Shown piece by piece: positions 1-57,360 of a stretch of DNA of 57,360 nucleotides. The notes under the pieces are model-generated. The model worked only from the letters and a program-made list of their open reading frames with translations. It was not told the origin of the DNA and did no database searches. The first letter of the stretch is position 1, and every line of letters starts with the position of its first letter. Where the stretch lies: positions 1 to 57,360 of the forward strand of contig JAFUAD010000024.1 of NCBI GenBank assembly GCA_017460835.1, given 5' to 3'. The position numbers and the translations under genes were made by a program. Source of the stretch: Oscillospiraceae bacterium. GTDB taxonomy: Bacteria; Bacillota; Clostridia; Oscillospirales; Ruminococcaceae.

Positions 1-2
1 CA

Positions 3-1200
3 ACTGAGACTACCACGACGACCACTGAGACGACAACCACGACCACCGAAACTACCACAACGACTACCGATACCACTACTACTACAACCGAAACCACCAC
101 CACAACGACTGAGACTACCACTGAAACCACTACAACCGAAACCACTACCACTACTACTGAAACTACCACCGAGACCACGACAACTGAGACGACCACGACG
201 ACCACCGAGACTACGACAACCGAGACGACCACCACGACGACTGAGACCACTACTACTACAACTGAAACTACTACCACCACTACCACTACTGAGACCACCA
301 CCGAGACCACGACAACTGAGACGACCACGACGACCACCGAGACTACGACAACCGAGACGACCACGACGACAACTGAGACCACTACCACTACCACCGAGAC
401 CACGACCACTACTACTACCACCGAGACCACCACTACCACAACTACCACCGAAACCACTACCACTACTACTGAGACCACCACTACAACAACTACCACCGAG
501 ACCACTACCACCACCACTGAGACCACCACTACCACAACTACCACCGAAACCACTACCACCACCACTGAGACCACCACTACTACAACTACAACCGAAACCA
601 CTACCACTACTACTGAGACTACTACTACTACCACCGAGACCACCACTACCACAACCACTACTGAGACCACTACTACTACCACCGAGACCACCACTACAAC
701 AACTACCACCGAAACCACTACCACTACTACTGAGACCACCACTACTACTACTACCACCGAAACCACTACCACCACAACTCAGACGACGACCACGACGACT
801 GAGACTACCACTACCACCACCACAACTCAGACGACGACCACGACGACTGAGACCACCACTACTACTACCACAACTCAGACGACGACTACGACGACTGAGA
901 CCACTACCCACCCGTATGGTGACAAGGACAACACCGATACGCAGACCACTACCACCGAGACCACAACCGAGACCACGACGACAACGTCCGTGACCGAGAC
1001 CTCTGTGACCGATGATGAGGATTCCCGTACCAGAACCGAAACCACAACCACCACAACGGAGACGACTACGGAAACCACATCCACTACCACGGAAACCACT
1101 ACCACAGAGACCACGACCACCACGACCGAGACGACGGTTCCGGCTGACACCACCACTACGACGACTGAAACCACCACGACGACCCAGCCGACTACGGCTC
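3..1200 (+). repeat. Long low-complexity Thr/Glu-coding repeat
   Basis: Roughly 1.2 kb of short degenerate ACN-rich units (TTTTTE, TTTE, TTTTTTE at protein level), extending beyond the window edge. Third positions vary between C, G, T and A, so the array is protein-level repetitive rather than a perfect DNA satellite. Exact 30-50 nt sub-blocks do recur, which would make it prone to slippage and to assembly collapse. Confidence 0.85.
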
Positions 1201-1331
1201 CGGTTCCCGGAACTCCGGCTGCCGGCCCGCGTACCGGTGATGAAGCGCCGCTTGGTATGGTCATTGTCACAGTGCTGGTCGGAGCAGCAGCATTTGCACT
1301 CCGCAAGCGCCGCGAGGATGAGGAACAGTAA
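3..1331 (+). CDS. Thr/Glu-rich cell-surface protein, C-terminal part (5' end outside window)
   Basis: The frame is open from the window edge, so only the C-terminus is seen. About 400 codons are almost pure Thr with a Glu every 4-8 residues. A short interruption near 909-944 reads HPYGDKDNTDTQ, and Val/Ser/Asp-containing variation appears from about 987. The last ~45 residues carry a sortase-like signal: PRTGD, a hydrophobic segment (GMVIVTVLVGAAAFAL) and a basic-acidic tail RKRREDEEQ. This is the LPXTG-type anchor arrangement in a variant form. Known family behaviour: such Thr-rich stalks hold catalytic or binding domains away from the wall and are often O-glycosylated. The functional domain lies upstream and cannot be identified. 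A GTG at 990 is in frame but is unlikely to be the true start. Confidence 0.8.
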   Translation, partial: TETTTTTTETTTTTTETTTTTTDTTTTTTETTTTTTETTTETTTTETTTTTTETTTETTTTETTTTTTETTTTETTTTTTETTTTTTETTTTTTTTETTTETTTTETTTTTTETTTTETTTTTTETTTTTTETTTTTTTTETTTTTTTTETTTTTTETTTTTTTTETTTTTTETTTTTTTTETTTTTTETTTTTTTTETTTTTTETTTTTTETTTTTTTTETTTTTTETTTTTTTTETTTTTTETTTTTTTTETTTTTTQTTTTTTETTTTTTTTQTTTTTTETTTTTTTTQTTTTTTETTTHPYGDKDNTDTQTTTTETTTETTTTTSVTETSVTDDEDSRTRTETTTTTTETTTETTSTTTETTTTETTTTTTETTVPADTTTTTTETTTTTQPTTAPVPGTPAAGPRTGDEAPLGMVIVTVLVGAAAFALRKRREDEEQ

Positions 1332-1368
1332 GGCGTCTGCTGACTGATTGTCAAGTCAAAAACAGAAT

Positions 1369-1402
1369 CCCCCGCTGTGTCATGCAGCGGGGGCTGTTTT
1401 TT
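1369..1402 (+). terminator. Rho-independent terminator of the surface-protein gene
   Basis: A 9-bp stem CCCCCGCTG / CAGCGGGGG with a 7-nt loop is followed by CTG and six T. It lies 38 nt after the stop codon. Confidence 0.9.
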
Positions 1403-1722
1403 CAGCAAATGCGTAAAATAGTAAAAACCGTCCCCTCGCTTCGGCGGGGATGTTAGCTTCCGGATCATGCGGATTTCGGAAAGGATCACATGAGATCCGA
1501 AAAAATCCGGCTGAGAAAAGGGTCATGCTCCTGCTTTCCGTGTGATTTGTAACGTAATGTGTATGGATTTATGGCACCGCTTGACGACGATGAAGAAGAA
1601 GTTGAAGAGCGTAAAATAAGCTGCAATGCAATGGAAAATAAAACAAATCTATATCATACACATTGGATTTTTTGTATATGTTTCTTCCGCATGCCTCAAA
1701 ATGGGGAGTGCTTTGTTTGATG
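1403..1722. other. Intergenic stretch without a supported gene
   Basis: No convincing reading frame. An imperfect hairpin lies near 1470-1512 (CGGATTTCGGA facing TCCGAAAAAATCCG). An ATG-initiated 49-codon frame at 1571-1720 has no ribosome binding site and no recognisable product. The sequence becomes A+T-rich towards 1700. Confidence 0.5.
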
Positions 1723-1879
1723 TTGCCGCAATATGATGCAATTCCGGTACACCCTTTGGTGATGATGAAGTAGTAAACCCGAATGAATAAAAATATATAT
1801 TAACAAAATAATTTTTAGAGATTTTTTACTACTTCATCGTCATCAAGTTGTGTACCGGAATTGTCTGATATTGCGACAA
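1723..1879. repeat. Long inverted-repeat element, copy 1 (AT-rich loop)
   Basis: Left arm 1723-1777 and right arm 1825-1879 pair over most of their length. Perfect blocks are AATTCCGGTACAC with its complement (13 bp) and a 14-bp block ending AGTAGTAAA. The loop is A+T-rich. The ends are TTGCCGCAA (left) and TTGCGACAA followed by GATAATTT (right). A second element at 26838-27028 has the same ends but a different inner arm sequence. Confidence 0.75.
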
Positions 1880-1917
1880 GATAATTTCATGCTCATGTTT
1901 CGCCTGTTGGCCATTGG

Positions 1918-2151
1918 GCTTTGTGTATGCGGATTATGGGAGGATGAACCAAACAGGCAGCACACTCCTGTGCTGCGGCGCGGAGCCCGCGCTGGCAATT
2001 CGCTTCGCACCATAATGAGCGGAGCCGCGTGCTTTTTCTCAGCCGAATATTTTGGCACGCTTGGGCGTGCAGCCGGCAATATCCGCATACGAATAGTGGG
2101 AGAATGAACCAAGCGGGCAGCACACTCCTGTGCTGCGTCCTGAATAAGACT
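1918..2151 (+). repeat. Interspersed hairpin repeat R1, copy A
   Basis: The core at 1997-2151 matches copies at 34442-34597 (+) and 37496-37649 (-); partial copies lie at 26310-26454 (+), 26738-26830 (-) and 27136-27252 (-). Landmarks in order: CGCTTCGCACCATAATGAG, CTCAGCCGAATATTTTGGC, hairpin GCACGC-TTGG-GCGTGC, a GGGAG-ATGAACCAA box, and hairpin GCAGCACA-CTCC-TGTGCTGC. A diverged half unit (1918-1996) precedes the full unit. Confidence 0.85.
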
Positions 2152-2232
2152 GGGCGAATTTGCAAACATACCCGCGAAGCCAAAACGGCTGTCGGCCCGG
2201 CCGACCCGGTGCAGAAAAAATGTGCTGCGGGA

Positions 2233-2261
2233 TTTACTTTTTCTGAAATATGTGATATAAT
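2233..2261 (+). promoter_or_regulatory. Sigma-A-type promoter for the 2331 gene cluster
   Basis: TTTACT (2233-2238) and TATAAT (2256-2261) with a 17-nt spacer, about 70 nt before the first gene of the membrane-protein triad and just downstream of repeat R1 copy A. Confidence 0.65.
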
Positions 2262-2330
2262 AATAAAAGGTATCGCCTTTTGGGGGAAATCAAGAAAAAA
2301 AGAGAAATATCTGCAAGGGAGGCATGACCG

Positions 2331-3038
2331 TTGGCAAGTATCTATACCGATGCGGAACGTGAGGCGCGCTATGCAAAGCTCCGGACAAAAAAACGTGCTT
2401 ATGACAAAATATTCGACTTCTGCATGCTGGGCGCGATCGTCTTCGGCGTTTTTGCGCTGCGCGATATTCTGCTCGTATTCTTCGCCGCGCTCTGGGCACT
2501 GTCGATCCCGCATATTCTGGTCTGCCTGCTCGCGATGGCCTGCGTGCTCGGCACCGTCTGGGCGATCTACAAAAAAGACGTCCGGTTTACCTTCTGCGTT
2601 CTGCTGCTGATGCTGTTCCTCACATTCACCGGAACCGCCCCGGTCGGAGTGCCGCTGATCCTGATTGCAGGCGTCACCTGCGTCACGGACTTTCTCTGGT
2701 ATCAGCTCTCGCAGGAGGAGGGCTTCCCGCAGTTCGAGATCGGCTTTGAGGAATGGAAGCAGCGGGAAAAGGCCTATGAGCATTACGCCGAAAACCGCGC
2801 CGTCGAGGCGGGTGTCCGTGCAGCGGCAGATGCCGGTGACGACGGCGGCGAAATGCACGATCTGCTCGACGAGAAGCTGACGCCGCTCCCTGCAGCGCCG
2901 GCACGCTACAAGAGCCGCTTCGAGCAGGCGCATGTCTATGAAAAGCAGAACCGCTATCAGCCGGGTGTTATGGACGATCTTGAGGATCTGCTCCCTTCGG
3001 AGGGCAGCGACGATGATGATATTCTGAAACCGATGTGA
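2331..3038 (+). CDS. Multi-pass membrane protein with cytoplasmic tail (triad member 1)
   Basis: 235 aa from a TTG start. The TTG is chosen because AGGGAGG lies 8 nt upstream, and the nearby ATG at 2324 is in another frame that stops after 13 codons. About four hydrophobic segments lie between residues ~30 and 125. They are followed by a motif EEGFPQF and a polar, acidic C-terminal tail ending in a run of Asp. The two following genes have the same plan (membrane domain, then E/P-G-F/Y-P-x-F, then a charged tail), suggesting paralogues. Function not recognised. It lies 25 nt before the next gene, probably in one operon from the 2233-2261 promoter. Confidence 0.75.
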   Translation: MASIYTDAEREARYAKLRTKKRAYDKIFDFCMLGAIVFGVFALRDILLVFFAALWALSIPHILVCLLAMACVLGTVWAIYKKDVRFTFCVLLLMLFLTFTGTAPVGVPLILIAGVTCVTDFLWYQLSQEEGFPQFEIGFEEWKQREKAYEHYAENRAVEAGVRAAADAGDDGGEMHDLLDEKLTPLPAAPARYKSRFEQAHVYEKQNRYQPGVMDDLEDLLPSEGSDDDDILKPM

Positions 3039-3063
3039 TTTACAGAAAGGCAGGAGAACCGCT

Positions 3064-4149
3064 ATGGAGAATCAGATCCGGAATCCGTTTGAGGATGAAA
3101 AGCCGCAAATCGTTCATTTTGAGAAAAACGAATCCCACTACGAATACTGCCGGATGCAGATGCATGACATCGAGCAGACACACCGCCGCACCTTTATAGT
3201 GAACTTTGCGCTGTGCATCGTGGTCTGCTTCCTTGCGGTGTTCCGGAAGTATGTCGCGGGCTTCGGCATCCTGAGCACACAGTATGCAAATGTGCAGTCC
3301 GACAACAAAATCGCAGAGGGCGGCGCCTTTCTGGCGGGCGGCATCTTCCAGATTCTGTTCGGCATGATTATCATTGTGCTCGGCTATCTCGCGTGGGCGA
3401 ATTTCCACTCGCTCAATATCATTCTGGAAACTTGGTATGCCGTCATCACCGTATACGGCATCATCAAGGCGGATTACATTTCTGCGCTGGTCGGCATTGT
3501 CGGGGCGGTGTTCTATTTCTTCTCGCTCCGCGAAATGCGGCATGAGCAGGCGCTCTCCGAGATGGAGGGTTATCCGGAATTTCAGGAGAAATTCGATATT
3601 TCCAAATCCGATATTGTCGTGCAGACGCTGCTGGCGCACAAGGGCGAGCAGCGCACGAAGTCCACGCTCTTTACGACGGATTATTCGCTCCGCAGAAAAA
3701 AGAAGAAGACCGTTTTCGGCAATGAGGAGCCCGAGGAATCGGACAAGGGCAAGGAGCTCGCCGAGGTGCTGCAAAAGCGTCTCGATGAGGTGAAGGATGC
3801 GCGGCAGGCAAGAACTGCGATCGCCTCGCTCGATGCCGTCGTCGCGGAGCAGAAGCGGGAGAAGGCCGCGGAAGCGGAAGCAGCCGCACAGGAGGCGGAA
3901 TCCGCAGAGGCTAAGCAGGAAGCAGAGCCGGAAGCAAAATCTGCACCGGAGCGGGATGCACAGGCAGAGGCAGAGGCCATTCTCGCGGAGGCCGAGGCGA
4001 AGGCAAAGGCACTGCTCGCCGAGGCCGCACAGCGCGCCAGTGCGCTGACCAAGCCCGCGCAGGAGCAGGCAGCCCCCGAAAAGCAGAAGCCCGCGGCTCC
4101 GGCTGCAAAAAAGAGCGGCAATCCGCAGAAGAGAAGAAAAAAGCGCTGA
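3064..4149 (+). CDS. Membrane protein with long Ala/Glu-rich coiled tail (triad member 2)
   Basis: 361 aa, ATG start preceded by GGCAGGAG. Four hydrophobic segments lie between residues ~38 and 155 and include GMIIIVLGYLAWANF. Then comes the shared motif MEGYPEF and a tail of about 190 residues. The tail is rich in Ala, Glu and Lys with heptad-like periodicity, ends in a strongly basic KKSGNPQKRRKKR, and is probably coiled-coil or extended in the cytoplasm. No known domain recognised. It sits between triad members 1 and 3 with gaps of 25 and 17 nt, so co-transcription is likely. The basic end could touch nucleic acid or phospholipid, but that is only a guess. Confidence 0.75.
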   Translation: MENQIRNPFEDEKPQIVHFEKNESHYEYCRMQMHDIEQTHRRTFIVNFALCIVVCFLAVFRKYVAGFGILSTQYANVQSDNKIAEGGAFLAGGIFQILFGMIIIVLGYLAWANFHSLNIILETWYAVITVYGIIKADYISALVGIVGAVFYFFSLREMRHEQALSEMEGYPEFQEKFDISKSDIVVQTLLAHKGEQRTKSTLFTTDYSLRRKKKKTVFGNEEPEESDKGKELAEVLQKRLDEVKDARQARTAIASLDAVVAEQKREKAAEAEAAAQEAESAEAKQEAEPEAKSAPERDAQAEAEAILAEAEAKAKALLAEAAQRASALTKPAQEQAAPEKQKPAAPAAKKSGNPQKRRKKR

Positions 4150-4166
4150 AGGAGGCAGATTGAGCA

Positions 4167-5129
4167 ATGGCAATGTCTCCTGAGCTTCAGGCGATGTATC
4201 AGGCGAACCGCGTCAAAATGCTGGAGCTGAAGCGGCAGTTCCGGATGTTTTTCTGGTTCACGGTCGCGCTGGCCGCAATGTGGTTCGGTTCCGCGTTCTT
4301 CATCGGCGCAGCGTCTACAATAGACGAATCCGTCAAAGGCCCCTTCAAGTTTTTCACCGCGATGAGCACGGGCGTGATGCAGATCCTCATTGCGATCGCG
4401 ACCTTTGTGCTCGGCTCGCTGACCTCTCAGCGGAAGCGCATCCCGAGCCTCATTGCGATCGGAATTTACGGCGTCAGCCTTGTGGTGCTGCTGCTTCAGG
4501 TCAAAACCTCGCTCTCTCCGCTGAGCATCGGGCTGCTGGTTCTCAGCCTCGGCGTACATATCTGGGCGCAGATGCTCTGCAACCACGACGATGAGCTGAA
4601 GGAGGAGCCGGGCTACCCGCTCTTTTCCGTAGAGGCCGACACGCCCGCGGAATTTGAGGTCTCGGCGGTCGTCCGCGCAAGAGCCAAAAAGGCCTCTGAG
4701 GATATGGAAACGGTCGGCGGCGGCTCCGCTGCCCCCGCGCATCACAAGCCGGAGCTCACTGCGCCGTCGGAGCCGATCGCCCTGAGCGAAATCTATGCAA
4801 ACCGCGTACCGGGGCAGGCGCCCCCGAAGCTCGGGCCGATCTCCCTCGAAACGCAGCAGGTGAATTTCCCGCCTGCCGCCGCGGAAAGGCTGGAGGCATT
4901 TGCCGCCCCGGAGCCGGTTCCACAGCCGGAAATCGCTGCGCCCGCACCGGAAATCCCGCAGGTTCAGCCGCTTTCCGCAGATGACATCCTCGGTGTGGCC
5001 GACGAGGGGCTTTCCGGCAGAGCCAATTACCAGCCGCATGAGGAGCTGCTTCCGGATCCCGCAGAGGTCCGGCGCCGCCTCGCCGCCATGAAAAAGGCGC
5101 GGGAGCAGGGCAAATCGCAGCAGCAATAA
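4167..5129 (+). CDS. Membrane protein with Pro/Ala/Glu-rich tail (triad member 3)
   Basis: 320 aa from an ATG; GGAGG lies 14 nt upstream and no better start exists. Four hydrophobic segments lie between residues ~25 and 135. They are followed by the triad motif EPGYPLF and a 170-residue tail rich in Pro, Ala and Glu. The tail ends in a basic stretch with EVRRRLAAMKKAREQGK. The conserved arrangement with the two upstream genes suggests a duplicated family acting together at the membrane. Function unknown. The gene is followed by an R2 repeat, after which comM begins. Confidence 0.75.
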   Translation: MAMSPELQAMYQANRVKMLELKRQFRMFFWFTVALAAMWFGSAFFIGAASTIDESVKGPFKFFTAMSTGVMQILIAIATFVLGSLTSQRKRIPSLIAIGIYGVSLVVLLLQVKTSLSPLSIGLLVLSLGVHIWAQMLCNHDDELKEEPGYPLFSVEADTPAEFEVSAVVRARAKKASEDMETVGGGSAAPAHHKPELTAPSEPIALSEIYANRVPGQAPPKLGPISLETQQVNFPPAAAERLEAFAAPEPVPQPEIAAPAPEIPQVQPLSADDILGVADEGLSGRANYQPHEELLPDPAEVRRRLAAMKKAREQGKSQQQ

Positions 5130-5146
5130 CATCATATCAGCTTGTT

Positions 5147-5255
5147 AATAAAGATGTATCTCCGATGGATTGAGAATGGGGTTCCCCTCGCTTTGCTGTG
5201 TCGAGTTTGCTGCGCAAACAGCGAGCCCATTATAGATCATCGCAAAGCGATTCCT
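5147..5255 (+). repeat. Repeat R2, copy a
   Basis: Shares with 16606-16690 the series AAAGATGTATCTCCGATG, ATGGGGT-CCCC, TTGCTGTGTCGAGTTTGCTG and CGAGCC, and ends in ATCGCAAAGCGAT. It occupies the whole gap between the triad and comM. Confidence 0.75.
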
Positions 5256-5284
5256 AATTCACAAAGAAAGGCGGCGGCAGCGGA

Positions 5285-6820
5285 TTGTTTGCGAAAATCA
5301 ACAGCATGGGGCTGTTCGGGCTCAATGCATTTCCCGTTGAGGCGGAAATTTCGGTCAGCAAGGGGCTGCCGCGCTTCGAGATCGTCGGGCTGGCGGATGC
5401 CGCCGTTCAGGAGAGCCGCGAGCGGATCAAATCCGCGCTGCACACCTGCGGCATTCTGTTCCCGACGAGCAACTGCATCGTCAATCTCGCGCCCGCCGAC
5501 CGGCGCAAGAACGGCAGTATGCACGATCTTGCGATCTTTACCGCGATTCTCGCGGCACTCGGCAGAGTACAGGTTCCGGCAGATGCCGCTGTCATCGGCG
5601 AGGTTTCGCTGAACGGCGATATCCGTCCGGTCAACGGCGTGCTGCCGATGGTGCTGACCGCGAAAAAGAACGGAATCACGACGGTTTACGTCCCTGCTGA
5701 CAATGCGCGGGAGGCAGCGGTCGTCGAGGGGATGACGGTCTACGGCGTTCAGAATGCAAAGGATCTGCTGAAGGCGCTTGAGGGCGACACGCCCCTTCAG
5801 CCGATGGCGCACATCGGGCTTGAACAGGTCGGGCAGATGCAGGTGCCGGATTTTGCCGATGTTCACGGACAGAGCGCCGCAAAGCATGCGCTGGAGCTCG
5901 CCGCGGCAGGCGGTCACAATGCCCTGCTGATCGGCCCGCCCGGCAGCGGCAAGAGCATGCTCGCAAAGCGCATGCCGGGGATTCTGCCGGAGCTGACTTT
6001 TGCGGAATCCATTGAAACCACGATGATTCATTCGGTCGCGGGGCTGCTCGATTCCGAGCATCCGCTCGTGACGGCAAGGCCGTTCCGCTCCCCGCACCAT
6101 ACGATATCCTCCGCCGGGCTCGCAGGCGGCGGCACCATCCCGCATCCGGGGGAGATTTCCCTTGCGCACAACGGGCTGCTGTTCCTCGATGAGCTCGCGG
6201 AATTTGACCGCAGAACACTGGAGATTCTGCGGCAGCCGCTGGAGGACCGCGAGGTCACGATCTCCCGCGCCGCCGGAACCATCCGGTATCCCTGCTCGAT
6301 CATGCTGATCGCCGCGATGAACCCATGCCCCTGCGGATACTTAGGGCATCCGACGCGCCCGTGTACCTGCGGGCAGCGCACGGCGGCGCAGTATCTCAAC
6401 CGTATCTCCGGGCCGCTGCTAGACCGCTTTGACTTACATATCGAAGCAGCGCCGGTGACATTCGACGATCTCTCCTCTGCAAAAAAGGAGGAGCCGAGCG
6501 CCGAGATCCGCAAACGCGTGCTGGCAGCGCGCAGCATCCAGACCGAGCGCTTTGCCGGAACGGAGATCACCTGCAATGCCCGCATCACTCCGGACAGACT
6601 CGCGCAGTTCTGCCCGATGACAGACCGCGCGAAAAATACGCTGAAGGCTGTTTTTGAGAAGCTGGGGCTCTCGGCAAGAGCCTATGACCGGCTGCTCAAG
6701 GTCGCGCGGACTGCCGCCGATATGCAGGGCGCAGAGGTCATCGACACGCCGCATATCGCCGAGGCGGTGCAGTACCGCACACTCGACCGCAAATACTGGC
6801 AGACCGGCGCCTCCAAATAA
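5285..6820 (+). CDS. comM: ComM/YifB-type Mg-chelatase-like AAA+ ATPase
   Basis: 511 aa, the usual length. The TTG start is chosen because the family begins with a short hydrophobic lead into G-L-x-A-x-x-V-x-V-E-x-x-x-S-x-G-L-P, and here MFAKINSMGLFGLNAFPVEA fits that from residue 1. Order: N-terminal Lon-protease-like domain (residues ~10-190), AAA+ domain with Walker A GPPGSGKS (217-224) and Walker B LLFLDEL (~298), then a zinc-type CPCGYLGHPTRPCTC (~347-361) and a C-terminal Mg-chelatase lid domain. Known family role: a hexameric helicase aiding branch migration of recombination intermediates after DNA uptake (shown for ComM). It stands alone between unrelated genes. The identification is firm; competence in this organism is not implied. 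Confidence 0.93.
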   Translation: MFAKINSMGLFGLNAFPVEAEISVSKGLPRFEIVGLADAAVQESRERIKSALHTCGILFPTSNCIVNLAPADRRKNGSMHDLAIFTAILAALGRVQVPADAAVIGEVSLNGDIRPVNGVLPMVLTAKKNGITTVYVPADNAREAAVVEGMTVYGVQNAKDLLKALEGDTPLQPMAHIGLEQVGQMQVPDFADVHGQSAAKHALELAAAGGHNALLIGPPGSGKSMLAKRMPGILPELTFAESIETTMIHSVAGLLDSEHPLVTARPFRSPHHTISSAGLAGGGTIPHPGEISLAHNGLLFLDELAEFDRRTLEILRQPLEDREVTISRAAGTIRYPCSIMLIAAMNPCPCGYLGHPTRPCTCGQRTAAQYLNRISGPLLDRFDLHIEAAPVTFDDLSSAKKEEPSAEIRKRVLAARSIQTERFAGTEITCNARITPDRLAQFCPMTDRAKNTLKAVFEKLGLSARAYDRLLKVARTAADMQGAEVIDTPHIAEAVQYRTLDRKYWQTGASK

Positions 6821-6893
6821 CACCCCGGCGCATATTCGCCGCTCAGGATACAGATAATAAAAGCAAAAGCATAAGAAAGACAGGAGAAACAAT

Positions 6894-8051
6894 TTGAAAC
6901 GCTATGATTCTTCGGAGGAACGGCAGAGCATCTTCCGGCGGCTGGATGTCCCGCTGCTGCTGATGATTACCGTGTGCTCCTTTGTCAGCGTCATGCTGCT
7001 TCGCGCACTCTGGACGCTGCATATCACCGAGGAGGTCGATGCAAACGACTGGATTGTCCAGCTCGTTTCGATGCTGCTCGGGCTGGCGGGCTGTCTGGTG
7101 GTCGCCTCGATTGATTACCACAAGCTCGCGAAATTCTGGTTTCTGTATGCGCCCGCCGCGCTCGCGCTGGTCGCGCTGACCTTCACAAGCCTCGGCTACG
7201 GCAGAGAGGGCGCCGATGACGTCAACTGGATCGACCTCGGCTTTATTCAGCTCCAGCCCTCTGAGATTCTGAAGCTGGTCTTTCTGATTACCTTTTCGCT
7301 GCATATCTCAAAGGTGACCGACCGGCTCAATCAGCCGCTGCACCTGTTTCTGCTGCTGCTTCATGCGGCGGTTCCGGCGGGCATTGTCGCGGTTCAGGGC
7401 GATTACGGCACCGCGATCATCTTTGCCTCGATGACCGTGTTCATGCTGTTTACGGCGGGGCTTTCCTTCTGGTATCTGCTCGGCGCCGCCGCGCTGATGC
7501 CGATTGCAATTTGGTTTGTCTGGACGCATGTGTTCGGGGAGATTCACCGCGGCAGAATCCGTGTGCTGATCAACCCCGGCTCCGACCCGCTCGGGCTGGA
7601 ATATCAGCAGGATCTCGGCATTTCCGCAATGCAGCGGGGCGGTCTGTTCGGCAAGGGGCTTTCCGGCTCCGATTATGTCTCGGTTCCGGAGATGCACAAT
7701 GACTTCATTTTCGCATTTATCGGCGAGGCGTTCGGATTCCTCGGCGCCGTTCTGGTGATTGTGCTGCTCGCGCTGATCTGCCTGCGCATCTTCTTCGACA
7801 GCCGCGCCGCAAAGGATACTATGGGCAGAACAATCTGCATGGGCGTGTTCGCGATCCTCTTTACGCATGATATTATGAATATCGGCATGGTGATGAAGGT
7901 GATGCCCGTGATCGGCATTCCGCTGCCGTTTTTCAGCGCCGGCGGAACCGCAATGGTCTCGATGTATCTGTGTATCGGCCTCGTCATCAGCGCCTATTCG
8001 CATAACCGCAGAAAATACCGCGTGTTCTATGACGCCGAAACAGAAAAATAA
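6894..8051 (+). CDS. SEDS-family peptidoglycan glycosyltransferase (RodA/FtsW type)
   Basis: 385 aa from TTG, with CAGGAG 9 nt upstream. Ten or so transmembrane segments run through the protein. Family marks include the QPSEILKL segment (~residue 124), a large extracytoplasmic loop with RGGLFGKGLSGSDYVSVPE and MHNDFIFAFIGEAFG, and a C-terminal PFFSAGGTAM in the position of the usual P-F-x-S-x-G-G. SEDS proteins polymerise glycan strands from lipid II together with a class B PBP; the conserved Asp in the HNDF loop is the expected catalytic residue. No PBP, MreB or Fts genes adjoin it, so elongation (RodA), division (FtsW) or sporulation (SpoVE) cannot be decided here. Confidence 0.88.
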   Translation: MKRYDSSEERQSIFRRLDVPLLLMITVCSFVSVMLLRALWTLHITEEVDANDWIVQLVSMLLGLAGCLVVASIDYHKLAKFWFLYAPAALALVALTFTSLGYGREGADDVNWIDLGFIQLQPSEILKLVFLITFSLHISKVTDRLNQPLHLFLLLLHAAVPAGIVAVQGDYGTAIIFASMTVFMLFTAGLSFWYLLGAAALMPIAIWFVWTHVFGEIHRGRIRVLINPGSDPLGLEYQQDLGISAMQRGGLFGKGLSGSDYVSVPEMHNDFIFAFIGEAFGFLGAVLVIVLLALICLRIFFDSRAAKDTMGRTICMGVFAILFTHDIMNIGMVMKVMPVIGIPLPFFSAGGTAMVSMYLCIGLVISAYSHNRRKYRVFYDAETEK

Positions 8052-8085
8052 CCCCCCGTTTCAAAAATCATACGCGAACCCGGTA

Positions 8086-8298
8086 TATAAGGTGCCCTTC
8101 AGCGATGGGCAGTGGGGGACGCCGTCCCCCACACCCCCTGCCAGAGGGATACTATCCCTCTGGACTCCCGCTGCAACTTTTACCAGCCCCATGAGGGGCT
8201 GGTAAAAGTTGAAATGGGTTTCCAAAGGGACAATGTCCCTTTGGCGGGGTTTGGGGCGGAGCCCCATTTCCAATCCGCCGGAGGCACTTAATATCCCG
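8086..8298 (+). repeat. Repeat R2, copy c: concatenated hairpins
   Basis: Four successive inverted repeats: GTGGGGGAC/GTCCCCCAC (8112-8132); CCAGAGGGAT facing ATCCCTCTGG (8141-8163); a perfect 16-bp stem with ATGA loop (8175-8210); and CCAAAGGGACA facing TGTCCCTTTGG (8222-8244). It ends AATCCGCCGGAGGCAC, like copies at 11359 and 41809. It fills the 287-nt gap between two genes. Confidence 0.8.
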
Positions 8299-8338
8299 GG
8301 TCTCGCAGGATTATTCATAAAAAGGAGCGTTTTTCACT

Positions 8339-8755
8339 ATGAACAGCAACCTCTTTCCGATCGGGCTGGAAAAGCACATTATTTTTGTGATCATTGCGAC
8401 TGCGTTTTTCATTTTGCAGTTTATCCGGACAAAGCGCTGGTATCAGCTTGTCATGGCGGCCGCCTTCTGCGTGTCCCTGCTGATCTACACCGCACCGGAC
8501 AACAAGGCAGTCTTTTACGGCATCGGCATCACGGAGGCGGTGCTGCTGCTTGCCTCGCTGGTGCTGAACATCATCCAGTCCGTGCGCATCAGCCGCGAAG
8601 AAAAGGCGAAAAAGGCTGCTGAGGAGGCACAGAAGGCCGCGGAATCCGGAGAAAAGCAGCTCAAAGAACTGACCGATGACAAGACCGGGACTGAATCCGC
8701 GGAAGAACCGGCAACCGCCGCAGAAGCAGCGGATTCCGCAGAAACGGAGGCATGA
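8339..8755 (+). CDS. Small three-pass membrane protein, acidic tail
   Basis: 138 aa, ATG start with AAAAGGAG upstream. Three hydrophobic segments (residues ~12-30, 37-55, 58-82) are followed by a charged helix of Lys, Glu and Ala and an acidic Ala/Glu-rich end. No family recognised. The stop lies 3 nt before the start of the dehydrogenase gene, so the two are almost certainly translated from one message. Topology suggests a membrane anchor with a cytoplasmic tail; nothing more specific can be supported. Confidence 0.75.
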   Translation: MNSNLFPIGLEKHIIFVIIATAFFILQFIRTKRWYQLVMAAAFCVSLLIYTAPDNKAVFYGIGITEAVLLLASLVLNIIQSVRISREEKAKKAAEEAQKAAESGEKQLKELTDDKTGTESAEEPATAAEAADSAETEA

Positions 8756-8758
8756 CCC

Positions 8759-9760
8759 ATGCGCGCAAAAAGAATTGCAATCCTTGACTGGGACACGATG
8801 GCATACAATCAGAGGGAGGTTTCCGCGAAGCGCTTTGCGAACCTCGCCGACCATGTCGATGTGTTCCGCTCGACCAAGCCGGAGGAGACCGTGCAGAACA
8901 TCGGCGATGCGGATGTGGTCATCTGCAACAAGGTGCTGCTGACGAAGGAGGTGCTGGAGGCCTGCCCGTCCGTGCAGTACATCGGCATTCTCGCGACCGG
9001 CTTCAACAACGTCGATCTTGCGGCGGCGGATGCCCGCGGCATCCCGGTCTGCAATGCCGGCAGCTACTCGACCGATGCGGTCACACAGCTCGTGTTTGCG
9101 TATATTTTCGATCATTTCCAGCGTGTTTCGCTGTATAATCTCGATGTCCGGCTCGGAAACTGGGAGTCCGCGCCGACCTTTTCCTATTTCCCCTACCCGA
9201 CCGGTGAGCTGCGCGGCAAGACGCTCGGCATCATCGGCTACGGCCATATCGGCAGAAGCGTCGCGCGGATCGCGGACGCATTCGGCATGAGCATTGCCGT
9301 TGCGACGCGCACACAGCCCGCAGACTGCCCCTATCCGCTCATGAGCACGGATGAGGTATTCGCGGCGGCGGATGTCCTGACGCTGCACTGCCCGCTCACT
9401 GATCAGACGGCGGGGCTCGTCAACCGCAAGACACTCGCGCTGATGAAGGAGACCGCGATCCTCATCAACACCTCCCGCGGCGGCACCGTCGTCGAGCAGG
9501 ATCTTGCCGATGCGCTGAATCATGACATGCTCGCGGGCGCCTATCTCGATGTGCTGAACACGGAGCCGATGGCCGCGGACACCCCGCTCAAAAATGCGAA
9601 AAACTGCGTTATTACGCCGCATATCGGCTGGACGCCGCTGGAGACACGGCGCCGTCTGCTCGATATCACGGAGGACAATCTGCGCGGCTGGCTCAACGGC
9701 AATCCGCAGCATGTTGTCAATCACCCGGAAAAGCCGAAAGCGCCGGATGCCGCAGAATAA
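8759..9760 (+). CDS. D-2-hydroxyacid dehydrogenase (glycerate/hydroxypyruvate type)
   Basis: 333 aa. The N-terminal half is the substrate domain (with ATGFNNVDLAAADARGIPV). The Rossmann motif GIIGYGHIGR lies around residues 157-166. The catalytic set is present: Arg in NTSRGG (~239), Glu in NTEPM (~267) and His in TPHIGW (~287). NAD(P)-dependent reduction of a 2-keto acid to the D-2-hydroxy acid in the cytoplasm is the expected reaction. The sequence most resembles the glycerate dehydrogenase branch, but substrate choice among hydroxypyruvate, glyoxylate and others cannot be read from motifs. It starts 3 nt after the small membrane protein. The LRR gene follows 33 nt downstream. Confidence 0.88.
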   Translation: MRAKRIAILDWDTMAYNQREVSAKRFANLADHVDVFRSTKPEETVQNIGDADVVICNKVLLTKEVLEACPSVQYIGILATGFNNVDLAAADARGIPVCNAGSYSTDAVTQLVFAYIFDHFQRVSLYNLDVRLGNWESAPTFSYFPYPTGELRGKTLGIIGYGHIGRSVARIADAFGMSIAVATRTQPADCPYPLMSTDEVFAAADVLTLHCPLTDQTAGLVNRKTLALMKETAILINTSRGGTVVEQDLADALNHDMLAGAYLDVLNTEPMAADTPLKNAKNCVITPHIGWTPLETRRRLLDITEDNLRGWLNGNPQHVVNHPEKPKAPDAAE

Positions 9761-9793
9761 TCCAGAACAGAGAAAGAATCGGAAGGAATCAAT

Positions 9794-11335
9794 ATGAACA
9801 AAAGAAACGGCGTATCTGCGGCGGTTTCCGTCCTGACCGCGCTGGCAGTGTGCCTGATGCCGGTCAGGGTCTTTGCCGACACCACCACGACCGCGGCGGA
9901 GACAACCACGGCAGAATCCGAAACCACAACCACGACGGCCACAGACCTGACGACGGAGCTCACGACCACCACGACGGAGACCGTGACCTACACGACCGCA
10001 GAGCCGCATCAGCCGGTTTTCACCGACCCGACGACCCGCATTACCTACGAGGTTCTGCCGGACGGCACCCTGCGCCTGACCGAATTCCGCTGGGAGAGCG
10101 ACGAGCTGGAGGTTCAGATTCCGGCGCAGATCGGCGGAAAGGATATCACGGTCATCGGCGAGCGCGCTTTTCTGTATTGCTACGCCGACACCGTCAATCT
10201 GCCCGAAACCGTCACAAAAATCGAAGCCCGCGCCTTTGCCGGCTGTGCGTATCTGAACCGGATGTCGATTCCGCCGCAGTGCGCGGAGATCGGCGAGGCG
10301 GCATTTCAGGGCTGCGAGCGGCTCACGGCCGTGCTGATGTCCGACTCGGTCAAACAGATCGGCTGGCAGGCATTTGACGGCACACCCTTCTCCGACAATC
10401 TTTCGGAGCCGCTGCTGATTCTCGGCGACGGCATCCTCTACGCCTACCGCGGCAGCGAAACGTCCCTGACGCTGCCCGCCTCGGTCAAGGTCATCGGCGC
10501 GCATGCCTTTGACGGAAACGGGACGCTCCGGAGCATCGTGCTCCCGGATTCCGTCACCCGCATTCAGTCCGGCGCATTCTCCGGCTGCACCGCCCTCACG
10601 GAGATTCAGCCGCCCGCCGTGCTCACGGAGCTGGCGCCCGATGCGCTGACCGATACCGCGTGGTATCGCAATGCAAAGGACGATTACCTGACCCTCGGCG
10701 ATATCCTCGTGAAATACCGCGGAAGCGGAACCGTCGCGGAGGTGCCGGACGGTGTGCGGGTCATCGCCGACGGCGCCTTTACCGATAACGCCGCCGTCAC
10801 GACCGTTCGCCTGCCGGATTCCGTGCAGGAGATTCGTGCGTCGGCATTTGCAAACTGCACCTCGCTTCAGGTCGCGGAGCTCGGCGACAGCATTACCGAA
10901 ATCGGCAGCAGCGCATTCTCCGGCTGCGGCACACTGAAATATCTCCGGCTCGGGCATCAGCTTCAGCGGCTCGGCGCCGACTGCTTCCTCGGCTGCCCGT
11001 ATCTGGAGGAGGTCTATCTGCCCGATACGCTGACGGAGATCCAGCCGCATGCGCTCGGCTATTCCGCAAATTACGATTTAATCCGCAACAGCCTCGTGAT
11101 TTACTCCAATACCGAGGCGGCAAGGCTCTATGCCGAGGCCGCCGGGATTCAGCATGAACCGCTGCCGGATGTGGAAAATACCGAGCCGCCCCCGGCGGTC
11201 ACGACCGTGCGGGGACAGGAGGCAGGCACAGGTGCGCCCTCCGGAACCGCGTGGATTCCCGCAGTCATCCTCGGCGGCGCACTCGTGCTCATCGGCGGCA
11301 TCACCGCCGCCCGCCGCAGAAAAGCCGCAAAATAA
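9794..11335 (+). CDS. Secreted BspA-like leucine-rich-repeat surface protein
   Basis: 513 aa. A signal peptide (residues 1-~28, ending VFADT) is followed by a Thr/Glu-rich linker (~30-72). An array of LRR_5/BspA-type repeats occupies residues ~80-440, with repeated IGERAF, IEARAFAGC, IGSSAFSGC and LPDSV units. A short tail leads to a C-terminal hydrophobic segment (IPAVILGGALVLIGGITA) and a basic end RRRKAAK, so the protein is likely membrane-held. No clear LPXTG is visible. BspA-like repeats mediate adhesion in several gut and oral bacteria; the ligand here is unknown. It is followed by an R2-type inverted repeat and a hairpin terminator shared with the convergent GH30 gene. Confidence 0.85.
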   Translation: MNKRNGVSAAVSVLTALAVCLMPVRVFADTTTTAAETTTAESETTTTTATDLTTELTTTTTETVTYTTAEPHQPVFTDPTTRITYEVLPDGTLRLTEFRWESDELEVQIPAQIGGKDITVIGERAFLYCYADTVNLPETVTKIEARAFAGCAYLNRMSIPPQCAEIGEAAFQGCERLTAVLMSDSVKQIGWQAFDGTPFSDNLSEPLLILGDGILYAYRGSETSLTLPASVKVIGAHAFDGNGTLRSIVLPDSVTRIQSGAFSGCTALTEIQPPAVLTELAPDALTDTAWYRNAKDDYLTLGDILVKYRGSGTVAEVPDGVRVIADGAFTDNAAVTTVRLPDSVQEIRASAFANCTSLQVAELGDSITEIGSSAFSGCGTLKYLRLGHQLQRLGADCFLGCPYLEEVYLPDTLTEIQPHALGYSANYDLIRNSLVIYSNTEAARLYAEAAGIQHEPLPDVENTEPPPAVTTVRGQEAGTGAPSGTAWIPAVILGGALVLIGGITAARRRKAAK

Positions 11336-11358
11336 AGGCGGCGCGAAATCGGAATATA

Positions 11359-11422
11359 TCAGTGCCTCCGGCGGATTGGAAACAGGGCAGAGTCCCGTTA
11401 TCAATCCGCCGGAGATGCTTCT
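11359..11422. repeat. Repeat R2, copy d (inverted CCGCCGGAG ends)
   Basis: CTCCGGCGGATTG (11367-) and CAATCCGCCGGAG (near 11403-) form a perfect 13-bp inverted repeat, enclosing GGAAACAGGGCAGAGTCCCG. The right end is the same block that closes copies c and e. Confidence 0.75.
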
Positions 11423-11428
11423 TTATCG

Positions 11429-11466
11429 ACAGGATGAGCCCCCGCTTCTTCTGAAAGCAGGGGCTC
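11429..11466 (+). terminator. Terminator between convergent LRR and GH30 genes
   Basis: Stem GAGCCCC-CGCTT facing AGCAGGGGCTC with a short loop, followed on the plus strand by TGTTCTT. The U-tract is weak. It sits just before the stop of the convergent GH30 gene. Confidence 0.6.
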
Positions 11467-11471
11467 TGTTC

Positions 11472-14144
11472 TTATGCAATTGCCAGATCGTCCTCTGTGA
11501 GCTTGCCGGAGAGGTATCGCAGCAGCTTTGCGAGGTCGTCGCTCTTGAGAGCGCTGTCGTGTGTGACATCCGCATTGAGCTTGCCCTTTGCGGAAATGCC
11601 GGTTCCGGTGTCCTCGGATGCGACCCGCGCGATCATCACCGCGTCGAGAACGTCAACAGTGCCGTTGTCATCCGCATCGCCCCACAGGATATTTGTGACC
11701 GGAGGCGCTGTGGTCTCGGTCGCTGTCGTGGTGGTATCGGCGGCGATCCACTCGCCGTACAGCTCGATTTCCGCGATATTGCAGCAGTACACATCATCGG
11801 TATTGTAGCTGTTCTGCGGCGCGCCGGAGGGCACCTGATAGCGGACGTACCGCGCGGTCATATCACCTTCAAAATCCTGCACATACTGCATTTTGAAGGC
11901 GGGCAGTCCGTTGATCGTATAAACCGTCGTCCAGTTGACGCCGTCCTTCGAGATCAGGAAGCTGCCGTCCGTGCAGCGGTATTCGAGCCCCTTGCGCGGG
12001 CAGAAGCCAATCGCCTGAATGTCATAGAGTGCGCCGAGATCGGCCTGCACCCATCCTTCGCCGACGCCGTCGAAATAGGTCGCGGTGCTGCCGTCGAATG
12101 CCTTTTTCGCATCGTTTGCGGACTGATTCCACGGATCAGAGCCGGTCACCTGCGCGGAGGTGATCTCGATTCTCGTCAGATCAGCGATCGTATTCGGCAC
12201 GCCGAACAGCTCGATCTCCGCGATATTGCAGCAGTACACATCATCGGTATTGTAGCCGTTATTGGGCTTGCCGTCCGGAACCTGATAGCGGACATAGCGT
12301 GCGGCCGCAGTACCGCCGTCCGGGCGGACATAGTGCATGCCGTAGCTTGGCTTGCCGGTGATCGTATAAACCGTCGTCCAGCTTTCGCCGTCCTCCGAGA
12401 CCATGAACATGCCGTCCGTGCAGCGTGCCTCATAGCCCGAGCGCGGGCAGTAGCCGATGCCGGTGATGTCATACACGCCGCCGAGATCGGCCTGCACCCA
12501 GCCGTTGCCGACGCCGTCGAAATAGGTCGAGACGCTGCCGTCAAACGCCTTCTCATAGCTCGTCGATGCGGTGTTGTTCCATGACTGCGAGCCGGTGAGG
12601 GAAACGGGCGTGAGCTTGCTGTCGAAGGTCGTGGTGCCCTTTACGCCGTCGATGATGTAGGTCGTGACGGAATTCGCCGCGAGCGAAACGGTCAGTCTGC
12701 CGTTTGCGATTGCCGTGCTGCCCGCATCCGCCCAGTTCTCGGTCTGGCTGGTGCGGATCGCCGCAGCCTTTGTGCCGACCGCATCGAACTGCGTGAGGTC
12801 AAAGGTCATCTCCGAGGCACTGCCTGCGGTGTTGTATGCGACGAGCACGAGCTGCTCGTTTTCCTTGTCATATGCCGCCATCGTGCTGCCGGAGGAATTC
12901 AGCATGATCATGCCCGGGCGGATATACCGCGTATACTGCCCAAAGCAGTAGTATTTCTTCGAGAGGATGATGGTGTCGTTGTCGTGATCGGCAACCGCGA
13001 CGCCCCAGAAGCCGCCGTTGATGTTCGGCATGCCGGAGTCCTTGTTGCCGTTGTAGCCGACGGAGGAAATATGGCTGTCGATGACCTGCCAGAGAATCCA
13101 CGCGGAGGCGTTCAGGTCATTGCAGTCGGTCGTGATGCGCCCCGCGAGCCAGAGCCCGCCGGCCATCGCGCCGGCATCGGTTCCGGCGGTGCCGTTGCCG
13201 TCCACCTCGCTCATCCAGAGGTTTTTGCCCGCTGCGAGCGCGGTTTCCTTGAGCTGGCCGCGCTTGCTGCCGCTGTAGGTGTGGGTGTCAATGCGCGTGA
13301 TCGCATTTTTCGCATCGGCGGAGAGCTGGTTAAAGGCATTGATCTGCGTGTCGATCGAGGTCTCGTCGGTGCCGCAGAGGATCACATCCCCCATGCCGCG
13401 GGCAGCCATTGCCTTTTGCAGCTCCAGAATGATCCTGCTCTCGGAGTCCCCGAGGTCGAAATGACAGCCCTCCTGCTTGTTGCTGTAAGCGCCCCAGTAA
13501 TTTGTATACGGCTCGTTCATCGCCTCGACGGACTGCACCTTGATGCCCCAGTCCTGCTCATAGTGCTTGCAGACCTCAGCGAGATACTCGGCAAAGGCGG
13601 TGTAGCTGTCGTCGCGGAGATTGTTCGTGCCCGCGTCGGTATTGCCGGTCGAGCAGCCGCTGTTTGTCATGTAATAGGGCGGCGAATTGGAGAACATCTC
13701 GACAATGGCGTCGTCGCCTGCCGCCTTGACGCAGCGCTGAAGCACATTGCGCTGATTGAAGTCGGCGGTCCAGTCGTAGGTGACGGTGCCGTTATTGTAT
13801 TTGGTATAGCCGGGCATGTTGGAGTCGGTTCGGGTGATGTGCGTGTGAGACGGGTCATCGCCGCCGCCGATGTTGAACCGCGCGATGTTGAGGCGCAGGC
13901 CGTTGTCGCCGTAGAAGGCGTCGGCCGCCTGCTGCGCGAGCGAATCGGAGTAGCCGAGGCGGTTTGCCCACCAGCAGAGCGAGGTGCCCCAGCCCTCAAA
14001 GACGCCGTTGTTGATCGCATAGGTGTCAGTCGGCGAGACCGTGACGACGGTTGCGGCACGAGCGGGCTGCGGCGGTACGGAGACCATGCCGCAGGCGAGC
14101 GTTCCGGCGAGCGTCGCTGCACAGAGCTTTTTTGCTTTTTTCAT
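11472..14144 (-). CDS. GH30 (subfamily 5-like) glycosidase with two F5/8 type C domains and a dockerin
   Basis: 890 aa from the ATG at 14144, chosen over an upstream in-frame start because AAAGGGGGA precedes it and a signal peptide (MKKAKKLCAATLAGTLACGM..ARAA) begins there. Order: GH30 catalytic (beta/alpha)8 domain plus beta side domain (~35-505), two discoidin/F5/8-type-C domains (~513-648 and ~658-798, near-duplicates), a short Thr linker, and a type I dockerin (~818-890; GDADDNGTVDVLDAV and NADVTHDSALKSDDL as calcium loops). The acid/base is Glu211 in EAMNEPY; the nucleophile is Glu313 in WMSEVDGNG. The FEGWGTSLCWWA opening is typical of endo-beta-1,6-galactanase-like GH30_5 members, so arabinogalactan side chains are the likely substrate. 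The dockerin implies attachment to a cohesin scaffold not present here. It has its own promoter. Confidence 0.9.
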   Translation of the reverse strand: MKKAKKLCAATLAGTLACGMVSVPPQPARAATVVTVSPTDTYAINNGVFEGWGTSLCWWANRLGYSDSLAQQAADAFYGDNGLRLNIARFNIGGGDDPSHTHITRTDSNMPGYTKYNNGTVTYDWTADFNQRNVLQRCVKAAGDDAIVEMFSNSPPYYMTNSGCSTGNTDAGTNNLRDDSYTAFAEYLAEVCKHYEQDWGIKVQSVEAMNEPYTNYWGAYSNKQEGCHFDLGDSESRIILELQKAMAARGMGDVILCGTDETSIDTQINAFNQLSADAKNAITRIDTHTYSGSKRGQLKETALAAGKNLWMSEVDGNGTAGTDAGAMAGGLWLAGRITTDCNDLNASAWILWQVIDSHISSVGYNGNKDSGMPNINGGFWGVAVADHDNDTIILSKKYYCFGQYTRYIRPGMIMLNSSGSTMAAYDKENEQLVLVAYNTAGSASEMTFDLTQFDAVGTKAAAIRTSQTENWADAGSTAIANGRLTVSLAANSVTTYIIDGVKGTTTFDSKLTPVSLTGSQSWNNTASTSYEKAFDGSVSTYFDGVGNGWVQADLGGVYDITGIGYCPRSGYEARCTDGMFMVSEDGESWTTVYTITGKPSYGMHYVRPDGGTAAARYVRYQVPDGKPNNGYNTDDVYCCNIAEIELFGVPNTIADLTRIEITSAQVTGSDPWNQSANDAKKAFDGSTATYFDGVGEGWVQADLGALYDIQAIGFCPRKGLEYRCTDGSFLISKDGVNWTTVYTINGLPAFKMQYVQDFEGDMTARYVRYQVPSGAPQNSYNTDDVYCCNIAEIELYGEWIAADTTTTATETTAPPVTNILWGDADDNGTVDVLDAVMIARVASEDTGTGISAKGKLNADVTHDSALKSDDLAKLLRYLSGKLTEDDLAIA

Positions 14145-14187
14145 TGATTTTCCCCCTTTGTATCTGTGCGGAACGAATCCTATCCAC

Positions 14188-14216
14188 ATCATAACACATT
14201 CAGAGGAAAGAATCAA
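14188..14216 (-). promoter_or_regulatory. Promoter of the GH30 gene
   Basis: Read on the minus strand: TTGATT (14216-14211), 17-nt spacer, TATGAT (14193-14188), 44 nt before the start codon. Confidence 0.7.
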
Positions 14217-14291
14217 TAGCTTTTCTGCATATTCTATGATAAAAAGTGACAGTTGAAGATTTTGCGGAGAAAGCCCCCGCCGCAGATGCAT

Positions 14292-14330
14292 AAAAAGATC
14301 GCGCAAACCTTTGAAAGGGCTTGCGCGATA
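14292..14330 (-). terminator. Terminator of the PAP2 gene
   Basis: On the minus strand ATCGCGCAA / TTGCGCGAT (9 bp) encloses an inner CCTTT/AAAGG stem and is followed by CTTTTTA. It lies 33 nt after the PAP2 stop. Confidence 0.8.
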
Positions 14331-14362
14331 CCTATATGATGCTATAACAAAGCCCTGCTCTG

Positions 14363-15031
14363 TCAGGCGTTTGCCGGAGCTTTTTCCGCTTTCCTGAGCT
14401 TCTCCAGAATGCCGGCGAAAAACAGCAGCAGCGCCAGACTGATCAGCACGCCCGCCAGAATATCCGTCAGCCAGTGTACGCCCGAGACCAGTCTGCCGAT
14501 CACCGTGACCGCGATCATCGCGGCACAGACCGCCTGAAGCAGCCGCCGCAGCCCGTCTGATGCGATATAGTTCGGCAGCAGCATCGCCGCACTGCCCATC
14601 ACGCAGCAGATCAGCATGGTGTGCGAGGACGGGAACGACGCCTCGACATGCGCATCGCCCTCCATGATCACAGGGCGGTAGTTGACGATCACCTTTTCAA
14701 ACAGCGCATACAGCCCCAGCACGACCGCATACAGCCCGCCCGCCGCGAGAATCTCACGGTCAACCTTGAGCAGGCTCCTCCGGCGGATGAGCTGCACCGC
14801 GCCCATCAGCGCGAACACGCCCGCGACCCCGATTGCCAGAATGCCGGTAATTTCCGTAATCCGGTACCAGAGCATGTGTACGCCGATCGCCTCGGAAACC
14901 TTATGATTGAGCGACGAAAGGCCGATCTTCGTTTCCTCCGGCCCGATCGCCGCAACATCTGCTGTCCGGACAAGAATCAGCAGAACCAGAAACAGGCAGA
15001 GCGACACGCCGCCTGCAAGAAATTTCTTCAT
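14363..15031 (-). CDS. PAP2-family membrane phosphatase
   Basis: 222 aa from the ATG at 15031 (AAAGGAAG 7 nt upstream; an in-frame upstream start lacks this). There are about six transmembrane segments. The three phosphatase motifs are present in order: K-x6-RP (KVIVNYRP), PSSHTM, and RLVSGVHWLTDI with the catalytic His and Asp. Enzymes of this family dephosphorylate lipid phosphates such as undecaprenyl pyrophosphate or phosphatidic acid at the outer membrane face. The substrate cannot be read from the sequence. It stands downstream of the RING/DUF2628 gene, separated by a hairpin at 15053-15090. Confidence 0.87.
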   Translation of the reverse strand: MKKFLAGGVSLCLFLVLLILVRTADVAAIGPEETKIGLSSLNHKVSEAIGVHMLWYRITEITGILAIGVAGVFALMGAVQLIRRRSLLKVDREILAAGGLYAVVLGLYALFEKVIVNYRPVIMEGDAHVEASFPSSHTMLICCVMGSAAMLLPNYIASDGLRRLLQAVCAAMIAVTVIGRLVSGVHWLTDILAGVLISLALLLFFAGILEKLRKAEKAPANA

Positions 15032-15052
15032 GATTTGACTTCCTTTCTGCAT

Positions 15053-15090
15053 AAATGCCTCTGCAATACCCGCGTATCACAGAGGCATTT
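15053..15090 (-). terminator. Hairpin between RING/DUF2628 and PAP2 genes
   Basis: AAATGCCTCTG / CAGAGGCATTT, 11-bp perfect stem with a 16-nt loop. The U-tract on the minus strand is short (ATTTA), so it may be a partial terminator or attenuator of read-through into PAP2. Confidence 0.6.
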
Positions 15091-15094
15091 GGAT

Positions 15095-15976
15095 TCAGTG
15101 CAGTGCCATGACGACGAACACCAGCGCCGCCGCAAGGCTCGCTTCGATGACCAGTGCAAGGATGATATTGCCGGTGCTGGTGCCGCCCTCAGACTGGATC
15201 TGCTCCAGCATGGCAGCCTCCGAGACGGCTTCCTTTTTGATCGTTTTGATGCGCCTGACCGTAAAGCGGTAATAGAGATAATTGCCGAACAGACACCATA
15301 CCGCCGAGACGGCAAGCCCGACAAATGACATGACGGCATCGACCCGCAGAAAGCCCGCCGAATTGACATCGAGCCACGAGGGCGAGATGTGGAACTGCTC
15401 GGACATATATTGCAGCACCGTCGTGATATTGAGCAAAAACTCGACCAGCATTGAGCCGAGTGTCATCAGCCACATTTTCCGGTTTGCAAAGTAAAGCTGC
15501 GGAAAAAACAGGCAGACCAGATTGAACGAGAATTTGCGCCCGGTCTGCTTCATCAGCCGGAACAGCGGGAGATAATAGAAGCGATTTGTGCCCACAAATT
15601 CCGCGACCTCGCGCATGGTCACGCCGTCCATGTTCTCCTCCGGATCCAGCCCGACGCAGGGGTCGAGCGGATTCAGCCGCACGCCGTCATAGAGCGAGCC
15701 GTTCAGCATCTTCGGCTGCTCTCCGCGCTCCCGCTCTGCGGCCTGCTCCGCCTGCTCGGCGAGCTTCTCCGCACGGTGCTCCCGTGCGATCTCCTGCCGC
15801 CGCTCGATGACCCAGCTCCCGCCGGATTCATGCAGCCCGGTATTCACGCACGCGCCTGCCTCGCGGTAGCACGCCCTGTGATACGGCGTACCGCAGTCCG
15901 GGCAGGTGACGATATCATCCTGTTCTTCAAAGGGCTTTCCGCAGATCTTGCAGGGCTGCCCCAGATATTCGAGCAT
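15095..15976 (-). CDS. Prokaryotic RING-finger (Prok-RING_1) plus DUF2628 membrane protein
   Basis: 293 aa, ATG start with AAGGGAGG upstream. The N-terminus is a zinc-ribbon/RING-like module: C9, C12, C25, C28, H33, C36 and C43 in the order CKIC..CPDC..PYHRAC. A charged helix rich in Glu, Ala and Arg follows (~55-90), then a region with four hydrophobic segments (~145-290) typical of DUF2628. This combination (a zinc module fused to DUF2628) is known from Firmicutes. A ubiquitin-like function is not established. The zinc module probably mediates protein binding at the cytoplasmic face. Confidence 0.8.
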   Translation of the reverse strand: MLEYLGQPCKICGKPFEEQDDIVTCPDCGTPYHRACYREAGACVNTGLHESGGSWVIERRQEIAREHRAEKLAEQAEQAAERERGEQPKMLNGSLYDGVRLNPLDPCVGLDPEENMDGVTMREVAEFVGTNRFYYLPLFRLMKQTGRKFSFNLVCLFFPQLYFANRKMWLMTLGSMLVEFLLNITTVLQYMSEQFHISPSWLDVNSAGFLRVDAVMSFVGLAVSAVWCLFGNYLYYRFTVRRIKTIKKEAVSEAAMLEQIQSEGGTSTGNIILALVIEASLAAALVFVVMALH

Positions 15977-16173
15977 GATACATCCTCCCTTCGGATTCCG
16001 GCCGGTTGCGCCGTTTTCGCGGCTCCCGGCAATTCTTCTCCTTATTTTACCACAAACCCCGCTGTTTTACAAGACCGGAGCGGTGATTTTCATGTATTAT
16101 TCACTTTTTTTCGCCAATTGCCCTCCTGATTTCCGTCAGGCGGCACACCTCTGAAAAAAATCTCAAAAAACAC

Positions 16174-16202
16174 TTGCATTTTGCCGCGGGATATGCTATA
16201 AT
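16174..16202 (+). promoter_or_regulatory. Promoter of secG
   Basis: TTGCAT (16174-16179), 17-nt spacer, TATAAT (16197-16202), 59 nt before the secG start codon. Confidence 0.8.
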
Positions 16203-16261
16203 AGCAGTAATCGCTTTTGAAAAAAGCAAATGTGTCTGATGAAAGAAAGGAATGTCTGTCC

Positions 16262-16543
16262 ATGAGCATGGTTGAAACAATCGGCGGCATCATCTTACTG
16301 GTCGCCTGCGCCCTTATTATTCTCCTGAATCTGTTTCAGGATCAGAAGCAGGATCAGAATATGACCTCTGCGATTACCGGTAGCACCTACGATTCGGCAT
16401 TCAGCAAGAATGAGGGCAACACGAAGGAAGCCCGTCTCAAGAGATGGACCACGATCCTGTGCGTGCTGTTCTTCATCACGACGCTGATCGTCACGATCGT
16501 TCCGGTCTGGTTCACAAGCGGCGGCAGCAACACTGCCGGCTGA
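16262..16543 (+). CDS. secG: Preprotein translocase subunit SecG
   Basis: 93 aa from the ATG at 16262; AAAGGAATG precedes it. An upstream in-frame ATG would add 15 residues with no family counterpart. It has two transmembrane helices: residues ~5-23 (ETIGGIILLVACALIILLNL) and ~70-90. A polar loop lies between them, with NMTSAITG and SYDSAF-like SecG features, here TYDSAFSKNEG. SecG assists SecYEG-mediated export by easing SecA cycling. It is monocistronic here, with its own promoter and terminator. In many relatives secG is followed by rnr and smpB; here it is followed by a repeat. Confidence 0.85.
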   Translation: MSMVETIGGIILLVACALIILLNLFQDQKQDQNMTSAITGSTYDSAFSKNEGNTKEARLKRWTTILCVLFFITTLIVTIVPVWFTSGGSNTAG

Positions 16544-16574
16544 CCGGAAGCAATACGCAATGCAATATGAAAAG

Positions 16575-16605
16575 AGCCTCCTGTTCTGATGCAGGAGGCT
16601 TTTTT
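16575..16605 (+). terminator. Terminator of secG
   Basis: AGCCTCCTG / CAGGAGGCT, 9-bp perfect stem with an 8-nt loop followed by a T run. A nearly identical stem follows the kinase gene at 55941. Confidence 0.9.
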
Positions 16606-16823
16606 ATTGATAAAGATGTATCTCCGATGATTTGTAATGGGGTACCCCCGCGTTGCTGTGTCGAGTTTGCTGAGCAAGTATCGAGCCTTAACCCCCGTTT
16701 AATGAGAAGAAAAATAAAAAGTACGCACATTTTAACATTTACTTATAATGGGATTCCAAAGGGATAGTATCCCTTTGGCGGGTTTGGGCAGCGCCCATTA
16801 TAAATCCATCGCGCAGCGATACC
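16606..16823 (+). repeat. Repeat R2, copy b (with internal A-rich insert)
   Basis: The first part matches copy a (AAAGATGTATCTCCGATG, TTGCTGTGTCGAGTTTGCTG). An A+T-rich stretch (about 16700-16745) intervenes. Then CCAAAGGGATA facing TATCCCTTTGG (16755-16777), TTTGGGCAGCGCCCATTATAA, and the end CATCGCGCAGCGATACC. No gene in the 280-nt gap. Confidence 0.8.
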
Positions 16824-17918
16824 TTATGTAAAATGGAACGTGATGATATCGCCGTCTGCGACCTCATAGGTCTTGCCCTCCATGCGGACGAGCCCCTTTT
16901 CCTTTGCTGCGGTCATATTGCCGCCGCATGCGATGAAATCCTCATACGAAATCACTTCCGCGCGGATAAATCCCTTCTCGAAATCGGAATGAATCTTGCC
17001 CGCAGCCTGCGGCGCCTTTGTTCCCTTCCGGATCGTCCATGCGCGGCATTCATCCGAGCCGCCGGTCAGATAGGAAATCAGCCCGAGCAGCGCATAGCCG
17101 GCATGAATGATGCGGTTCAGCCCGGATTCCTCCAGACCGAGCTCCGCGAGAAACTCCTTCTGCTCGTCCTCGCTCATATCGGAAATCTCCGCCTCGATCT
17201 GCGCGCAGATCGGGAATACGGCGGCATGCTCCGCCTCCGCGATCGCCTGAACCGCGGTAAAATGCGGGTTCTGCGAGAGATCGCCGGAGAAATCCGCCTC
17301 CGAGAGATTCGCGGCATAGATCACGGGCTTTGCCGTCAGCAGCGGCGTTTCGAGAATCACCGCCAGCTCATCCTCCGTGCAGTCAAAGCTGCGCGCCGGC
17401 AGTCCCTCCGAGAGATGCGCCAGCAGACGCTTCAGCAGCTCTGCATCCGCAAGATATTTCTTGTCGCCCTTCGCGAGCTTTGCGGTTTTGTCGATTCTGC
17501 GCTCGATCAGCTCAATATCCGAGAATACCAGCTCCAGATTGATGACCTCAATATCGCGCTTGGGGTCAATCGAGCCGTCCACATGCACAATATTGTCATC
17601 CTCAAAGCAGCGCACGACATGGATGATCGCATCGACCTCCCGGATATCCGCGAGAAAGCGGTTTCCGAGGCCCTCGCCCTTTGAGGCGCCCTTGACAAGT
17701 CCCGCGATATCGACAAACTGAAGCGTCGCGGGCGTAAATTTTTTCGGCTGATAGATTTCCGCGAGCTTTTCCAGCCGCGTATCCGGTACGCTGACAATGC
17801 CGACGTTCTTGTCAATCGTGCAGAACGGGTAATTGGCGGATTCCGCACCGGCATTCGTCAGTGCATTGAACAGTGTGCTCTTGCCGACATTCGGCAGACC
17901 GACCATTCCGAGCTTCAT
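16824..17918 (-). CDS. ychF: YchF/OLA1-family ATPase
   Basis: 364 aa, the normal length. The P-loop [12 protein letters not shown] is at residues 7-18. The switch regions carry the Obg-family pattern, and [17 protein letters not shown] follows as in YchF. A coiled-coil insertion spans ~130-200 and the C-terminal TGS domain includes [24 protein letters not shown]. It binds ATP in preference to GTP, interacts with ribosomes and responds to redox state in studied bacteria. The start codon lies 24 nt after the upstream lipoprotein gene. ychF is therefore the last gene of a minus-strand unit that otherwise encodes exported proteins, an unusual partnership. Confidence 0.95.
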
Positions 17919-17942
17919 ATAGATTGATTCCTCCTGTATCTG

Positions 17943-18641
17943 TCAGGTGCCGGCTGTTTTCGTAATGGAAAACGGTTCCTTCCGGGCGATATACCACTCG
18001 TCCGGCTCCGTGCCCTGTTCGTATTCATAGTCAATTGCCGTGCCGGTGACCGTCACGGTCTGCCCCTCGGCAATGCCGCTGACCGTGATCTCCGTCACGC
18101 GGTAGAGCCAGTCCGGCAAAAGCTGATCCTGCTCGACCCGCGGCTTCTCGCGGGAGACCATAACTGTTCCGGCGTCCGCCTCCGTATCCTCGACATCGAG
18201 CGCCCCGGAGAGCATCTCATTGAGCGGGATGCCCGCCGCCTCCGTGATCTCCTCGACGGAGAACACCACGCGCACCGGCTCCGGCGCCGCAGTCGTCACC
18301 GAGGAAACGCTCTCGGAGGAAACCGGCAGCCCGGTCACATCCTCCGGCGGCAGCTCCGTCGGTTCGGTTCCGGTCGCAGAGGACTCTGCGGTCGTCCGCT
18401 CATAGGCGGTTGTGGTTTCTGTGCGTCCGGTTCGCTGTGTTTCGGACTGCTCGCTGCTGACAGCCGGTGTCTGAACCGTTGTCTGCGCAGACGCTTCTGT
18501 GCCTGCCGTGGTTTCTGCCGGGATGATCTCCGTCATCTGACCTGCGGCAGACTGTTCCTTCTTGCCGCAGCCCGTCAGCATCAGGATAATCGCCGCAGAC
18601 AAAAGCACGGCTGATGATCTGAACATGCGCTTCATCTTCAA
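17943..18641 (-). CDS. Lipoprotein with Ser/Thr/Glu-rich linker (paralogue of next gene upstream)
   Basis: 232 aa from a TTG (an ATG two codons later at 18635 is equally possible; GAGGG lies 5 or 11 nt upstream respectively). The signal peptide ends in lipobox LTGC (~residues 22-25 of the TTG form). A disordered Thr/Ser/Glu region (~35-125) follows, then a ~100-residue C-terminal domain beginning FSVEEITEAAGIPL and containing YRVTEITV and VTGTA. The same pattern (EILEAANLP, LDVDG, TQIDV, LTGTA) occurs in the neighbouring lipoprotein, so the two are duplicates. Likely an extracytoplasmic, membrane-anchored protein. Function unknown. Confidence 0.78.
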   Translation of the reverse strand: MKMKRMFRSSAVLLSAAIILMLTGCGKKEQSAAGQMTEIIPAETTAGTEASAQTTVQTPAVSSEQSETQRTGRTETTTAYERTTAESSATGTEPTELPPEDVTGLPVSSESVSSVTTAAPEPVRVVFSVEEITEAAGIPLNEMLSGALDVEDTEADAGTVMVSREKPRVEQDQLLPDWLYRVTEITVSGIAEGQTVTVTGTAIDYEYEQGTEPDEWYIARKEPFSITKTAGT

Positions 18642-18679
18642 AGTACCCTCTTTACAGACCCGTATCCCCTGTCCGGCAT

Positions 18680-19384
18680 TCAGCCGGTATATTTCACAAT
18701 TGTAAATTTTGCCGTTTTTTCGAGCTTTACAGCCTTCACGGTTTTCGGTTCCTTGTCGGGCTTTGCGGTATTTGCGGTTGTTGTTGCTGCCGCGGCGGAG
18801 GTCTCCTCCGTGCCGGGCGTTGTCCCCTCTGCGCTGTCACTTCCCTCTGCGGGGGCATCCGGATCCTCCGCAGAAGAATACTCCTCCGCAGGCACATCGG
18901 CCAGCACCTTGATAAACGCCGTACCGGTCAGCACGACGGTTGACCCCTTCGTCACCGGATAGACGTCGATCTGCGTGATATAGTGCAGGTCATAGCCCTG
19001 CGGGATGGTGTAAATGCCGTTGTCCCGCTGCACCGTGATCTCGCCGTAATTCACGGAGAGCCCGTCAACATCCAGATACCCGTAGGTCTGGTACATTGCC
19101 GGGAGATTGGCAGCCTCCAGAATCTCCTTCTTGGTGAACGAGACGATGATCTCCTCCTTCCGCGTGTGCGATGTGGTGAAGGCCGTCGTCGCGGTCGTTG
19201 CGGAGGTACGCTTTGTGTAGGCGGATTCAATCGCCATGCTGCCGGTATACGCGGTTGTTGCCTCCGTCTGCGGCGCATCGAACATCGGATCGCTGTCCGT
19301 CGGTTCGATCGGCTCCCCGCACGCCGCCGAGAGCAGGTACATCGCCGCGGCAGCAATGAGGCAGAATAATCGCTTGATCTTCAT
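18680..19384 (-). CDS. Lipoprotein, paralogue of the downstream lipoprotein
   Basis: 234 aa, ATG start. The signal peptide ends in lipobox LSAAC (Cys at ~22). A short Thr-rich linker leads to the domain starting IVSFTKKEILEAANLP, with LDVDGLSVNYGEITV, YITQIDV and VVLTGTAF. An insertion rich in Ala, Glu, Asp and Thr lies near residues 172-212, before the final Lys-rich strand. The domain matches that of the next gene, but this copy carries the low-complexity insert inside the domain rather than before it. Gaps to its neighbours are 44 and 38 nt, consistent with one transcript. Confidence 0.78.
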   Translation of the reverse strand: MKIKRLFCLIAAAAMYLLSAACGEPIEPTDSDPMFDAPQTEATTAYTGSMAIESAYTKRTSATTATTAFTTSHTRKEEIIVSFTKKEILEAANLPAMYQTYGYLDVDGLSVNYGEITVQRDNGIYTIPQGYDLHYITQIDVYPVTKGSTVVLTGTAFIKVLADVPAEEYSSAEDPDAPAEGSDSAEGTTPGTEETSAAAATTTANTAKPDKEPKTVKAVKLEKTAKFTIVKYTG

Positions 19385-19428
19385 TATGTGTCTCCGTCTT
19401 CAGATTTTTCACTTCTTTGCCTTAAGGC

Positions 19429-20124
19429 TCAGCCGCGGCGGTTCTTTTTCTTCCAATGCCGCACCAGAAGCAGCAGTGCCGCAGCCGCACCGGCGGCGCC
19501 GCCCGCGAGCTTCAGCGTTTTCTTCGAGAGCTCCAGCTCTCTGCCCCGTGCCTTGAGCACGACCTTCTGCTGCTCCTCCGGCCAGCCCTGCGGGAACACG
19601 ATATTGTGCCGCTGCGGATGCGGTTCATCCGCCGGCTCATCCGGCAGCAGCGATTCATAAGCGGACATATCCATCCCCGGGATACCGGCGATCGTGCAGA
19701 CCGCACCCGCCTGAACGAACCGGAAGGTCAGGTGCTCGGTCGCGCGCGGCGCCGTAAACGGCACGGCAAAAAGCAGCCAGTGATTCTTTTCGAGAACCGG
19801 CTTTGTGTGATTGCGGTTCAGCCGGAAGCAGAGCCGCTCCTCGTCGTCGTCGCCGTAGATTTCCAGCATACAGGCCTCATCGCCGCGGCTGTTTTCGCCG
19901 CCGTTCAGCCAGAAGCAGAAGCGGTACTGCATATCGGATTCGAGCCAGCCCGCCTCGATCGGGATGCGGGAAATGATCGCGGTCCAGTCTGTGCTCCAGT
20001 CGCCGATCTGCCATGCCTCGGCAGTTTTGCCGGAGAACCCGCGCACCTGAATCTGCGACGCGGCGTTCGTGGAAATCATGCTGTCCGGCTCCCAGCGCTC
20101 GGGACAGAAAAACAAATCTGCCAT
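19429..20124 (-). CDS. Hypothetical protein, beta-rich domain plus C-terminal membrane anchor
   Basis: 231 aa, ATG start, no signal peptide. Residues ~1-140 look like a beta-sandwich of the kind seen in carbohydrate- or ligand-binding proteins (alternating aromatic strands such as MQYRFCFWLNGGE and HLTFRFVQAG). I cannot match it to a named family. A polar region follows (~150-200), then a C-terminal hydrophobic helix (LAGGAAGAAAALLLLV) and a basic end HWKKKNRRG. Without a signal peptide it would be a tail-anchored cytoplasmic protein. It is the first gene after the promoter at 20178-20206 and heads the unit leading to ychF. Confidence 0.65.
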   Translation of the reverse strand: MADLFFCPERWEPDSMISTNAASQIQVRGFSGKTAEAWQIGDWSTDWTAIISRIPIEAGWLESDMQYRFCFWLNGGENSRGDEACMLEIYGDDDEERLCFRLNRNHTKPVLEKNHWLLFAVPFTAPRATEHLTFRFVQAGAVCTIAGIPGMDMSAYESLLPDEPADEPHPQRHNIVFPQGWPEEQQKVVLKARGRELELSKKTLKLAGGAAGAAAALLLLVRHWKKKNRRG

Positions 20125-20177
20125 TTCTCATGCCTCCCTTTTCGGCCCGGTTTCCGCCGGGGCCGTCTTATCCTTCT

Positions 20178-20206
20178 ATTCTACCACAAACGGGCGGTTC
20201 TGTCAA
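20178..20206 (-). promoter_or_regulatory. Promoter of the minus-strand unit ending in ychF
   Basis: On the minus strand TTGACA (20206-20201), 17-nt spacer, TAGAAT (20183-20178), 54 nt before the start at 20124. Confidence 0.75.
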
Positions 20207-20228
20207 GTTTTGCAGCTGTGCTTTGCGC

Positions 20229-21578
20229 CTATTGCCGCGGGCCGATGTTTGTCCAGTCGGAGACATTTCTTTCTCCATCAGCATTACTTCCAGTTGCTAC
20301 AACCGTACCGTCTGCCTTTAAGCCGACTGTATGCCAATCTCCGGCAGAAACCGCAACAATATCCGTCCAGTCAGAAACATCGCATGTACCGGATTCATAA
20401 GATCCAGATCCTACTGCCACAACCGTTCCGTCTGCTTTTAAGCCGACAGTGTGAAAGGTTCCGGCAGAGACCGCGACAATATCCGTCCACCCGGAGACAT
20501 TGCACTGACCGTAGTCATTTTTGCCTGTTGTCACAACCGTACCGTCTGACTTTAAGCCAACAGTATGATACTCTCCGGCAGCAACCGCGACAATATCTGT
20601 CCAGCCGGAAACATTGCACTGGCCGTCATCATTTTCGCCTGTTGCCACAGCCGTTCCGTCTGCCCTTATGCCGATAGTATGACTATCCCCGGCAGCAATC
20701 GCAACAATATTTGTCCAGTCAGAAACATCACTTTTACCGGATTCATAAGATCCGGATCCTACTGCCACAACCGTTCCGTCTGCCTTTAAGCCGACAGTAT
20801 AAAAGGTTCCGGCAGAAACCGCAACAATATCCGTCCAGTCAGAAACATCGCACTCACCGAATTCGTTATCTCCAACTGCGACCACCGTACCATCTGCCTT
20901 TAAGCCGACAGTATGGTATCCTCCGGAAACCGCGACAATACCCGACCAGCCGGAAACATTGCACTGGCCGTCATCATTTTCGCCTATTGCCACAACCGTT
21001 CCGTCTGTCCTTAAGCCGACAGTATGATTACATCCGGCAGCGATACAATTCGCATATTTCTGGGCGGTGGAGTTCTCATCCATTCTCAACAGGGCATCCT
21101 GCAAGTATTGCGCCATTTCGCTGCCTGCGGACAAGGCTGAGGTTTCATCCGTGCTGATTTCAGCAATCGAGCTGCTCTGCGCTGCAATTACCGACGAATT
21201 CTCCCCGCCGGAATGCCCGCGCAGTGCCAGAATGATCCCGATTGCAGCACAGACGGCAGCAGCGGATGCTCCCGCCGCAATCCATTTTCCGATCCTGCCG
21301 GTGTGCGCCGGTTCAGCGGGCTTTAGTTCCGTCCGGATTGGCTCCGGCCTCGGTACTGTCCGGACGGGCTCCGGCCTCGGTACTGCCCGGATTGGCTCCG
21401 GCTTTGGTACTGTCCGGATTGGCTCCGGCTTCTGCTCCGGCCAGACGAGCTCCGGTCTCTGCACTGTACGGATTGGCTCCGGCTTCTGCGTCTCAGCCGC
21501 TCCGTAGATTTCCCTCACCAGAGCCGCCTTTTCCTTCTCGGTCAGCGGCGTCGGCGAGACGATTTTTTGTCCTTTCAT
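20229..21578 (-). CDS. RCC1-repeat (seven-bladed propeller) membrane protein
   Basis: 449 aa. An N-terminal cytoplasmic part contains Pro/Glu/Arg repeats (KPEPIRTVP, RPEPVRTVP and variants, ~30-88). A single transmembrane helix (~96-120) follows, then a linker. Then come seven tandem ~38-residue RCC1 units with the pattern HTVGLKADGTVVAVG...VSDWTDIVAVSAG. Seven units are what a closed RCC1 propeller needs, and the last ends abruptly at NIGPRQ. The units are very similar at DNA level and lower in G+C than neighbouring genes, suggesting recent internal duplication or acquisition. RCC1-like propellers usually bind proteins; the partner is unknown. It is the last gene of the minus-strand unit from 26170. 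Confidence 0.85.
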   Translation of the reverse strand: MKGQKIVSPTPLTEKEKAALVREIYGAAETQKPEPIRTVQRPELVWPEQKPEPIRTVPKPEPIRAVPRPEPVRTVPRPEPIRTELKPAEPAHTGRIGKWIAAGASAAAVCAAIGIILALRGHSGGENSSVIAAQSSSIAEISTDETSALSAGSEMAQYLQDALLRMDENSTAQKYANCIAAGCNHTVGLRTDGTVVAIGENDDGQCNVSGWSGIVAVSGGYHTVGLKADGTVVAVGDNEFGECDVSDWTDIVAVSAGTFYTVGLKADGTVVAVGSGSYESGKSDVSDWTNIVAIAAGDSHTIGIRADGTAVATGENDDGQCNVSGWTDIVAVAAGEYHTVGLKSDGTVVTTGKNDYGQCNVSGWTDIVAVSAGTFHTVGLKADGTVVAVGSGSYESGTCDVSDWTDIVAVSAGDWHTVGLKADGTVVATGSNADGERNVSDWTNIGPRQ

Positions 21579-21599
21579 GCGCTTCTTTCCCCGGTCAAT

Positions 21600-22373
21600 T
21601 TACGATGTCACCTTTTCAAAATCCGAAGCGGGATGCTTGCACAGGGGGCAGATGAAGTCCTCGGGCAGCGTATCGCCGACATACTCATAGCCGCAGATCA
21701 CGCAGCGCCAGACCGTCTGACCCTCGGGCGTTGTGCCGATCTTTTTCGGGGTCGCCTTGATATTTTTGAGGTAATAGTCATAGGTTGCGGCGGGTGTGTC
21801 GTTCAGCACGCGCATATCCGTGACCCTGCCGAAAAACTGCGAGTGCGTGCCGAGATTGACAATCCCGGTCACCTCTGCCGAGAGCACGGCATTCGTGCCC
21901 CTTGTGACACAGAGCAGCCCGTCCGCGCCGCGTGCGCAGTCTGCAAAGCCTGCGAATTTATCGGTATCTCTGCCGGACTGGAACCCGAAGCGCTGAATCA
22001 GCGCAAAATCCGCAGCCTGACTGAGCACGGAAACCGAGAATTTCCCTGTCCGCAGGATCATGTCGTGCGTCAGGTTCGCCTTGTTGACCGTCAGGCTGAT
22101 CTGCACGGGCTCCGAGGTCACCTGCGCGACCGTGTTCGTGATGCAGCCGTTGTCTTTGCCGTTTTCCTGCGCGGTCACGACAAAGAGCCCGTAGCTGATC
22201 CGGTGCAGCGCGGCGGGGTCAGCAGCCGGGGCGGCGGTCTCCTGCTTTGCTGCGGGCGTATCCTCGATCAATTCGAGCACATCACCCTCCATCAGGCATT
22301 CCGGGCAGACCGGCTTTTCTCCGTCCGCGACCTCGAATTCCGCGCCGCAGATCGTGCATCTGTATTTTTTCAT
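21600..22373 (-). CDS. Flavin reductase-like protein flanked by rubredoxin-type modules (Hrb-like)
   Basis: 257 aa. The N-terminus is a small iron/zinc module (YRCTICG..CPEC, Cys 6, 9, 24, 27). The middle (~55-200) is a flavin reductase/FMN-binding split-barrel domain. The C-terminus (~205-257) is a rubredoxin with WRCVICGYEYVGD and CPLCKHPASDF. The flavin reductase plus C-terminal rubredoxin resembles the high-molecular-weight rubredoxin of clostridia, which passes electrons from NAD(P)H to flavodiiron proteins that remove O2 or NO. No flavodiiron protein is encoded here. It lies 21 nt after the lipoprotein remnant and 21 nt before the RCC1 gene. Confidence 0.88.
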   Translation of the reverse strand: MKKYRCTICGAEFEVADGEKPVCPECLMEGDVLELIEDTPAAKQETAAPAADPAALHRISYGLFVVTAQENGKDNGCITNTVAQVTSEPVQISLTVNKANLTHDMILRTGKFSVSVLSQAADFALIQRFGFQSGRDTDKFAGFADCARGADGLLCVTRGTNAVLSAEVTGIVNLGTHSQFFGRVTDMRVLNDTPAATYDYYLKNIKATPKKIGTTPEGQTVWRCVICGYEYVGDTLPEDFICPLCKHPASDFEKVTS

Positions 22374-22394
22374 CGCGCACCTCCGTCAGGTTTT

Positions 22395-23485
22395 TTATTC
22401 CGCTTTGACAAATGCGGGGTAATAGATTTTGCCGTCATCGGCGATGTAGAAGTACGTTGAAAAGAGCATATAATCAACGTCGCATTTGAGCGAATGTTCC
22501 TTCATTTTCATCTGAATCAATCCCGGATGCTTCTCACTTTCGCTGTAAACGCCGTTATTGATCGGTTCGCCGGAAGAATTCTTCCATGTCCATTCTCCGT
22601 TTGCAAAATCAATTGTGGTGTCATAGTTGTCTCCGGAATCACCGCAGGCGTTCTGTATTTTAGAAATGATACTGCTGTCAGATTTCAAATGGGAATACGG
22701 GTTGTCCTCCATTGCTTCCTTGCAGTTATAATTCAGAGAAAAAGCGCCGCCTTTCGTATACTGTTCTGTTACGGTGAATCCGTAAGTATCAAGACATAAC
22801 AAATCTTTCTTAGCCTTCAGCTTAACAGCAGGTTTCTCACCCTGAATATCACCACTTATACTGTAGCCGTCGCAAAATAACGGATAAATATAATATTGGG
22901 GTTTTTTTCTCATCATTGAATATGAAGGATAGATGGAAGACGCCAGATTCAGACAAAAGGTTCCTGTTTCATTCCATTGCTGCATGCTTTTTTCTGATCG
23001 TAACACTCGGAATTGTCCTCGGGATAATCCTCAGAAACCGAAACATTGAGCACCGGCGATCCGTATTTTTGAGTGATCTGTTCACGGTTCTTCTGCGATG
23101 CTTTGTTGAAATCCCATTGAAGATTCTGATAGTGAAAGCTCAGCTGATCGCCGGATCGTGCTACTGACCCGGAATAAATCTTTATTCCTTCTGAGCGCGG
23201 TTCCGGCTTTGTAATCCGGAACTCACTGTCGGAAAGATTGATAAAGATGAATTTTACTCCGGAGACCTTTTCCAGTTTTTCATCAATTGTTAGAGACTCG
23301 TCTCCGAAAAGATAGTCATCGACCTGCACATATTTTGCGCCTTGAAACGAACCGGATTGTGCAGAGAGAGCCGGATTCACCGCCTGCTCGCCGCCGGCCT
23401 GTGTTTTCGACTTTGCATCGCCGCATCCTGTCATGCCGATACACAGCGCGCAGACCGCCGCGATCCAGTATTTCCGAGCTTTCAT
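22395..23485 (-). pseudogene. Lipoprotein gene split by a -1 frameshift at an A6 run
   Basis: The first part (23485-22949, 178 codons) begins with a lipoprotein signal ending MTGC and runs in frame to CYDQKKACSNGM before stopping. The second part, in the -1 frame, is open from about 23029 to 22395 and gives an ordinary continuation (SMQQWNETGTFCLNL ... YYPAFVKAE). The frames join cleanly at a run of six A on the minus strand (T6 at 22988-22993). One extra A would give a single protein of about 363 residues. The second part has no credible start of its own (only a GTG without a ribosome binding site). Either a real disruption, a phase-variable tract or a sequencing indel. Product function unknown. 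Confidence 0.75.
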
Positions 23486-23506
23486 ATCATACCTCTTTCC
23501 GCAGAA

Positions 23507-24517
23507 TTATCTGCTTTTTCTAAGTTTTTTCTGCTGCTTTTTCATCAGCTTCTCCGAGCGGACGATCAGCATATCCTCCGCCTGCACGGTCAGCTCCGGG
23601 CGCGGCAGAACGGTCAGCTCCCCGCGCAGCAGCAGCAAAACCTGCAAGCCGTAGGCGGTCTGCACCTCGCTGACCGGCAGCCCGCAGAGCTCATGCTCCG
23701 CGTCCACGAAGATTTCCCCGACCTCCGAAACATCGCGGAACCGGCTTCCTGCGTGCTCCTTTTCGGTATACTGCGCAACGAATCCGGCGCTGATGATACC
23801 GGTCGGGATCGCAACCGCGCCGACGCCAAGGAATGCGATGCAGATTGCCATAAACTTGCCGACGGCGGTCACGGGGTAGATATCGCCGTAGCCGACGGTC
23901 AGCAGCGTGGACATGCTCCACCAGACGCCGGAGAATGCGTTTTTGAAGGCCTCGGGCTGCGCCTCGTGCTCTGCGCCGTACATGCACAGCGACGACGCAA
24001 ACATCAGCACGACAATGATAAACACCGAGGATAAAATCTGATTGCGCTTCTCATAGAGCACATTGACAATGATCTGAAACGAATCGTACTGCGCATTGAG
24101 CCGGAACAGGTGAAAAATCCGCACGACGCGCAGCATCCGGAAGACGACAAAGCCGTCGAGGAAAAAGAACGGCAGAATCGTCATCAGATCGACCACGCCG
24201 TCGAAGGAGCGCAGGAACCGCAGCCTTGCGCGCAGCGGGGTTTTGTCCGGATAGAGCAGGTCGGCTGTCCAGATGCGCAGGATATACTCAATGCTGAAAA
24301 TGCCGATCGTGACAAGCTCCAGCACCGAGAGAACCGTGTGAAACGGGCGCAGCGAGCGGAAGGTGCTGAGGAACATCACCAGAATATTCAGCAGAATCGC
24401 GATGACGATAAACCAGTCAAATGCGCGGCTCGGAAGATCCTCCGTGTTGCCGATCTGGATGATGTCGAAAACGCGCTGCTTCCGCGGAACGGACTTGCGT
24501 TTTGCGCTCCGGCTCAC
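23507..24517 (-). CDS. Voltage-gated-type potassium channel with TrkA-C/RCK-like tail
   Basis: 336 aa from GTG, which overlaps the upstream stop in GTGA. Six transmembrane segments are present. S4 carries the spaced basic residues RMLRVVRIFHLFRL (~120-135). The pore carries TLLTVGYGDIYPVT with the K+ filter TVGYGD (~207-212). The soluble C-terminus (~240-336) matches a TrkA-C-like regulatory domain (LCGLPVSEV, LRGELTVLPRPELTVQAEDMLIV). Expected role: K+ flux gated by voltage and/or ligand. It is translationally coupled to the preceding membrane protein and followed 21 nt later by the broken lipoprotein gene. Confidence 0.9.
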   Translation of the reverse strand: MSRSAKRKSVPRKQRVFDIIQIGNTEDLPSRAFDWFIVIAILLNILVMFLSTFRSLRPFHTVLSVLELVTIGIFSIEYILRIWTADLLYPDKTPLRARLRFLRSFDGVVDLMTILPFFFLDGFVVFRMLRVVRIFHLFRLNAQYDSFQIIVNVLYEKRNQILSSVFIIVVLMFASSLCMYGAEHEAQPEAFKNAFSGVWWSMSTLLTVGYGDIYPVTAVGKFMAICIAFLGVGAVAIPTGIISAGFVAQYTEKEHAGSRFRDVSEVGEIFVDAEHELCGLPVSEVQTAYGLQVLLLLRGELTVLPRPELTVQAEDMLIVRSEKLMKKQQKKLRKSR

Positions 24518-25593
24518 AGTGCGTGGTCGCCGACGGCGGTCAGCGCCTCCGGATCGTCAGGCAGCGCAGTGTCTCTGCCGGCGGGCTTCATCGCATCGCG
24601 GTTCAGCGCCCGGTTATAGGAAAACTCCATTACCGTTGTCCCGTCGATCGTATAGCTGCCGTTTGCGGCATGATAGGTGTGCTGCGGAACCAGCCGCCCG
24701 CCGATGAGCTGATAGGAGACTGCCGAGGATTCGCTCCCGGATTCGGTCATCTCGATCAGGAGCAGATCGCTGCCCGAGCCGGAGAGATACAGTGTTCCGA
24801 GCGCGCCGCCGGAGGATCCCTTCAGGTCATAGAGCGTGCCGCTGTTGTAATACAGCACTTTGCTGCGTGAATCCGCTTCGGTTCCGCCGGAGATGATCAG
24901 CTCCGGCTCGCCGTCACCGTCAAGGTCGGTCAGGGCATACATCGGCGCATTGTCCGCATTGGTCTTTTCGCGCAGAAATTTCTTCAGCGCACCGCCGTAG
25001 GCAGCATAGCGCGCCTTTACGGGGTCAGAGGGCGCAGCAGCGGTCGTGGTCTCGTCCTGACTTGCCTCATCCGGATAGGTATAGCTCCGCGTAAAGTACG
25101 GGAATTCCTCCTCGCCGGGAATGATGCGGGTGGAAACGGTCGTGGTCGCCTCGGTCAGTGTTGTGGTAGATACCGTGGTGGTCAGCTCGGTATCGGATGT
25201 AGAGGTGTCGGTCAGATCGGTCGGGAGCGTTGTCGTTGTCAGCTCGGTCGCCGTGGTTGTGCTGGTGCGCACCTCCGCGATGCCCGGCAGCAGATCCTCC
25301 TCGGAATTCTGCTTCTTTTTCCCCTCGCGCAGGCTCAGGGCGATCCATGTGATGCCGCTCACGGCAGCAAATAATCCGAGCCCCATGCAGACGGTCAGCG
25401 CGACCTGCGCTGCGGCAGAGGGCTTCTTTTTCTTTTTGTGCGGTTTCCGGGGAGGGGGCTGCGGTTCGTCATCCGGCTCATCCCAGTCGGCGTCGTCATA
25501 ATCCTCCTCATAATCCGGGTCATTTTCAGCGAGCTCCTCCTCATCCTCCTCAAACGGATCATAGGGCTGCTCGTCATATCTTGCTCTTTTCAT
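24514..25593 (-). CDS. Single-pass membrane protein with Thr-rich stalk and extracytoplasmic domain
   Basis: 359 aa, ATG start. Order: acidic N-terminus (~1-45), basic Lys/Pro stretch, transmembrane helix (~60-88), Thr/Ser/Glu-rich stalk (~105-170), then a ~190-residue C-terminal domain. That domain opens with AYGGALKKFLREK and contains LTDLDGDGEPELII, a calcium-loop-like motif seen in FG-GAP/VCBS-type and other secreted proteins. It also contains strands such as VLYYNSGTLYDL. Proteins of this plan are common in Ruminococcus-like genomes, but I know no function. Its stop overlaps the channel gene start by 4 nt, suggesting coordinated synthesis. Confidence 0.75.
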   Translation of the reverse strand: MKRARYDEQPYDPFEEDEEELAENDPDYEEDYDDADWDEPDDEPQPPPRKPHKKKKKPSAAAQVALTVCMGLGLFAAVSGITWIALSLREGKKKQNSEEDLLPGIAEVRTSTTTATELTTTTLPTDLTDTSTSDTELTTTVSTTTLTEATTTVSTRIIPGEEEFPYFTRSYTYPDEASQDETTTAAAPSDPVKARYAAYGGALKKFLREKTNADNAPMYALTDLDGDGEPELIISGGTEADSRSKVLYYNSGTLYDLKGSSGGALGTLYLSGSGSDLLLIEMTESGSESSAVSYQLIGGRLVPQHTYHAANGSYTIDGTTVMEFSYNRALNRDAMKPAGRDTALPDDPEALTAVGDHAL

Positions 25594-25594
25594 G

Positions 25595-26170
25595 TTACGG
25601 ATAATCTCCTCTCTGCGTCATTTCGGTTACAGCGGCGCTGCTCTCCTGTATACTCTCCTGCGGTGCCGCAGATTCTTTTTTGAATGCGGCCGCAAATATC
25701 AGGCCGAGAATTACTAAGACCACCGCGGCCGCGAGCAGATACACGCGGATGCGGCGGATGGCATCGAGCCGCTTTCTGTTCTCGGAGCGGCTGCCCGCTG
25801 CCGACCGGACGGATTCCTTCAGGCGCGGCTGCGCGGCGGGATTTCTTCTGGGGCGCTGCTGCTGCCCGGCATGTCTTCTGCGCTGGTTCTGCCCGTTTGG
25901 CCGCCTCTGCGGATTTCTGCGCGGCTGTGCGGGAGCGGATTTTTGCTCCGGAGCGGGCTGCGGCTCGGGCTCTGTGCTTTGCGAAACGGAATTTCCTCTC
26001 AGACGGAACGGACGCTCGGAGGAATCGTGGTCGTGATGTACGGACGGGTCCTCCTCCCAGCTTCGTTCAAAGCAGGCCTCGGCGCGCGCGTCCATTGCGC
26101 GGTTTGCCTCACGGATTTCCCGCTCTTTTTTCGCGTCTGCGGATTCCCATTCCAGCTTCGGCGTCTCCAT
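25595..26170 (-). CDS. Single-pass membrane protein with basic, Arg/Gln/Pro-rich cytoplasmic region
   Basis: 191 aa from the ATG at 26170, chosen because AGAGGTGA lies 7 nt upstream; a further in-frame start has no such signal. A charged N-terminal helix (~10-40) leads into a long disordered region rich in Pro, Gln, Asn and Arg (~60-140), a transmembrane helix (~142-163) and a short acidic end with MTQRGDYP. No family recognised. The stop is 1 nt from the start of the next gene. It is the first gene of the minus-strand unit that continues to the RCC1 gene. Confidence 0.7.
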   Translation of the reverse strand: METPKLEWESADAKKEREIREANRAMDARAEACFERSWEEDPSVHHDHDSSERPFRLRGNSVSQSTEPEPQPAPEQKSAPAQPRRNPQRRPNGQNQRRRHAGQQQRPRRNPAAQPRLKESVRSAAGSRSENRKRLDAIRRIRVYLLAAAVVLVILGLIFAAAFKKESAAPQESIQESSAAVTEMTQRGDYP

Positions 26171-26309
26171 ACCGTCACCTCTTTTCTTTTGCAGAATGAA
26201 CAACATATAGTTATCTGAATATATCATACCAAAAAAGCGCCGAAAAAGAAAGCGCTCCGCCCGGACTCTGTATCAATGCACAAAAATTGCCGGCAGTGCC
26301 TGCTCCTGA

Positions 26310-26454
26310 TACAGCAAAGTGCCGGGCGCGGAGCCCGCGCTTGCGATTCGCTTCGGCCGGCAGTGCCGGCCTCCATTTCGCTTCGCACCATAATGAGCGG
26401 AGCTGAATCTGATGTCTCAGCCGAATATTTTGGCACGCTTGGGCGTGCACGCGG
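26310..26454 (+). repeat. Repeat R1, copy B (5' half)
   Basis: Contains GCGCGGAGCCCGCGC, GGCCGGCAGTGCCGGCC (17-bp inverted repeat), CGCTTCGCACCATAATGAGC, CTCAGCCGAATATTTTGGC and the hairpin GCACGC-TTGG-GCGTGC. It lacks the later GCAGCACA hairpin. Confidence 0.85.
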
Positions 26455-26465
26455 ATTGAACTACT

Positions 26466-26607
26466 TCTCTCTGTTCCAACATTTTAAGGTTTGGAACTAG
26501 AGAGGGGTGAGTTAAGGAAGGAGAGTCTGAGAGGGAACCTTAAGAGAGGGGAGAGAATAAGCGAACGAAGTGAGCGCTCTCGCCCCTCTCTTGTGGTTCC
26601 CTCTCAG
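26466..26607. repeat. Cluster of large purine/pyrimidine hairpins
   Basis: Hairpin one: CTCTCTGTTCCAA facing TTGGAACTAGAGAG (about 26468-26504). Hairpin two: CTGAGAGGGAACC (26527-26539) facing GGTTCCCTCTCAG (26595-26607), 13 bp perfect. It continues inward with AGAGAGGGG / CCCCTCTCT and AGAG / CTCT to an apical AGCGAACGAAGTGAGCGCT. There is no T-tract, so it does not look like a terminator. No coding frame. From 26608 to 26737 I see nothing identifiable. Confidence 0.7.
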
Positions 26608-26737
26608 GTTTGCGCCCCTGCGCCCAGCAGGAGGTTATTTCGGACAATACATTGAAGAAAAACGAACTAAAATGAACAGCTCACACCCAATAGTCAACAG
26701 GCGGGATTCAAACCAATATAGAACAATTCGCTAAGAC

Positions 26738-26830
26738 GGCGCTTTGCTGTAATGCCAGCGCGGGCTCCGCGCCGCAGCACAGGTGTGTGCTGCCCGCTTG
26801 ATTCATGCGCCCATTGTCCATGCTGATTCG
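26738..26830 (-). repeat. Repeat R1, copy C (partial, inverted)
   Basis: On the minus strand: ATGGGCGCATGAATCAAGCG, hairpin GCAGCACA-CACC-TGTGCTGC, and GGCGCGGAGCCCGCGCTGGC, matching the half unit at 1918-1996. Confidence 0.8.
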
Positions 26831-26837
26831 CAAAATA

Positions 26838-27028
26838 TTGCCGCAAGATCGTATCATTCTGATAAACCCTTGAGGGAGAAGAAGGAGCAGAATAGACAAA
26901 GGCGAATCGGTATCAAATCATAATATAATATATATTTTAACTCTTAATGCTATGGGATTTTGCTTGTCTCCGGTTCTTGTCCTTCTTCTCCCTCAAACTT
27001 TTGTCATTGTTGTATGATATTGCTGCAA
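26838..27028. repeat. Long inverted-repeat element, copy 2 (AT-rich loop)
   Basis: Left 26838-26886 and right 26980-27028. A 17-bp perfect block (26870-26886 with 26980-26996) reads TTGAGGGAGAAGAAGGA on the left arm. The ends are TTGCCGCAA (left) and TTGCTGCAA followed by GATAATTTT (right), as in copy 1 at 1723-1879, but the inner arms differ completely between copies. The loop of about 93 nt is A+T-rich. Confidence 0.75.
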
Positions 27029-27135
27029 GATAATTTTAATTTAGTATTCCGATACAGCAGCGCCTGCTGGCTATGGGGTTGCCCCCTGTGCCAGCAGGCG
27101 AAAATAATATCAATATAGTAAAGTTCGCTCAGTCC

Positions 27136-27252
27136 TTGCTTTGCTGTAACGGCTGCACGCCCAAGCGTGCCAAAATATTCGGCTGAGACACGAGATTCAG
27201 CTCCGCTCATTATGGTGCGAAGCGATATGGAGGCCGGCACTGCCGGCTTGCG
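27136..27252 (-). repeat. Repeat R1, copy D (5' half, inverted)
   Basis: On the minus strand: GCCGGCAGTGCCGGC, TCGCTTCGCACCATAATGAG, CTCAGCCGAATATTTTGGC and GCACGC-TTGG-GCGTGC. Its edge supplies the first bases of the pyrF promoter -35 element. Confidence 0.85.
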
Positions 27253-27276
27253 TTTTTTGGCATAATGTGTTATAAT
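27248..27276 (+). promoter_or_regulatory. Promoter of the pyr operon
   Basis: TTGCGT (27248-27253), 17-nt spacer, TATAAT (27271-27276). The -35 overlaps the end of repeat R1 copy D. The ~60-nt leader shows no PyrR-type attenuator that I can recognise. Confidence 0.75.
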
Positions 27277-27343
27277 GTATATGTATGTGCCGTGAAGCGA
27301 ATCCGGAACGGCACAAAACCATGATGAAAAAAGGAGGCATACC

Positions 27344-28267
27344 ATGTCCTTTGACCGTTTGATTGCAAAAATCATTGAGATGAAAAACCCGACCGTCGCC
27401 GGGCTTGACCCGAAGCTCGACTATGTCCCCGAATATCTGCGCCGCAGCTTCCTCGACGAGGACGGCGAAACGCTGAAATCTGCCGCAAAGGCGATCTTCC
27501 GCTACAACCAGCTCCTGATCGACGCGCTCTGCGACATTGTCCCCGCCGTGAAATTGCAGGCGGCATATTATGAAATGTACGGCCACCACGGCGTCAAGAC
27601 GATGGAGCGCACGATCCGCTACGCAAAGCTCAAGGGGATGTATGTCATCACCGACGGCAAGCGCAATGACATCGGCGCGACGATGGAGGCCTATACCGCC
27701 GCACATCTCGGCTCCGTCAGCATCGGCGAATGCGAATATGAGCCCTTCGGCGCGGATGCCCTGACGGTCAACGGCTATCTCGGCACCGACGGCATCTCGC
27801 CGCTGCTCTCTGTATGCAGGGAGCGGGACAAGGGCATTTTTGTCCTCTGCAAGACCTCGAACCCCTCCTCCGGCGAATTTCAGGATCTCCTGATCGACGG
27901 CGTGCCGCTCTATGCCAGAATGGGCGACCAGTGCGAGAAATGGGGCGAAGATACAGTCGGCGCATACGGATACAGCGCAGTCGGTGCCGTCGTCGGCGCG
28001 ACCTACCCCGAGCAGCTCACCGAGCTCAGAAAGCGCCTGCCGCATACGATGTTTCTGGTTCCGGGCTACGGCGCACAGGGCGGCGGTGCTGCCGGCATCG
28101 CGGGCGGCTTCGATGAAAAAGGGCTCGGCGCGATCGTCAACAGCTCCCGCGCCATTCTCTGTGCCTACAAAAAAGAGGGCTGCGATGAGCACGACTTCGC
28201 AGGCGCCGCACGCCGCGAGGCACTCCGCATGCGCGAGGACCTCACCTCGTACATTCAGATCGGCTGA
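27344..28267 (+). CDS. pyrF: Orotidine 5'-phosphate decarboxylase (long, group 2 type)
   Basis: 307 aa, ATG with AAAAGGAGG upstream. Motifs: VAGLDPKLDYVPEYL near the N-terminus, KLQAAYYEMYG, and the catalytic ITDGKRNDIGATM with the Lys/Asp pair. The length (~305 rather than ~235) and the insertions mark the group 2 (mycobacterial/clostridial) form. It makes UMP from OMP, the last step of de novo pyrimidine synthesis. It is the first gene of pyrF-nudix-pyrK-pyrD-phosphatase-ruvX. All are closely spaced, so the other pathway genes must lie elsewhere. Confidence 0.95.
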   Translation: MSFDRLIAKIIEMKNPTVAGLDPKLDYVPEYLRRSFLDEDGETLKSAAKAIFRYNQLLIDALCDIVPAVKLQAAYYEMYGHHGVKTMERTIRYAKLKGMYVITDGKRNDIGATMEAYTAAHLGSVSIGECEYEPFGADALTVNGYLGTDGISPLLSVCRERDKGIFVLCKTSNPSSGEFQDLLIDGVPLYARMGDQCEKWGEDTVGAYGYSAVGAVVGATYPEQLTELRKRLPHTMFLVPGYGAQGGGAAGIAGGFDEKGLGAIVNSSRAILCAYKKEGCDEHDFAGAARREALRMREDLTSYIQIG

Positions 28268-28272
28268 TTCTG

Positions 28273-28824
28273 ATGAAGCTGCTCTTTGAACTCGACACAA
28301 AGGACTACCCGGAAAACGGGACGGTCGGCAGACGCCCGTCCGTGCGCGGCATCATCATCCGCGGCGGAAAAATCTGCCTGATACACAGCCTGAAATATGA
28401 CTATTATAAATTTCCCGGCGGCGGGATTGAGCCCGGCGAAACGCAGGAGCAGGCGCTGATCCGCGAGATGCGGGAGGAAACCGGCCTGATTCTCCGCCCG
28501 GAGAGCATCCGCCCCTACGGCCGCGTTCTGCGGAAGCAAAAGGGACGCATCGAGGATATCTTCATTCAGGAAAATTACTATTATTTCTGCGAGGCAGAGG
28601 ACACTGCCGCGGCGCAGGAGCTCGATGACTACGAGGCGGAGGAGCAGTTCACGCCGGAGCTTGTCACTGCGGCGCAGGCGATCGAAGCCAATTGCACGCA
28701 TGACCACGGCAGCAAGAACGGCAAGGCGCAGTTTACCGTGATGCTGGAGCGCGAGAGCCGCGTGCTTGCGATGCTTTGTGAGGCGGGGCTGCTGGAATCC
28801 CCCGAAGGAACGGTGATACAATGA
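28273..28824 (+). CDS. NUDIX hydrolase within the pyr operon
   Basis: 183 aa. The Nudix box is complete: G-x5-E-x7-REMREETGL in the segment GGGIEPGETQEQALIREM plus the following residues (~55-77). It starts 6 nt after the pyrF stop and overlaps pyrK by 4 nt (ATGA), so it is translationally embedded in the pyrimidine operon. Substrates of the superfamily are nucleoside diphosphates linked to another moiety. The context suggests a nucleotide such as an oxidised or non-canonical (d)NTP, but this is inference. An HDHGSKNG segment near ~138-145 is not part of the usual fold core. Confidence 0.88.
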   Translation: MKLLFELDTKDYPENGTVGRRPSVRGIIIRGGKICLIHSLKYDYYKFPGGGIEPGETQEQALIREMREETGLILRPESIRPYGRVLRKQKGRIEDIFIQENYYYFCEAEDTAAAQELDDYEAEEQFTPELVTAAQAIEANCTHDHGSKNGKAQFTVMLERESRVLAMLCEAGLLESPEGTVIQ

Positions 28825-29609
28825 AACAGGACAAATATACGGAAAAGCTGACCTACCCTGTGCGCGGCATGACACAGCTCACCGCCGCGGCATGGAGCAT
28901 GGTGATCGGCTGCCCGGAGATCGCACAAAAGGCGCAGCCGGGACAGTTCGTCGATCTGCTGCCGGAGGGCGGCTTTACGCTCCGCCGGCCGATCTCGATT
29001 TGTGAGATTGACAAAGCGGCGGGCACGCTCCGGATCGTGTTTGAAGTACGCGGAAAGGGCACGAAGGCGCTTTCGGAGCTCCGCGCCGGCGATACGGTCA
29101 ATATGCTGGCGCCGCTCGGTCACGGCTTTACGCTGCCGGAAAAGGATGCCCGCGTGATTCTGGTCGGCGGCGGAATCGGCACCCCGCCGATGCTCCCGCT
29201 CGCGCAGTATTCCGGCAAAAATGCGGTCGTCATCTCCGGCTTCCGGAATGCGGATGCTGCCATTTTGCAGGAGGATTTTGCAAAAACCGGCGCAAAGACG
29301 GTTCTCTGCACCGACGACGGCTCTGCGGGAAGAAGCGGACTCGTGACACTGCCGCTTGAGGAGGAGATCCAAGCGGAAACGCCCGCGCTGATCTGCGCCT
29401 GCGGCCCGATGCCGATGCTCCGGGCAACAGCGGCGCTCGCAAAGCAGTACGGCATTCCGTGTCAGGTGTCGCTGGAGGAGCGCATGGGCTGCGGCATCGG
29501 CGCCTGTCTGGTCTGCGCATGCAGAACCCGCGACAAAAACGGCGGCGAACAGTTCCTTCATGTATGCAAAAACGGCCCGGTATTTGATGCGGAGGAGGTT
29601 GTCTGGTAA
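28821..29609 (+). CDS. pyrK: Dihydroorotate dehydrogenase B, electron-transfer subunit
   Basis: 262 aa. The FAD-binding ferredoxin-reductase-like fold has RRPISICEI (~56-64) and the NAD-binding GGGIGTPPMLPLA (~114-126). The C-terminal [2Fe-2S] segment is MGCGIGACLVCACRT followed by the distal Cys before KNGPVFDAEEVVW. It passes electrons from PyrD-bound FMN to NAD+. It overlaps nudix (4 nt) and pyrD (1 nt, TAATG), as expected for subunits made in equal amounts. Confidence 0.95.
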   Translation: MKQDKYTEKLTYPVRGMTQLTAAAWSMVIGCPEIAQKAQPGQFVDLLPEGGFTLRRPISICEIDKAAGTLRIVFEVRGKGTKALSELRAGDTVNMLAPLGHGFTLPEKDARVILVGGGIGTPPMLPLAQYSGKNAVVISGFRNADAAILQEDFAKTGAKTVLCTDDGSAGRSGLVTLPLEEEIQAETPALICACGPMPMLRATAALAKQYGIPCQVSLEERMGCGIGACLVCACRTRDKNGGEQFLHVCKNGPVFDAEEVVW

Positions 29610-30520
29610 TGGCTGATTTATCTGTCGATATCTGCGGGATTCCGTTTAAGAATCCGGTCATCCCTGCATCCGGCGTATTCGGATACGGGCGCGAATATGA
29701 ACAGTTCTACCCGCTCTCAAAGCTCGGCGGCATCGCGACAAAGGGCACGACCGGTACCAAGCGCACCGGCAACATCGCACCGCGCGTCGCGGAGACGCCC
29801 GCCGGGATGCTGAATTCCGTCGGGCTGCAAAACCCCGGCATCGACGCGTTTATCGAGCGGGAGCTGCCGCATCTGCTCTCCTGCGATACGGTCATTCTCG
29901 CGAACATCGCGGGCTCGACGGCGGAGGAATGCGCAGAGGTCGCGGCGAAGCTCGACCATACCGCCGTACACATGATCGAGCTGAATATCTCCTGCCCGAA
30001 TGTCAAACAGGGCGGCGCGGCATTCGGTACATCCTGTACGGCGGCGGCGCAGGTCACTGCCGCAGTCCGCAAGGCGACCTCGAAGCCGCTCTGCGTCAAG
30101 CTCTCCCCGAATGTCACAAGCATCACCGAGATCGCGAAGGCGGTCGAGGCGGAGGGCGCCGACGCGGTTTCCCTGATCAACACGCTGCTCGGCATGCGCA
30201 TTGACCTGAAAACCCGCAGACCGATTCTGCACAACAATATGGGCGGATTCTCCGGCCCGGCGGTCTTCCCGGTCGCCGTGCGCATGGTCTGGCAGGTCGC
30301 AAATGCCGTCAGCATCCCGGTGATCGGCATGGGCGGCGTCAGCTCCGGCGAGGATGCCGCAGAGCTGATGATGGCAGGCGCTTCGGCGGTGCAGGTCGGT
30401 ACGGCGATCGTGCAGGACCCCTATGCCCCGCTGCGTATTATAGATGAACTCAACGACTGGCTCGACCGCAATCACATTGATTCGGCGGCGGAGCTGACAG
30501 GAACGGTAAAACCATGGTGA
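29609..30520 (+). CDS. pyrD: Dihydroorotate dehydrogenase B, catalytic subunit
   Basis: 303 aa FMN-dependent TIM barrel. It has FKNPVIPASGVFGYG at the N-terminus, the active-site Cys in ELNISCPNVKQGG (class 1 mark), KLSPNVTSITEIA, and the phosphate/FMN loop IGMGGVSSGEDAAELMMAGA near the C-terminus. It oxidises dihydroorotate to orotate with PyrK. It overlaps pyrK by one nt at the start, and its stop overlaps the next gene by 7 nt. Confidence 0.95.
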   Translation: MADLSVDICGIPFKNPVIPASGVFGYGREYEQFYPLSKLGGIATKGTTGTKRTGNIAPRVAETPAGMLNSVGLQNPGIDAFIERELPHLLSCDTVILANIAGSTAEECAEVAAKLDHTAVHMIELNISCPNVKQGGAAFGTSCTAAAQVTAAVRKATSKPLCVKLSPNVTSITEIAKAVEAEGADAVSLINTLLGMRIDLKTRRPILHNNMGGFSGPAVFPVAVRMVWQVANAVSIPVIGMGGVSSGEDAAELMMAGASAVQVGTAIVQDPYAPLRIIDELNDWLDRNHIDSAAELTGTVKPW

Positions 30521-31197
30521 CAACAGTCTATCTGATCCGGCATGCGGAATCGGAGGGGAATGCGATGGAATTCTTCCAGGGCAACCTCGATACGCAGCTG
30601 ACCGAAAAAGGCGAGCAGCAGCTCGAATATCTGACAGAGCGCTTCCGTGATGTAAAGCTGGACGCGATCTATTACAGCCCCTACCGCCGCACTGAGCTGA
30701 CCGCCGAGGCCGTCAACCGGTTTCACAATCTGGAGATGATTCCGGAGTATGATCTGCGCGAATTAAACGGCGGCGACTGGGAGGGCAGGCGCGCTGCCGA
30801 TCTCCCCTATGATTATCCCGCGGAGTACCGGACATGGTGCAAAGACATGCCGCGCTTTGCCGCACCGAACGGCGACACCATGCAGGAGGTCTATGACCGC
30901 ATCTGCAATATCATCACCGAAATCGCAAAGGACAACCCCGGAAAGACCGTCGCGGTCGTCTCGCACGGCTGTGCGCTGCGGAATTTCCTGAGCTTTCTCG
31001 GCTCCGGCAGCATCGAGGGGCTCGGCGATGTCGGCTGGTCGGATAATACCGCGGTTTCCTGCGCAGAATATGACACGGAAGCCGGCTGGAAGCTGATTTT
31101 CAAGAATGATTCTGCACATCTGCCGGAGGCGCTCTCCACGATGCGCACATCAGTATGGACAAGAGCCGAGCGCGCCGCGAAGGAGGCACAGGAATGA
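30514..31197 (+). CDS. Histidine phosphatase (phosphoglycerate mutase-like) family protein
   Basis: 227 aa. The phospho-accepting motif LIRHAESEGN is at the N-terminus. A second basic site SPYRRTELTAEA (~52-63) follows, then Glu in RELNGGDWEG, and the second catalytic His in VVSHGCALRNFL (~150). This complete set points to an active phosphatase of the cobC/GpmB-like class rather than a glycolytic mutase. Its place at the end of the pyr operon with 7-nt and 4-nt overlaps suggests a nucleotide- or sugar-phosphate substrate, but that is inference. Confidence 0.88.
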   Translation: MVTTVYLIRHAESEGNAMEFFQGNLDTQLTEKGEQQLEYLTERFRDVKLDAIYYSPYRRTELTAEAVNRFHNLEMIPEYDLRELNGGDWEGRRAADLPYDYPAEYRTWCKDMPRFAAPNGDTMQEVYDRICNIITEIAKDNPGKTVAVVSHGCALRNFLSFLGSGSIEGLGDVGWSDNTAVSCAEYDTEAGWKLIFKNDSAHLPEALSTMRTSVWTRAERAAKEAQE

Positions 31198-31616
31198 TCC
31201 TGTTCGGCGTCGATTTCGGGGATACCCGGACAGGCTGGGCGGTCTGCGACAAAACCGAGCTGATCGCGTCGCCGGCAGGCGTCCTGACGGAGAAGAATTT
31301 TCTGCGCTGCGCCGAGAAAACCGCCGAAGCAGCACGGAATGCAAATGCCGAGGAGATTGTCGTCGGGCATCCGCTCAATATGAACGGAACAGCAGGGCCG
31401 CGTGCGGAAAAATGTGCGGCATTTGCCGGGAAGCTGCGGGAGCTCAGCGGCCTGCCCGTCGTGCTGTGGGATGAGCGCTGCACAACGGTTTCGGCGCATC
31501 AGATTCTCAACACGACCAATACCCGCGGAAAGAAACGCAAAGACGTCGTGGATGCAGTTGCAGCGGTTCTGATTCTGGAAAGCTACATGAACTTCCGAAA
31601 AAATCAGACAAAATAA
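31194..31616 (+). CDS. ruvX: YqgF/RuvX Holliday junction resolvase-like nuclease
   Basis: 140 aa from the ATG at 31194, which overlaps the previous stop (ATGA) and follows AAGGAGG. A longer in-frame start upstream lies inside the phosphatase gene. RNase H-like fold marks: FGVDFGDTRTGWAV at the N-terminus (catalytic Asp), VVGHPLNMNGTAG, WDERCTTVSA (Glu), and KDVVDAVAAVLIL near the C-terminus (Asp). Known roles in the family include 16S rRNA 5' end maturation and antitermination. Usual partners alaS/yrzL/mltG are absent next door, although mltG lies 7 kb downstream. Confidence 0.92.
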   Translation: MILFGVDFGDTRTGWAVCDKTELIASPAGVLTEKNFLRCAEKTAEAARNANAEEIVVGHPLNMNGTAGPRAEKCAAFAGKLRELSGLPVVLWDERCTTVSAHQILNTTNTRGKKRKDVVDAVAAVLILESYMNFRKNQTK

Positions 31617-31654
31617 AATGCGCAATCCGCCTGCACACAGCGAATCGCGCATTT
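31605..31654 (-). terminator. Hairpin between convergent ruvX and the YtxH-like gene
   Basis: AAATGCGC (31616-31623) and GCGCATTT (31647-31654) enclose a weak inner stem. The minus strand continues TTATTTTGTC, so it serves mainly the small minus-strand gene. Confidence 0.5.
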
Positions 31655-31660
31655 GCCGGT

Positions 31661-31834
31661 TCAGTGCAGGAAGTCGGCGATACTGTCCATGACGGCGCCG
31701 ATTGCGTGAACGGCTTTGACTGTCCGGCGTTTGAGCTTTGCCTTCTCTCTGCCGGAAGCGGCGCTGACAAAATAGCCGACAGTTCCGGCTGCTGCGCCGA
31801 CTGCCATGCCCTTTGCGATTGCAGAAAGCTGCAT
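31661..31834 (-). CDS. 57-residue YtxH-like small membrane protein
   Basis: ATG at 31834 with AAAGGAGCG upstream. The protein begins MQLSAIAKGMAVGAAAG, has one Gly/Ala-rich hydrophobic helix (~8-26) and continues with SGREKAKLKRRTVK and an amphipathic end. A short glycine-rich helix followed by S/G-R/K-E and a basic helix is the YtxH-like layout, a family tied to general stress in Bacillus. It is the only minus-strand gene between 26.2 and 45.2 kb, convergent with ruvX and divergent from trmL. Its size means it is easily missed. Confidence 0.7.
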   Translation of the reverse strand: MQLSAIAKGMAVGAAAGTVGYFVSAASGREKAKLKRRTVKAVHAIGAVMDSIADFLH

Positions 31835-31929
31835 CAGACATCGCTCCTTTCTGTATCAGGATACCGTTATTGTGCCGCGGCGGTTTCCGCATATACGAGG
31901 CAAAATTTCGAGAAAAAGGATGTATCATT

Positions 31930-32478
31930 TTGCATAAGCTGCATCTAGTGCTCGTCGAACCGAGGATTCCGCAGAACACCGGAAGCATTGCGCGTACCTG
32001 CGCGGTGACCGGTGCTGCACTGCATCTGGTTCACCCGCTCGGCTTCCGGATCGACGATGCAAAGCTGAAACGCGCCGGGCTGGATTACTGGGACAAGCTG
32101 GAAATTCTGCATCACGAAAGCATTGATGCATTTTTTGCGGCATACCCTTCCGCGGCTCAGCAGAATGCGATGTTTTATTTCACCGCAAAAACCGGCAGGC
32201 TTTATACCGAGGCGGTTTATCCGGAGGAGACCTTTTTGCTTTTCGGCAGAGAGGATCTCGGCCTCAGCGACGCGCTGCTTGCGGCGCATCCGGAGCGCTG
32301 TGTCCGCATTCCGATGCGGGAGACGCTGCGCTGCCTGAATCTTTCCAATTCCGCAGCGATTGCGGCGTATGAGGTGCTGCGTCAGCATGATTTTGCCGGG
32401 CTGACCCGTGACGGGCGCATGGCGAAATCCGCATGGGAGCCCGAGGAGCCCCGCAGCTTCGATATCAGTCAGATCTGA
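31930..32478 (+). CDS. trmL: tRNA (cytidine/uridine-2'-O-)-methyltransferase TrmL
   Basis: 182 aa from a TTG at 31930, chosen because AAGGATG precedes it by about 9 nt and family members begin M-L-H-I-V-L-x-E-P; here MHKLHLVLVEPRIPQNTGSI. SPOUT-fold knot motifs follow: LLFGREDLGLSDALL, RIPMRETLRCLNLSNSAAIAAYE. It methylates the wobble ribose of tRNA-Leu isoacceptors in studied species. It is followed 17 nt later by the DegV gene. Confidence 0.92.
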   Translation: MHKLHLVLVEPRIPQNTGSIARTCAVTGAALHLVHPLGFRIDDAKLKRAGLDYWDKLEILHHESIDAFFAAYPSAAQQNAMFYFTAKTGRLYTEAVYPEETFLLFGREDLGLSDALLAAHPERCVRIPMRETLRCLNLSNSAAIAAYEVLRQHDFAGLTRDGRMAKSAWEPEEPRSFDISQI

Positions 32479-32495
32479 GAAAGGATTTATGAATT

Positions 32496-33380
32496 ATGCT
32501 GAAAACAAAAATCAAACTGATGACCGATTCCGTCAGCGATATCGGGAGAGAGCGCGCCGAGGCACTGGGCATCCGCCTGCTCTGCATGCCGGTGACCGTT
32601 GACGGCAAGCCGCTGCGCGAGGAGGTCGATTTCACAAAAGAGGAATTCTACAAAATGATCGACACCGCAAAGGAATTCCCCTCGACCGCACAGCTCACGC
32701 CGTTTGAGATTCTGGAGGCCTATTTGCAGACCGCTGCCGAGGGCTATACCGATCTGATCCATGTGACGATCGGCGCGGGCGGCTCGGGTACATATGCCAA
32801 TGCGGAAATGGCGCGGCAGCAGTTTTATGAGGCGCATCCGGAATCGGAAAACACGATGCGGATTCATCTGGTTGACGGCAGAAACTACACCGCAACCTAC
32901 GGCTATGCCGTCGCGGAGGCGGCAAAGAAGCTCTCGCGCGGCGCGGATGTCGCAGAGCTGATTGATTATCTGGAGGACTGGTCGCGCCATGCCGGGCTGT
33001 ATTTTGTCCCGATGACGCTGAAATATGTCAAGCGCTCCGGCAGAGTCAGCGCGGCGGCGGCATTTGCCGGCGAGCTGCTCGGATTAAAGCCCTTCTGCCG
33101 GATCGTCAACTGCAAATCCACGGTTCTGATGAAGATTCGCGGCGAGCAGAATCTCATTCCGAAAATGGTCGAGGTCGTGAAGGCGGATATGCAGCCGCAC
33201 ACGCCCTATATCGTGATGCAGGGCAGCAACCCGGCAATCGCGCAGGAATTCGGCGCAGCACTGACAAAGGCGCTCGGCTATCCGCCGGAGCAGTATTGCA
33301 GCATCGGCGCCGCGATCTGCTGCAACGCCGGCGCGAATGTCCTCGGTTTTGTCATCAAACGCAAGGAAGAATCCGTCTGA
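32496..33380 (+). CDS. DegV-family fatty-acid-binding protein
   Basis: 294 aa. DegV marks: LMTDSVSDIGRE at the N-terminus, STAQLTPFE, the phosphate-handling GAGGSGTYANA, and FVPMTLKYVKRSGRVSAAAA (~163-182). DegV/FakB proteins bind a fatty acid for phosphorylation by FakA. No FakA-like DAK kinase is nearby, so whether this copy feeds lipid synthesis is inference. It lies 17 nt after trmL, and the macro-domain gene follows 37 nt downstream. Confidence 0.9.
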   Translation: MLKTKIKLMTDSVSDIGRERAEALGIRLLCMPVTVDGKPLREEVDFTKEEFYKMIDTAKEFPSTAQLTPFEILEAYLQTAAEGYTDLIHVTIGAGGSGTYANAEMARQQFYEAHPESENTMRIHLVDGRNYTATYGYAVAEAAKKLSRGADVAELIDYLEDWSRHAGLYFVPMTLKYVKRSGRVSAAAAFAGELLGLKPFCRIVNCKSTVLMKIRGEQNLIPKMVEVVKADMQPHTPYIVMQGSNPAIAQEFGAALTKALGYPPEQYCSIGAAICCNAGANVLGFVIKRKEESV

Positions 33381-33417
33381 TTCAGACGCGGGATTCCGGT
33401 GAAAGGGGGCGCGGGAT

Positions 33418-34392
33418 ATGCCGCTGTATATGATCCGCGGGGATATTGAAAAAATCCCCTGTGATGCAATTGTCAGTGCCGATACGGCATCCGGCACATG
33501 CAGTGTCGGGGAGGCGGTGCTCTCTGCGGGAACCGGGCGCTCTGCGGGTTGCTCGATCAGCACCGCGGCGCCGGTATGGCAGGGCGGAACCGCCGGAGAA
33601 GCGGAGGCGCTTGCCGCCTGCTACCGGGATACCCTCTCCTTTGCCGCCGCGCATCAGCTCGGCACCGTTGCGGTTCCGCTGATCTCTGCGGGCGCAAACG
33701 GGTATCCGCGAAAACAGGCGCAGGAGATCGCCGTCCGGGAGATTGCCCGCTTTCTCGAAAATCAGGACATGACCGTTTATCTGGTGCAGCACACTCCGCC
33801 GGAGGGGCACCGGCTCTATCCGGAGATCGACCGCTTGGTCTCCGCAGGCACACAGAATCGTAATAGTAATAGTATGTGCGCAGGCGCATTTGCACCGCCG
33901 TCTGCTGCCGCGCCCGCTGCAAAGGCGCCGGAGAAGAAGCGCCGGCTGTTCGGGCTCCGCCGGAGGGCTGCGGAGGCGGAACGGCTTGAGGGATGCGCGG
34001 ATTTTGCGGCGGCGATGGAGTTCTCCTCGCTGGCAGAGCGCATCCGGCAGAAGGACGAGAGCTTTTCGGAGATGCTGCTGCGGAAGATCGACGAATCGGG
34101 CATGACTGACGCGGAATGCTACAAGAAGGCGAATATTGACCGGAAGCTGTTTTCCAAGATCCGGAGCGACCCGCACTATCAGCCGAAGAAGGTGACGGCG
34201 CTGGCGTTTGCGATTGCGCTGGAGCTGCCGCTCGACGAGACCAATGCGATGCTTCAGGCGGCGGGGTTTGCGTTTTCGCACAGCAATACGTTTGATTTGA
34301 TTGTGGAATATTTTATCCGGAAGGGGATTTACAATGTGTTCACGATCAACGAGGTACTATACGAATACGATCAACTCCTGATCGGCGCCTAG
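33418..34392 (+). CDS. Degenerate macro-domain protein with C-terminal HTH-like domain
   Basis: 324 aa, ATG with AAAGGGGG upstream. The N-terminal ~145 residues align with macro domains: IRGDIEKIPCDAIV, then PVWQGGTAGEAEALAACY and VPLISAGANGYPRKQAQEIA. The ADP-ribose loop is lost, however: the usual NAAN reads SADT, and the Gly-rich stretch reads ASGTCSVGEAVLSAGTG. A linker rich in Ala, Pro and Lys (~145-190) follows. Residues ~205-324 match the C-terminal domain often fused to macro domains in Firmicutes (FSEMLLRKIDESGMTDAECY, ANIDRKLFSKIRSD, TALAFAIALELPLDET), which resembles a Cro/XRE-like fold. Hydrolase activity on ADP-ribose is doubtful; ligand sensing or nucleic-acid binding is more likely. 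Confidence 0.8.
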   Translation: MPLYMIRGDIEKIPCDAIVSADTASGTCSVGEAVLSAGTGRSAGCSISTAAPVWQGGTAGEAEALAACYRDTLSFAAAHQLGTVAVPLISAGANGYPRKQAQEIAVREIARFLENQDMTVYLVQHTPPEGHRLYPEIDRLVSAGTQNRNSNSMCAGAFAPPSAAAPAAKAPEKKRRLFGLRRRAAEAERLEGCADFAAAMEFSSLAERIRQKDESFSEMLLRKIDESGMTDAECYKKANIDRKLFSKIRSDPHYQPKKVTALAFAIALELPLDETNAMLQAAGFAFSHSNTFDLIVEYFIRKGIYNVFTINEVLYEYDQLLIGA

Positions 34393-34399
34393 CGGGCCG

Positions 34400-34665
34400 T
34401 GCCCGCCTCCATTTTGGCTCCGGCCGGCAGTGCCGGCTGCCAATTCGCTTCGCACCATAATAAGATAAGCCGGATGTTTTATCTCAGCCGAATATTGTGG
34501 CACGCTTTCGCGTGCAGCCGGCAGTATCCGCATACGAATAGTGGGAGCGTGAACCAAAAGGGCAGCACACTCCTGTGCTGCGTCCTGATTGAGATTTGGA
34601 GCACAGGATAAGAAACCCGCGAAGCTAAAATGGAGGCCGGCACTGCCGGTCGGGTACTGCCGACC
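34400..34665 (+). repeat. Repeat R1, copy E (full length, between GGCAGTGCC hairpins)
   Basis: The core 34442-34597 is closest to copy F. Hairpin loops differ from copy A while stems are kept (GCACGC-TTTC-GCGTGC). AGATAA facing TTATCT brackets GCCGG, where A has other bases. Outside the core, GGCCGGCAGTGCCGGC and GGCCGGCACTGCCGG lie at the two ends, 34429- and 34634-. Confidence 0.85.
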
Positions 34666-34692
34666 ATGCGGGAAGATTTCTGAAAATTTTGC

Positions 34693-34721
34693 TTGACAAA
34701 GCATCAAAAATGTGGTATGAT
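34693..34721 (+). promoter_or_regulatory. Promoter of the rpmG-secE-nusG cluster
   Basis: TTGACA (34693-34698), 17-nt spacer, TATGAT (34716-34721): the strongest -35/-10 pair in the window. About 185 nt of leader separate it from rpmG. Confidence 0.85.
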
Positions 34722-34724
34722 AGA

Positions 34725-34746
34725 AGCACCTCTTTGCGGAGGTGCT
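34725..34746 (+). promoter_or_regulatory. 5' leader hairpin of rpmG
   Basis: AGCACCTC / GAGGTGCT, 8-bp perfect stem with loop TTTGCG, followed by TTTTG. It sits at or one or two nt into the expected transcript start, so it could cap the RNA end or act as a weak early terminator. The rest of the leader (34750-34895) shows no fold I can name. Confidence 0.5.
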
Positions 34747-34911
34747 TTTGTTGTGCCCGCAAAACGGTGTCCCTTTGTGCTTCGGGATGCCTGCGAGGAC
34801 GCAAAATCACACTCTGTACGCAAAAAAGAGGGAGGCAAGCTTTCTTCCGCTGCCGCGAACCCTCATACGCTCCGAGCAGCGGGAAAAATTTACAATGGGA
34901 GGTGCCGAATA

Positions 34912-35061
34912 ATGCGCGTGAAAATCACACTTGCTTGCACCGAATGCAAGCGCAGAAACTATGTTTCAAAGAAAAACAAGAAGAATAACCCGGACAGAAT
35001 CGAAATGATGAAGCATTGCAGATTCTGCAACAAGCATACCCTGCACAAGGAAACAAAGTAA
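34912..35061 (+). CDS. rpmG: Ribosomal protein bL33
   Basis: 49 aa, ATG with GGGAGG upstream. It has the standard sequence [20 protein letters not shown] and the second Cys pair [14 protein letters not shown]. All four zinc cysteines are present (C+ form). It is a 50S subunit protein near the E site and opens the classic rpmG-secE-nusG-rplK-rplA order. Confidence 0.97.
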
Positions 35062-35126
35062 TCCCTCGATGATTCCCGCACGGGATGCCGCATCAGACCG
35101 CATTGCCGTGCAGAAAGGAAGATACC

Positions 35127-35396
35127 ATGGCGAAGGAAAAGGACAAGAAGGAGCTTGCAGTCTCCGATAAAAAGGCTGCGAAGAAGAAGGACGCTCCGAA
35201 AAAGCAGGGCAGAATCAGCAGATGGTTCAAGGATCTGAAGCAGGAGCTCAAAAAGGTCGTATGGCCTACCAGAAAGACAGTCATCAACAACAGCATCGTT
35301 GTGTTCGCTGCCATGCTCGGCTTCGCTGCATATACGTTCCTGCTGGATCAGGGCTTTCTCTGGCTCTTTCAGAAGGCAATCGGCGGCAAGGGCTGA
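35127..35396 (+). CDS. secE: Preprotein translocase subunit SecE
   Basis: 89 aa from the ATG at 35127 (AGGAAG upstream; a longer frame lacks the signal). A lysine-rich cytoplasmic N-terminus precedes the family motif WFKDLKQELKKVVWPTRKT. A single transmembrane helix (SIVVFAAMLGFAAYTFLLDQG) follows. It is the essential clamp of SecYEG. It lies 65 nt after rpmG and 92 nt before nusG. Confidence 0.96.
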   Translation: MAKEKDKKELAVSDKKAAKKKDAPKKQGRISRWFKDLKQELKKVVWPTRKTVINNSIVVFAAMLGFAAYTFLLDQGFLWLFQKAIGGKG

Positions 35397-35488
35397 TCAC
35401 ACCGCCGAAAATCTGAAGCACAGCTTTTTTACCCGCACAGTGCGAAGCGCTGCACAAACATCATAATGGAAAGCAGGGAACACACAGA

Positions 35489-36028
35489 ATGAGTGAACAG
35501 AATACCCCGAAGGCAGAATGGTATGTCATCCATACCTACTCCGGCTATGAGAATAAGGTTGCGCAGAGCATTGTGAAGAAGGCGGAAAATCAGCAGCTCA
35601 CGGACAAAATCCTTGAGGTGCAGATTCCGACCGAGCAGGTGCGCGAAATCACAGACGGCAAGGAAAAGGAGATCACCAGAAAGATCTTCCCGGGCTATGT
35701 GCTCGTGCACATGATTCACAACGACGAGGTCGCCTATCTGATCCGCAGCATCCGCGGCGTGACCGGATTCCTCGGCGCAGACCCCAATAAGCCGATTCCG
35801 CTGACTGCAAGCGAAATCGCAGCGATGGGCGTCAATCTCGGCGAAACCGTCGAGATCAATCTCAGTGTCGGTGACGCAGTCAGGATCGTCGGCACGGCAA
35901 TGGACGGCTTTACCGGTGTGGTGCAGAGCATCGACATCGACGAGGGTACCTGCGAGGTGCTGGTCTCGATGTTCGGTCAGGAAACGCCCACAAAGCTCGC
36001 TTTGACAGAGGTCGCGCGCGCTGACTGA
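35489..36028 (+). CDS. nusG: Transcription termination/antitermination protein NusG
   Basis: 179 aa. The NGN domain begins EWYVIHTYSGYENKVAQSI, with KIFPGYVLVHM and VTGFLGADPNKPIPLT. The KOW domain is in the last third (DAVRIVGTAMDGFTGVVQSI). It binds RNA polymerase clamp helices and couples transcription with translation or Rho. Length and neighbours are typical. Confidence 0.97.
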   Translation: MSEQNTPKAEWYVIHTYSGYENKVAQSIVKKAENQQLTDKILEVQIPTEQVREITDGKEKEITRKIFPGYVLVHMIHNDEVAYLIRSIRGVTGFLGADPNKPIPLTASEIAAMGVNLGETVEINLSVGDAVRIVGTAMDGFTGVVQSIDIDEGTCEVLVSMFGQETPTKLALTEVARAD

Positions 36029-36152
36029 CAGCCCGCCCGCACCCCTTTTGCAGACAGCGCTCCGGTTCTGCGCTGTCGTGGGAGAGATTCTTCGGTATCG
36101 GATTACCGCGGGGATCCCGCCATATACCACATAAATTGGAGGTAAAATTACC

Positions 36153-36578
36153 ATGGCACAAAAAGTAGTCGGCTTTATTAAGCTTCAGATCGCCGCAGGC
36201 AAGGCAACTCCTGCTCCGCCTGTCGGCCCGGCGCTCGGTCAGCACGGCGTCAACATCATGGGCTTCTGCAAGGAGTTCAATGAGCGCACAAAGAATGATG
36301 CGGGTATGATTATCCCGGTCATCATCACCGTTTATGCAGACCGCTCGTTCACCTTTATCACAAAGACCCCGCCCGCAGCCGTTCTGATCAAGAAGGCTTG
36401 CGGCATCGACAAGGCTTCCGGTGTACCGAACAAGACCAAGGTCGCAACGATCACAAAGGACCAGATCCAGAAGATCGCAGAGACCAAAATGCCTGACCTC
36501 AATGCAGCTTCCCTCGAGGCAGCCATGAGCATGATCGCAGGCACTGCACGCTCGATGGGCGTTGTTGTCGCAGACTGA
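36153..36578 (+). CDS. rplK: Ribosomal protein uL11
   Basis: 141 aa, ATG with GGAGG upstream. Contains the family segments [20 protein letters not shown] and [12 protein letters not shown]-like [15 protein letters not shown], and the RNA-binding C-terminal domain with [10 protein letters not shown]. Part of the 50S stalk base. A 124-nt gap after nusG has a small GC-rich stem (near 36050-36075) but no clear terminator. Confidence 0.97.
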
Positions 36579-36680
36579 TCCCGAACCCGAAAGCCGGTGG
36601 GAGGAACATTTCCGTCAGCCGGAACAAATGAACAGGATTTCCGGCACACCACAGATTGATGATAAAGGAGTTTTTCATAG

Positions 36681-37376
36681 ATGAAACACGGTAAGAAATA
36701 TGTCGACAGCGCAAAGGCGCTCGACAAGACAAAGCTCTATGAGCCGAATGAGGCTCTGGGCACTGTTTGCTCGCTCGCAAAGGCAAAGTTTGATGAGACC
36801 GTTGAGGCGCACATCCGCCTCGGCGTTGACTCCCGCCATGCAGACCAGCAGGTTCGCGGCGCGGTCGTTCTGCCGAACGGTACCGGTAAAACCGTCAGAA
36901 TCCTCGTGTTCTGCAAGGAGGACAAGTATGAGGCTGCTCAGGCAGCAGGCGCAGACTATGTCGGCGGCCTTGATCTGGTCGAGCGGATTCAGAAGGAAGG
37001 CTGGATGGAGTTTGATGTCGTCATCGCGTCTCCGGACATGATGGGCGTCGTCGGCCGTCTCGGTAAGATCCTCGGCCCGCGCGGCATGATGCCGAACCCG
37101 AAGGCAGGCACCGTCAATGCTGACGTTGCAAAGGCTGTCTCTGAGGCAAAGGCCGGTAAGATCGAGTACAGACTCGACAAGTCCAATATCATTCACTGCC
37201 CGATCGGCAAGGTCTCCTTCGGCGCAGAGAAGCTCGAAGAGAACTTCAATACTCTGCTTGAGGCAGTGGTGAAAGCAAAGCCGGCTGCCGCAAAGGGTAC
37301 CTACCTGCGCTCCGTGACCGTCGCCTCCACAATGGGCGTCGGCGTCCCGGTTCTGACCACCAAGTTCGGCGTGTAA
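36681..37376 (+). CDS. rplA: Ribosomal protein uL1
   Basis: 231 aa. It has [20 protein letters not shown] near the N-terminus and the L1 signature around [18 protein letters not shown] (~130-147). In many bacteria L1 represses its own operon through a leader RNA mimic. The gap before rplA (36579-36680) is short, and I could not identify the mimic. The gene ends in a strong terminator at 37393-37427. rplJ and rplL, normally next, are absent. Confidence 0.97.
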
Positions 37377-37392
37377 TTGCATATCGGCATAC

Positions 37393-37427
37393 AAAGCAGA
37401 GATCGGCTTCCGGTCTCTGCTTTTTTT
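37393..37427 (+). terminator. Terminator after rplA
   Basis: AAAGCAGAGA / TCTCTGCTTT, 10-bp perfect stem with an 11-nt loop and a run of seven or more T. Confidence 0.95.
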
Positions 37428-37675
37428 GGCGGGCAGTGCCCGCCCGGCAGTGCCGGGCTCCATTTTGGCTTTGCGAGTTTCTTTTCCTGCACTCCTAATC
37501 TCAATCAGGACGCAGCACAGGAGTGTGCTGCCCGTTTGGTTCATGCTCCCACTATTCGTATGCGGATATGCCGCCTGCACGCGTAAGCGTGCCAAAATAT
37601 TCGGCTGAGATAAAACCCCGGCTTATCTCATTATGGTGCGAAGCGAATTGCCGGCGCGGGCTCTGCGCTGAAGGA
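37428..37675 (-). repeat. Repeat R1, copy F (full length, inverted)
   Basis: The core 37496-37649 on the minus strand has the same order as copies A and E. Loop variants: GCACGC-TTAC-GCGTGC and GCAGCACA-CTCC-TGTGCTGC. With copy E it brackets the rpmG-rplA block in opposite orientation. Confidence 0.85.
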
Positions 37676-37699
37676 AAGATGAGTTTTGCGGGCGAATGC

Positions 37700-37728
37700 T
37701 TGACTTTCCGCCGAATCCGTGTTATAAT
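37700..37728 (+). promoter_or_regulatory. Promoter of the DJ-1/mltG operon
   Basis: TTGACT (37700-37705), 17-nt spacer, TATAAT (37723-37728), 64 nt before the start codon. Confidence 0.8.
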
Positions 37729-37792
37729 AACATGATATATTATGTAGATTGGGGTTTTATACCCGCCACGGAAAAAAGGAGGCGCCTTTCTC

Positions 37793-38338
37793 ATGATCTA
37801 TATTTTTCTTGCAGAGGGCTTTGAGGAGATCGAAGCGCTGACCCCGGCGGACTGCCTGCGCAGAGCGGGCAGAGACGTCAGAACCGTCGGCATCGGCGGC
37901 AGAATCATCACCGGCTCACACGGCATTGCGGTTCAGGCAGACCTGACCGAGGATGAAATCGCGCTCGATGACGCGCTCGAAATGATCGTGCTGCCGGGCG
38001 GCATGCCGGGCACGCGGAATCTGCAAAGGAATCCGGCGGTGCGCCGCGCAATTCAGTTCTGTGCAGAGCAGGAGCGCCTGATCGCCGCGATCTGCGCCGC
38101 GCCCTCGATTCTCGGGGAAATGGGTCTGCTGAACGGCAAAACCGCAACCTGCTATCCGGGCTTTGAGCCGGAGCTCACCGGCTGCAATGCGGTCGCTGTG
38201 CCGGTTTATCAGGACGGCAGGATCATCACGGGCAGAGGCCCGGGCGCTGCAATGGACTTCGGGCTGAAGCTGGTCGCCGTACTGAACGGGGAGCAGGCCG
38301 CCGAGAAGCTCGCTTCCCAAATGGTATACCGCGCATGA
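37793..38338 (+). CDS. DJ-1/PfpI family protein (YajL/ThiJ-like)
   Basis: 181 aa, ATG with AAAAGGAGG upstream. DJ-1 superfamily marks: LAEGFEEIEALTPADCLRRAG with the conserved acidic residue at ~15, IVLPGGMPGTRNL, and the nucleophile elbow AAICAAPSILGEMG with the reactive Cys (~103). Length and motifs fit the DJ-1 subclass, linked in other bacteria to thiol stress or small-aldehyde handling. It is coupled to the next gene by an ATGA overlap. Promoter at 37700-37728. Confidence 0.9.
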   Translation: MIYIFLAEGFEEIEALTPADCLRRAGRDVRTVGIGGRIITGSHGIAVQADLTEDEIALDDALEMIVLPGGMPGTRNLQRNPAVRRAIQFCAEQERLIAAICAAPSILGEMGLLNGKTATCYPGFEPELTGCNAVAVPVYQDGRIITGRGPGAAMDFGLKLVAVLNGEQAAEKLASQMVYRA

Positions 38339-38931
38339 ATGAGAAAAGCACTGTAAAATCACAGAAAAAAGCACTGCGGGCGGAGCTCCTCGCAAAGCGG
38401 TGCGAAATGCCCTCAGCACTGCGGGAGGCTGCCGATGCGGCGATCGCGGAGCGGGTGCTTTCGCATCCGGACTATGTGCAGGCAGAGACCGTTTTTGCCT
38501 ATGTGTCGATGCCGCATGAGGTCAGCACGCGCGCGCTGCTCGGACGCATTCTGCAATCCGGAAAGCGGCTGGGGCTGCCGGTCTGTGACCCGAAAACCCA
38601 CACGCTGACCTTTTACCGGCTGGATGCTCCCGACGAGCTCGTGACGGGCATGTACCGGATTCCGGTTCCGCCGGTCTCGGAGGAACGGCGCCTCACGCCC
38701 GACGAATCCACGCTTGTGCTGGTTCCGATGCTCGCCTTTGACGGCGAGGGCTACCGGCTCGGCGCGGGCGGCGGATATTATGACCGCTTTCTCGCAGAAT
38801 ACGGGCAGACCGTCCGGACACTCGGCATCTGCTATGCGGAAAACAGGCTGACGCACCTGCCGCATGATGCATACGATCAGAAAATACCCTGCTGCGTCAC
38901 GGAACAAAAAGGAGAGGAACAATATGGCTGA
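38335..38931 (+). CDS. 5-formyltetrahydrofolate cyclo-ligase
   Basis: 198 aa. Family marks: KKALRAELLAKRCEMP at the N-terminus, FAYVSMPHEVSTRAL, and the ATP/folate loop LVPMLAFDGEGYRLGAGGGYYDRFL near the C-terminus. It converts 5-formyl-THF to 5,10-methenyl-THF with ATP. It overlaps the DJ-1 stop by 4 nt and the mltG start by 8 nt, so three proteins are translated in tandem. Confidence 0.93.
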   Translation: MNEKSTVKSQKKALRAELLAKRCEMPSALREAADAAIAERVLSHPDYVQAETVFAYVSMPHEVSTRALLGRILQSGKRLGLPVCDPKTHTLTFYRLDAPDELVTGMYRIPVPPVSEERRLTPDESTLVLVPMLAFDGEGYRLGAGGGYYDRFLAEYGQTVRTLGICYAENRLTHLPHDAYDQKIPCCVTEQKGEEQYG

Positions 38932-40537
38932 CGATCTCAGGCCTTTCAATGACAGCGAAGCACCGAATGAAAGCGGCGAGGCTGCAAATGCAGACCTGAC
39001 CGCCGCAGAGCAGACTTTGGATGCGGCGGAGCAGGCGATCAATGAGCCGGATGCGCTGCAAAATGACGCGGAGCAGGCAGAGGGCGAGGGCGCAGAGCCG
39101 GCGGCGGAATTGCCGGAATCTTTGCCGGAGACACTCCCGGAGGAGCTCGCGGACGAGCTCCTGAAGGAGCCGGTGCCTGCCGCAGCAGAGCAGCCCGATG
39201 CCGCACAGAATCCTGAGCTTGCCGTCGAAGCGGCACTTGCCGCCGCTTCACAGCCCGCCGCTGCACAGAGACAGCCGGCTCAGCAAAAGCGTGCGCTCGC
39301 GCCGGCTGCAAAAAAGAATATCCGCAAGAAAAAGCCCGCCCGCAGCATCGAGGAGGATATCAAGGATCTCGAGGAGGAGGAAAAGCGCTTCGACAGCTGG
39401 GGCAGACCGATCCGGAAAAAGAAGAAAAAGCGCAAAAAGAGCCGCAAGCTCTCCTGTACGCTCGTTCTGCTGACGCTGATCCTCGCGGTCTCGTCCGTGC
39501 TTGCCGTCGGAATCCTCGCAGTTGCGAAGGAAATGTACGGCATCGACAAGGATATTTCGGAGCGCATTGTTGTGATTCCGCAGGGCGCGACCACCGCCGA
39601 AATCGCAAAGCAGCTCGAGGAGGAAAAGCTCATCAGCCTGCCGCGCGTATTCCGGCTGGTCTCCCGCATGAACAAGAAGGACGGCGCCTATATCGCCGGC
39701 GAGCATGTCCTCAGCGCCTCCATGAGCTACGAGGACATGATCGAGGAGCTCTGCTATAACCATGTCGAGGAGCGCGACTATGTCCGCGTGACCTTCCGCG
39801 AGGGCATCTCTCTGCTCGATGCGGCGAAGATTTTGCAGGAGAATGAGGTCTGCAATGCCGAGCAGTTCCTGTTCTATTTCAATGCGGGCGGATACGGCTT
39901 CCGGTTCGAGGAATATCTGCCGCAGACCAACACCAAATCGCTGAAATTCCAGCGCATGGAGGGCTACTGCTTCCCGGATACCTACGAATTCTATGTCGGT
40001 GAGGATCCGAATATCGTCGCGCAGAAGATTTATGCGAACTTTGATTCCAAGCTGACGGACGGCGATTACAGGAAAATGGATGAGCTGGGCATGACGCTCG
40101 ATGAGGTCATCACGCTCGCCTCGATCGTGCAGGCGGAGGCGCCGTTCCCGGATTCCATGAGAATGGTCTCCTCGGTCTTCCACAACCGTCTGCTGAACAA
40201 GGCGGTGTTCACGAAGCTCCAGTCTGACCCGACGAAGAAATATGCAAACGAGGTCATTGCACCGAATCTCGAAATCTCCAATGACCTGATGATTACGGCA
40301 TACAACACCTATGAGGGACAGGGTCTCCCGCCCGGCGCGATCAACAGCCCCGGCAGAGACGCGATCGAGGCGACGCTGTATCCGGATGACACGCCGTATT
40401 ACTACTTCAACGCAAACATCAACACCAAGCAGATCTATTATGCGATCACCTATGAGGAGCATCTGCGCAACCTCGCAACGGTCGAGAAGCAGTATGAAGA
40501 AGCAGAGGCCGCTGCAAACGGCGAGACGGTCAACTGA
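38924..40537 (+). CDS. mltG: Endolytic murein transglycosylase MltG
   Basis: 537 aa from the ATG at 38924 (GGAGAGG upstream). A long acidic, Ala/Glu-rich cytoplasmic region (~1-125) and a very basic stretch before the membrane (KKKKKRKKSRK) precede one transmembrane helix (~185-205). The extracytoplasmic part has a LysM-like subdomain (IPQGATTAEIAKQL) and the YceG catalytic domain with QAEAPFPDSM (Glu) and LPPGAINSPGRDAIEA. It cuts nascent glycan strands at the membrane and sets chain length. The N-terminal extension is longer than in Escherichia coli MltG. Confidence 0.93.
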   Translation: MADDLRPFNDSEAPNESGEAANADLTAAEQTLDAAEQAINEPDALQNDAEQAEGEGAEPAAELPESLPETLPEELADELLKEPVPAAAEQPDAAQNPELAVEAALAAASQPAAAQRQPAQQKRALAPAAKKNIRKKKPARSIEEDIKDLEEEEKRFDSWGRPIRKKKKKRKKSRKLSCTLVLLTLILAVSSVLAVGILAVAKEMYGIDKDISERIVVIPQGATTAEIAKQLEEEKLISLPRVFRLVSRMNKKDGAYIAGEHVLSASMSYEDMIEELCYNHVEERDYVRVTFREGISLLDAAKILQENEVCNAEQFLFYFNAGGYGFRFEEYLPQTNTKSLKFQRMEGYCFPDTYEFYVGEDPNIVAQKIYANFDSKLTDGDYRKMDELGMTLDEVITLASIVQAEAPFPDSMRMVSSVFHNRLLNKAVFTKLQSDPTKKYANEVIAPNLEISNDLMITAYNTYEGQGLPPGAINSPGRDAIEATLYPDDTPYYYFNANINTKQIYYAITYEEHLRNLATVEKQYEEAEAAANGETVN

Positions 40538-40538
40538 T

Positions 40539-41756
40539 ATGAGAAAGCCGGAGCTGCTGAGTCCGGCAGGCGATGCCGAATGCCTGACCGCCGCGCTGCA
40601 ATACGGCGCAGATGCGGTCTATGTCGGTGCGAAGGAATACGGCATGCGCGCCGCAGCAAAGAACTTTGACTTTGCCGCGCTGCGCGATGCCGTGAACCTT
40701 GCCCACAAGCAGGGCGTAAAGGTGTACCTGACCGCAAATATCCTTCCGCGGAATGCGGAAATCGAAGCATATCCTGCGTTTCTGGAACAAATCCGGTCGT
40801 GCGGCATTGACGCTGTCATTGCCGCCGATTTCGGTTTAATCGCCATGACGCGCAGGCTGGCGCCGGAGCTTGCCGTCCATGCCTCGACGCAGACAGGCAT
40901 CGTCAACTGGCAGACGGCCAATGCGCTGTATGATCTGGGCGTGTCGCGCATTGTGCTCGCGCGCGAGCTCTCCATAGAGGAAATCGCGGAAATCCGCGCA
41001 AAAACGCCGAAAGCGCTCGAAATTGAGATGTTCGTTCACGGCGCGATGTGCATGAGCGTTTCGGGGCGCTGCCTGCTCTCGGAGTACATGACCGGGCGGG
41101 ACGCCAACCGCGGCGCCTGTGCGCAGTCCTGCCGCTGGAAGTATGCGCTCATGGAGGAGAAGCGTCCGGGGCAGTATTTCCCTGTGAATGAGGACGGGGA
41201 CGGGAGCTATATCCTGAATGCAAAGGACCTCTGCCTGCTGCCGTACCTCAGAGAGCTGGCAGAGGCGGGCGTTGATTCGGTCAAGATCGAGGGGCGCGCA
41301 AAGGCGGCGTATTATGTCGCCGGCGTGACGAACGCCTACCGCTTAGCGCTCGACTGCATGTTTGCAGAGCCGCCGCGCACGGTGCCCGAATGGGTCATGA
41401 ACGAGCTCAGCAATGTCAGCCACCGCCCGTATACCGTGGGGTTTGCCTTCGGGCAGCGCAGGGACCTCATCTGGCACGAGCAAAACGGCTATATCCGCGA
41501 TTACGAGGTCGTCGGCATCGTGCAGCGCAGCGAAAACGGCAGGCTGTATGTCAGCCAGCGAAACCGCTTTTTTGCGGGCGATACCGTCGAGATTCTCATG
41601 CCCGGCGTGCAGCCGCCTGCGCTGACCGTCACCGATCTCCGCAACGGCGAGGGCGAGCCGATTGAAGCCGCAAACCACGCGGTCATGGACTGCTCGTTCC
41701 TGTGCGGCTTCGATGTGCCGGAGGGCGCGTTTGTGCGGAAACGGACAACGGAATAA
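40539..41756 (+). CDS. Peptidase family U32 protein
   Basis: 405 aa from the ATG at 40539, 1 nt after the mltG stop. Earlier in-frame starts lie inside mltG and are not credible. N-terminal ELLSPAGDAECLTAALQYGADAVYVG is typical. The U32 signature is EMFVHGAMCMSVSGRCLLS (~165-183), followed by RGACAQSCRWKY with further cysteines. Members of this group include RlhA, TrhP and UbiU-like enzymes that hydroxylate RNA or quinone, as well as reported collagenases. Adjacent mltG and a folate enzyme suggest the RNA-modifying branch (YrrN/YrrO context in Bacillus), but this is inference. Confidence 0.9.
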   Translation: MRKPELLSPAGDAECLTAALQYGADAVYVGAKEYGMRAAAKNFDFAALRDAVNLAHKQGVKVYLTANILPRNAEIEAYPAFLEQIRSCGIDAVIAADFGLIAMTRRLAPELAVHASTQTGIVNWQTANALYDLGVSRIVLARELSIEEIAEIRAKTPKALEIEMFVHGAMCMSVSGRCLLSEYMTGRDANRGACAQSCRWKYALMEEKRPGQYFPVNEDGDGSYILNAKDLCLLPYLRELAEAGVDSVKIEGRAKAAYYVAGVTNAYRLALDCMFAEPPRTVPEWVMNELSNVSHRPYTVGFAFGQRRDLIWHEQNGYIRDYEVVGIVQRSENGRLYVSQRNRFFAGDTVEILMPGVQPPALTVTDLRNGEGEPIEAANHAVMDCSFLCGFDVPEGAFVRKRTTE

Positions 41757-41808
41757 GGCGTGAGCGGCGCAATGTACGAAAAAGACGTATGACCTATTGT
41801 TCATCCAT

Positions 41809-41906
41809 ATAACGGGATTCCAACAGTTTGCGAAGAATACTGTGGGATAGATCCCCCTTTGGCGAGGTTTGGAGCAGGGCTCCATTATCAATCCATCGGA
41901 GGCACA
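41809..41906 (+). repeat. Repeat R2, copy e (carries the ribosome binding site of the next gene)
   Basis: Degenerate series GGGATTCCAACAG...CTTTGGCGAGGTTTGGAGC...CCATTATCAATCCATCGGAGGCAC. The terminal GGAGG is 9 nt upstream of the ATG at 41911 and serves as its Shine-Dalgarno sequence. Confidence 0.7.
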
Positions 41907-41910
41907 TCAT

Positions 41911-43770
41911 ATGAACCTCTTTGAACAAATTGAACCGCTGCTGCTTCAGGTACAGAAGCCCGCGCGATACATCGGCGGGGAGATGGGCAGCATCATCAAG
42001 GACAAGGCGCAGATCAAAGCGCGCTTTGCCTTCTGCTTCCCCGACCGCTACGACGTCGGCATGAGCAACCTCGGCATGAAGGTGCTGTATACCTGCATCA
42101 ACAACCGCCCGGAATACTGGTGCGAGCGGGTCTTTGCGCCCGATACCGACTTTGAGGCGCTGATGCGGGAGCATCATGTGCCGCTCTATGCGCTCGAAAG
42201 CCTGGAGCCGGTTCGCGATTTTGATTTCATCGGCTTCACGCTCGGCTATGAGCTCTGCTATACCAATATCCTGAATCTGCTTGATCTTGCGGGCGTGCCG
42301 GTCATGCAGCGAGACCGCGGCGAAAGCATCGCTCCGATCGTCTGCGCGGGCGGCTCCTGCGTCTGCAACCCGGAGCCGATCGCCGATTTCTTCGACCTGT
42401 TCTTCCTCGGAGAGGGCGAGGAGCTCGATCTTGAGGTCATGGATCTCTATGTGAAGATGCGCGACGCCGGCGCGACCCGCTCGGAATTCCTGCGCGCCGC
42501 TGCGCAGATCGAAGGCGTCTATGTGCCGTCGCTGTATCATGTCACCTACCATGAGGACGGAACGGTCAGGGCCGTGACACCGGAGGAGGGCGTGCCGGCA
42601 ACCGTCCGCAAGCGCATCATTTCCGATTTCGACGCGGTGGAGGTGCCGAAGGATTTTGTCGTGCCGTTCTCCGAGATCGTGCATGACCGCGCCGTGACCG
42701 AGGTGCTGCGCGGGTGCATCCGCGGATGCCGGTTCTGTCAGGCGGGATTCCTCTATCGCCCGTTCCGCGAGAAATCGCCGGAGATCATCTGTGAGCAGGC
42801 GAAAACGCTGATCGAAAACACCGGCTATGACGAGCTCTCGCTCTGTTCGCTGTCTACGTCCGATCATTCCCGCATCGAGGAGATGATGGACGGGCTGCTG
42901 ACCTTTACCGAAAACGAGCACATCAACCTGAGCCTGCCCTCGCTGCGCGTGGATAATTTCAGCACCGGGCTCATGAACCGGCTGCGGCGCGTCCGCAGCA
43001 GCGGCCTGACCTTTGCACCGGAGGCAGGAACTCAGCGGATGCGCGACGTCATCAACAAAAATGTCACGGAGGAGGAGCTGATGCGCACCTGCAAGATCGC
43101 ATTCAGCGCCGGACAGACCTCCGTCAAGCTCTATTTCATGATGGGGCTGCCGACCGAAACCGACGACGATATCCGCGGCATCATCGAGCTCGCGCAGCGC
43201 GTTGTCGATATGTATTACGAATCGGAGCGCCGCCCGAAGGGGAAGCCCGTGCAGATTTCCTGCTCGATCGCGACCTTCGTGCCCAAGCCCTTTACGCCGT
43301 TTGAGTTTCATCCGCAGGATACCCGCGAGATGATCGCGCACAAGCAGAAGGTGCTGGAGGAGGCAGTCGCCGGGCATAAGCGCATCCGCGCAAGCTGGCA
43401 CTTCCCCGATACCAGCATCCTCGAAGCCGTACTCGCGCGCGGCGACCGCCGGCTCGGTGCCGTCATTTACGGCGCATGGAAGCGCGGCTGCGTCTTTGAT
43501 GCGTGGTCGGAGCATTTCCGCTATGATCTCTGGCTCGAAGCATTCGAGGAGGCGGGGCTCACGGTCGGATTCTATGCGAACCGCGAGCGACCCTATGACG
43601 AGGTTTTCCCGTGGGATCATCTCGATTATTATGTCGATAAAGCGTTCCTCATTAAGGAGAACGAAAAGGCGAAGCAGGCCGCCGTTACCCCCCATTGCCG
43701 CGCGAAATGCGCAAACTGCGGCGTCGTCAAAATCACAGGACGCCCCTGCTTCCCCAAATCTGACACCTGA
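41911..43770 (+). CDS. B12-binding-like radical SAM protein (TIGR03960 type)
   Basis: 619 aa from the ATG at 41911, chosen for the GGAGG ahead of it. The N-terminal cobalamin-binding-like region has RYDVGMSNLGMKVLY and GFTLGYELCYTNIL. The radical SAM cluster motif is CIRGCRFCQAG (~271-281). A SAM-binding barrel follows with SLSTSDHSRIEE and LTFAPEAGTQRMRDVINK. A short cysteine set (CRAKCANCGV) sits near the C-terminus. In most Firmicutes the gene is next to, or fused with, a TIGR03936/DUF2344 gene; here the partner is 735 nt downstream. Reaction unknown. Confidence 0.92.
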   Translation: MNLFEQIEPLLLQVQKPARYIGGEMGSIIKDKAQIKARFAFCFPDRYDVGMSNLGMKVLYTCINNRPEYWCERVFAPDTDFEALMREHHVPLYALESLEPVRDFDFIGFTLGYELCYTNILNLLDLAGVPVMQRDRGESIAPIVCAGGSCVCNPEPIADFFDLFFLGEGEELDLEVMDLYVKMRDAGATRSEFLRAAAQIEGVYVPSLYHVTYHEDGTVRAVTPEEGVPATVRKRIISDFDAVEVPKDFVVPFSEIVHDRAVTEVLRGCIRGCRFCQAGFLYRPFREKSPEIICEQAKTLIENTGYDELSLCSLSTSDHSRIEEMMDGLLTFTENEHINLSLPSLRVDNFSTGLMNRLRRVRSSGLTFAPEAGTQRMRDVINKNVTEEELMRTCKIAFSAGQTSVKLYFMMGLPTETDDDIRGIIELAQRVVDMYYESERRPKGKPVQISCSIATFVPKPFTPFEFHPQDTREMIAHKQKVLEEAVAGHKRIRASWHFPDTSILEAVLARGDRRLGAVIYGAWKRGCVFDAWSEHFRYDLWLEAFEEAGLTVGFYANRERPYDEVFPWDHLDYYVDKAFLIKENEKAKQAAVTPHCRAKCANCGVVKITGRPCFPKSDT

Positions 43771-43812
43771 ACCCCCTCCCGGAATCCCGCCGCTGCACGA
43801 ACCCGGAGTATA

Positions 43813-44040
43813 TTGGTGCTTTCAGCGATGGCCGTGATCGCATACGGCTTTGAACGGATTCATCTGCACAAGGTTCAGATCTGCACCAAAACGATCAATA
43901 AGCCCTCGATGCGCGTGATCGAGAAATGCGGCTTTACCTATGAAGGCACGCTCCGCGATTACTTCTTCACGGACGGCGCGTATATCGGGCGGCTGTATTT
44001 TTCGATGCTGAGAAGCGAATACGAGCGCACAAAGGCGTAA
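43813..44040 (+). pseudogene. C-terminal fragment of a GNAT acetyltransferase
   Basis: About 75 codons from a TTG. They cover only the second half of a RimJ/RimL-type GNAT domain: AVIAYGFERIHLHKVQICTK, NKPSMRVIEKCGFTYEGTLRDYFF and the closing strand. The acetyl-CoA pyrophosphate loop (Q/R-x-x-G-x-G/A) is missing. The frame is the same as that of the radical SAM gene and stays open from its stop codon, 14 codons upstream. No ribosome binding site precedes the TTG. A remnant of a deletion is the simplest reading. Confidence 0.7.
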
Positions 44041-44055
44041 GAAAGGAGAACCGTT

Positions 44056-44451
44056 ATGCCCGCCGACACACCGTTCAACGGATTTATGATCGTCTTCATC
44101 TTCATGTTCATCGCGGCGCTCATTGCAAACATTGCAATTGTGATCGCGGCAATCCGGCGAAATGCCGCGAGAGACCGGCAGAACCGCAATGCGCCGCGGC
44201 TGACGGTTCAGGCAAGGGTCATCGCAAAGCGCATGGATGTCCGGCGGCATCAGAATTACCGGGAGCCGGACAGCGGGACGTTCTATGACGGCACCAGTAC
44301 GACTTATTATTTCGCGACCTTTGAGGTCGAGAGCGGCGACAGAATGGAGCTGGAGCTGCCCGGCGAGGAATACGGGCTGCTCGTTGAGGGCGACACCGGC
44401 GTGCTGAATTTTCAGGGAACCGTGTTCCTGAGCTTTGCGCGCAGCCGATGA
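44056..44451 (+). CDS. DUF2500 family membrane protein
   Basis: 131 aa, ATG with AAAGGAG upstream. One transmembrane helix (~10-34) is followed by a beta-rich domain with RVIAKRMDVRRHQ, YYFATFEVESGDRMELELPGEEYGLLVEGDTGVLNFQGT. That order of strands and the G-D-x-G-x-L-x-F-Q-G-T end fit DUF2500. Function unknown. It lies between a GNAT remnant and the TIGR03936-type gene. Confidence 0.85.
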   Translation: MPADTPFNGFMIVFIFMFIAALIANIAIVIAAIRRNAARDRQNRNAPRLTVQARVIAKRMDVRRHQNYREPDSGTFYDGTSTTYYFATFEVESGDRMELELPGEEYGLLVEGDTGVLNFQGTVFLSFARSR

Positions 44452-44505
44452 TTCCGGCGCACTGCGGGAAAACGCAATCCCGAAACCAGAAACGGAGGGA
44501 ACAAC

Positions 44506-45186
44506 ATGATACCGGTCCGGGCGACCTTTGAGAAGCGCAGACGCGCAAAATATATCTCACACCTCGATCTGATGCGCTGCATGCAGCGTGCATTCAAGCG
44601 CGCCGGTGTGCCGATCTGGTATACCGAGGGCTTCAATCCCCATGCATACCTGATGTTCCCGCTCGCGCTCTCGCTGGGCTATGAGAGCGGCTGCGAGTGC
44701 ATGGATTTCCGCATCGACGGGGAGATGACCATGCAGGAGGCAATGGAGCGCATGAACCGCGTTCTGCCGCCGGATCTGCAGATCTGCCGGGTCGCAGAGC
44801 CCGTCCGCAAGCATACGGATATCGCCTTCGCGGACTATACCCTGACGCTCGACTGCGCGGATGATACCGTTCCGGCGGAGGCGCTGCGTGCCGCATGGGA
44901 TGCGTTTATCGCACAGCCGGAGATTCTCGTCGAGAAGAAAACCAAGCGCGGTACGGCGGAGGTGGACGTCAAGGCGCAGGCGCAGATTCTCTCTGCGGAA
45001 ACGCTGGAACACGGGCTGCGGCTCCGGCTCCGGATGCCCGCCGGCACTGCCGTCAATGTGAACCCCTCGCTGCTGACCGATGCATTTCTCGCATCGCTCG
45101 CGCAGCAGCACCCGGAGCTCCGGACGGGCATGCTCCGCGCCGAGCGCACTGCGATTCTCTGCGCCGACGGCACGCCCTTTGCATAA
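44506..45186 (+). CDS. Radical SAM-linked protein (TIGR03936/DUF2344)
   Basis: 226 aa, ATG with ACGGAGGG upstream. Begins with the family pattern VRATFEKRRRAKYISHLDLMRCMQRAFKRA, then WYTEGFNPHAYLMFPLALSLG. It normally accompanies or is fused to the TIGR03960 radical SAM protein, and an RNase G/E gene often follows. That RNase gene is absent here; the gene ends at a bidirectional terminator. Function unknown, probably a partner of the upstream radical SAM enzyme. Confidence 0.9.
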   Translation: MIPVRATFEKRRRAKYISHLDLMRCMQRAFKRAGVPIWYTEGFNPHAYLMFPLALSLGYESGCECMDFRIDGEMTMQEAMERMNRVLPPDLQICRVAEPVRKHTDIAFADYTLTLDCADDTVPAEALRAAWDAFIAQPEILVEKKTKRGTAEVDVKAQAQILSAETLEHGLRLRLRMPAGTAVNVNPSLLTDAFLASLAQQHPELRTGMLRAERTAILCADGTPFA

Positions 45187-45187
45187 A

Positions 45188-45226
45188 AAGCGGGAGGAAC
45201 CCCAAATACATGGGCTCCTCCCGCTG
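45188..45226 (-). terminator. Bidirectional terminator between convergent genes
   Basis: AGCGGGAGGA (45189-45198) and TCCTCCCGCT (45216-45225). The minus strand continues TTTTTATGC, so termination is stronger for the minus-strand membrane-protein gene. Confidence 0.85.
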
Positions 45227-45231
45227 TTATG

Positions 45232-45693
45232 TTATTCTGTATCACCGTCATCCGGCTCATTCGGTTCCGGCTCAGGCGGTTCCTTCGGGTTATCCTGTTC
45301 CGGCGGTGTCTGCTTTTTCTTTTTTCTGCTGAATTTTGCGCGGAAGCGCTGATACCCGAGCTTTACTTCCTCATGCACCTGCCGGCGCTTGCGGCGGATC
45401 ATGGCAAGCGTCCGCGTATCATCGGGGAACAGCACCTTCAGCAGCCAGATCGCGATGATAAACGTCACGAGCTTTTCCGGCGTTCCGGGAATCCAGAGCA
45501 GCCCCATCCAGAATGCGCCGATGCGGTACATCCACGGGATATGCAGATACAGCCCGAGGCCGAAAAACACATAAGACCAGCCGTTTGTGATAAACCACGC
45601 AATGCCGAGCGAAATCAGCAGATGCGGATTCGTCAGCGCGCGGAACAGTGCCTTCAGCTTACGCTTCCATTTTTCCTTTGTCTCTTGTTTCAT
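45232..45693 (-). CDS. Small membrane protein with basic/proline-rich tail
   Basis: 153 aa from the ATG at 45693, overlapping the upstream gene by 35 nt. An alternative start 22 codons earlier lacks a better signal. Three hydrophobic segments (~20-38, 42-60, 68-88) have aromatic, interfacial character. They are followed by a strongly basic region RRKRRQVHEE...FSRKKKK and a Pro/Glu/Asp-rich end. No family recognised. The overlap suggests coupled translation with the DUF-like membrane protein ahead of it. Confidence 0.7.
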   Translation of the reverse strand: MKQETKEKWKRKLKALFRALTNPHLLISLGIAWFITNGWSYVFFGLGLYLHIPWMYRIGAFWMGLLWIPGTPEKLVTFIIAIWLLKVLFPDDTRTLAMIRRKRRQVHEEVKLGYQRFRAKFSRKKKKQTPPEQDNPKEPPEPEPNEPDDGDTE

Positions 45694-46495
45694 AGCTGTT
45701 ATATTCCTTTGTCTTATGAACTGCCGCAGGCTCGACAACCGGGATGAACGCTGCTGCAAGCCCGTTTTTTCCGCGTCTTGCGATATAGATGCCGCCGATG
45801 ACCGAAAACACCGCAGCTCCGATAAAATTCACGAACAGATCCTTTACGGTATCCGTCAGCCCGATATCGAGATAGCCCTGCAGAACGATCTGTCTGCCGC
45901 CGCGGAGCTCCAGCACGGTGCGCGTGATCTCCCCGACCGGAACCGGAATATTGCTGCCGGTCTGATCCAGTGCGACGGACTGAAACGCCGTAATCACCGT
46001 ATCCTTCTGCATATCGAGCGCGAGCAGATGATCCATTGCATACTCAAAGAACTCCCAGATGACGCCAATCGTCATGGAAAAGCAGAAGGCCGCGAGCGCG
46101 ACAAACTGCGGGGAAAGCTGAAATTTCAGGCGCGGATTCTCGTTGAGCAGATCGACGAGGCAGAAGCCGAATGCCGCAAACAGGAACCCGTTGACCGTGT
46201 GCAACGCGGTATCCCAGAGCGGATATTTCACATAAAAGCAGGCGATTTCGCCGAGCACCTCTGCGCAGAAGATGAACACGGGAACCGTGATTTCCATTGC
46301 GGCAGGCAGCCTGATATGCAGCCGCTTTCCGAGCACGGCGGGGAGCAGAAACAGGATCAGGGTCAGGATGCAGGTCATGACGCTTTCCCAGTGCCCGCGG
46401 GCGGCATTGCGGAAGCCGATCGCGGTGACAATGCCGCAGAGCAGCAGCAGGATGACCCGCGCCGGTCTGCCGGCATGCCGGACATACCCGAACAT
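45659..46495 (-). CDS. Integral membrane protein, YjdF/DUF2238-like
   Basis: 278 aa from the ATG at 46495; GGGAGGTG lies 7 nt upstream, which decides against a start seven codons earlier. About eight hydrophobic segments. The segment WDTALHTVNGFLFAAFGFCLVDLLN and the motif FCFSMTIGVIWEFFEYAMD with D-M-Q-K-D-T recall DUF2238/YjdF-type inner-membrane proteins of Firmicutes (H-x-x-x-G-x and W-E-x-x-E motifs). No biochemical role is known to me. First gene of a two-gene minus-strand unit. Confidence 0.75.
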   Translation of the reverse strand: MFGYVRHAGRPARVILLLLCGIVTAIGFRNAARGHWESVMTCILTLILFLLPAVLGKRLHIRLPAAMEITVPVFIFCAEVLGEIACFYVKYPLWDTALHTVNGFLFAAFGFCLVDLLNENPRLKFQLSPQFVALAAFCFSMTIGVIWEFFEYAMDHLLALDMQKDTVITAFQSVALDQTGSNIPVPVGEITRTVLELRGGRQIVLQGYLDIGLTDTVKDLFVNFIGAAVFSVIGGIYIARRGKNGLAAAFIPVVEPAAVHKTKEYNSYETRDKGKMEA

Positions 46496-46611
46496 AAGCG
46501 CACCTCCCGTCAGCATGTTGTCATACTGTCAGTATATGCAGCTTCGGCTGCCGAAATACACAGAGGCACAGCAAAAACCCGGCGCTCATAAAAAGCGGAG
46601 CCTGATGCTCA

Positions 46612-46728
46612 TAAAAAAAGCAGAGCCTGATGCTCTGCTGCGGAAATGAAATGAGGTCAAATCAAAATGTGTAGAACAAAAGAAAGGAGACAACAAAACG
46701 AGTGAAAATAACATTACATTATTTCACC
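46612..46728 (-). ncRNA. Candidate small RNA with anti-Shine-Dalgarno stretch
   Basis: An orphan promoter (46735-46763, minus) is followed by about 117 nt without a plausible coding frame, ending in a strong terminator. Predicted parts from 5' to 3': a stem GTGAAATAA / TTATTTTCAC; an unpaired pyrimidine-rich region containing TCTCCTTTCTTTT (46690-46678), complementary to the AAAGGAG-type ribosome binding sites of this genome; then the terminator AGCAGAGC-ATCAG-GCTCTGCT plus seven T (46639-46613). A degenerate second copy of the terminator follows (46591-46612). No homologue known to me. Confidence 0.55.
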
Positions 46729-46734
46729 GCCTTT

Positions 46735-46763
46735 ATTATACACCAAACCGCCCGAACAGTCAA
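46735..46763 (-). promoter_or_regulatory. Promoter of the candidate small RNA
   Basis: On the minus strand TTGACT (46763-46758), 17-nt spacer, TATAAT (46740-46735). No open reading frame follows within the transcript. Confidence 0.75.
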
Positions 46764-46798
46764 CCGTTTTTTCATTTTTTCGGGTTTTTTGAAAAATT

Positions 46799-46890
46799 TT
46801 CGTGAATTTCAATAAATTCTGTATATCAATTTTCACAAATTTGTCAGCAGGAACAAGTGAGAAGTGCAATTTCACTTCCCGATTCGTGAA
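46799..46890. promoter_or_regulatory. Operator-like motifs between the small-RNA and nifJ promoters
   Basis: TTCGTGAA occurs twice (46799-46806, 46883-46890), TTCACAA once (46832-46838), and an inverted repeat GAAGTG-CAATTT-CACTTC at 46861-46878, ending 39 nt before the nifJ -35 element. The regulator cannot be named from this; the motifs only partly resemble Rex half-sites. Confidence 0.35.
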
Positions 46891-46916
46891 AAATCATCGA
46901 AATTTAGGGAAACTGC

Positions 46917-46945
46917 TTTACATTTATGCGTATTTGTGGTATAAT
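46917..46945 (+). promoter_or_regulatory. Promoter of nifJ
   Basis: TTTACA (46917-46922), 17-nt spacer, TATAAT (46940-46945), followed by a leader of about 100 nt containing the palindrome TGCACCGGTGCA. Confidence 0.8.
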
Positions 46946-47051
46946 AGATAAGCGATACTCTGCACCGGTGCAAAAATGACGGATCCGTCAGCCTCCGGCG
47001 CGGAACTCAGCTCTATTTTTCACACAAATCTTAAAATGGAGGTACTTTCTT

Positions 47052-50000
47052 ATGGCTATCGTTCGTAAGAAGAAGACGATGGACGGCAACAATGCTGCGG
47101 CATGGGTCTCCTACGCCTTCACGGAAGTCGCGGGTATCTATCCGATCACGCCTTCCAGCCCGATGGCGGACTATGTCGATCAGTGGTCGGCACAGGGCAT
47201 GAAAAACATCTTCGGCACGACCGTCAAGGTCGAGGAGATGCAGTCTGAGGCAGGTGCGGCAGGTACGGTTCACGGCTCGCTGAACGCAGGCGCGCTGACC
47301 ACCACCTACACCGCTTCTCAGGGTCTGCTCCTGATGATCCCGAATATGTATAAGATCGCCGGCGAGCTGCTGCCCTGCGTGTTCCATGTTTCCGCACGCT
47401 GCGTCGCATCGCATGCGCTCAATATCTTCGGCGACCACTCCGACGTCTATGCATGTCGTCAGACCGGTTTCGCAATGCTTGCCGAAACCAACCCGCAGGA
47501 GGTCATGGACCTCGGCGCAGTCGCACACCTCGCTTCGATCAAGAGCCGTGTGCCGTTTATCAACTTCTTCGACGGCTTCCGCACCTCTCACGAGATTCAG
47601 AAGATCTCGGTCTGGGATTATGAGGACCTCAAGGAAATGACCGATATGGACGCTGTCAAGGCGTTCCGCGACCGTGCGCTGAATCCGGAGCAGCCGGTCA
47701 TGCGCGGCTCTCACGAGAACGGCGATATCTTCTTCCAGCACCGCGAGGCATGTAATGCGTATTACGATGCCGTTCCGGCAATCGTGGAAGAGTACATGGG
47801 CAAGGTCAACGAAAAGCTCGGCACCGATTACAAGCTGTTCAACTACTACGGCGCTGCCGACGCTGACCGCGTCATCGTCGCAATGGGCTCGATCTGCGAC
47901 GTCGCAGAGGAGGTCATTGATTACCTGAACAAGAAGGGCGAGAAGGTCGGTATCGTCAAGGTTCGCCTGTTCCGTCCGTTCTCCGCCGAAAAGCTCGTTG
48001 AGGCAATTCCGGCATCTGCAAAGACCATCGCGGTTCTTGACAGAACCAAGGAGCCGGGCTCCCTCGGTGAGCCGCTCTATCTGGACGTTGTCACCGCCCT
48101 GAACGTGACCGGCAGAACCGGCATCAAGGTCATCGGCGGCAGATACGGCCTCGGCTCGAAGGATACCCCGCCTGCATCCGTGTTCGCTGTCTATGCTGAG
48201 CTCGCTAAGGCTGAGCCGAAGCAGCAGTTCACCATCGGCATCGTGGATGACGTCACCAATCTCTCTCTCGCAGAGGAGGATGCACCGAATACCGCTGCCG
48301 AGGGCACGATCGAGTGCAAGTTCTGGGGTCTCGGCGGCGACGGCACCGTCGGTGCAAACAAGGACTCCATCAAGATCATCGGCGACCATACCGACAAGTA
48401 TGTGCAGGCATACTTCCAGTATGACTCCAAGAAGACCGGCGGTATCACCATTTCGCATCTGCGCTTCGGTGATCAGCCGATCAAGAGCCCGTATTACATC
48501 AACAAGGCCGACTTCGTCGCCTGCCATAACCCGTCCTACATCCAGAAGGGCTACAAGATGGTCAACGATGTCAAGCCGGGCGGCGTGTTCCTCATCAACT
48601 GCCAGTGGACAGACGAGGAGCTCAGCCATCACCTCAATGCTGAGGCAAAGCGCTACATCGCAAAGAACAACATCCAGCTCTACGTCGTCAACGCAATTGA
48701 CCTCGCTGCTGAGATCGGTCTGGGCAAGCGCACCAACACCATTCTTCAGTCTGCATTCTTCTCCCTCTCCAAGGTTCTGCCGGAGGAGGAAGCCATCGGC
48801 TACATGAAGGAAAAGGCGCAGAAGTTCATGAAGAAGGGCATCGAGATCGTTCAGATGAACGAGAAGGCGATCGACGCCGGCGCAACCGCGTACCGCAAGG
48901 TCGAGGTTCCGGCTGACTGGGCAGATGCGGTCGATACCGCCGAGGCTGCAAAGCTCGAGGGCCCGGACAAGCTCGTCAAGATGGTCGATTCGATCATGAA
49001 CCCGGTCGGCAAGATGCAGGGCGATGCACTGCCGGTTTCCGCATTTACCGCTCACGCAGACGGCACCTTCGAGCAGGGCGCATCTGCTTATGAGAAGCGC
49101 GGCGTCGCGGTCATGGTTCCGGAGTGGAACGCAGAGACCTGCGCAAAGTGCAACCGCTGCGCATTCGTCTGCCCGCACGCAACGATCCGTCCGTTTGCAC
49201 TGACCGAGGAGGAGGCTGCTGCTGCTCCGGAGGTCACCAAGTTTGCTCCGAAGCCGATCGTCAAGACCGCGTACAAGTACACCCTCGCAGTTTCCGCAAT
49301 GGACTGCATGGGCTGCGGCGTCTGCATCGGCGTCTGCCCGACCAACTCCCTGAAGATGGTCTCCAGAGAATCTCAGGAGCCGCAGCAGGCTGCATTCGAT
49401 TACTGCGTCGCAAAGGTCGCGGAGAAGGCAGATGTTGCAACGAACGCAACGCTGGTCTCCAGCCAGTACAAGAAGCCGCTGCTTGAGTTCTCCGGCTCCT
49501 GCGCAGGCTGCGCCGAGACCTCCTATGCACGCCTCATCACCCAGCTCTTCGGCAGCAGAATGTATGTCTCCAACGCAACAGGCTGCTCGTCCATCTGGGG
49601 CGGCCCGGCTGCAACATCCCCGTATACCACCGATGCAAACGGCAGAGGCCCGGCATGGGCAAACTCCCTGTTCGAGGACAATGCGGAGCACGGTCTCGGT
49701 ATGTATCTGGGACAGAAGGCAATCCGTGAGCGCCTGATCGCAGAGCTTCAGGAGGTCGTCGCAAACGAGAAGGCTTCCGATGAGCTGAAGGCTGCTGCAC
49801 AGGCATACTTCGATACCGTCGAGGACGGCGAGAAGAACGACGCTGCGACCGCAGCACTCGTTGCAGAGCTCGAAAAGATCGCGGACAACTGCGAAAAGAG
49901 CGCAGATATCGTCGCAAACAAGCAGTATCTCTCCAAGAAGTCCGTCTGGATCTTCGGCGGCGACGGCTGGGCATATGATATCGGCTTCGGCGGTCTGGAT

Positions 50001-50585
50001 CACGTTCTGGCAACCGGCGAGGATGTCAACATCATGGTCTTCGATACCGAGGTTTACTCCAACACCGGCGGACAGGCTTCCAAGTCCTCCAATATCGGTC
50101 AGGTCGCACAGTTTGCTGCTGCCGGTAAGGCAATCGCAAAGAAGCGCCTCGCAGATATCGCAATGAGCTACGGCTACATCTATGTCGCACAGATCGCAAT
50201 GGGCGCGGATATGAACCAGACCCTCAAGGCGATCAAGGAAGCAGAGGCCTATCACGGCCCGTCCCTCATCATCGGCTATGCACCGTGCGAAATGCACTCC
50301 ATCAAGGGCGGCATGACCAACTGCCAGGCTGAGATGAAGAAGGCTGTTGACTGCGGCTACTGGAACAACTTCCGCTATGATCCGCGGCTCGCTGCCGAGG
50401 GCAAGAACCCGTTCCAGCTCGATTCCAAGGCTCCGACCGCGTCCTATCAGGACTTCATCATGGGCGAAGCACGTTACAGCGCACTGACCCGTTCCTTCCC
50501 GGAGCGTGCGAAGGAGCTGTTCGCAAAGGCAGAGGAAACTGCGGAAAACCGCTATGCTTACCTCACCAAGCTCGCCGGAAAGTAA
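47052..50585 (+). CDS. nifJ: Pyruvate:ferredoxin (flavodoxin) oxidoreductase, single-chain
   Basis: 1177 aa, the usual length of fused PFOR. Domain I begins with GIYPITPSSPMADYVDQW, then the gamma/beta-type domains. Two [4Fe-4S] ferredoxin motifs are CAKCNRCAFVCPH (~696) and CMGCGVCIGVCP (~750). The proximal cluster region includes CAGCAETSYARL. The TPP domain has GGDGWAYDIGFGG and EVYSNTGGQASKSS (~968-1010). It oxidises pyruvate to acetyl-CoA and CO2, reducing ferredoxin, and is central to fermentation. Monocistronic, with its own promoter and terminator. Codon use is strongly biased (mostly C/G third bases, few rare codons), as expected for an abundant protein. Confidence 0.97.
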   Translation: MAIVRKKKTMDGNNAAAWVSYAFTEVAGIYPITPSSPMADYVDQWSAQGMKNIFGTTVKVEEMQSEAGAAGTVHGSLNAGALTTTYTASQGLLLMIPNMYKIAGELLPCVFHVSARCVASHALNIFGDHSDVYACRQTGFAMLAETNPQEVMDLGAVAHLASIKSRVPFINFFDGFRTSHEIQKISVWDYEDLKEMTDMDAVKAFRDRALNPEQPVMRGSHENGDIFFQHREACNAYYDAVPAIVEEYMGKVNEKLGTDYKLFNYYGAADADRVIVAMGSICDVAEEVIDYLNKKGEKVGIVKVRLFRPFSAEKLVEAIPASAKTIAVLDRTKEPGSLGEPLYLDVVTALNVTGRTGIKVIGGRYGLGSKDTPPASVFAVYAELAKAEPKQQFTIGIVDDVTNLSLAEEDAPNTAAEGTIECKFWGLGGDGTVGANKDSIKIIGDHTDKYVQAYFQYDSKKTGGITISHLRFGDQPIKSPYYINKADFVACHNPSYIQKGYKMVNDVKPGGVFLINCQWTDEELSHHLNAEAKRYIAKNNIQLYVVNAIDLAAEIGLGKRTNTILQSAFFSLSKVLPEEEAIGYMKEKAQKFMKKGIEIVQMNEKAIDAGATAYRKVEVPADWADAVDTAEAAKLEGPDKLVKMVDSIMNPVGKMQGDALPVSAFTAHADGTFEQGASAYEKRGVAVMVPEWNAETCAKCNRCAFVCPHATIRPFALTEEEAAAAPEVTKFAPKPIVKTAYKYTLAVSAMDCMGCGVCIGVCPTNSLKMVSRESQEPQQAAFDYCVAKVAEKADVATNATLVSSQYKKPLLEFSGSCAGCAETSYARLITQLFGSRMYVSNATGCSSIWGGPAATSPYTTDANGRGPAWANSLFEDNAEHGLGMYLGQKAIRERLIAELQEVVANEKASDELKAAAQAYFDTVEDGEKNDAATAALVAELEKIADNCEKSADIVANKQYLSKKSVWIFGGDGWAYDIGFGGLDHVLATGEDVNIMVFDTEVYSNTGGQASKSSNIGQVAQFAAAGKAIAKKRLADIAMSYGYIYVAQIAMGADMNQTLKAIKEAEAYHGPSLIIGYAPCEMHSIKGGMTNCQAEMKKAVDCGYWNNFRYDPRLAAEGKNPFQLDSKAPTASYQDFIMGEARYSALTRSFPERAKELFAKAEETAENRYAYLTKLAGK

Positions 50586-50621
50586 TAATCCCCCGCACTG
50601 TGAAACGCAACTCACCGGAAG

Positions 50622-50655
50622 GCTCCGTGCAAACTGCACGGAGCTTTCTTTTTTT
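50622..50655 (+). terminator. Terminator of nifJ
   Basis: GCTCCGTGCA / TGCACGGAGC, 10-bp perfect stem with a 3-nt loop, then TTTCTTTTTTT. Confidence 0.95.
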
Positions 50656-50689
50656 CGGAGAATTATCGGAAATTTTATTGCGAAATCGC

Positions 50690-50718
50690 TTGCCTTTTTC
50701 CGGGAAATCGGGTATAAT
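50690..50718 (+). promoter_or_regulatory. Promoter of the oadG-oadB-adhE unit
   Basis: TTGCCT (50690-50695), 17-nt spacer, TATAAT (50713-50718), 34 nt before the start codon. Confidence 0.75.
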
Positions 50719-50752
50719 AAATATGTATGTATTATTCGAGGGAGGTCATTCC

Positions 50753-51229
50753 ATGTATATTCATCCGTTCCTCTTGGCAGAGGTGCAGGAGCAGCTTCCG
50801 GCGACGGAGGAAGTGAGGCAGAAAATGCTTCAGGGAACCGAGAAAATGAGCGGCACCGAAATCACCGCGATGACCATTGTCGGTCTCGCAGTCGTGTTTG
50901 CAGCGCTGCTGATCCTCGTCATTTTCCTTTACTGCTCCGGCACGGTCTTCAAGAAAACCGGGAAGCAGAAGAAATCTGAGCCCGCAAAGGCAGCACCCGC
51001 AAAGCCTGCTTCGCAGCAGCCAAAGCAGCAGCCGAAGGCCGCCCAGGCACCCGCTGCCGCAGAGGACGACGGCGAGATCATCGCGGCCATTATGGCGGCG
51101 ATCGCGGCAATGGGCGCGGCAGACGGGAAGGCATACCGGCTTCGCTCTGTCAGACAGGTAACGCGCGGAGGCTCCGGACGCTCCGTCTGGGCACAGGCCG
51201 GCTTACATGACGCAACAAAACCGTTCTAA
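50753..51229 (+). CDS. oadG: Sodium-pump decarboxylase gamma subunit (OadG family)
   Basis: 158 aa from the ATG at 50753 (GGGAGG upstream; earlier in-frame codons belong to the terminator region). One N-terminal transmembrane helix (TIVGLAVVFAALLILVIFLYCSG) is followed by a linker rich in Pro, Ala, Lys and Gln. The C-terminal OadG patch is DDGEIIAAIMAAIAAM, and the protein ends with Arg/Ser-rich strands. Gamma anchors and assembles the decarboxylase and helps bind the alpha subunit. It is followed 36 nt later by oadB. No alpha subunit or biotin carrier is encoded in the window. Confidence 0.87.
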   Translation: MYIHPFLLAEVQEQLPATEEVRQKMLQGTEKMSGTEITAMTIVGLAVVFAALLILVIFLYCSGTVFKKTGKQKKSEPAKAAPAKPASQQPKQQPKAAQAPAAAEDDGEIIAAIMAAIAAMGAADGKAYRLRSVRQVTRGGSGRSVWAQAGLHDATKPF

Positions 51230-51265
51230 CTGATGCACAATAAAATGAGATTGGAGGACTGACCA

Positions 51266-52480
51266 ATGGGCGGTGTAATTGAATTTTTCACCAACACAAT
51301 TGAAGGTCTCTGGAATGACAGCGGCATCCACGCACTGTTCAGCGGCGGGGGCTGGAAAAACCTGCTGATGATCCTGATTTCCTTTGTATTTATGTATCTG
51401 GCAATCGCAAAAGGCTTCGAGCCGCTGCTGCTGCTGCCGATCTCCTTCGGCATGCTGCTGACGAATCTGCCGATGGCGGAGCTGTATCACGCAAACCTCT
51501 GGCAGCTCAGTGCAGACGGCCACATCGACTACGGCGCGGTGCTGCGGGACGGCGGCCTGCTTGATATCCTGTATATGGGCGTCAAGCTGCAAATCTATCC
51601 GCCGCTGATCTTCCTCGGCATCGGCTGTATGACCGACTTCTCCCCGCTGATCGCAAACCCCAAGAGCTTCCTGCTCGGCGCAGCGGCACAGGGCGGCATC
51701 TTCTTCACCTTCGTTGTCGCGGGTCTGCTCGGCTTTACTGCGGCGGAGGCGGGCTCGATCGCCATTATCGGCGGCGCGGACGGCCCGACCGCAATCTATG
51801 TCTCCACACGCCTGCTCACCGGTGGCGGCGCCATTACGACGGGTAATATCGCGCTCGCTGCATATACTTATATGGCACTTGTCCCGATCATTCAGCCGCC
51901 GATCATGCGCCTGATGACCACCAAGAAGCAGCGCGCCGTCAAGATGGAGCAGCTCAGAACCGTCTCCAAGACCGAGAAGATCATCTTCCCGATCGCGGTC
52001 ACGATCATCGTCTCGCTGCTGGTTCCCTCCGCGGCACCGCTCGTCGGCATGCTGATGTTCGGCAATCTGCTGAAGGAATCCGGCGTTGCGGCGCGTCTGA
52101 TCGACACGGCACAGAATGCGCTGATGAACATTATCACGATCTTCCTCGGCATTTCGGTCGGCGCAACGACAAAGGCTGACCAGATCTTCAGCCTGAAGTT
52201 CGGCGGCGTCATGCTGCTGGGCGTCATCGCCTTCTCGCTCGGTACCGCGTGCGGTCTGCTCTTCGGCAAGATCATGTACCGCGTCACCGGCGGAAAGGTC
52301 AATCCGCTGATCGGCTCTGCGGGCGTTTCCGCTGTCCCGATGGCGGCGCGTATCTCCCAGAAGGTCGGTGCGGAGACCGATCCGACAAACTTCCTGCTGA
52401 TGCACGCAATGGGACCGAATGTCGCCGGCGTCATCGGCTCGGCAGTCGCCGCGGGCGTACTGCTCTCTGTGATCGGCTGA
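51266..52480 (+). CDS. oadB: Sodium ion-translocating decarboxylase beta subunit (OadB/MmdB/GcdB)
   Basis: 404 aa, ATG with TTGGAGG upstream. About nine transmembrane segments. Family marks: the long conserved IAKGFEPLLLLPISFGMLL-like opening, a Gly/Asp-rich IIGGADGPTAIYVSTRL (~172-188, containing the Na+-linked Asp), and a C-terminal GSAGVSAVPMAARISQ with the conserved Ser and Arg. It carries Na+ outward as carboxybiotin is decarboxylated. Whether the substrate is oxaloacetate, methylmalonyl-CoA or glutaconyl-CoA depends on the alpha subunit, which is not here. AdhE follows after 50 nt. Confidence 0.93.
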   Translation: MGGVIEFFTNTIEGLWNDSGIHALFSGGGWKNLLMILISFVFMYLAIAKGFEPLLLLPISFGMLLTNLPMAELYHANLWQLSADGHIDYGAVLRDGGLLDILYMGVKLQIYPPLIFLGIGCMTDFSPLIANPKSFLLGAAAQGGIFFTFVVAGLLGFTAAEAGSIAIIGGADGPTAIYVSTRLLTGGGAITTGNIALAAYTYMALVPIIQPPIMRLMTTKKQRAVKMEQLRTVSKTEKIIFPIAVTIIVSLLVPSAAPLVGMLMFGNLLKESGVAARLIDTAQNALMNIITIFLGISVGATTKADQIFSLKFGGVMLLGVIAFSLGTACGLLFGKIMYRVTGGKVNPLIGSAGVSAVPMAARISQKVGAETDPTNFLLMHAMGPNVAGVIGSAVAAGVLLSVIG

Positions 52481-52530
52481 TCTGATTTCCCGTGTGCTGC
52501 GGCATACGGCAAACAATAAGGAGTATTGCT

Positions 52531-55146
52531 ATGAAAGAATACCAGATTGTTGATACAGTGGATGCGCTGAAGGAGCTGCTCGCAAGAGTCCGGAAGGCGC
52601 AGGAGGAATTTTCCACATTCCCGCAGGAGAAGGTCGATGCGATCTTCCGTGCGGCGGCAATTGCCGCGAATCAGGCGCGGATCCCGCTCGCCAAAATGGC
52701 GGTCGAGGAGACCGGCATGGGCGTTATGGAGGATAAGGTCATCAAGAATCACTTTGCCTCCGAATATATCTACAATGCATACCGCGATACGAAAACCTGC
52801 GGCGTGATCGAGCGCAACGAGGCATTCGGCACCATGCGGATTGCAGAGCCGATCGGTGTCATCGCGGCGGTCATCCCGACCACGAACCCGACCTCTACCG
52901 CGATCTTCAAGACGCTGATTACGCTGAAAACGCGGAACGGCATCATCATTTCGCCGCACCCGCGCGCAAAGGAATCGACTATCGCGGCGACGAGAATTGT
53001 CGCGGAGGCAGCCTATGCCGCCGGCGCACCGGAGGGGCTGATCGGCTGGATCGACAAGCCGAGCCTTGACATGACCAACACCGTCATGAAGTATTCCGAC
53101 CTGATCCTCGCGACGGGCGGTCCGGGCATGGTGCATGCGGCATATTCCAGCGGCAAGCCGGCACTCGGCGTCGGCGCGGGCAATACCCCCGCGATCATCG
53201 ACGATTCCGCCGATATCACGCTTGCGGTCAACTCGATCATCCACTCCAAAACCTTCGATAACGGCATGATCTGCGCCTCCGAGCAGTCCACGATCGTCCT
53301 CGACAGCATCTATGACGCGGTCAAGGCGGAATTCACCGCGCGCGGCTGCTATTTCCTCAAGGGCGACGAGCTCGACAGGGTGCGGCAGACCATTATCATC
53401 AACGGCTCGCTGAATGCGAAGATCGTCGGACAGAGCGCCTATAAGATCGCGCAGCTCTCCGGCGTCGAGGTTCCGGAAACGGCGAAAATTCTGATCGGTG
53501 AGGTCGAAAATGTCGATATCACCGAGGAATTTGCACACGAAAAGCTCTCTCCGGTGCTCGCGATGTACCGCGCAAAGGACTTTGAGGAGGCCATGCAGAA
53601 GGCGGAGCGCCTGATCGCAGACGGCGGCTACGGCCACACCTCCTCGGTCTATCTGAATGCGGTCACCGAGCGCGCGAAGATCGACAAAATGGCGGCGCGC
53701 ATGAAAACCTGCCGCATCGTGGTCAATACCCCGTCCTCGCACGGCGGTATCGGCGACCTGTATAATTTCAATCTCGCGCCCTCTCTGACGCTGGGCTGCG
53801 GCTCGTGGGGCGGCAACTCCGTCAGCGAAAATGTCGGCGTCAAGCATCTGCTCAATATCAAAACCGTTGCAGAAAGGAGAGAGAATATGCTCTGGTTCCG
53901 TGCGCCGGAAAAGGTCTATATCAAGCAGGGCTGCCTGCCCGTTGCGCTCGATGAGCTGGGCAAGGTTCTCAATAAAAAGCGCGCGTTCATCGTGACCGAC
54001 AGCTTCCTTTTCAAGAACGGCTATACGAAGGCGATCACCGATAAGCTCGATGCGCTCGGCATCGTACACAGCACCTTCTTCGACGTCGCGCCGGATCCCT
54101 CGCTCGGCTCTGCGGTCAAGGGCACCGAGGCCATGACGGCCTTCGCGCCGGATGTGATCATCGCAGTCGGCGGCGGCTCGGCAATGGATGCCGCAAAGAT
54201 CATGTGGGTGATGTACGAGCATCCGGAGGTCGATTTCCTCGACATGGCGATGCGCTTCTCCGATATCCGCAAGCGCATCTACACCTTCCCGAAAATGGGC
54301 GAAAAGGCGTATTTCATCGCCGTTCCGACCTCTGCCGGCACCGGCTCCGAGGTCACGCCGTTTGCGGTCATCACCGATGAGAAATCCGGCGTCAAGTATC
54401 CGCTCGCGGACTATGAGCTGATGCCGAATATGGCGATTGTCGATCCGGATCTAATGAAAACCGCGCCGAAGAGCCTGACCTCCGCGTCCGGCATCGACGT
54501 CGCAACACACGCGCTGGAGGCGTATGCTTCCATGATGGCGACCGACTACACCGACGGGCTGGCGCTGCGCGCGCTGAAGCTGGTGTTTGAGTATCTCCCG
54601 CGCACCTATCAGAACGGCGTCAATGACCCGGAAGCATGGGAGAAAATGGCCAATGCCGCGACGATGGCGGGCATGGCATTCGCAAACGCATTCCTCGGCG
54701 TCTGCCACTCGATGGCGCACAAGCTCGGCGCCTTCCACCACATCCCGCACGGCGTCGCAAATGCGCTGATGCTGGAGCAGGTGCTGCGGTTCAATTCCGC
54801 AGAGGTTCCGCCGAAAATGGGCACCTTCCCGCAGTACAGCTATCCGCACACGCTCGCACGCTATGCGGAGATTGCCGATGCGCTGGGGCTCGGCGGCAGA
54901 ACCAATGAGAAGAAGCTCGAAGCGCTGATCAAAGCGCTCAATGATCTGAAGGCTGTGATCGGCATTCCGAACAGCATCCGCGAATGGGGCATCGACGAGG
55001 AGAAGTTCCTTGCGACGCTCGACGAAATGTCCGAGCACGCGTTCGACGATCAGTGCACCGGTGCAAATCCGCGCTATCCGCTGGTCGCTGAGATCAAGCA
55101 GATGTATCTCAACGCCTATTACGGCAAGAACAAGGAAACCGTGTAA
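52531..55146 (+). CDS. adhE: Bifunctional acetaldehyde/alcohol dehydrogenase AdhE
   Basis: 871 aa from the ATG at 52531 (AAGGAG upstream). The N-terminal CoA-acylating aldehyde dehydrogenase (~1-440) has the catalytic Cys in FDNGMICASEQS (~248). The linker ends KTVAERREN. The C-terminal iron-type alcohol dehydrogenase (~453-871) has GGGSAMDAAK (~546-555) and the Fe-binding His region CHSMAHKLGAFHHIPHG. It turns acetyl-CoA into ethanol in two NADH-dependent steps and in relatives forms long filaments (spirosomes). An AAAGGAGA box sits inside the linker with an in-frame ATG at 53887 (see separate entry). It is followed 15 nt later by the kinase-like gene. Confidence 0.97.
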   Translation: MKEYQIVDTVDALKELLARVRKAQEEFSTFPQEKVDAIFRAAAIAANQARIPLAKMAVEETGMGVMEDKVIKNHFASEYIYNAYRDTKTCGVIERNEAFGTMRIAEPIGVIAAVIPTTNPTSTAIFKTLITLKTRNGIIISPHPRAKESTIAATRIVAEAAYAAGAPEGLIGWIDKPSLDMTNTVMKYSDLILATGGPGMVHAAYSSGKPALGVGAGNTPAIIDDSADITLAVNSIIHSKTFDNGMICASEQSTIVLDSIYDAVKAEFTARGCYFLKGDELDRVRQTIIINGSLNAKIVGQSAYKIAQLSGVEVPETAKILIGEVENVDITEEFAHEKLSPVLAMYRAKDFEEAMQKAERLIADGGYGHTSSVYLNAVTERAKIDKMAARMKTCRIVVNTPSSHGGIGDLYNFNLAPSLTLGCGSWGGNSVSENVGVKHLLNIKTVAERRENMLWFRAPEKVYIKQGCLPVALDELGKVLNKKRAFIVTDSFLFKNGYTKAITDKLDALGIVHSTFFDVAPDPSLGSAVKGTEAMTAFAPDVIIAVGGGSAMDAAKIMWVMYEHPEVDFLDMAMRFSDIRKRIYTFPKMGEKAYFIAVPTSAGTGSEVTPFAVITDEKSGVKYPLADYELMPNMAIVDPDLMKTAPKSLTSASGIDVATHALEAYASMMATDYTDGLALRALKLVFEYLPRTYQNGVNDPEAWEKMANAATMAGMAFANAFLGVCHSMAHKLGAFHHIPHGVANALMLEQVLRFNSAEVPPKMGTFPQYSYPHTLARYAEIADALGLGGRTNEKKLEALIKALNDLKAVIGIPNSIREWGIDEEKFLATLDEMSEHAFDDQCTGANPRYPLVAEIKQMYLNAYYGKNKETV
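53873..53889 (+). promoter_or_regulatory. Internal in-frame ribosome binding site inside adhE
   Basis: AAAGGAGA (53873-53880), 6-nt spacer, ATG (53887-53889) in the adhE frame, at codon 453. Translation from here would give a 419-residue stand-alone iron-type alcohol dehydrogenase starting MLWFRAPEKVY. The sequence uses consecutive AGG AGA arginine codons, unlike the CGC/CGT preferred around it. Confidence 0.5.
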
Positions 55147-55161
55147 AAAGGGGGTTATCGT

Positions 55162-55920
55162 ATGACAGTACAGGAGGATCTGATTATTGCAAAGCGCCCG
55201 AACAAGGTGATCTACCGCGAGGGGGATACCGTTGTCAAGCTGTTCAATACGGATTATTCCAAGGCATCGGTGCTGAACGAGGCGCTCAATCAGGCGCGTG
55301 TCGAGGAGACCGATCTCAACATCCCGCGGATTCACGAGGTTTTCAAGGTTGACGGGCAGTGGGCGATCCGTTCGGATTTCATCGAGGGCAAGACCCTGCA
55401 GCAGCTCATGGATGAAAACCCCGACAAGAAGGACGAGTATCTGAAGCAGCTTGTCGAGCTGCAAATGCTGATTCACACCAAGCGTGCTCCGCTCCTGACC
55501 AAGCTCAAGGACAAGATGCACCGCAAGATCAGCGACAGCAAATTTGAGGCGACCGTTCGCTTCGAGCTGCACACCCGTCTCGAGGGTATGCCGAAGCACA
55601 AGAAGGTCTGCCACGGCGACTTCAACCCGTCCAATGTCATCATCACCCCGGACGGCACGCCGTTTATCATCGACTGGGCACACGCGACGCAGGGCAATGC
55701 CTCCGCGGATGTCGCCCGCACCTATCTGTACCTGACGCTCGAGGGCAAGGAGCAGCTCGCGAAGGAGTATCTCAAGCTGTTCTGCAAGATGAGCGACACG
55801 GCTTTGCAGTATGTGCAGAACTGGATGCCGATCGTCGCGGCATCGCAGTCCGTCAAGGAGAACAACCCCGAGGATTTCGAGATGCTCTCCCGCTGGGTCA
55901 ATGTGGTCGATTACGTCTGA
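55162..55920 (+). CDS. Aminoglycoside phosphotransferase/choline kinase-like protein (TIGR02172-like)
   Basis: 252 aa, ATG with AAGGGGG upstream. Protein-kinase-like fold: KVIYREGDTVVKLFN (P-loop equivalent and Lys), then the catalytic loop VCHGDFNPSNVIITPDG (HGD and Asn, ~149-165) and the metal motif FIIDWAHATQGNASADVA (~169-186). This is a complete active-site set. Related proteins are annotated as putative aminoglycoside phosphotransferases, but no resistance role is supported; small-molecule or sugar kinase activity is as likely. It lies 15 nt after adhE and ends before a strong terminator, so it belongs to the fermentation unit. Confidence 0.85.
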   Translation: MTVQEDLIIAKRPNKVIYREGDTVVKLFNTDYSKASVLNEALNQARVEETDLNIPRIHEVFKVDGQWAIRSDFIEGKTLQQLMDENPDKKDEYLKQLVELQMLIHTKRAPLLTKLKDKMHRKISDSKFEATVRFELHTRLEGMPKHKKVCHGDFNPSNVIITPDGTPFIIDWAHATQGNASADVARTYLYLTLEGKEQLAKEYLKLFCKMSDTALQYVQNWMPIVAASQSVKENNPEDFEMLSRWVNVVDYV

Positions 55921-55940
55921 GACAATGCAAATTACAAGCC

Positions 55941-55973
55941 GAGCCTCCTGTGTGAATGCAGGAGGCTCTTTTT
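55941..55973 (+). terminator. Terminator of the oadG-adhE-kinase unit
   Basis: GAGCCTCCTG / CAGGAGGCTC, 10-bp perfect stem with an 8-nt loop, then TTTTTG. The stem resembles that of the secG terminator. Confidence 0.92.
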
Positions 55974-55980
55974 GCCGAAA

Positions 55981-56024
55981 AAGGTATCGCTTTGCGATGT
56001 ATACGCATCGCAAAGCGATACCTT
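55981..56024. repeat. Perfect 19-bp inverted repeat
   Basis: AAGGTATCGCTTTGCGATG and CATCGCAAAGCGATACCTT separated by TATACG. The right half is the end block of repeat R2 copies a and b (ATCGCAAAGCGAT, CGCAGCGATACC), so this looks like two R2 ends joined head to head. Confidence 0.9.
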
Positions 56025-56101
56025 ATAATATCAAAAATGAATGAAACCGCTCTTCACGGGGCATGCTACATGCAATACAACAGATGAAAGGCGGTTTTGT
56101 G

Positions 56102-57253
56102 ATGCAATGGATGACCGAGGAGACCGGCTGGCTGCTGCCTGAGGCGGCGCTTTCGGGAAGCGAGATGCTTCAGCCGGAGCGGCTGCTGCGGCTCGGCGCG
56201 GGACTGGTGCAGGCGGCGCCGGCATGCATGGTCGGCTGCGCGGAGGGCGGCTTTGCCCGCGCCTGTGCAATGCAGATATGCAGCGGGGCAGCGGCAGCCG
56301 GCGGCGATGCCGTCCTGATCCCGGAGTGTACGATCGGGGAGCTCGGCACGTCCTCTCTGCACACGCCCTGCGGCGTTCTGGCATACTGCGCGGACAACGG
56401 GCTCCGGCTGTTTTCGCGGGGGCTTCTGCCGCTGACCGCTGCACAGGAGCAGACCGTTCTGAACGGCGGGACAGAGCCCGGCATGCTCCGCGGCAGCGAA
56501 TACGGAAACATCACGGACGGTTCGGCACTGCGGCAATATTATGTCAACCGCCTGAAAGCGCGCCTGCCGGAGCACATGCCCGCCCGCGTTCATGCCGAAA
56601 CCGCGCAGCACCGCCTGCAATCGTTGCTTTCGCCGCTGCTGAGGGGAGGCCGCGGCGATGTGCTGACGCTTCAAATTTCTGCGGATGGCTGCCGCGCCTC
56701 GGTCTATTCGGAAAAGCACGGTTGGATTTTCTATGAAAAGCTGCTGCTCATGGTCGCGCTTGCCTATCTGGAGCAGGGCGAGGACGCCGCGCTGCCTTAC
56801 TGGCTCCCGCAGACCGCCGGAGCGCTCGGCAGCCGGTTCGGGCGGCGTGTGCTGCGCTTTGCCCCGCACCCCGACGGCGGCGATACCGAGGCGCGGGCGC
56901 TTGCCGTGCGGCAGGGCTTTGCGCTCGACGGTGCGCTGCTTTGTGCGGATTTCCTGCGCTTTCATGCGGAACGATACCGCGATTTACAGCGCTGGGCAGA
57001 TGCGATCCCGCCCTGTCATACGATCCGGCGCGTGCTTTCTGCATCCCGCGCAAGGGATGCGGCGGAGCGCTGTGCGCGCAGCATGCAGATTCGGAAAACG
57101 CCGGAGGGCATCCGCGCAGAGGACGCCCGCGGCACTGCGCTGCTGCACCCCGCCCGCAGCGGAAAGACCGCGGCGCTGCTGATCGAGGCGGCGAATATGG
57201 AGCTTGCGCAGGAGCTCGCCGCCGAGCTGACGCCGCCCCTCAGCGGAGAGTAA
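56102..57253 (+). CDS. Degenerate alpha-D-phosphohexomutase-like protein
   Basis: 383 aa from the ATG at 56102 (AAAGGCGG 8 nt upstream). Segments resemble phosphoglucomutase/phosphomannomutase domains I to III: GVLAYCADNGLRLFSRGLLPLTAAQEQTV in the position of S-H-N-P..N-G-x-K-x-F, then ISADGCRASVYSEKHGWIFYEKLLLM for the D-x-D-x-D-R metal loop, then a domain III-like end. The catalytic Ser, the three metal Asp residues and most of the phosphate loop are missing or replaced. The protein is probably not a mutase and may be regulatory. The family call rests on spacing and hydrophobic pattern only, so confidence is limited. Confidence 0.45.
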   Translation: MQWMTEETGWLLPEAALSGSEMLQPERLLRLGAGLVQAAPACMVGCAEGGFARACAMQICSGAAAAGGDAVLIPECTIGELGTSSLHTPCGVLAYCADNGLRLFSRGLLPLTAAQEQTVLNGGTEPGMLRGSEYGNITDGSALRQYYVNRLKARLPEHMPARVHAETAQHRLQSLLSPLLRGGRGDVLTLQISADGCRASVYSEKHGWIFYEKLLLMVALAYLEQGEDAALPYWLPQTAGALGSRFGRRVLRFAPHPDGGDTEARALAVRQGFALDGALLCADFLRFHAERYRDLQRWADAIPPCHTIRRVLSASRARDAAERCARSMQIRKTPEGIRAEDARGTALLHPARSGKTAALLIEAANMELAQELAAELTPPLSGE

Positions 57254-57319
57254 ACAGCCGGACGGCTCGCCCGCAGAAGGCGTATCAAAAGCTCACTGAG
57301 ACTTCATTAGAACAAAACT

Positions 57320-57360
57320 AAAGTTTTTGGTCGAGCTTTTTTCAAAAAGCTCGCGGGGTC
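57320..57360 (+). repeat. Hairpin motif at the window end
   Basis: CGAGCTTTTT (57332-57341) and AAAAAGCTCG (57344-57353) nearly abut, preceded by AAAGTTTTTGGT and followed by CGGGGTC. It may be a terminator-like or interspersed element; it continues past the window edge. Confidence 0.5.

Follow-up and report, generated by a model that had tools for sequence, protein, structure and literature searches.

A conserved Shine-Dalgarno-like box at the domain joint of clostridial adhE and a candidate internal start for a free alcohol dehydrogenase

The window analysed here is the whole 57,360-nucleotide stretch of contig JAFUAD010000024.1 from an Oscillospiraceae bacterium (assembly GCA_017460835.1). 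It carries an adhE gene downstream of the genes for pyruvate:ferredoxin oxidoreductase and for the gamma and beta subunits of oxaloacetate decarboxylase. The encoded protein matches the AdhE family NF010378 over its full length (1382 bits vs a cut-off of 951, residues 5 to 869), with the Pfam domains Aldedh at residues 12 to 402 and Fe-ADH at residues 459 to 639, and the internal methionine considered below is residue 453. A second adhE in the same genome is 79% identical and has the linker GAG AGG AGA GAG AAT ATG. Directly downstream of adhE lies an APH-family phosphotransferase gene (PF01636, window 55162-55920). In both Collinsella aerofaciens and Ruminococcus albus (pRUMAL01) adhE is likewise followed by an APH-like gene, which suggests that the adhE-APH pairing is conserved. 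The plasmid-borne adhE of R. albus is immediately preceded by the gene for a redox repressor, Rex (L189, 1-175). Window positions 56063-57253 hold an ORF of 396 aa for which Pfam gave no match. The features of the adhE locus, with Shine-Dalgarno abbreviated as SD, are as follows.

52531..55146, + strand: adhE, bifunctional acetaldehyde-CoA/alcohol dehydrogenase, 871 aa, 94.7 kDa (NF010378; Pfam Aldedh, Fe-ADH, ADH_Fe_C)
52518..52523, + strand: main-start SD AAGGAG ahead of ATG 52531 (duplex -7.7 kcal/mol, model anti-SD tail)
53872..53889, + strand: linker codons GAA AGG AGA GAG AAT ATG, E448 to M453; the top 6-codon stretch for synonymous constraint begins at residue 449
53873..53880, + strand: internal SD-like box AAAGGAGA, 6 nt 5' of the internal ATG (-13.4 kcal/mol, model anti-SD tail); conserved
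53881..53886, + strand: spacer GAGAAT between AAAGGAGA and ATG 53887
53887..55146, + strand: putative second product, the free Fe-ADH half, 419 aa, 46.0 kDa, colinear with free Fe-ADH profiles

The original prediction was that AAAGGAGA, a gap of 6 nt and ATG 53887 in the adhE frame stand together at the start of the Fe-ADH half, and that the AGG and AGA of the arginine pair are uncommon in this gene. The letters are present on re-reading, and the codon claim holds as well, AGG accounting for 2 and AGA for 4 of the 32 Arg codons of adhE and CGC for 18. The site combines an in-frame start codon with a suitably spaced SD, as expected of an internal translation start. All anti-SD energies given here were calculated with a model anti-SD tail that represents a general consensus and may not be the host's own. 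As a background we used 117 other ORFs with 330 codons or more, taken from the window and from the 80 loci of the linker-independent search described below; AGGAG precedes 5 of their 694 internal in-frame ATGs by 5-9 nt, none of the 694 attains the -13.4 kcal/mol of the ATG 53887 site, and their mean anti-SD energy is -2.7 kcal/mol. A single such site in one genome could be luck; it is the retention of these letters across the class that is remarkable.

Loss of the box by synonymous change was looked for in close relatives, and AGG AGA proved to be kept in both adhE copies of both other genomes of the genus, an outcome in favour of the original prediction. Linker-pattern searches, in which the amino acids were fixed and the Arg codons left free, gave 67 linkers in the family (63 of 197 genomes with a match), comprising 56 AGG AGA, 7 AGA AGG, 2 AGG CGT and 2 CGC CGT, and 113 in the class (107 of 391 genomes with a match), comprising 82 AGG AGA, 21 AGA AGG, 2 AGA AGA and 8 others. 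A linker-independent search that ranked loci by their likeness to the window adhE agrees: among the best 80 of 573 loci (79 non-duplicate) there are 55 AGG AGA and 14 AGA AGG linkers, the others being 4 AGG AGG, 3 CGG AGG and 3 AGA AGA. From these searches and a few other sources we aligned 151 adhE genes with an NMLW linker. Left out for lack of a long NMLW frame were 28 loci, namely 21 of a second AdhE clade together with L003 and L004 (unrelated paralogues), L040 (a frame-broken gene), L152, L191 (linker CGA CGG, -6.1), L193 (CGG AGA, -9.1) and L194. A 4-nt SD core is found in 141 of the 151 genes and is missing from 10, so that the SD is conserved at the nucleotide level among orthologues with the exception of these 10 genes and of the second clade.

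Synonymous constraint was measured at 513 conserved columns by setting the codons found there against the overall usage of the gene in question. Arg449 ranks first of the 513 (AGG in 119 of 151 genes vs 14% expected) and Arg450 third (AGA in 116 of 147 vs 37% expected). The second rank belongs to Ser853, near the C-terminus (about window position 55087), where AGC or AGT is used in 123 of 132 genes, probably an inherited AGY set that is disjoint from the TCN codons. An earlier sample of 60 genes gave an AGG frequency of 0.88 at Arg449, compared with 0.02-0.17 for the 14 remaining conserved Arg columns. The preference is specific to the linker: AGG AGA makes up 112 of the 151 linkers, whereas of 65 Arg-Arg pairs elsewhere in these coding regions one is AGG AGA and none AGG AGG. 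It also persists across base compositions, AGG AGA linkers spanning GC3 values of 0.09-0.94 and occurring in 42 of the 55 genes with a GC3 of at least 0.6. These patterns place the constraint at the nucleotide level, which would also be expected if a regulator or nuclease bound the GGA-rich RNA, or if AGG, an uncommon codon (0.14 expected), were kept for slow decoding. We regard such other roles as highly improbable, and slow decoding has against it that CGG and CGA, which are rarer still (0.07 and 0.04 expected), are little used at Arg449 and Arg450.

The two arginine codons also change in concert. Linker pairs with one AGG and one AGA (AGG AGA 112, AGA AGG 18) far outnumber those with two of a kind (AGA AGA 4, AGG AGG 5; Fisher p about 1e-14, with kinship ignored). 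From a FastTree phylogeny computed with the linker columns left out, we drew 11 tree-independent pairs of genes that differ at Arg449 (AGG or AGA); Arg450 changed in the opposite direction in a mean of 9.2 of the 11 pairs, did not change in 1.8 and changed in the same direction in none (sign test, median p 0.0039). The mean anti-SD energy of the 151 genes is -11.9 kcal/mol vs -6.5 kcal/mol in synonymously randomised sets, whose means have an sd of 0.24. Because codon bias, a linker-specific AGG AGA, compensation and anti-SD energy all point the same way, we conclude that selection holds the SD-like box. The codon bias, the Arg-Arg control, the compensation and the GC3 range lend strong support to the earlier claim that selection acts on the nucleotides and not on the amino acids. 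That chance or codon bias should account for the box, Glu-Arg-Arg-Glu having some inherent resemblance to an SD, is hardly credible: the peptide alone does bring the expected energy well below the mean at the 694 other ATGs, but not to the observed value, and it predicts neither the near absence of AGG AGA from other Arg-Arg pairs nor the compensating swaps. When all 36 Arg pairs are placed in the window context, AGG AGA ranks second and AGA AGG third for anti-SD energy, the latter falling to only fifth of 36 where GAA follows, as it does in all 18 AGA AGG genes. The strongest pair, AGG AGG (rank 1 of 36), is rare at 5 of 151. Both points count against the initiation reading; the pattern fits a box kept at a useful rather than a maximal strength.

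Beyond the class, a profile search covered 299 genomes from the phylum, of which 10 belong to the class itself, and found AdhE at the cut-off in 58; the linkers of 30 loci from this search were read; the linker-pattern search matched only 8 of the 299 genomes because the linkers of the second AdhE clade end in M[KQ]W. In this clade (21 loci, L168-L188) the methionine is present in 20 loci, the mean energy is -5.1 and a strong box occurs once. Since the methionine is kept also where the box is absent, its conservation is no evidence for a start. The one strong box, GAAGAGGAGGTATAATATG in L188 (-13.6), lies 20 nt before the linker Met and is perhaps an independent case. Two clostridial-type genes of the phylum lack the box (L166, Arg-Gln; L167, Arg-Lys). 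Outside the phylum, clostridial-type AdhE with the box was seen on contigs titled Alistipes (L132, Bacteroidota; AGG AGA) and Treponema (L112; AGG AGG), possibly through transfer or mis-binning. The ERRENM peptide occurs without AGG in Collinsella, where the pair is CGC CGC, and in a cyanobacterium, Kovacikia, where it is CGA CGG.

The last two cases bear on the idea that the box is a relic. On this view an ALDH gene became fused to an ADH gene lying downstream of it to give AdhE, the linker being the translated former ribosome binding site kept by inertia, and the linker does read as box, spacer and start, with the internal Met falling on the first position of profiles for free Fe-ADHs. As an account of the present conservation we consider this very unlikely: inertia cannot hold synonymous third positions across so wide a GC3 range, leaves the repeated compensating swaps unexplained, and is at odds with Collinsella and the cyanobacterium having retained the peptide and not the codons. 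Weakened in this respect, a fusion of this kind could nevertheless be the source of the linker peptide.

Several properties of the internal site were compared with those of other positions in adhE. The -11.9 kcal/mol mean at M453 is the strongest of the conserved Met columns, the next best of 22 having -6.6. At Asn452, immediately before the ATG, AAT reaches a frequency of 0.77, against at most 0.56 at any other of the 20 Asn columns, with AAT being favoured in any case at Asn columns that precede an A. The stretch from -14 to +3 is open (0.641 vs 0.455; in the 50 of 151 genes sampled, one of 55 other positions exceeds it) because the box itself is purine-rich, and tuning of openness by the flanks was not detected beyond synonymous randomisations (p 0.97). 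The local folding energy of the internal site is unexceptional (rank 24 of 71 in a sample of 60 genes), and in the window the mRNA folds more stably there than at the main start (-13.0 vs -6.5). A search for an internal promoter gave one sigma-70-like match on the + strand (53372-53399), and 3 matches on both strands together vs 1.3 expected. Gene fission at the linker Met was not found in 291 Clostridia genomes, 132 of them with a match; three frames of fewer than 500 aa that could have been fission products were dismissed, two lying at contig ends (G207, G449) and the third having its linker match at contig bases 17-40 (G456).

The main rival to initiation is that the box acts as an SD-like elongation pause at the domain boundary, giving the ALDH half time to fold without any second product. 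Intragenic pausing of this type has been proposed and its effect disputed (Mohammad et al. 2016), both according to excerpts of PMC5100845, where it is also stated that coding regions are depleted of AGGAGG in 175 of 187 genomes; because of this depletion, an SD-like box that is kept is telling under either explanation. Pausing would suit the position of the box between the two AdhE domains, and the codon evidence fits it equally well, but it predicts neither the exact spacing to the ATG nor the AAT bias at Asn452. The second clade, with the same two domains and mostly no box, speaks against it too, and also limits the initiation reading. On balance we consider pausing unlikely.

Initiation at the box would give a protein with recognisable free-standing counterparts. 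As had been predicted, the internal start sits where the Fe-ADH half begins, since the 419-residue product aligns without offset to profiles of free-standing Fe-ADH enzymes in NCBIfam (residues 7-407 to positions 7-379 of TIGR02638, residue 23 onwards to position 23 of ErcA, and residue 26 onwards to position 26 of PRK10624). With 286 bits against a cut-off of 523, the Fe-ADH half is not itself a member of TIGR02638 (lactaldehyde reductase), and may nevertheless work like a free Fe-ADH. Isolated ADH domains have been solved (6scg/6sci and 3zdr); the E. coli domain, cloned from residue 451, the equivalent of the linker Met, was crystallised, and the source of 3zdr is presumably Geobacillus. A free ADH enzyme is plausible because of this colinearity and of the solved isolated domains.

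Taken together, the site is conserved across Clostridia and is maintained by compensating synonymous changes, and we infer that ribosomes do initiate at ATG 53887. The best reading is that an in-frame internal start probably yields a candidate free alcohol dehydrogenase of 419 residues (46 kDa). The joint of adhE would then serve twice, as the peptide linker Glu-Arg-Arg-Glu-Asn-Met and, in the mRNA, as a ribosome binding site. Translation from 52531 would give the two-domain AdhE, and a fraction of the ribosomes, binding at 53873-53880 and starting at ATG 53887, would make the Fe-ADH half alone, which might add alcohol dehydrogenase activity and so shift the ratio of aldehyde to alcohol activity, as originally suggested, or join spirosomes as a partner or cap. 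A more far-reaching version, in which Clostridia supplement AdhE with a programmed dose of free ADH from the same mRNA, set by a box that avoids AGG AGG, to join or cap spirosomes or to clear leaked aldehyde, is put forward tentatively, and we would lean against it at present.

In-frame internal starts are established for bacterial genes such as clpB, infB and cheA, where an intragenic SD and start likewise give an N-terminally shortened protein. The adhE start differs from these in standing exactly between two enzymes and in being predicted from sequence. For adhE itself, the Clostridium acetobutylicum gene reportedly gives AdhE and a separate butanol dehydrogenase domain (Thormann et al. 2002, J Bacteriol 184:1966). 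This case from the sol operon would resemble the proposed one in that one gene has two products, but it concerned one species, and the study is not known to have described conserved or compensating codons across the class. The AdhE proteins of E. coli and other Proteobacteria belong to the same family and share the linker Met; in contrast, their KRAENM (Lys-Arg-Ala-Glu-Asn-Met) linkers come without a strong box (E. coli -3.6, Vibrio -1.7, Azospirillum -5.5). FucO (TIGR02638) and ErcA (NF041833) are colinear from the internal Met but are encoded by separate genes. Internal-start peaks are described in start-trapped profiling of E. coli and S. pneumoniae in excerpts of PMC9426450. Within the limited literature searched we found no statement on internal or separate translation of adhE, and the excerpts of PMC3037857, PMC4845359, PMC12096837, PMC9426450 and PMC13009471 do not mention a separate AdhE product. 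An internal in-frame start is therefore known as a kind, and probably already for one adhE; the class-wide signature of compensating codons may be new as far as this literature goes.

In fermenting bacteria AdhE is one of the main enzymes that form ethanol and butanol; it is engineered for biofuel production and assembles into spirosome filaments. If the free alcohol dehydrogenase is made, single-product studies of clostridial AdhE would have overlooked a second enzyme, codon-optimised adhE constructs would silently drop it, and enzyme ratios, filament composition and the effects of ADH-domain mutations would need to be reinterpreted.
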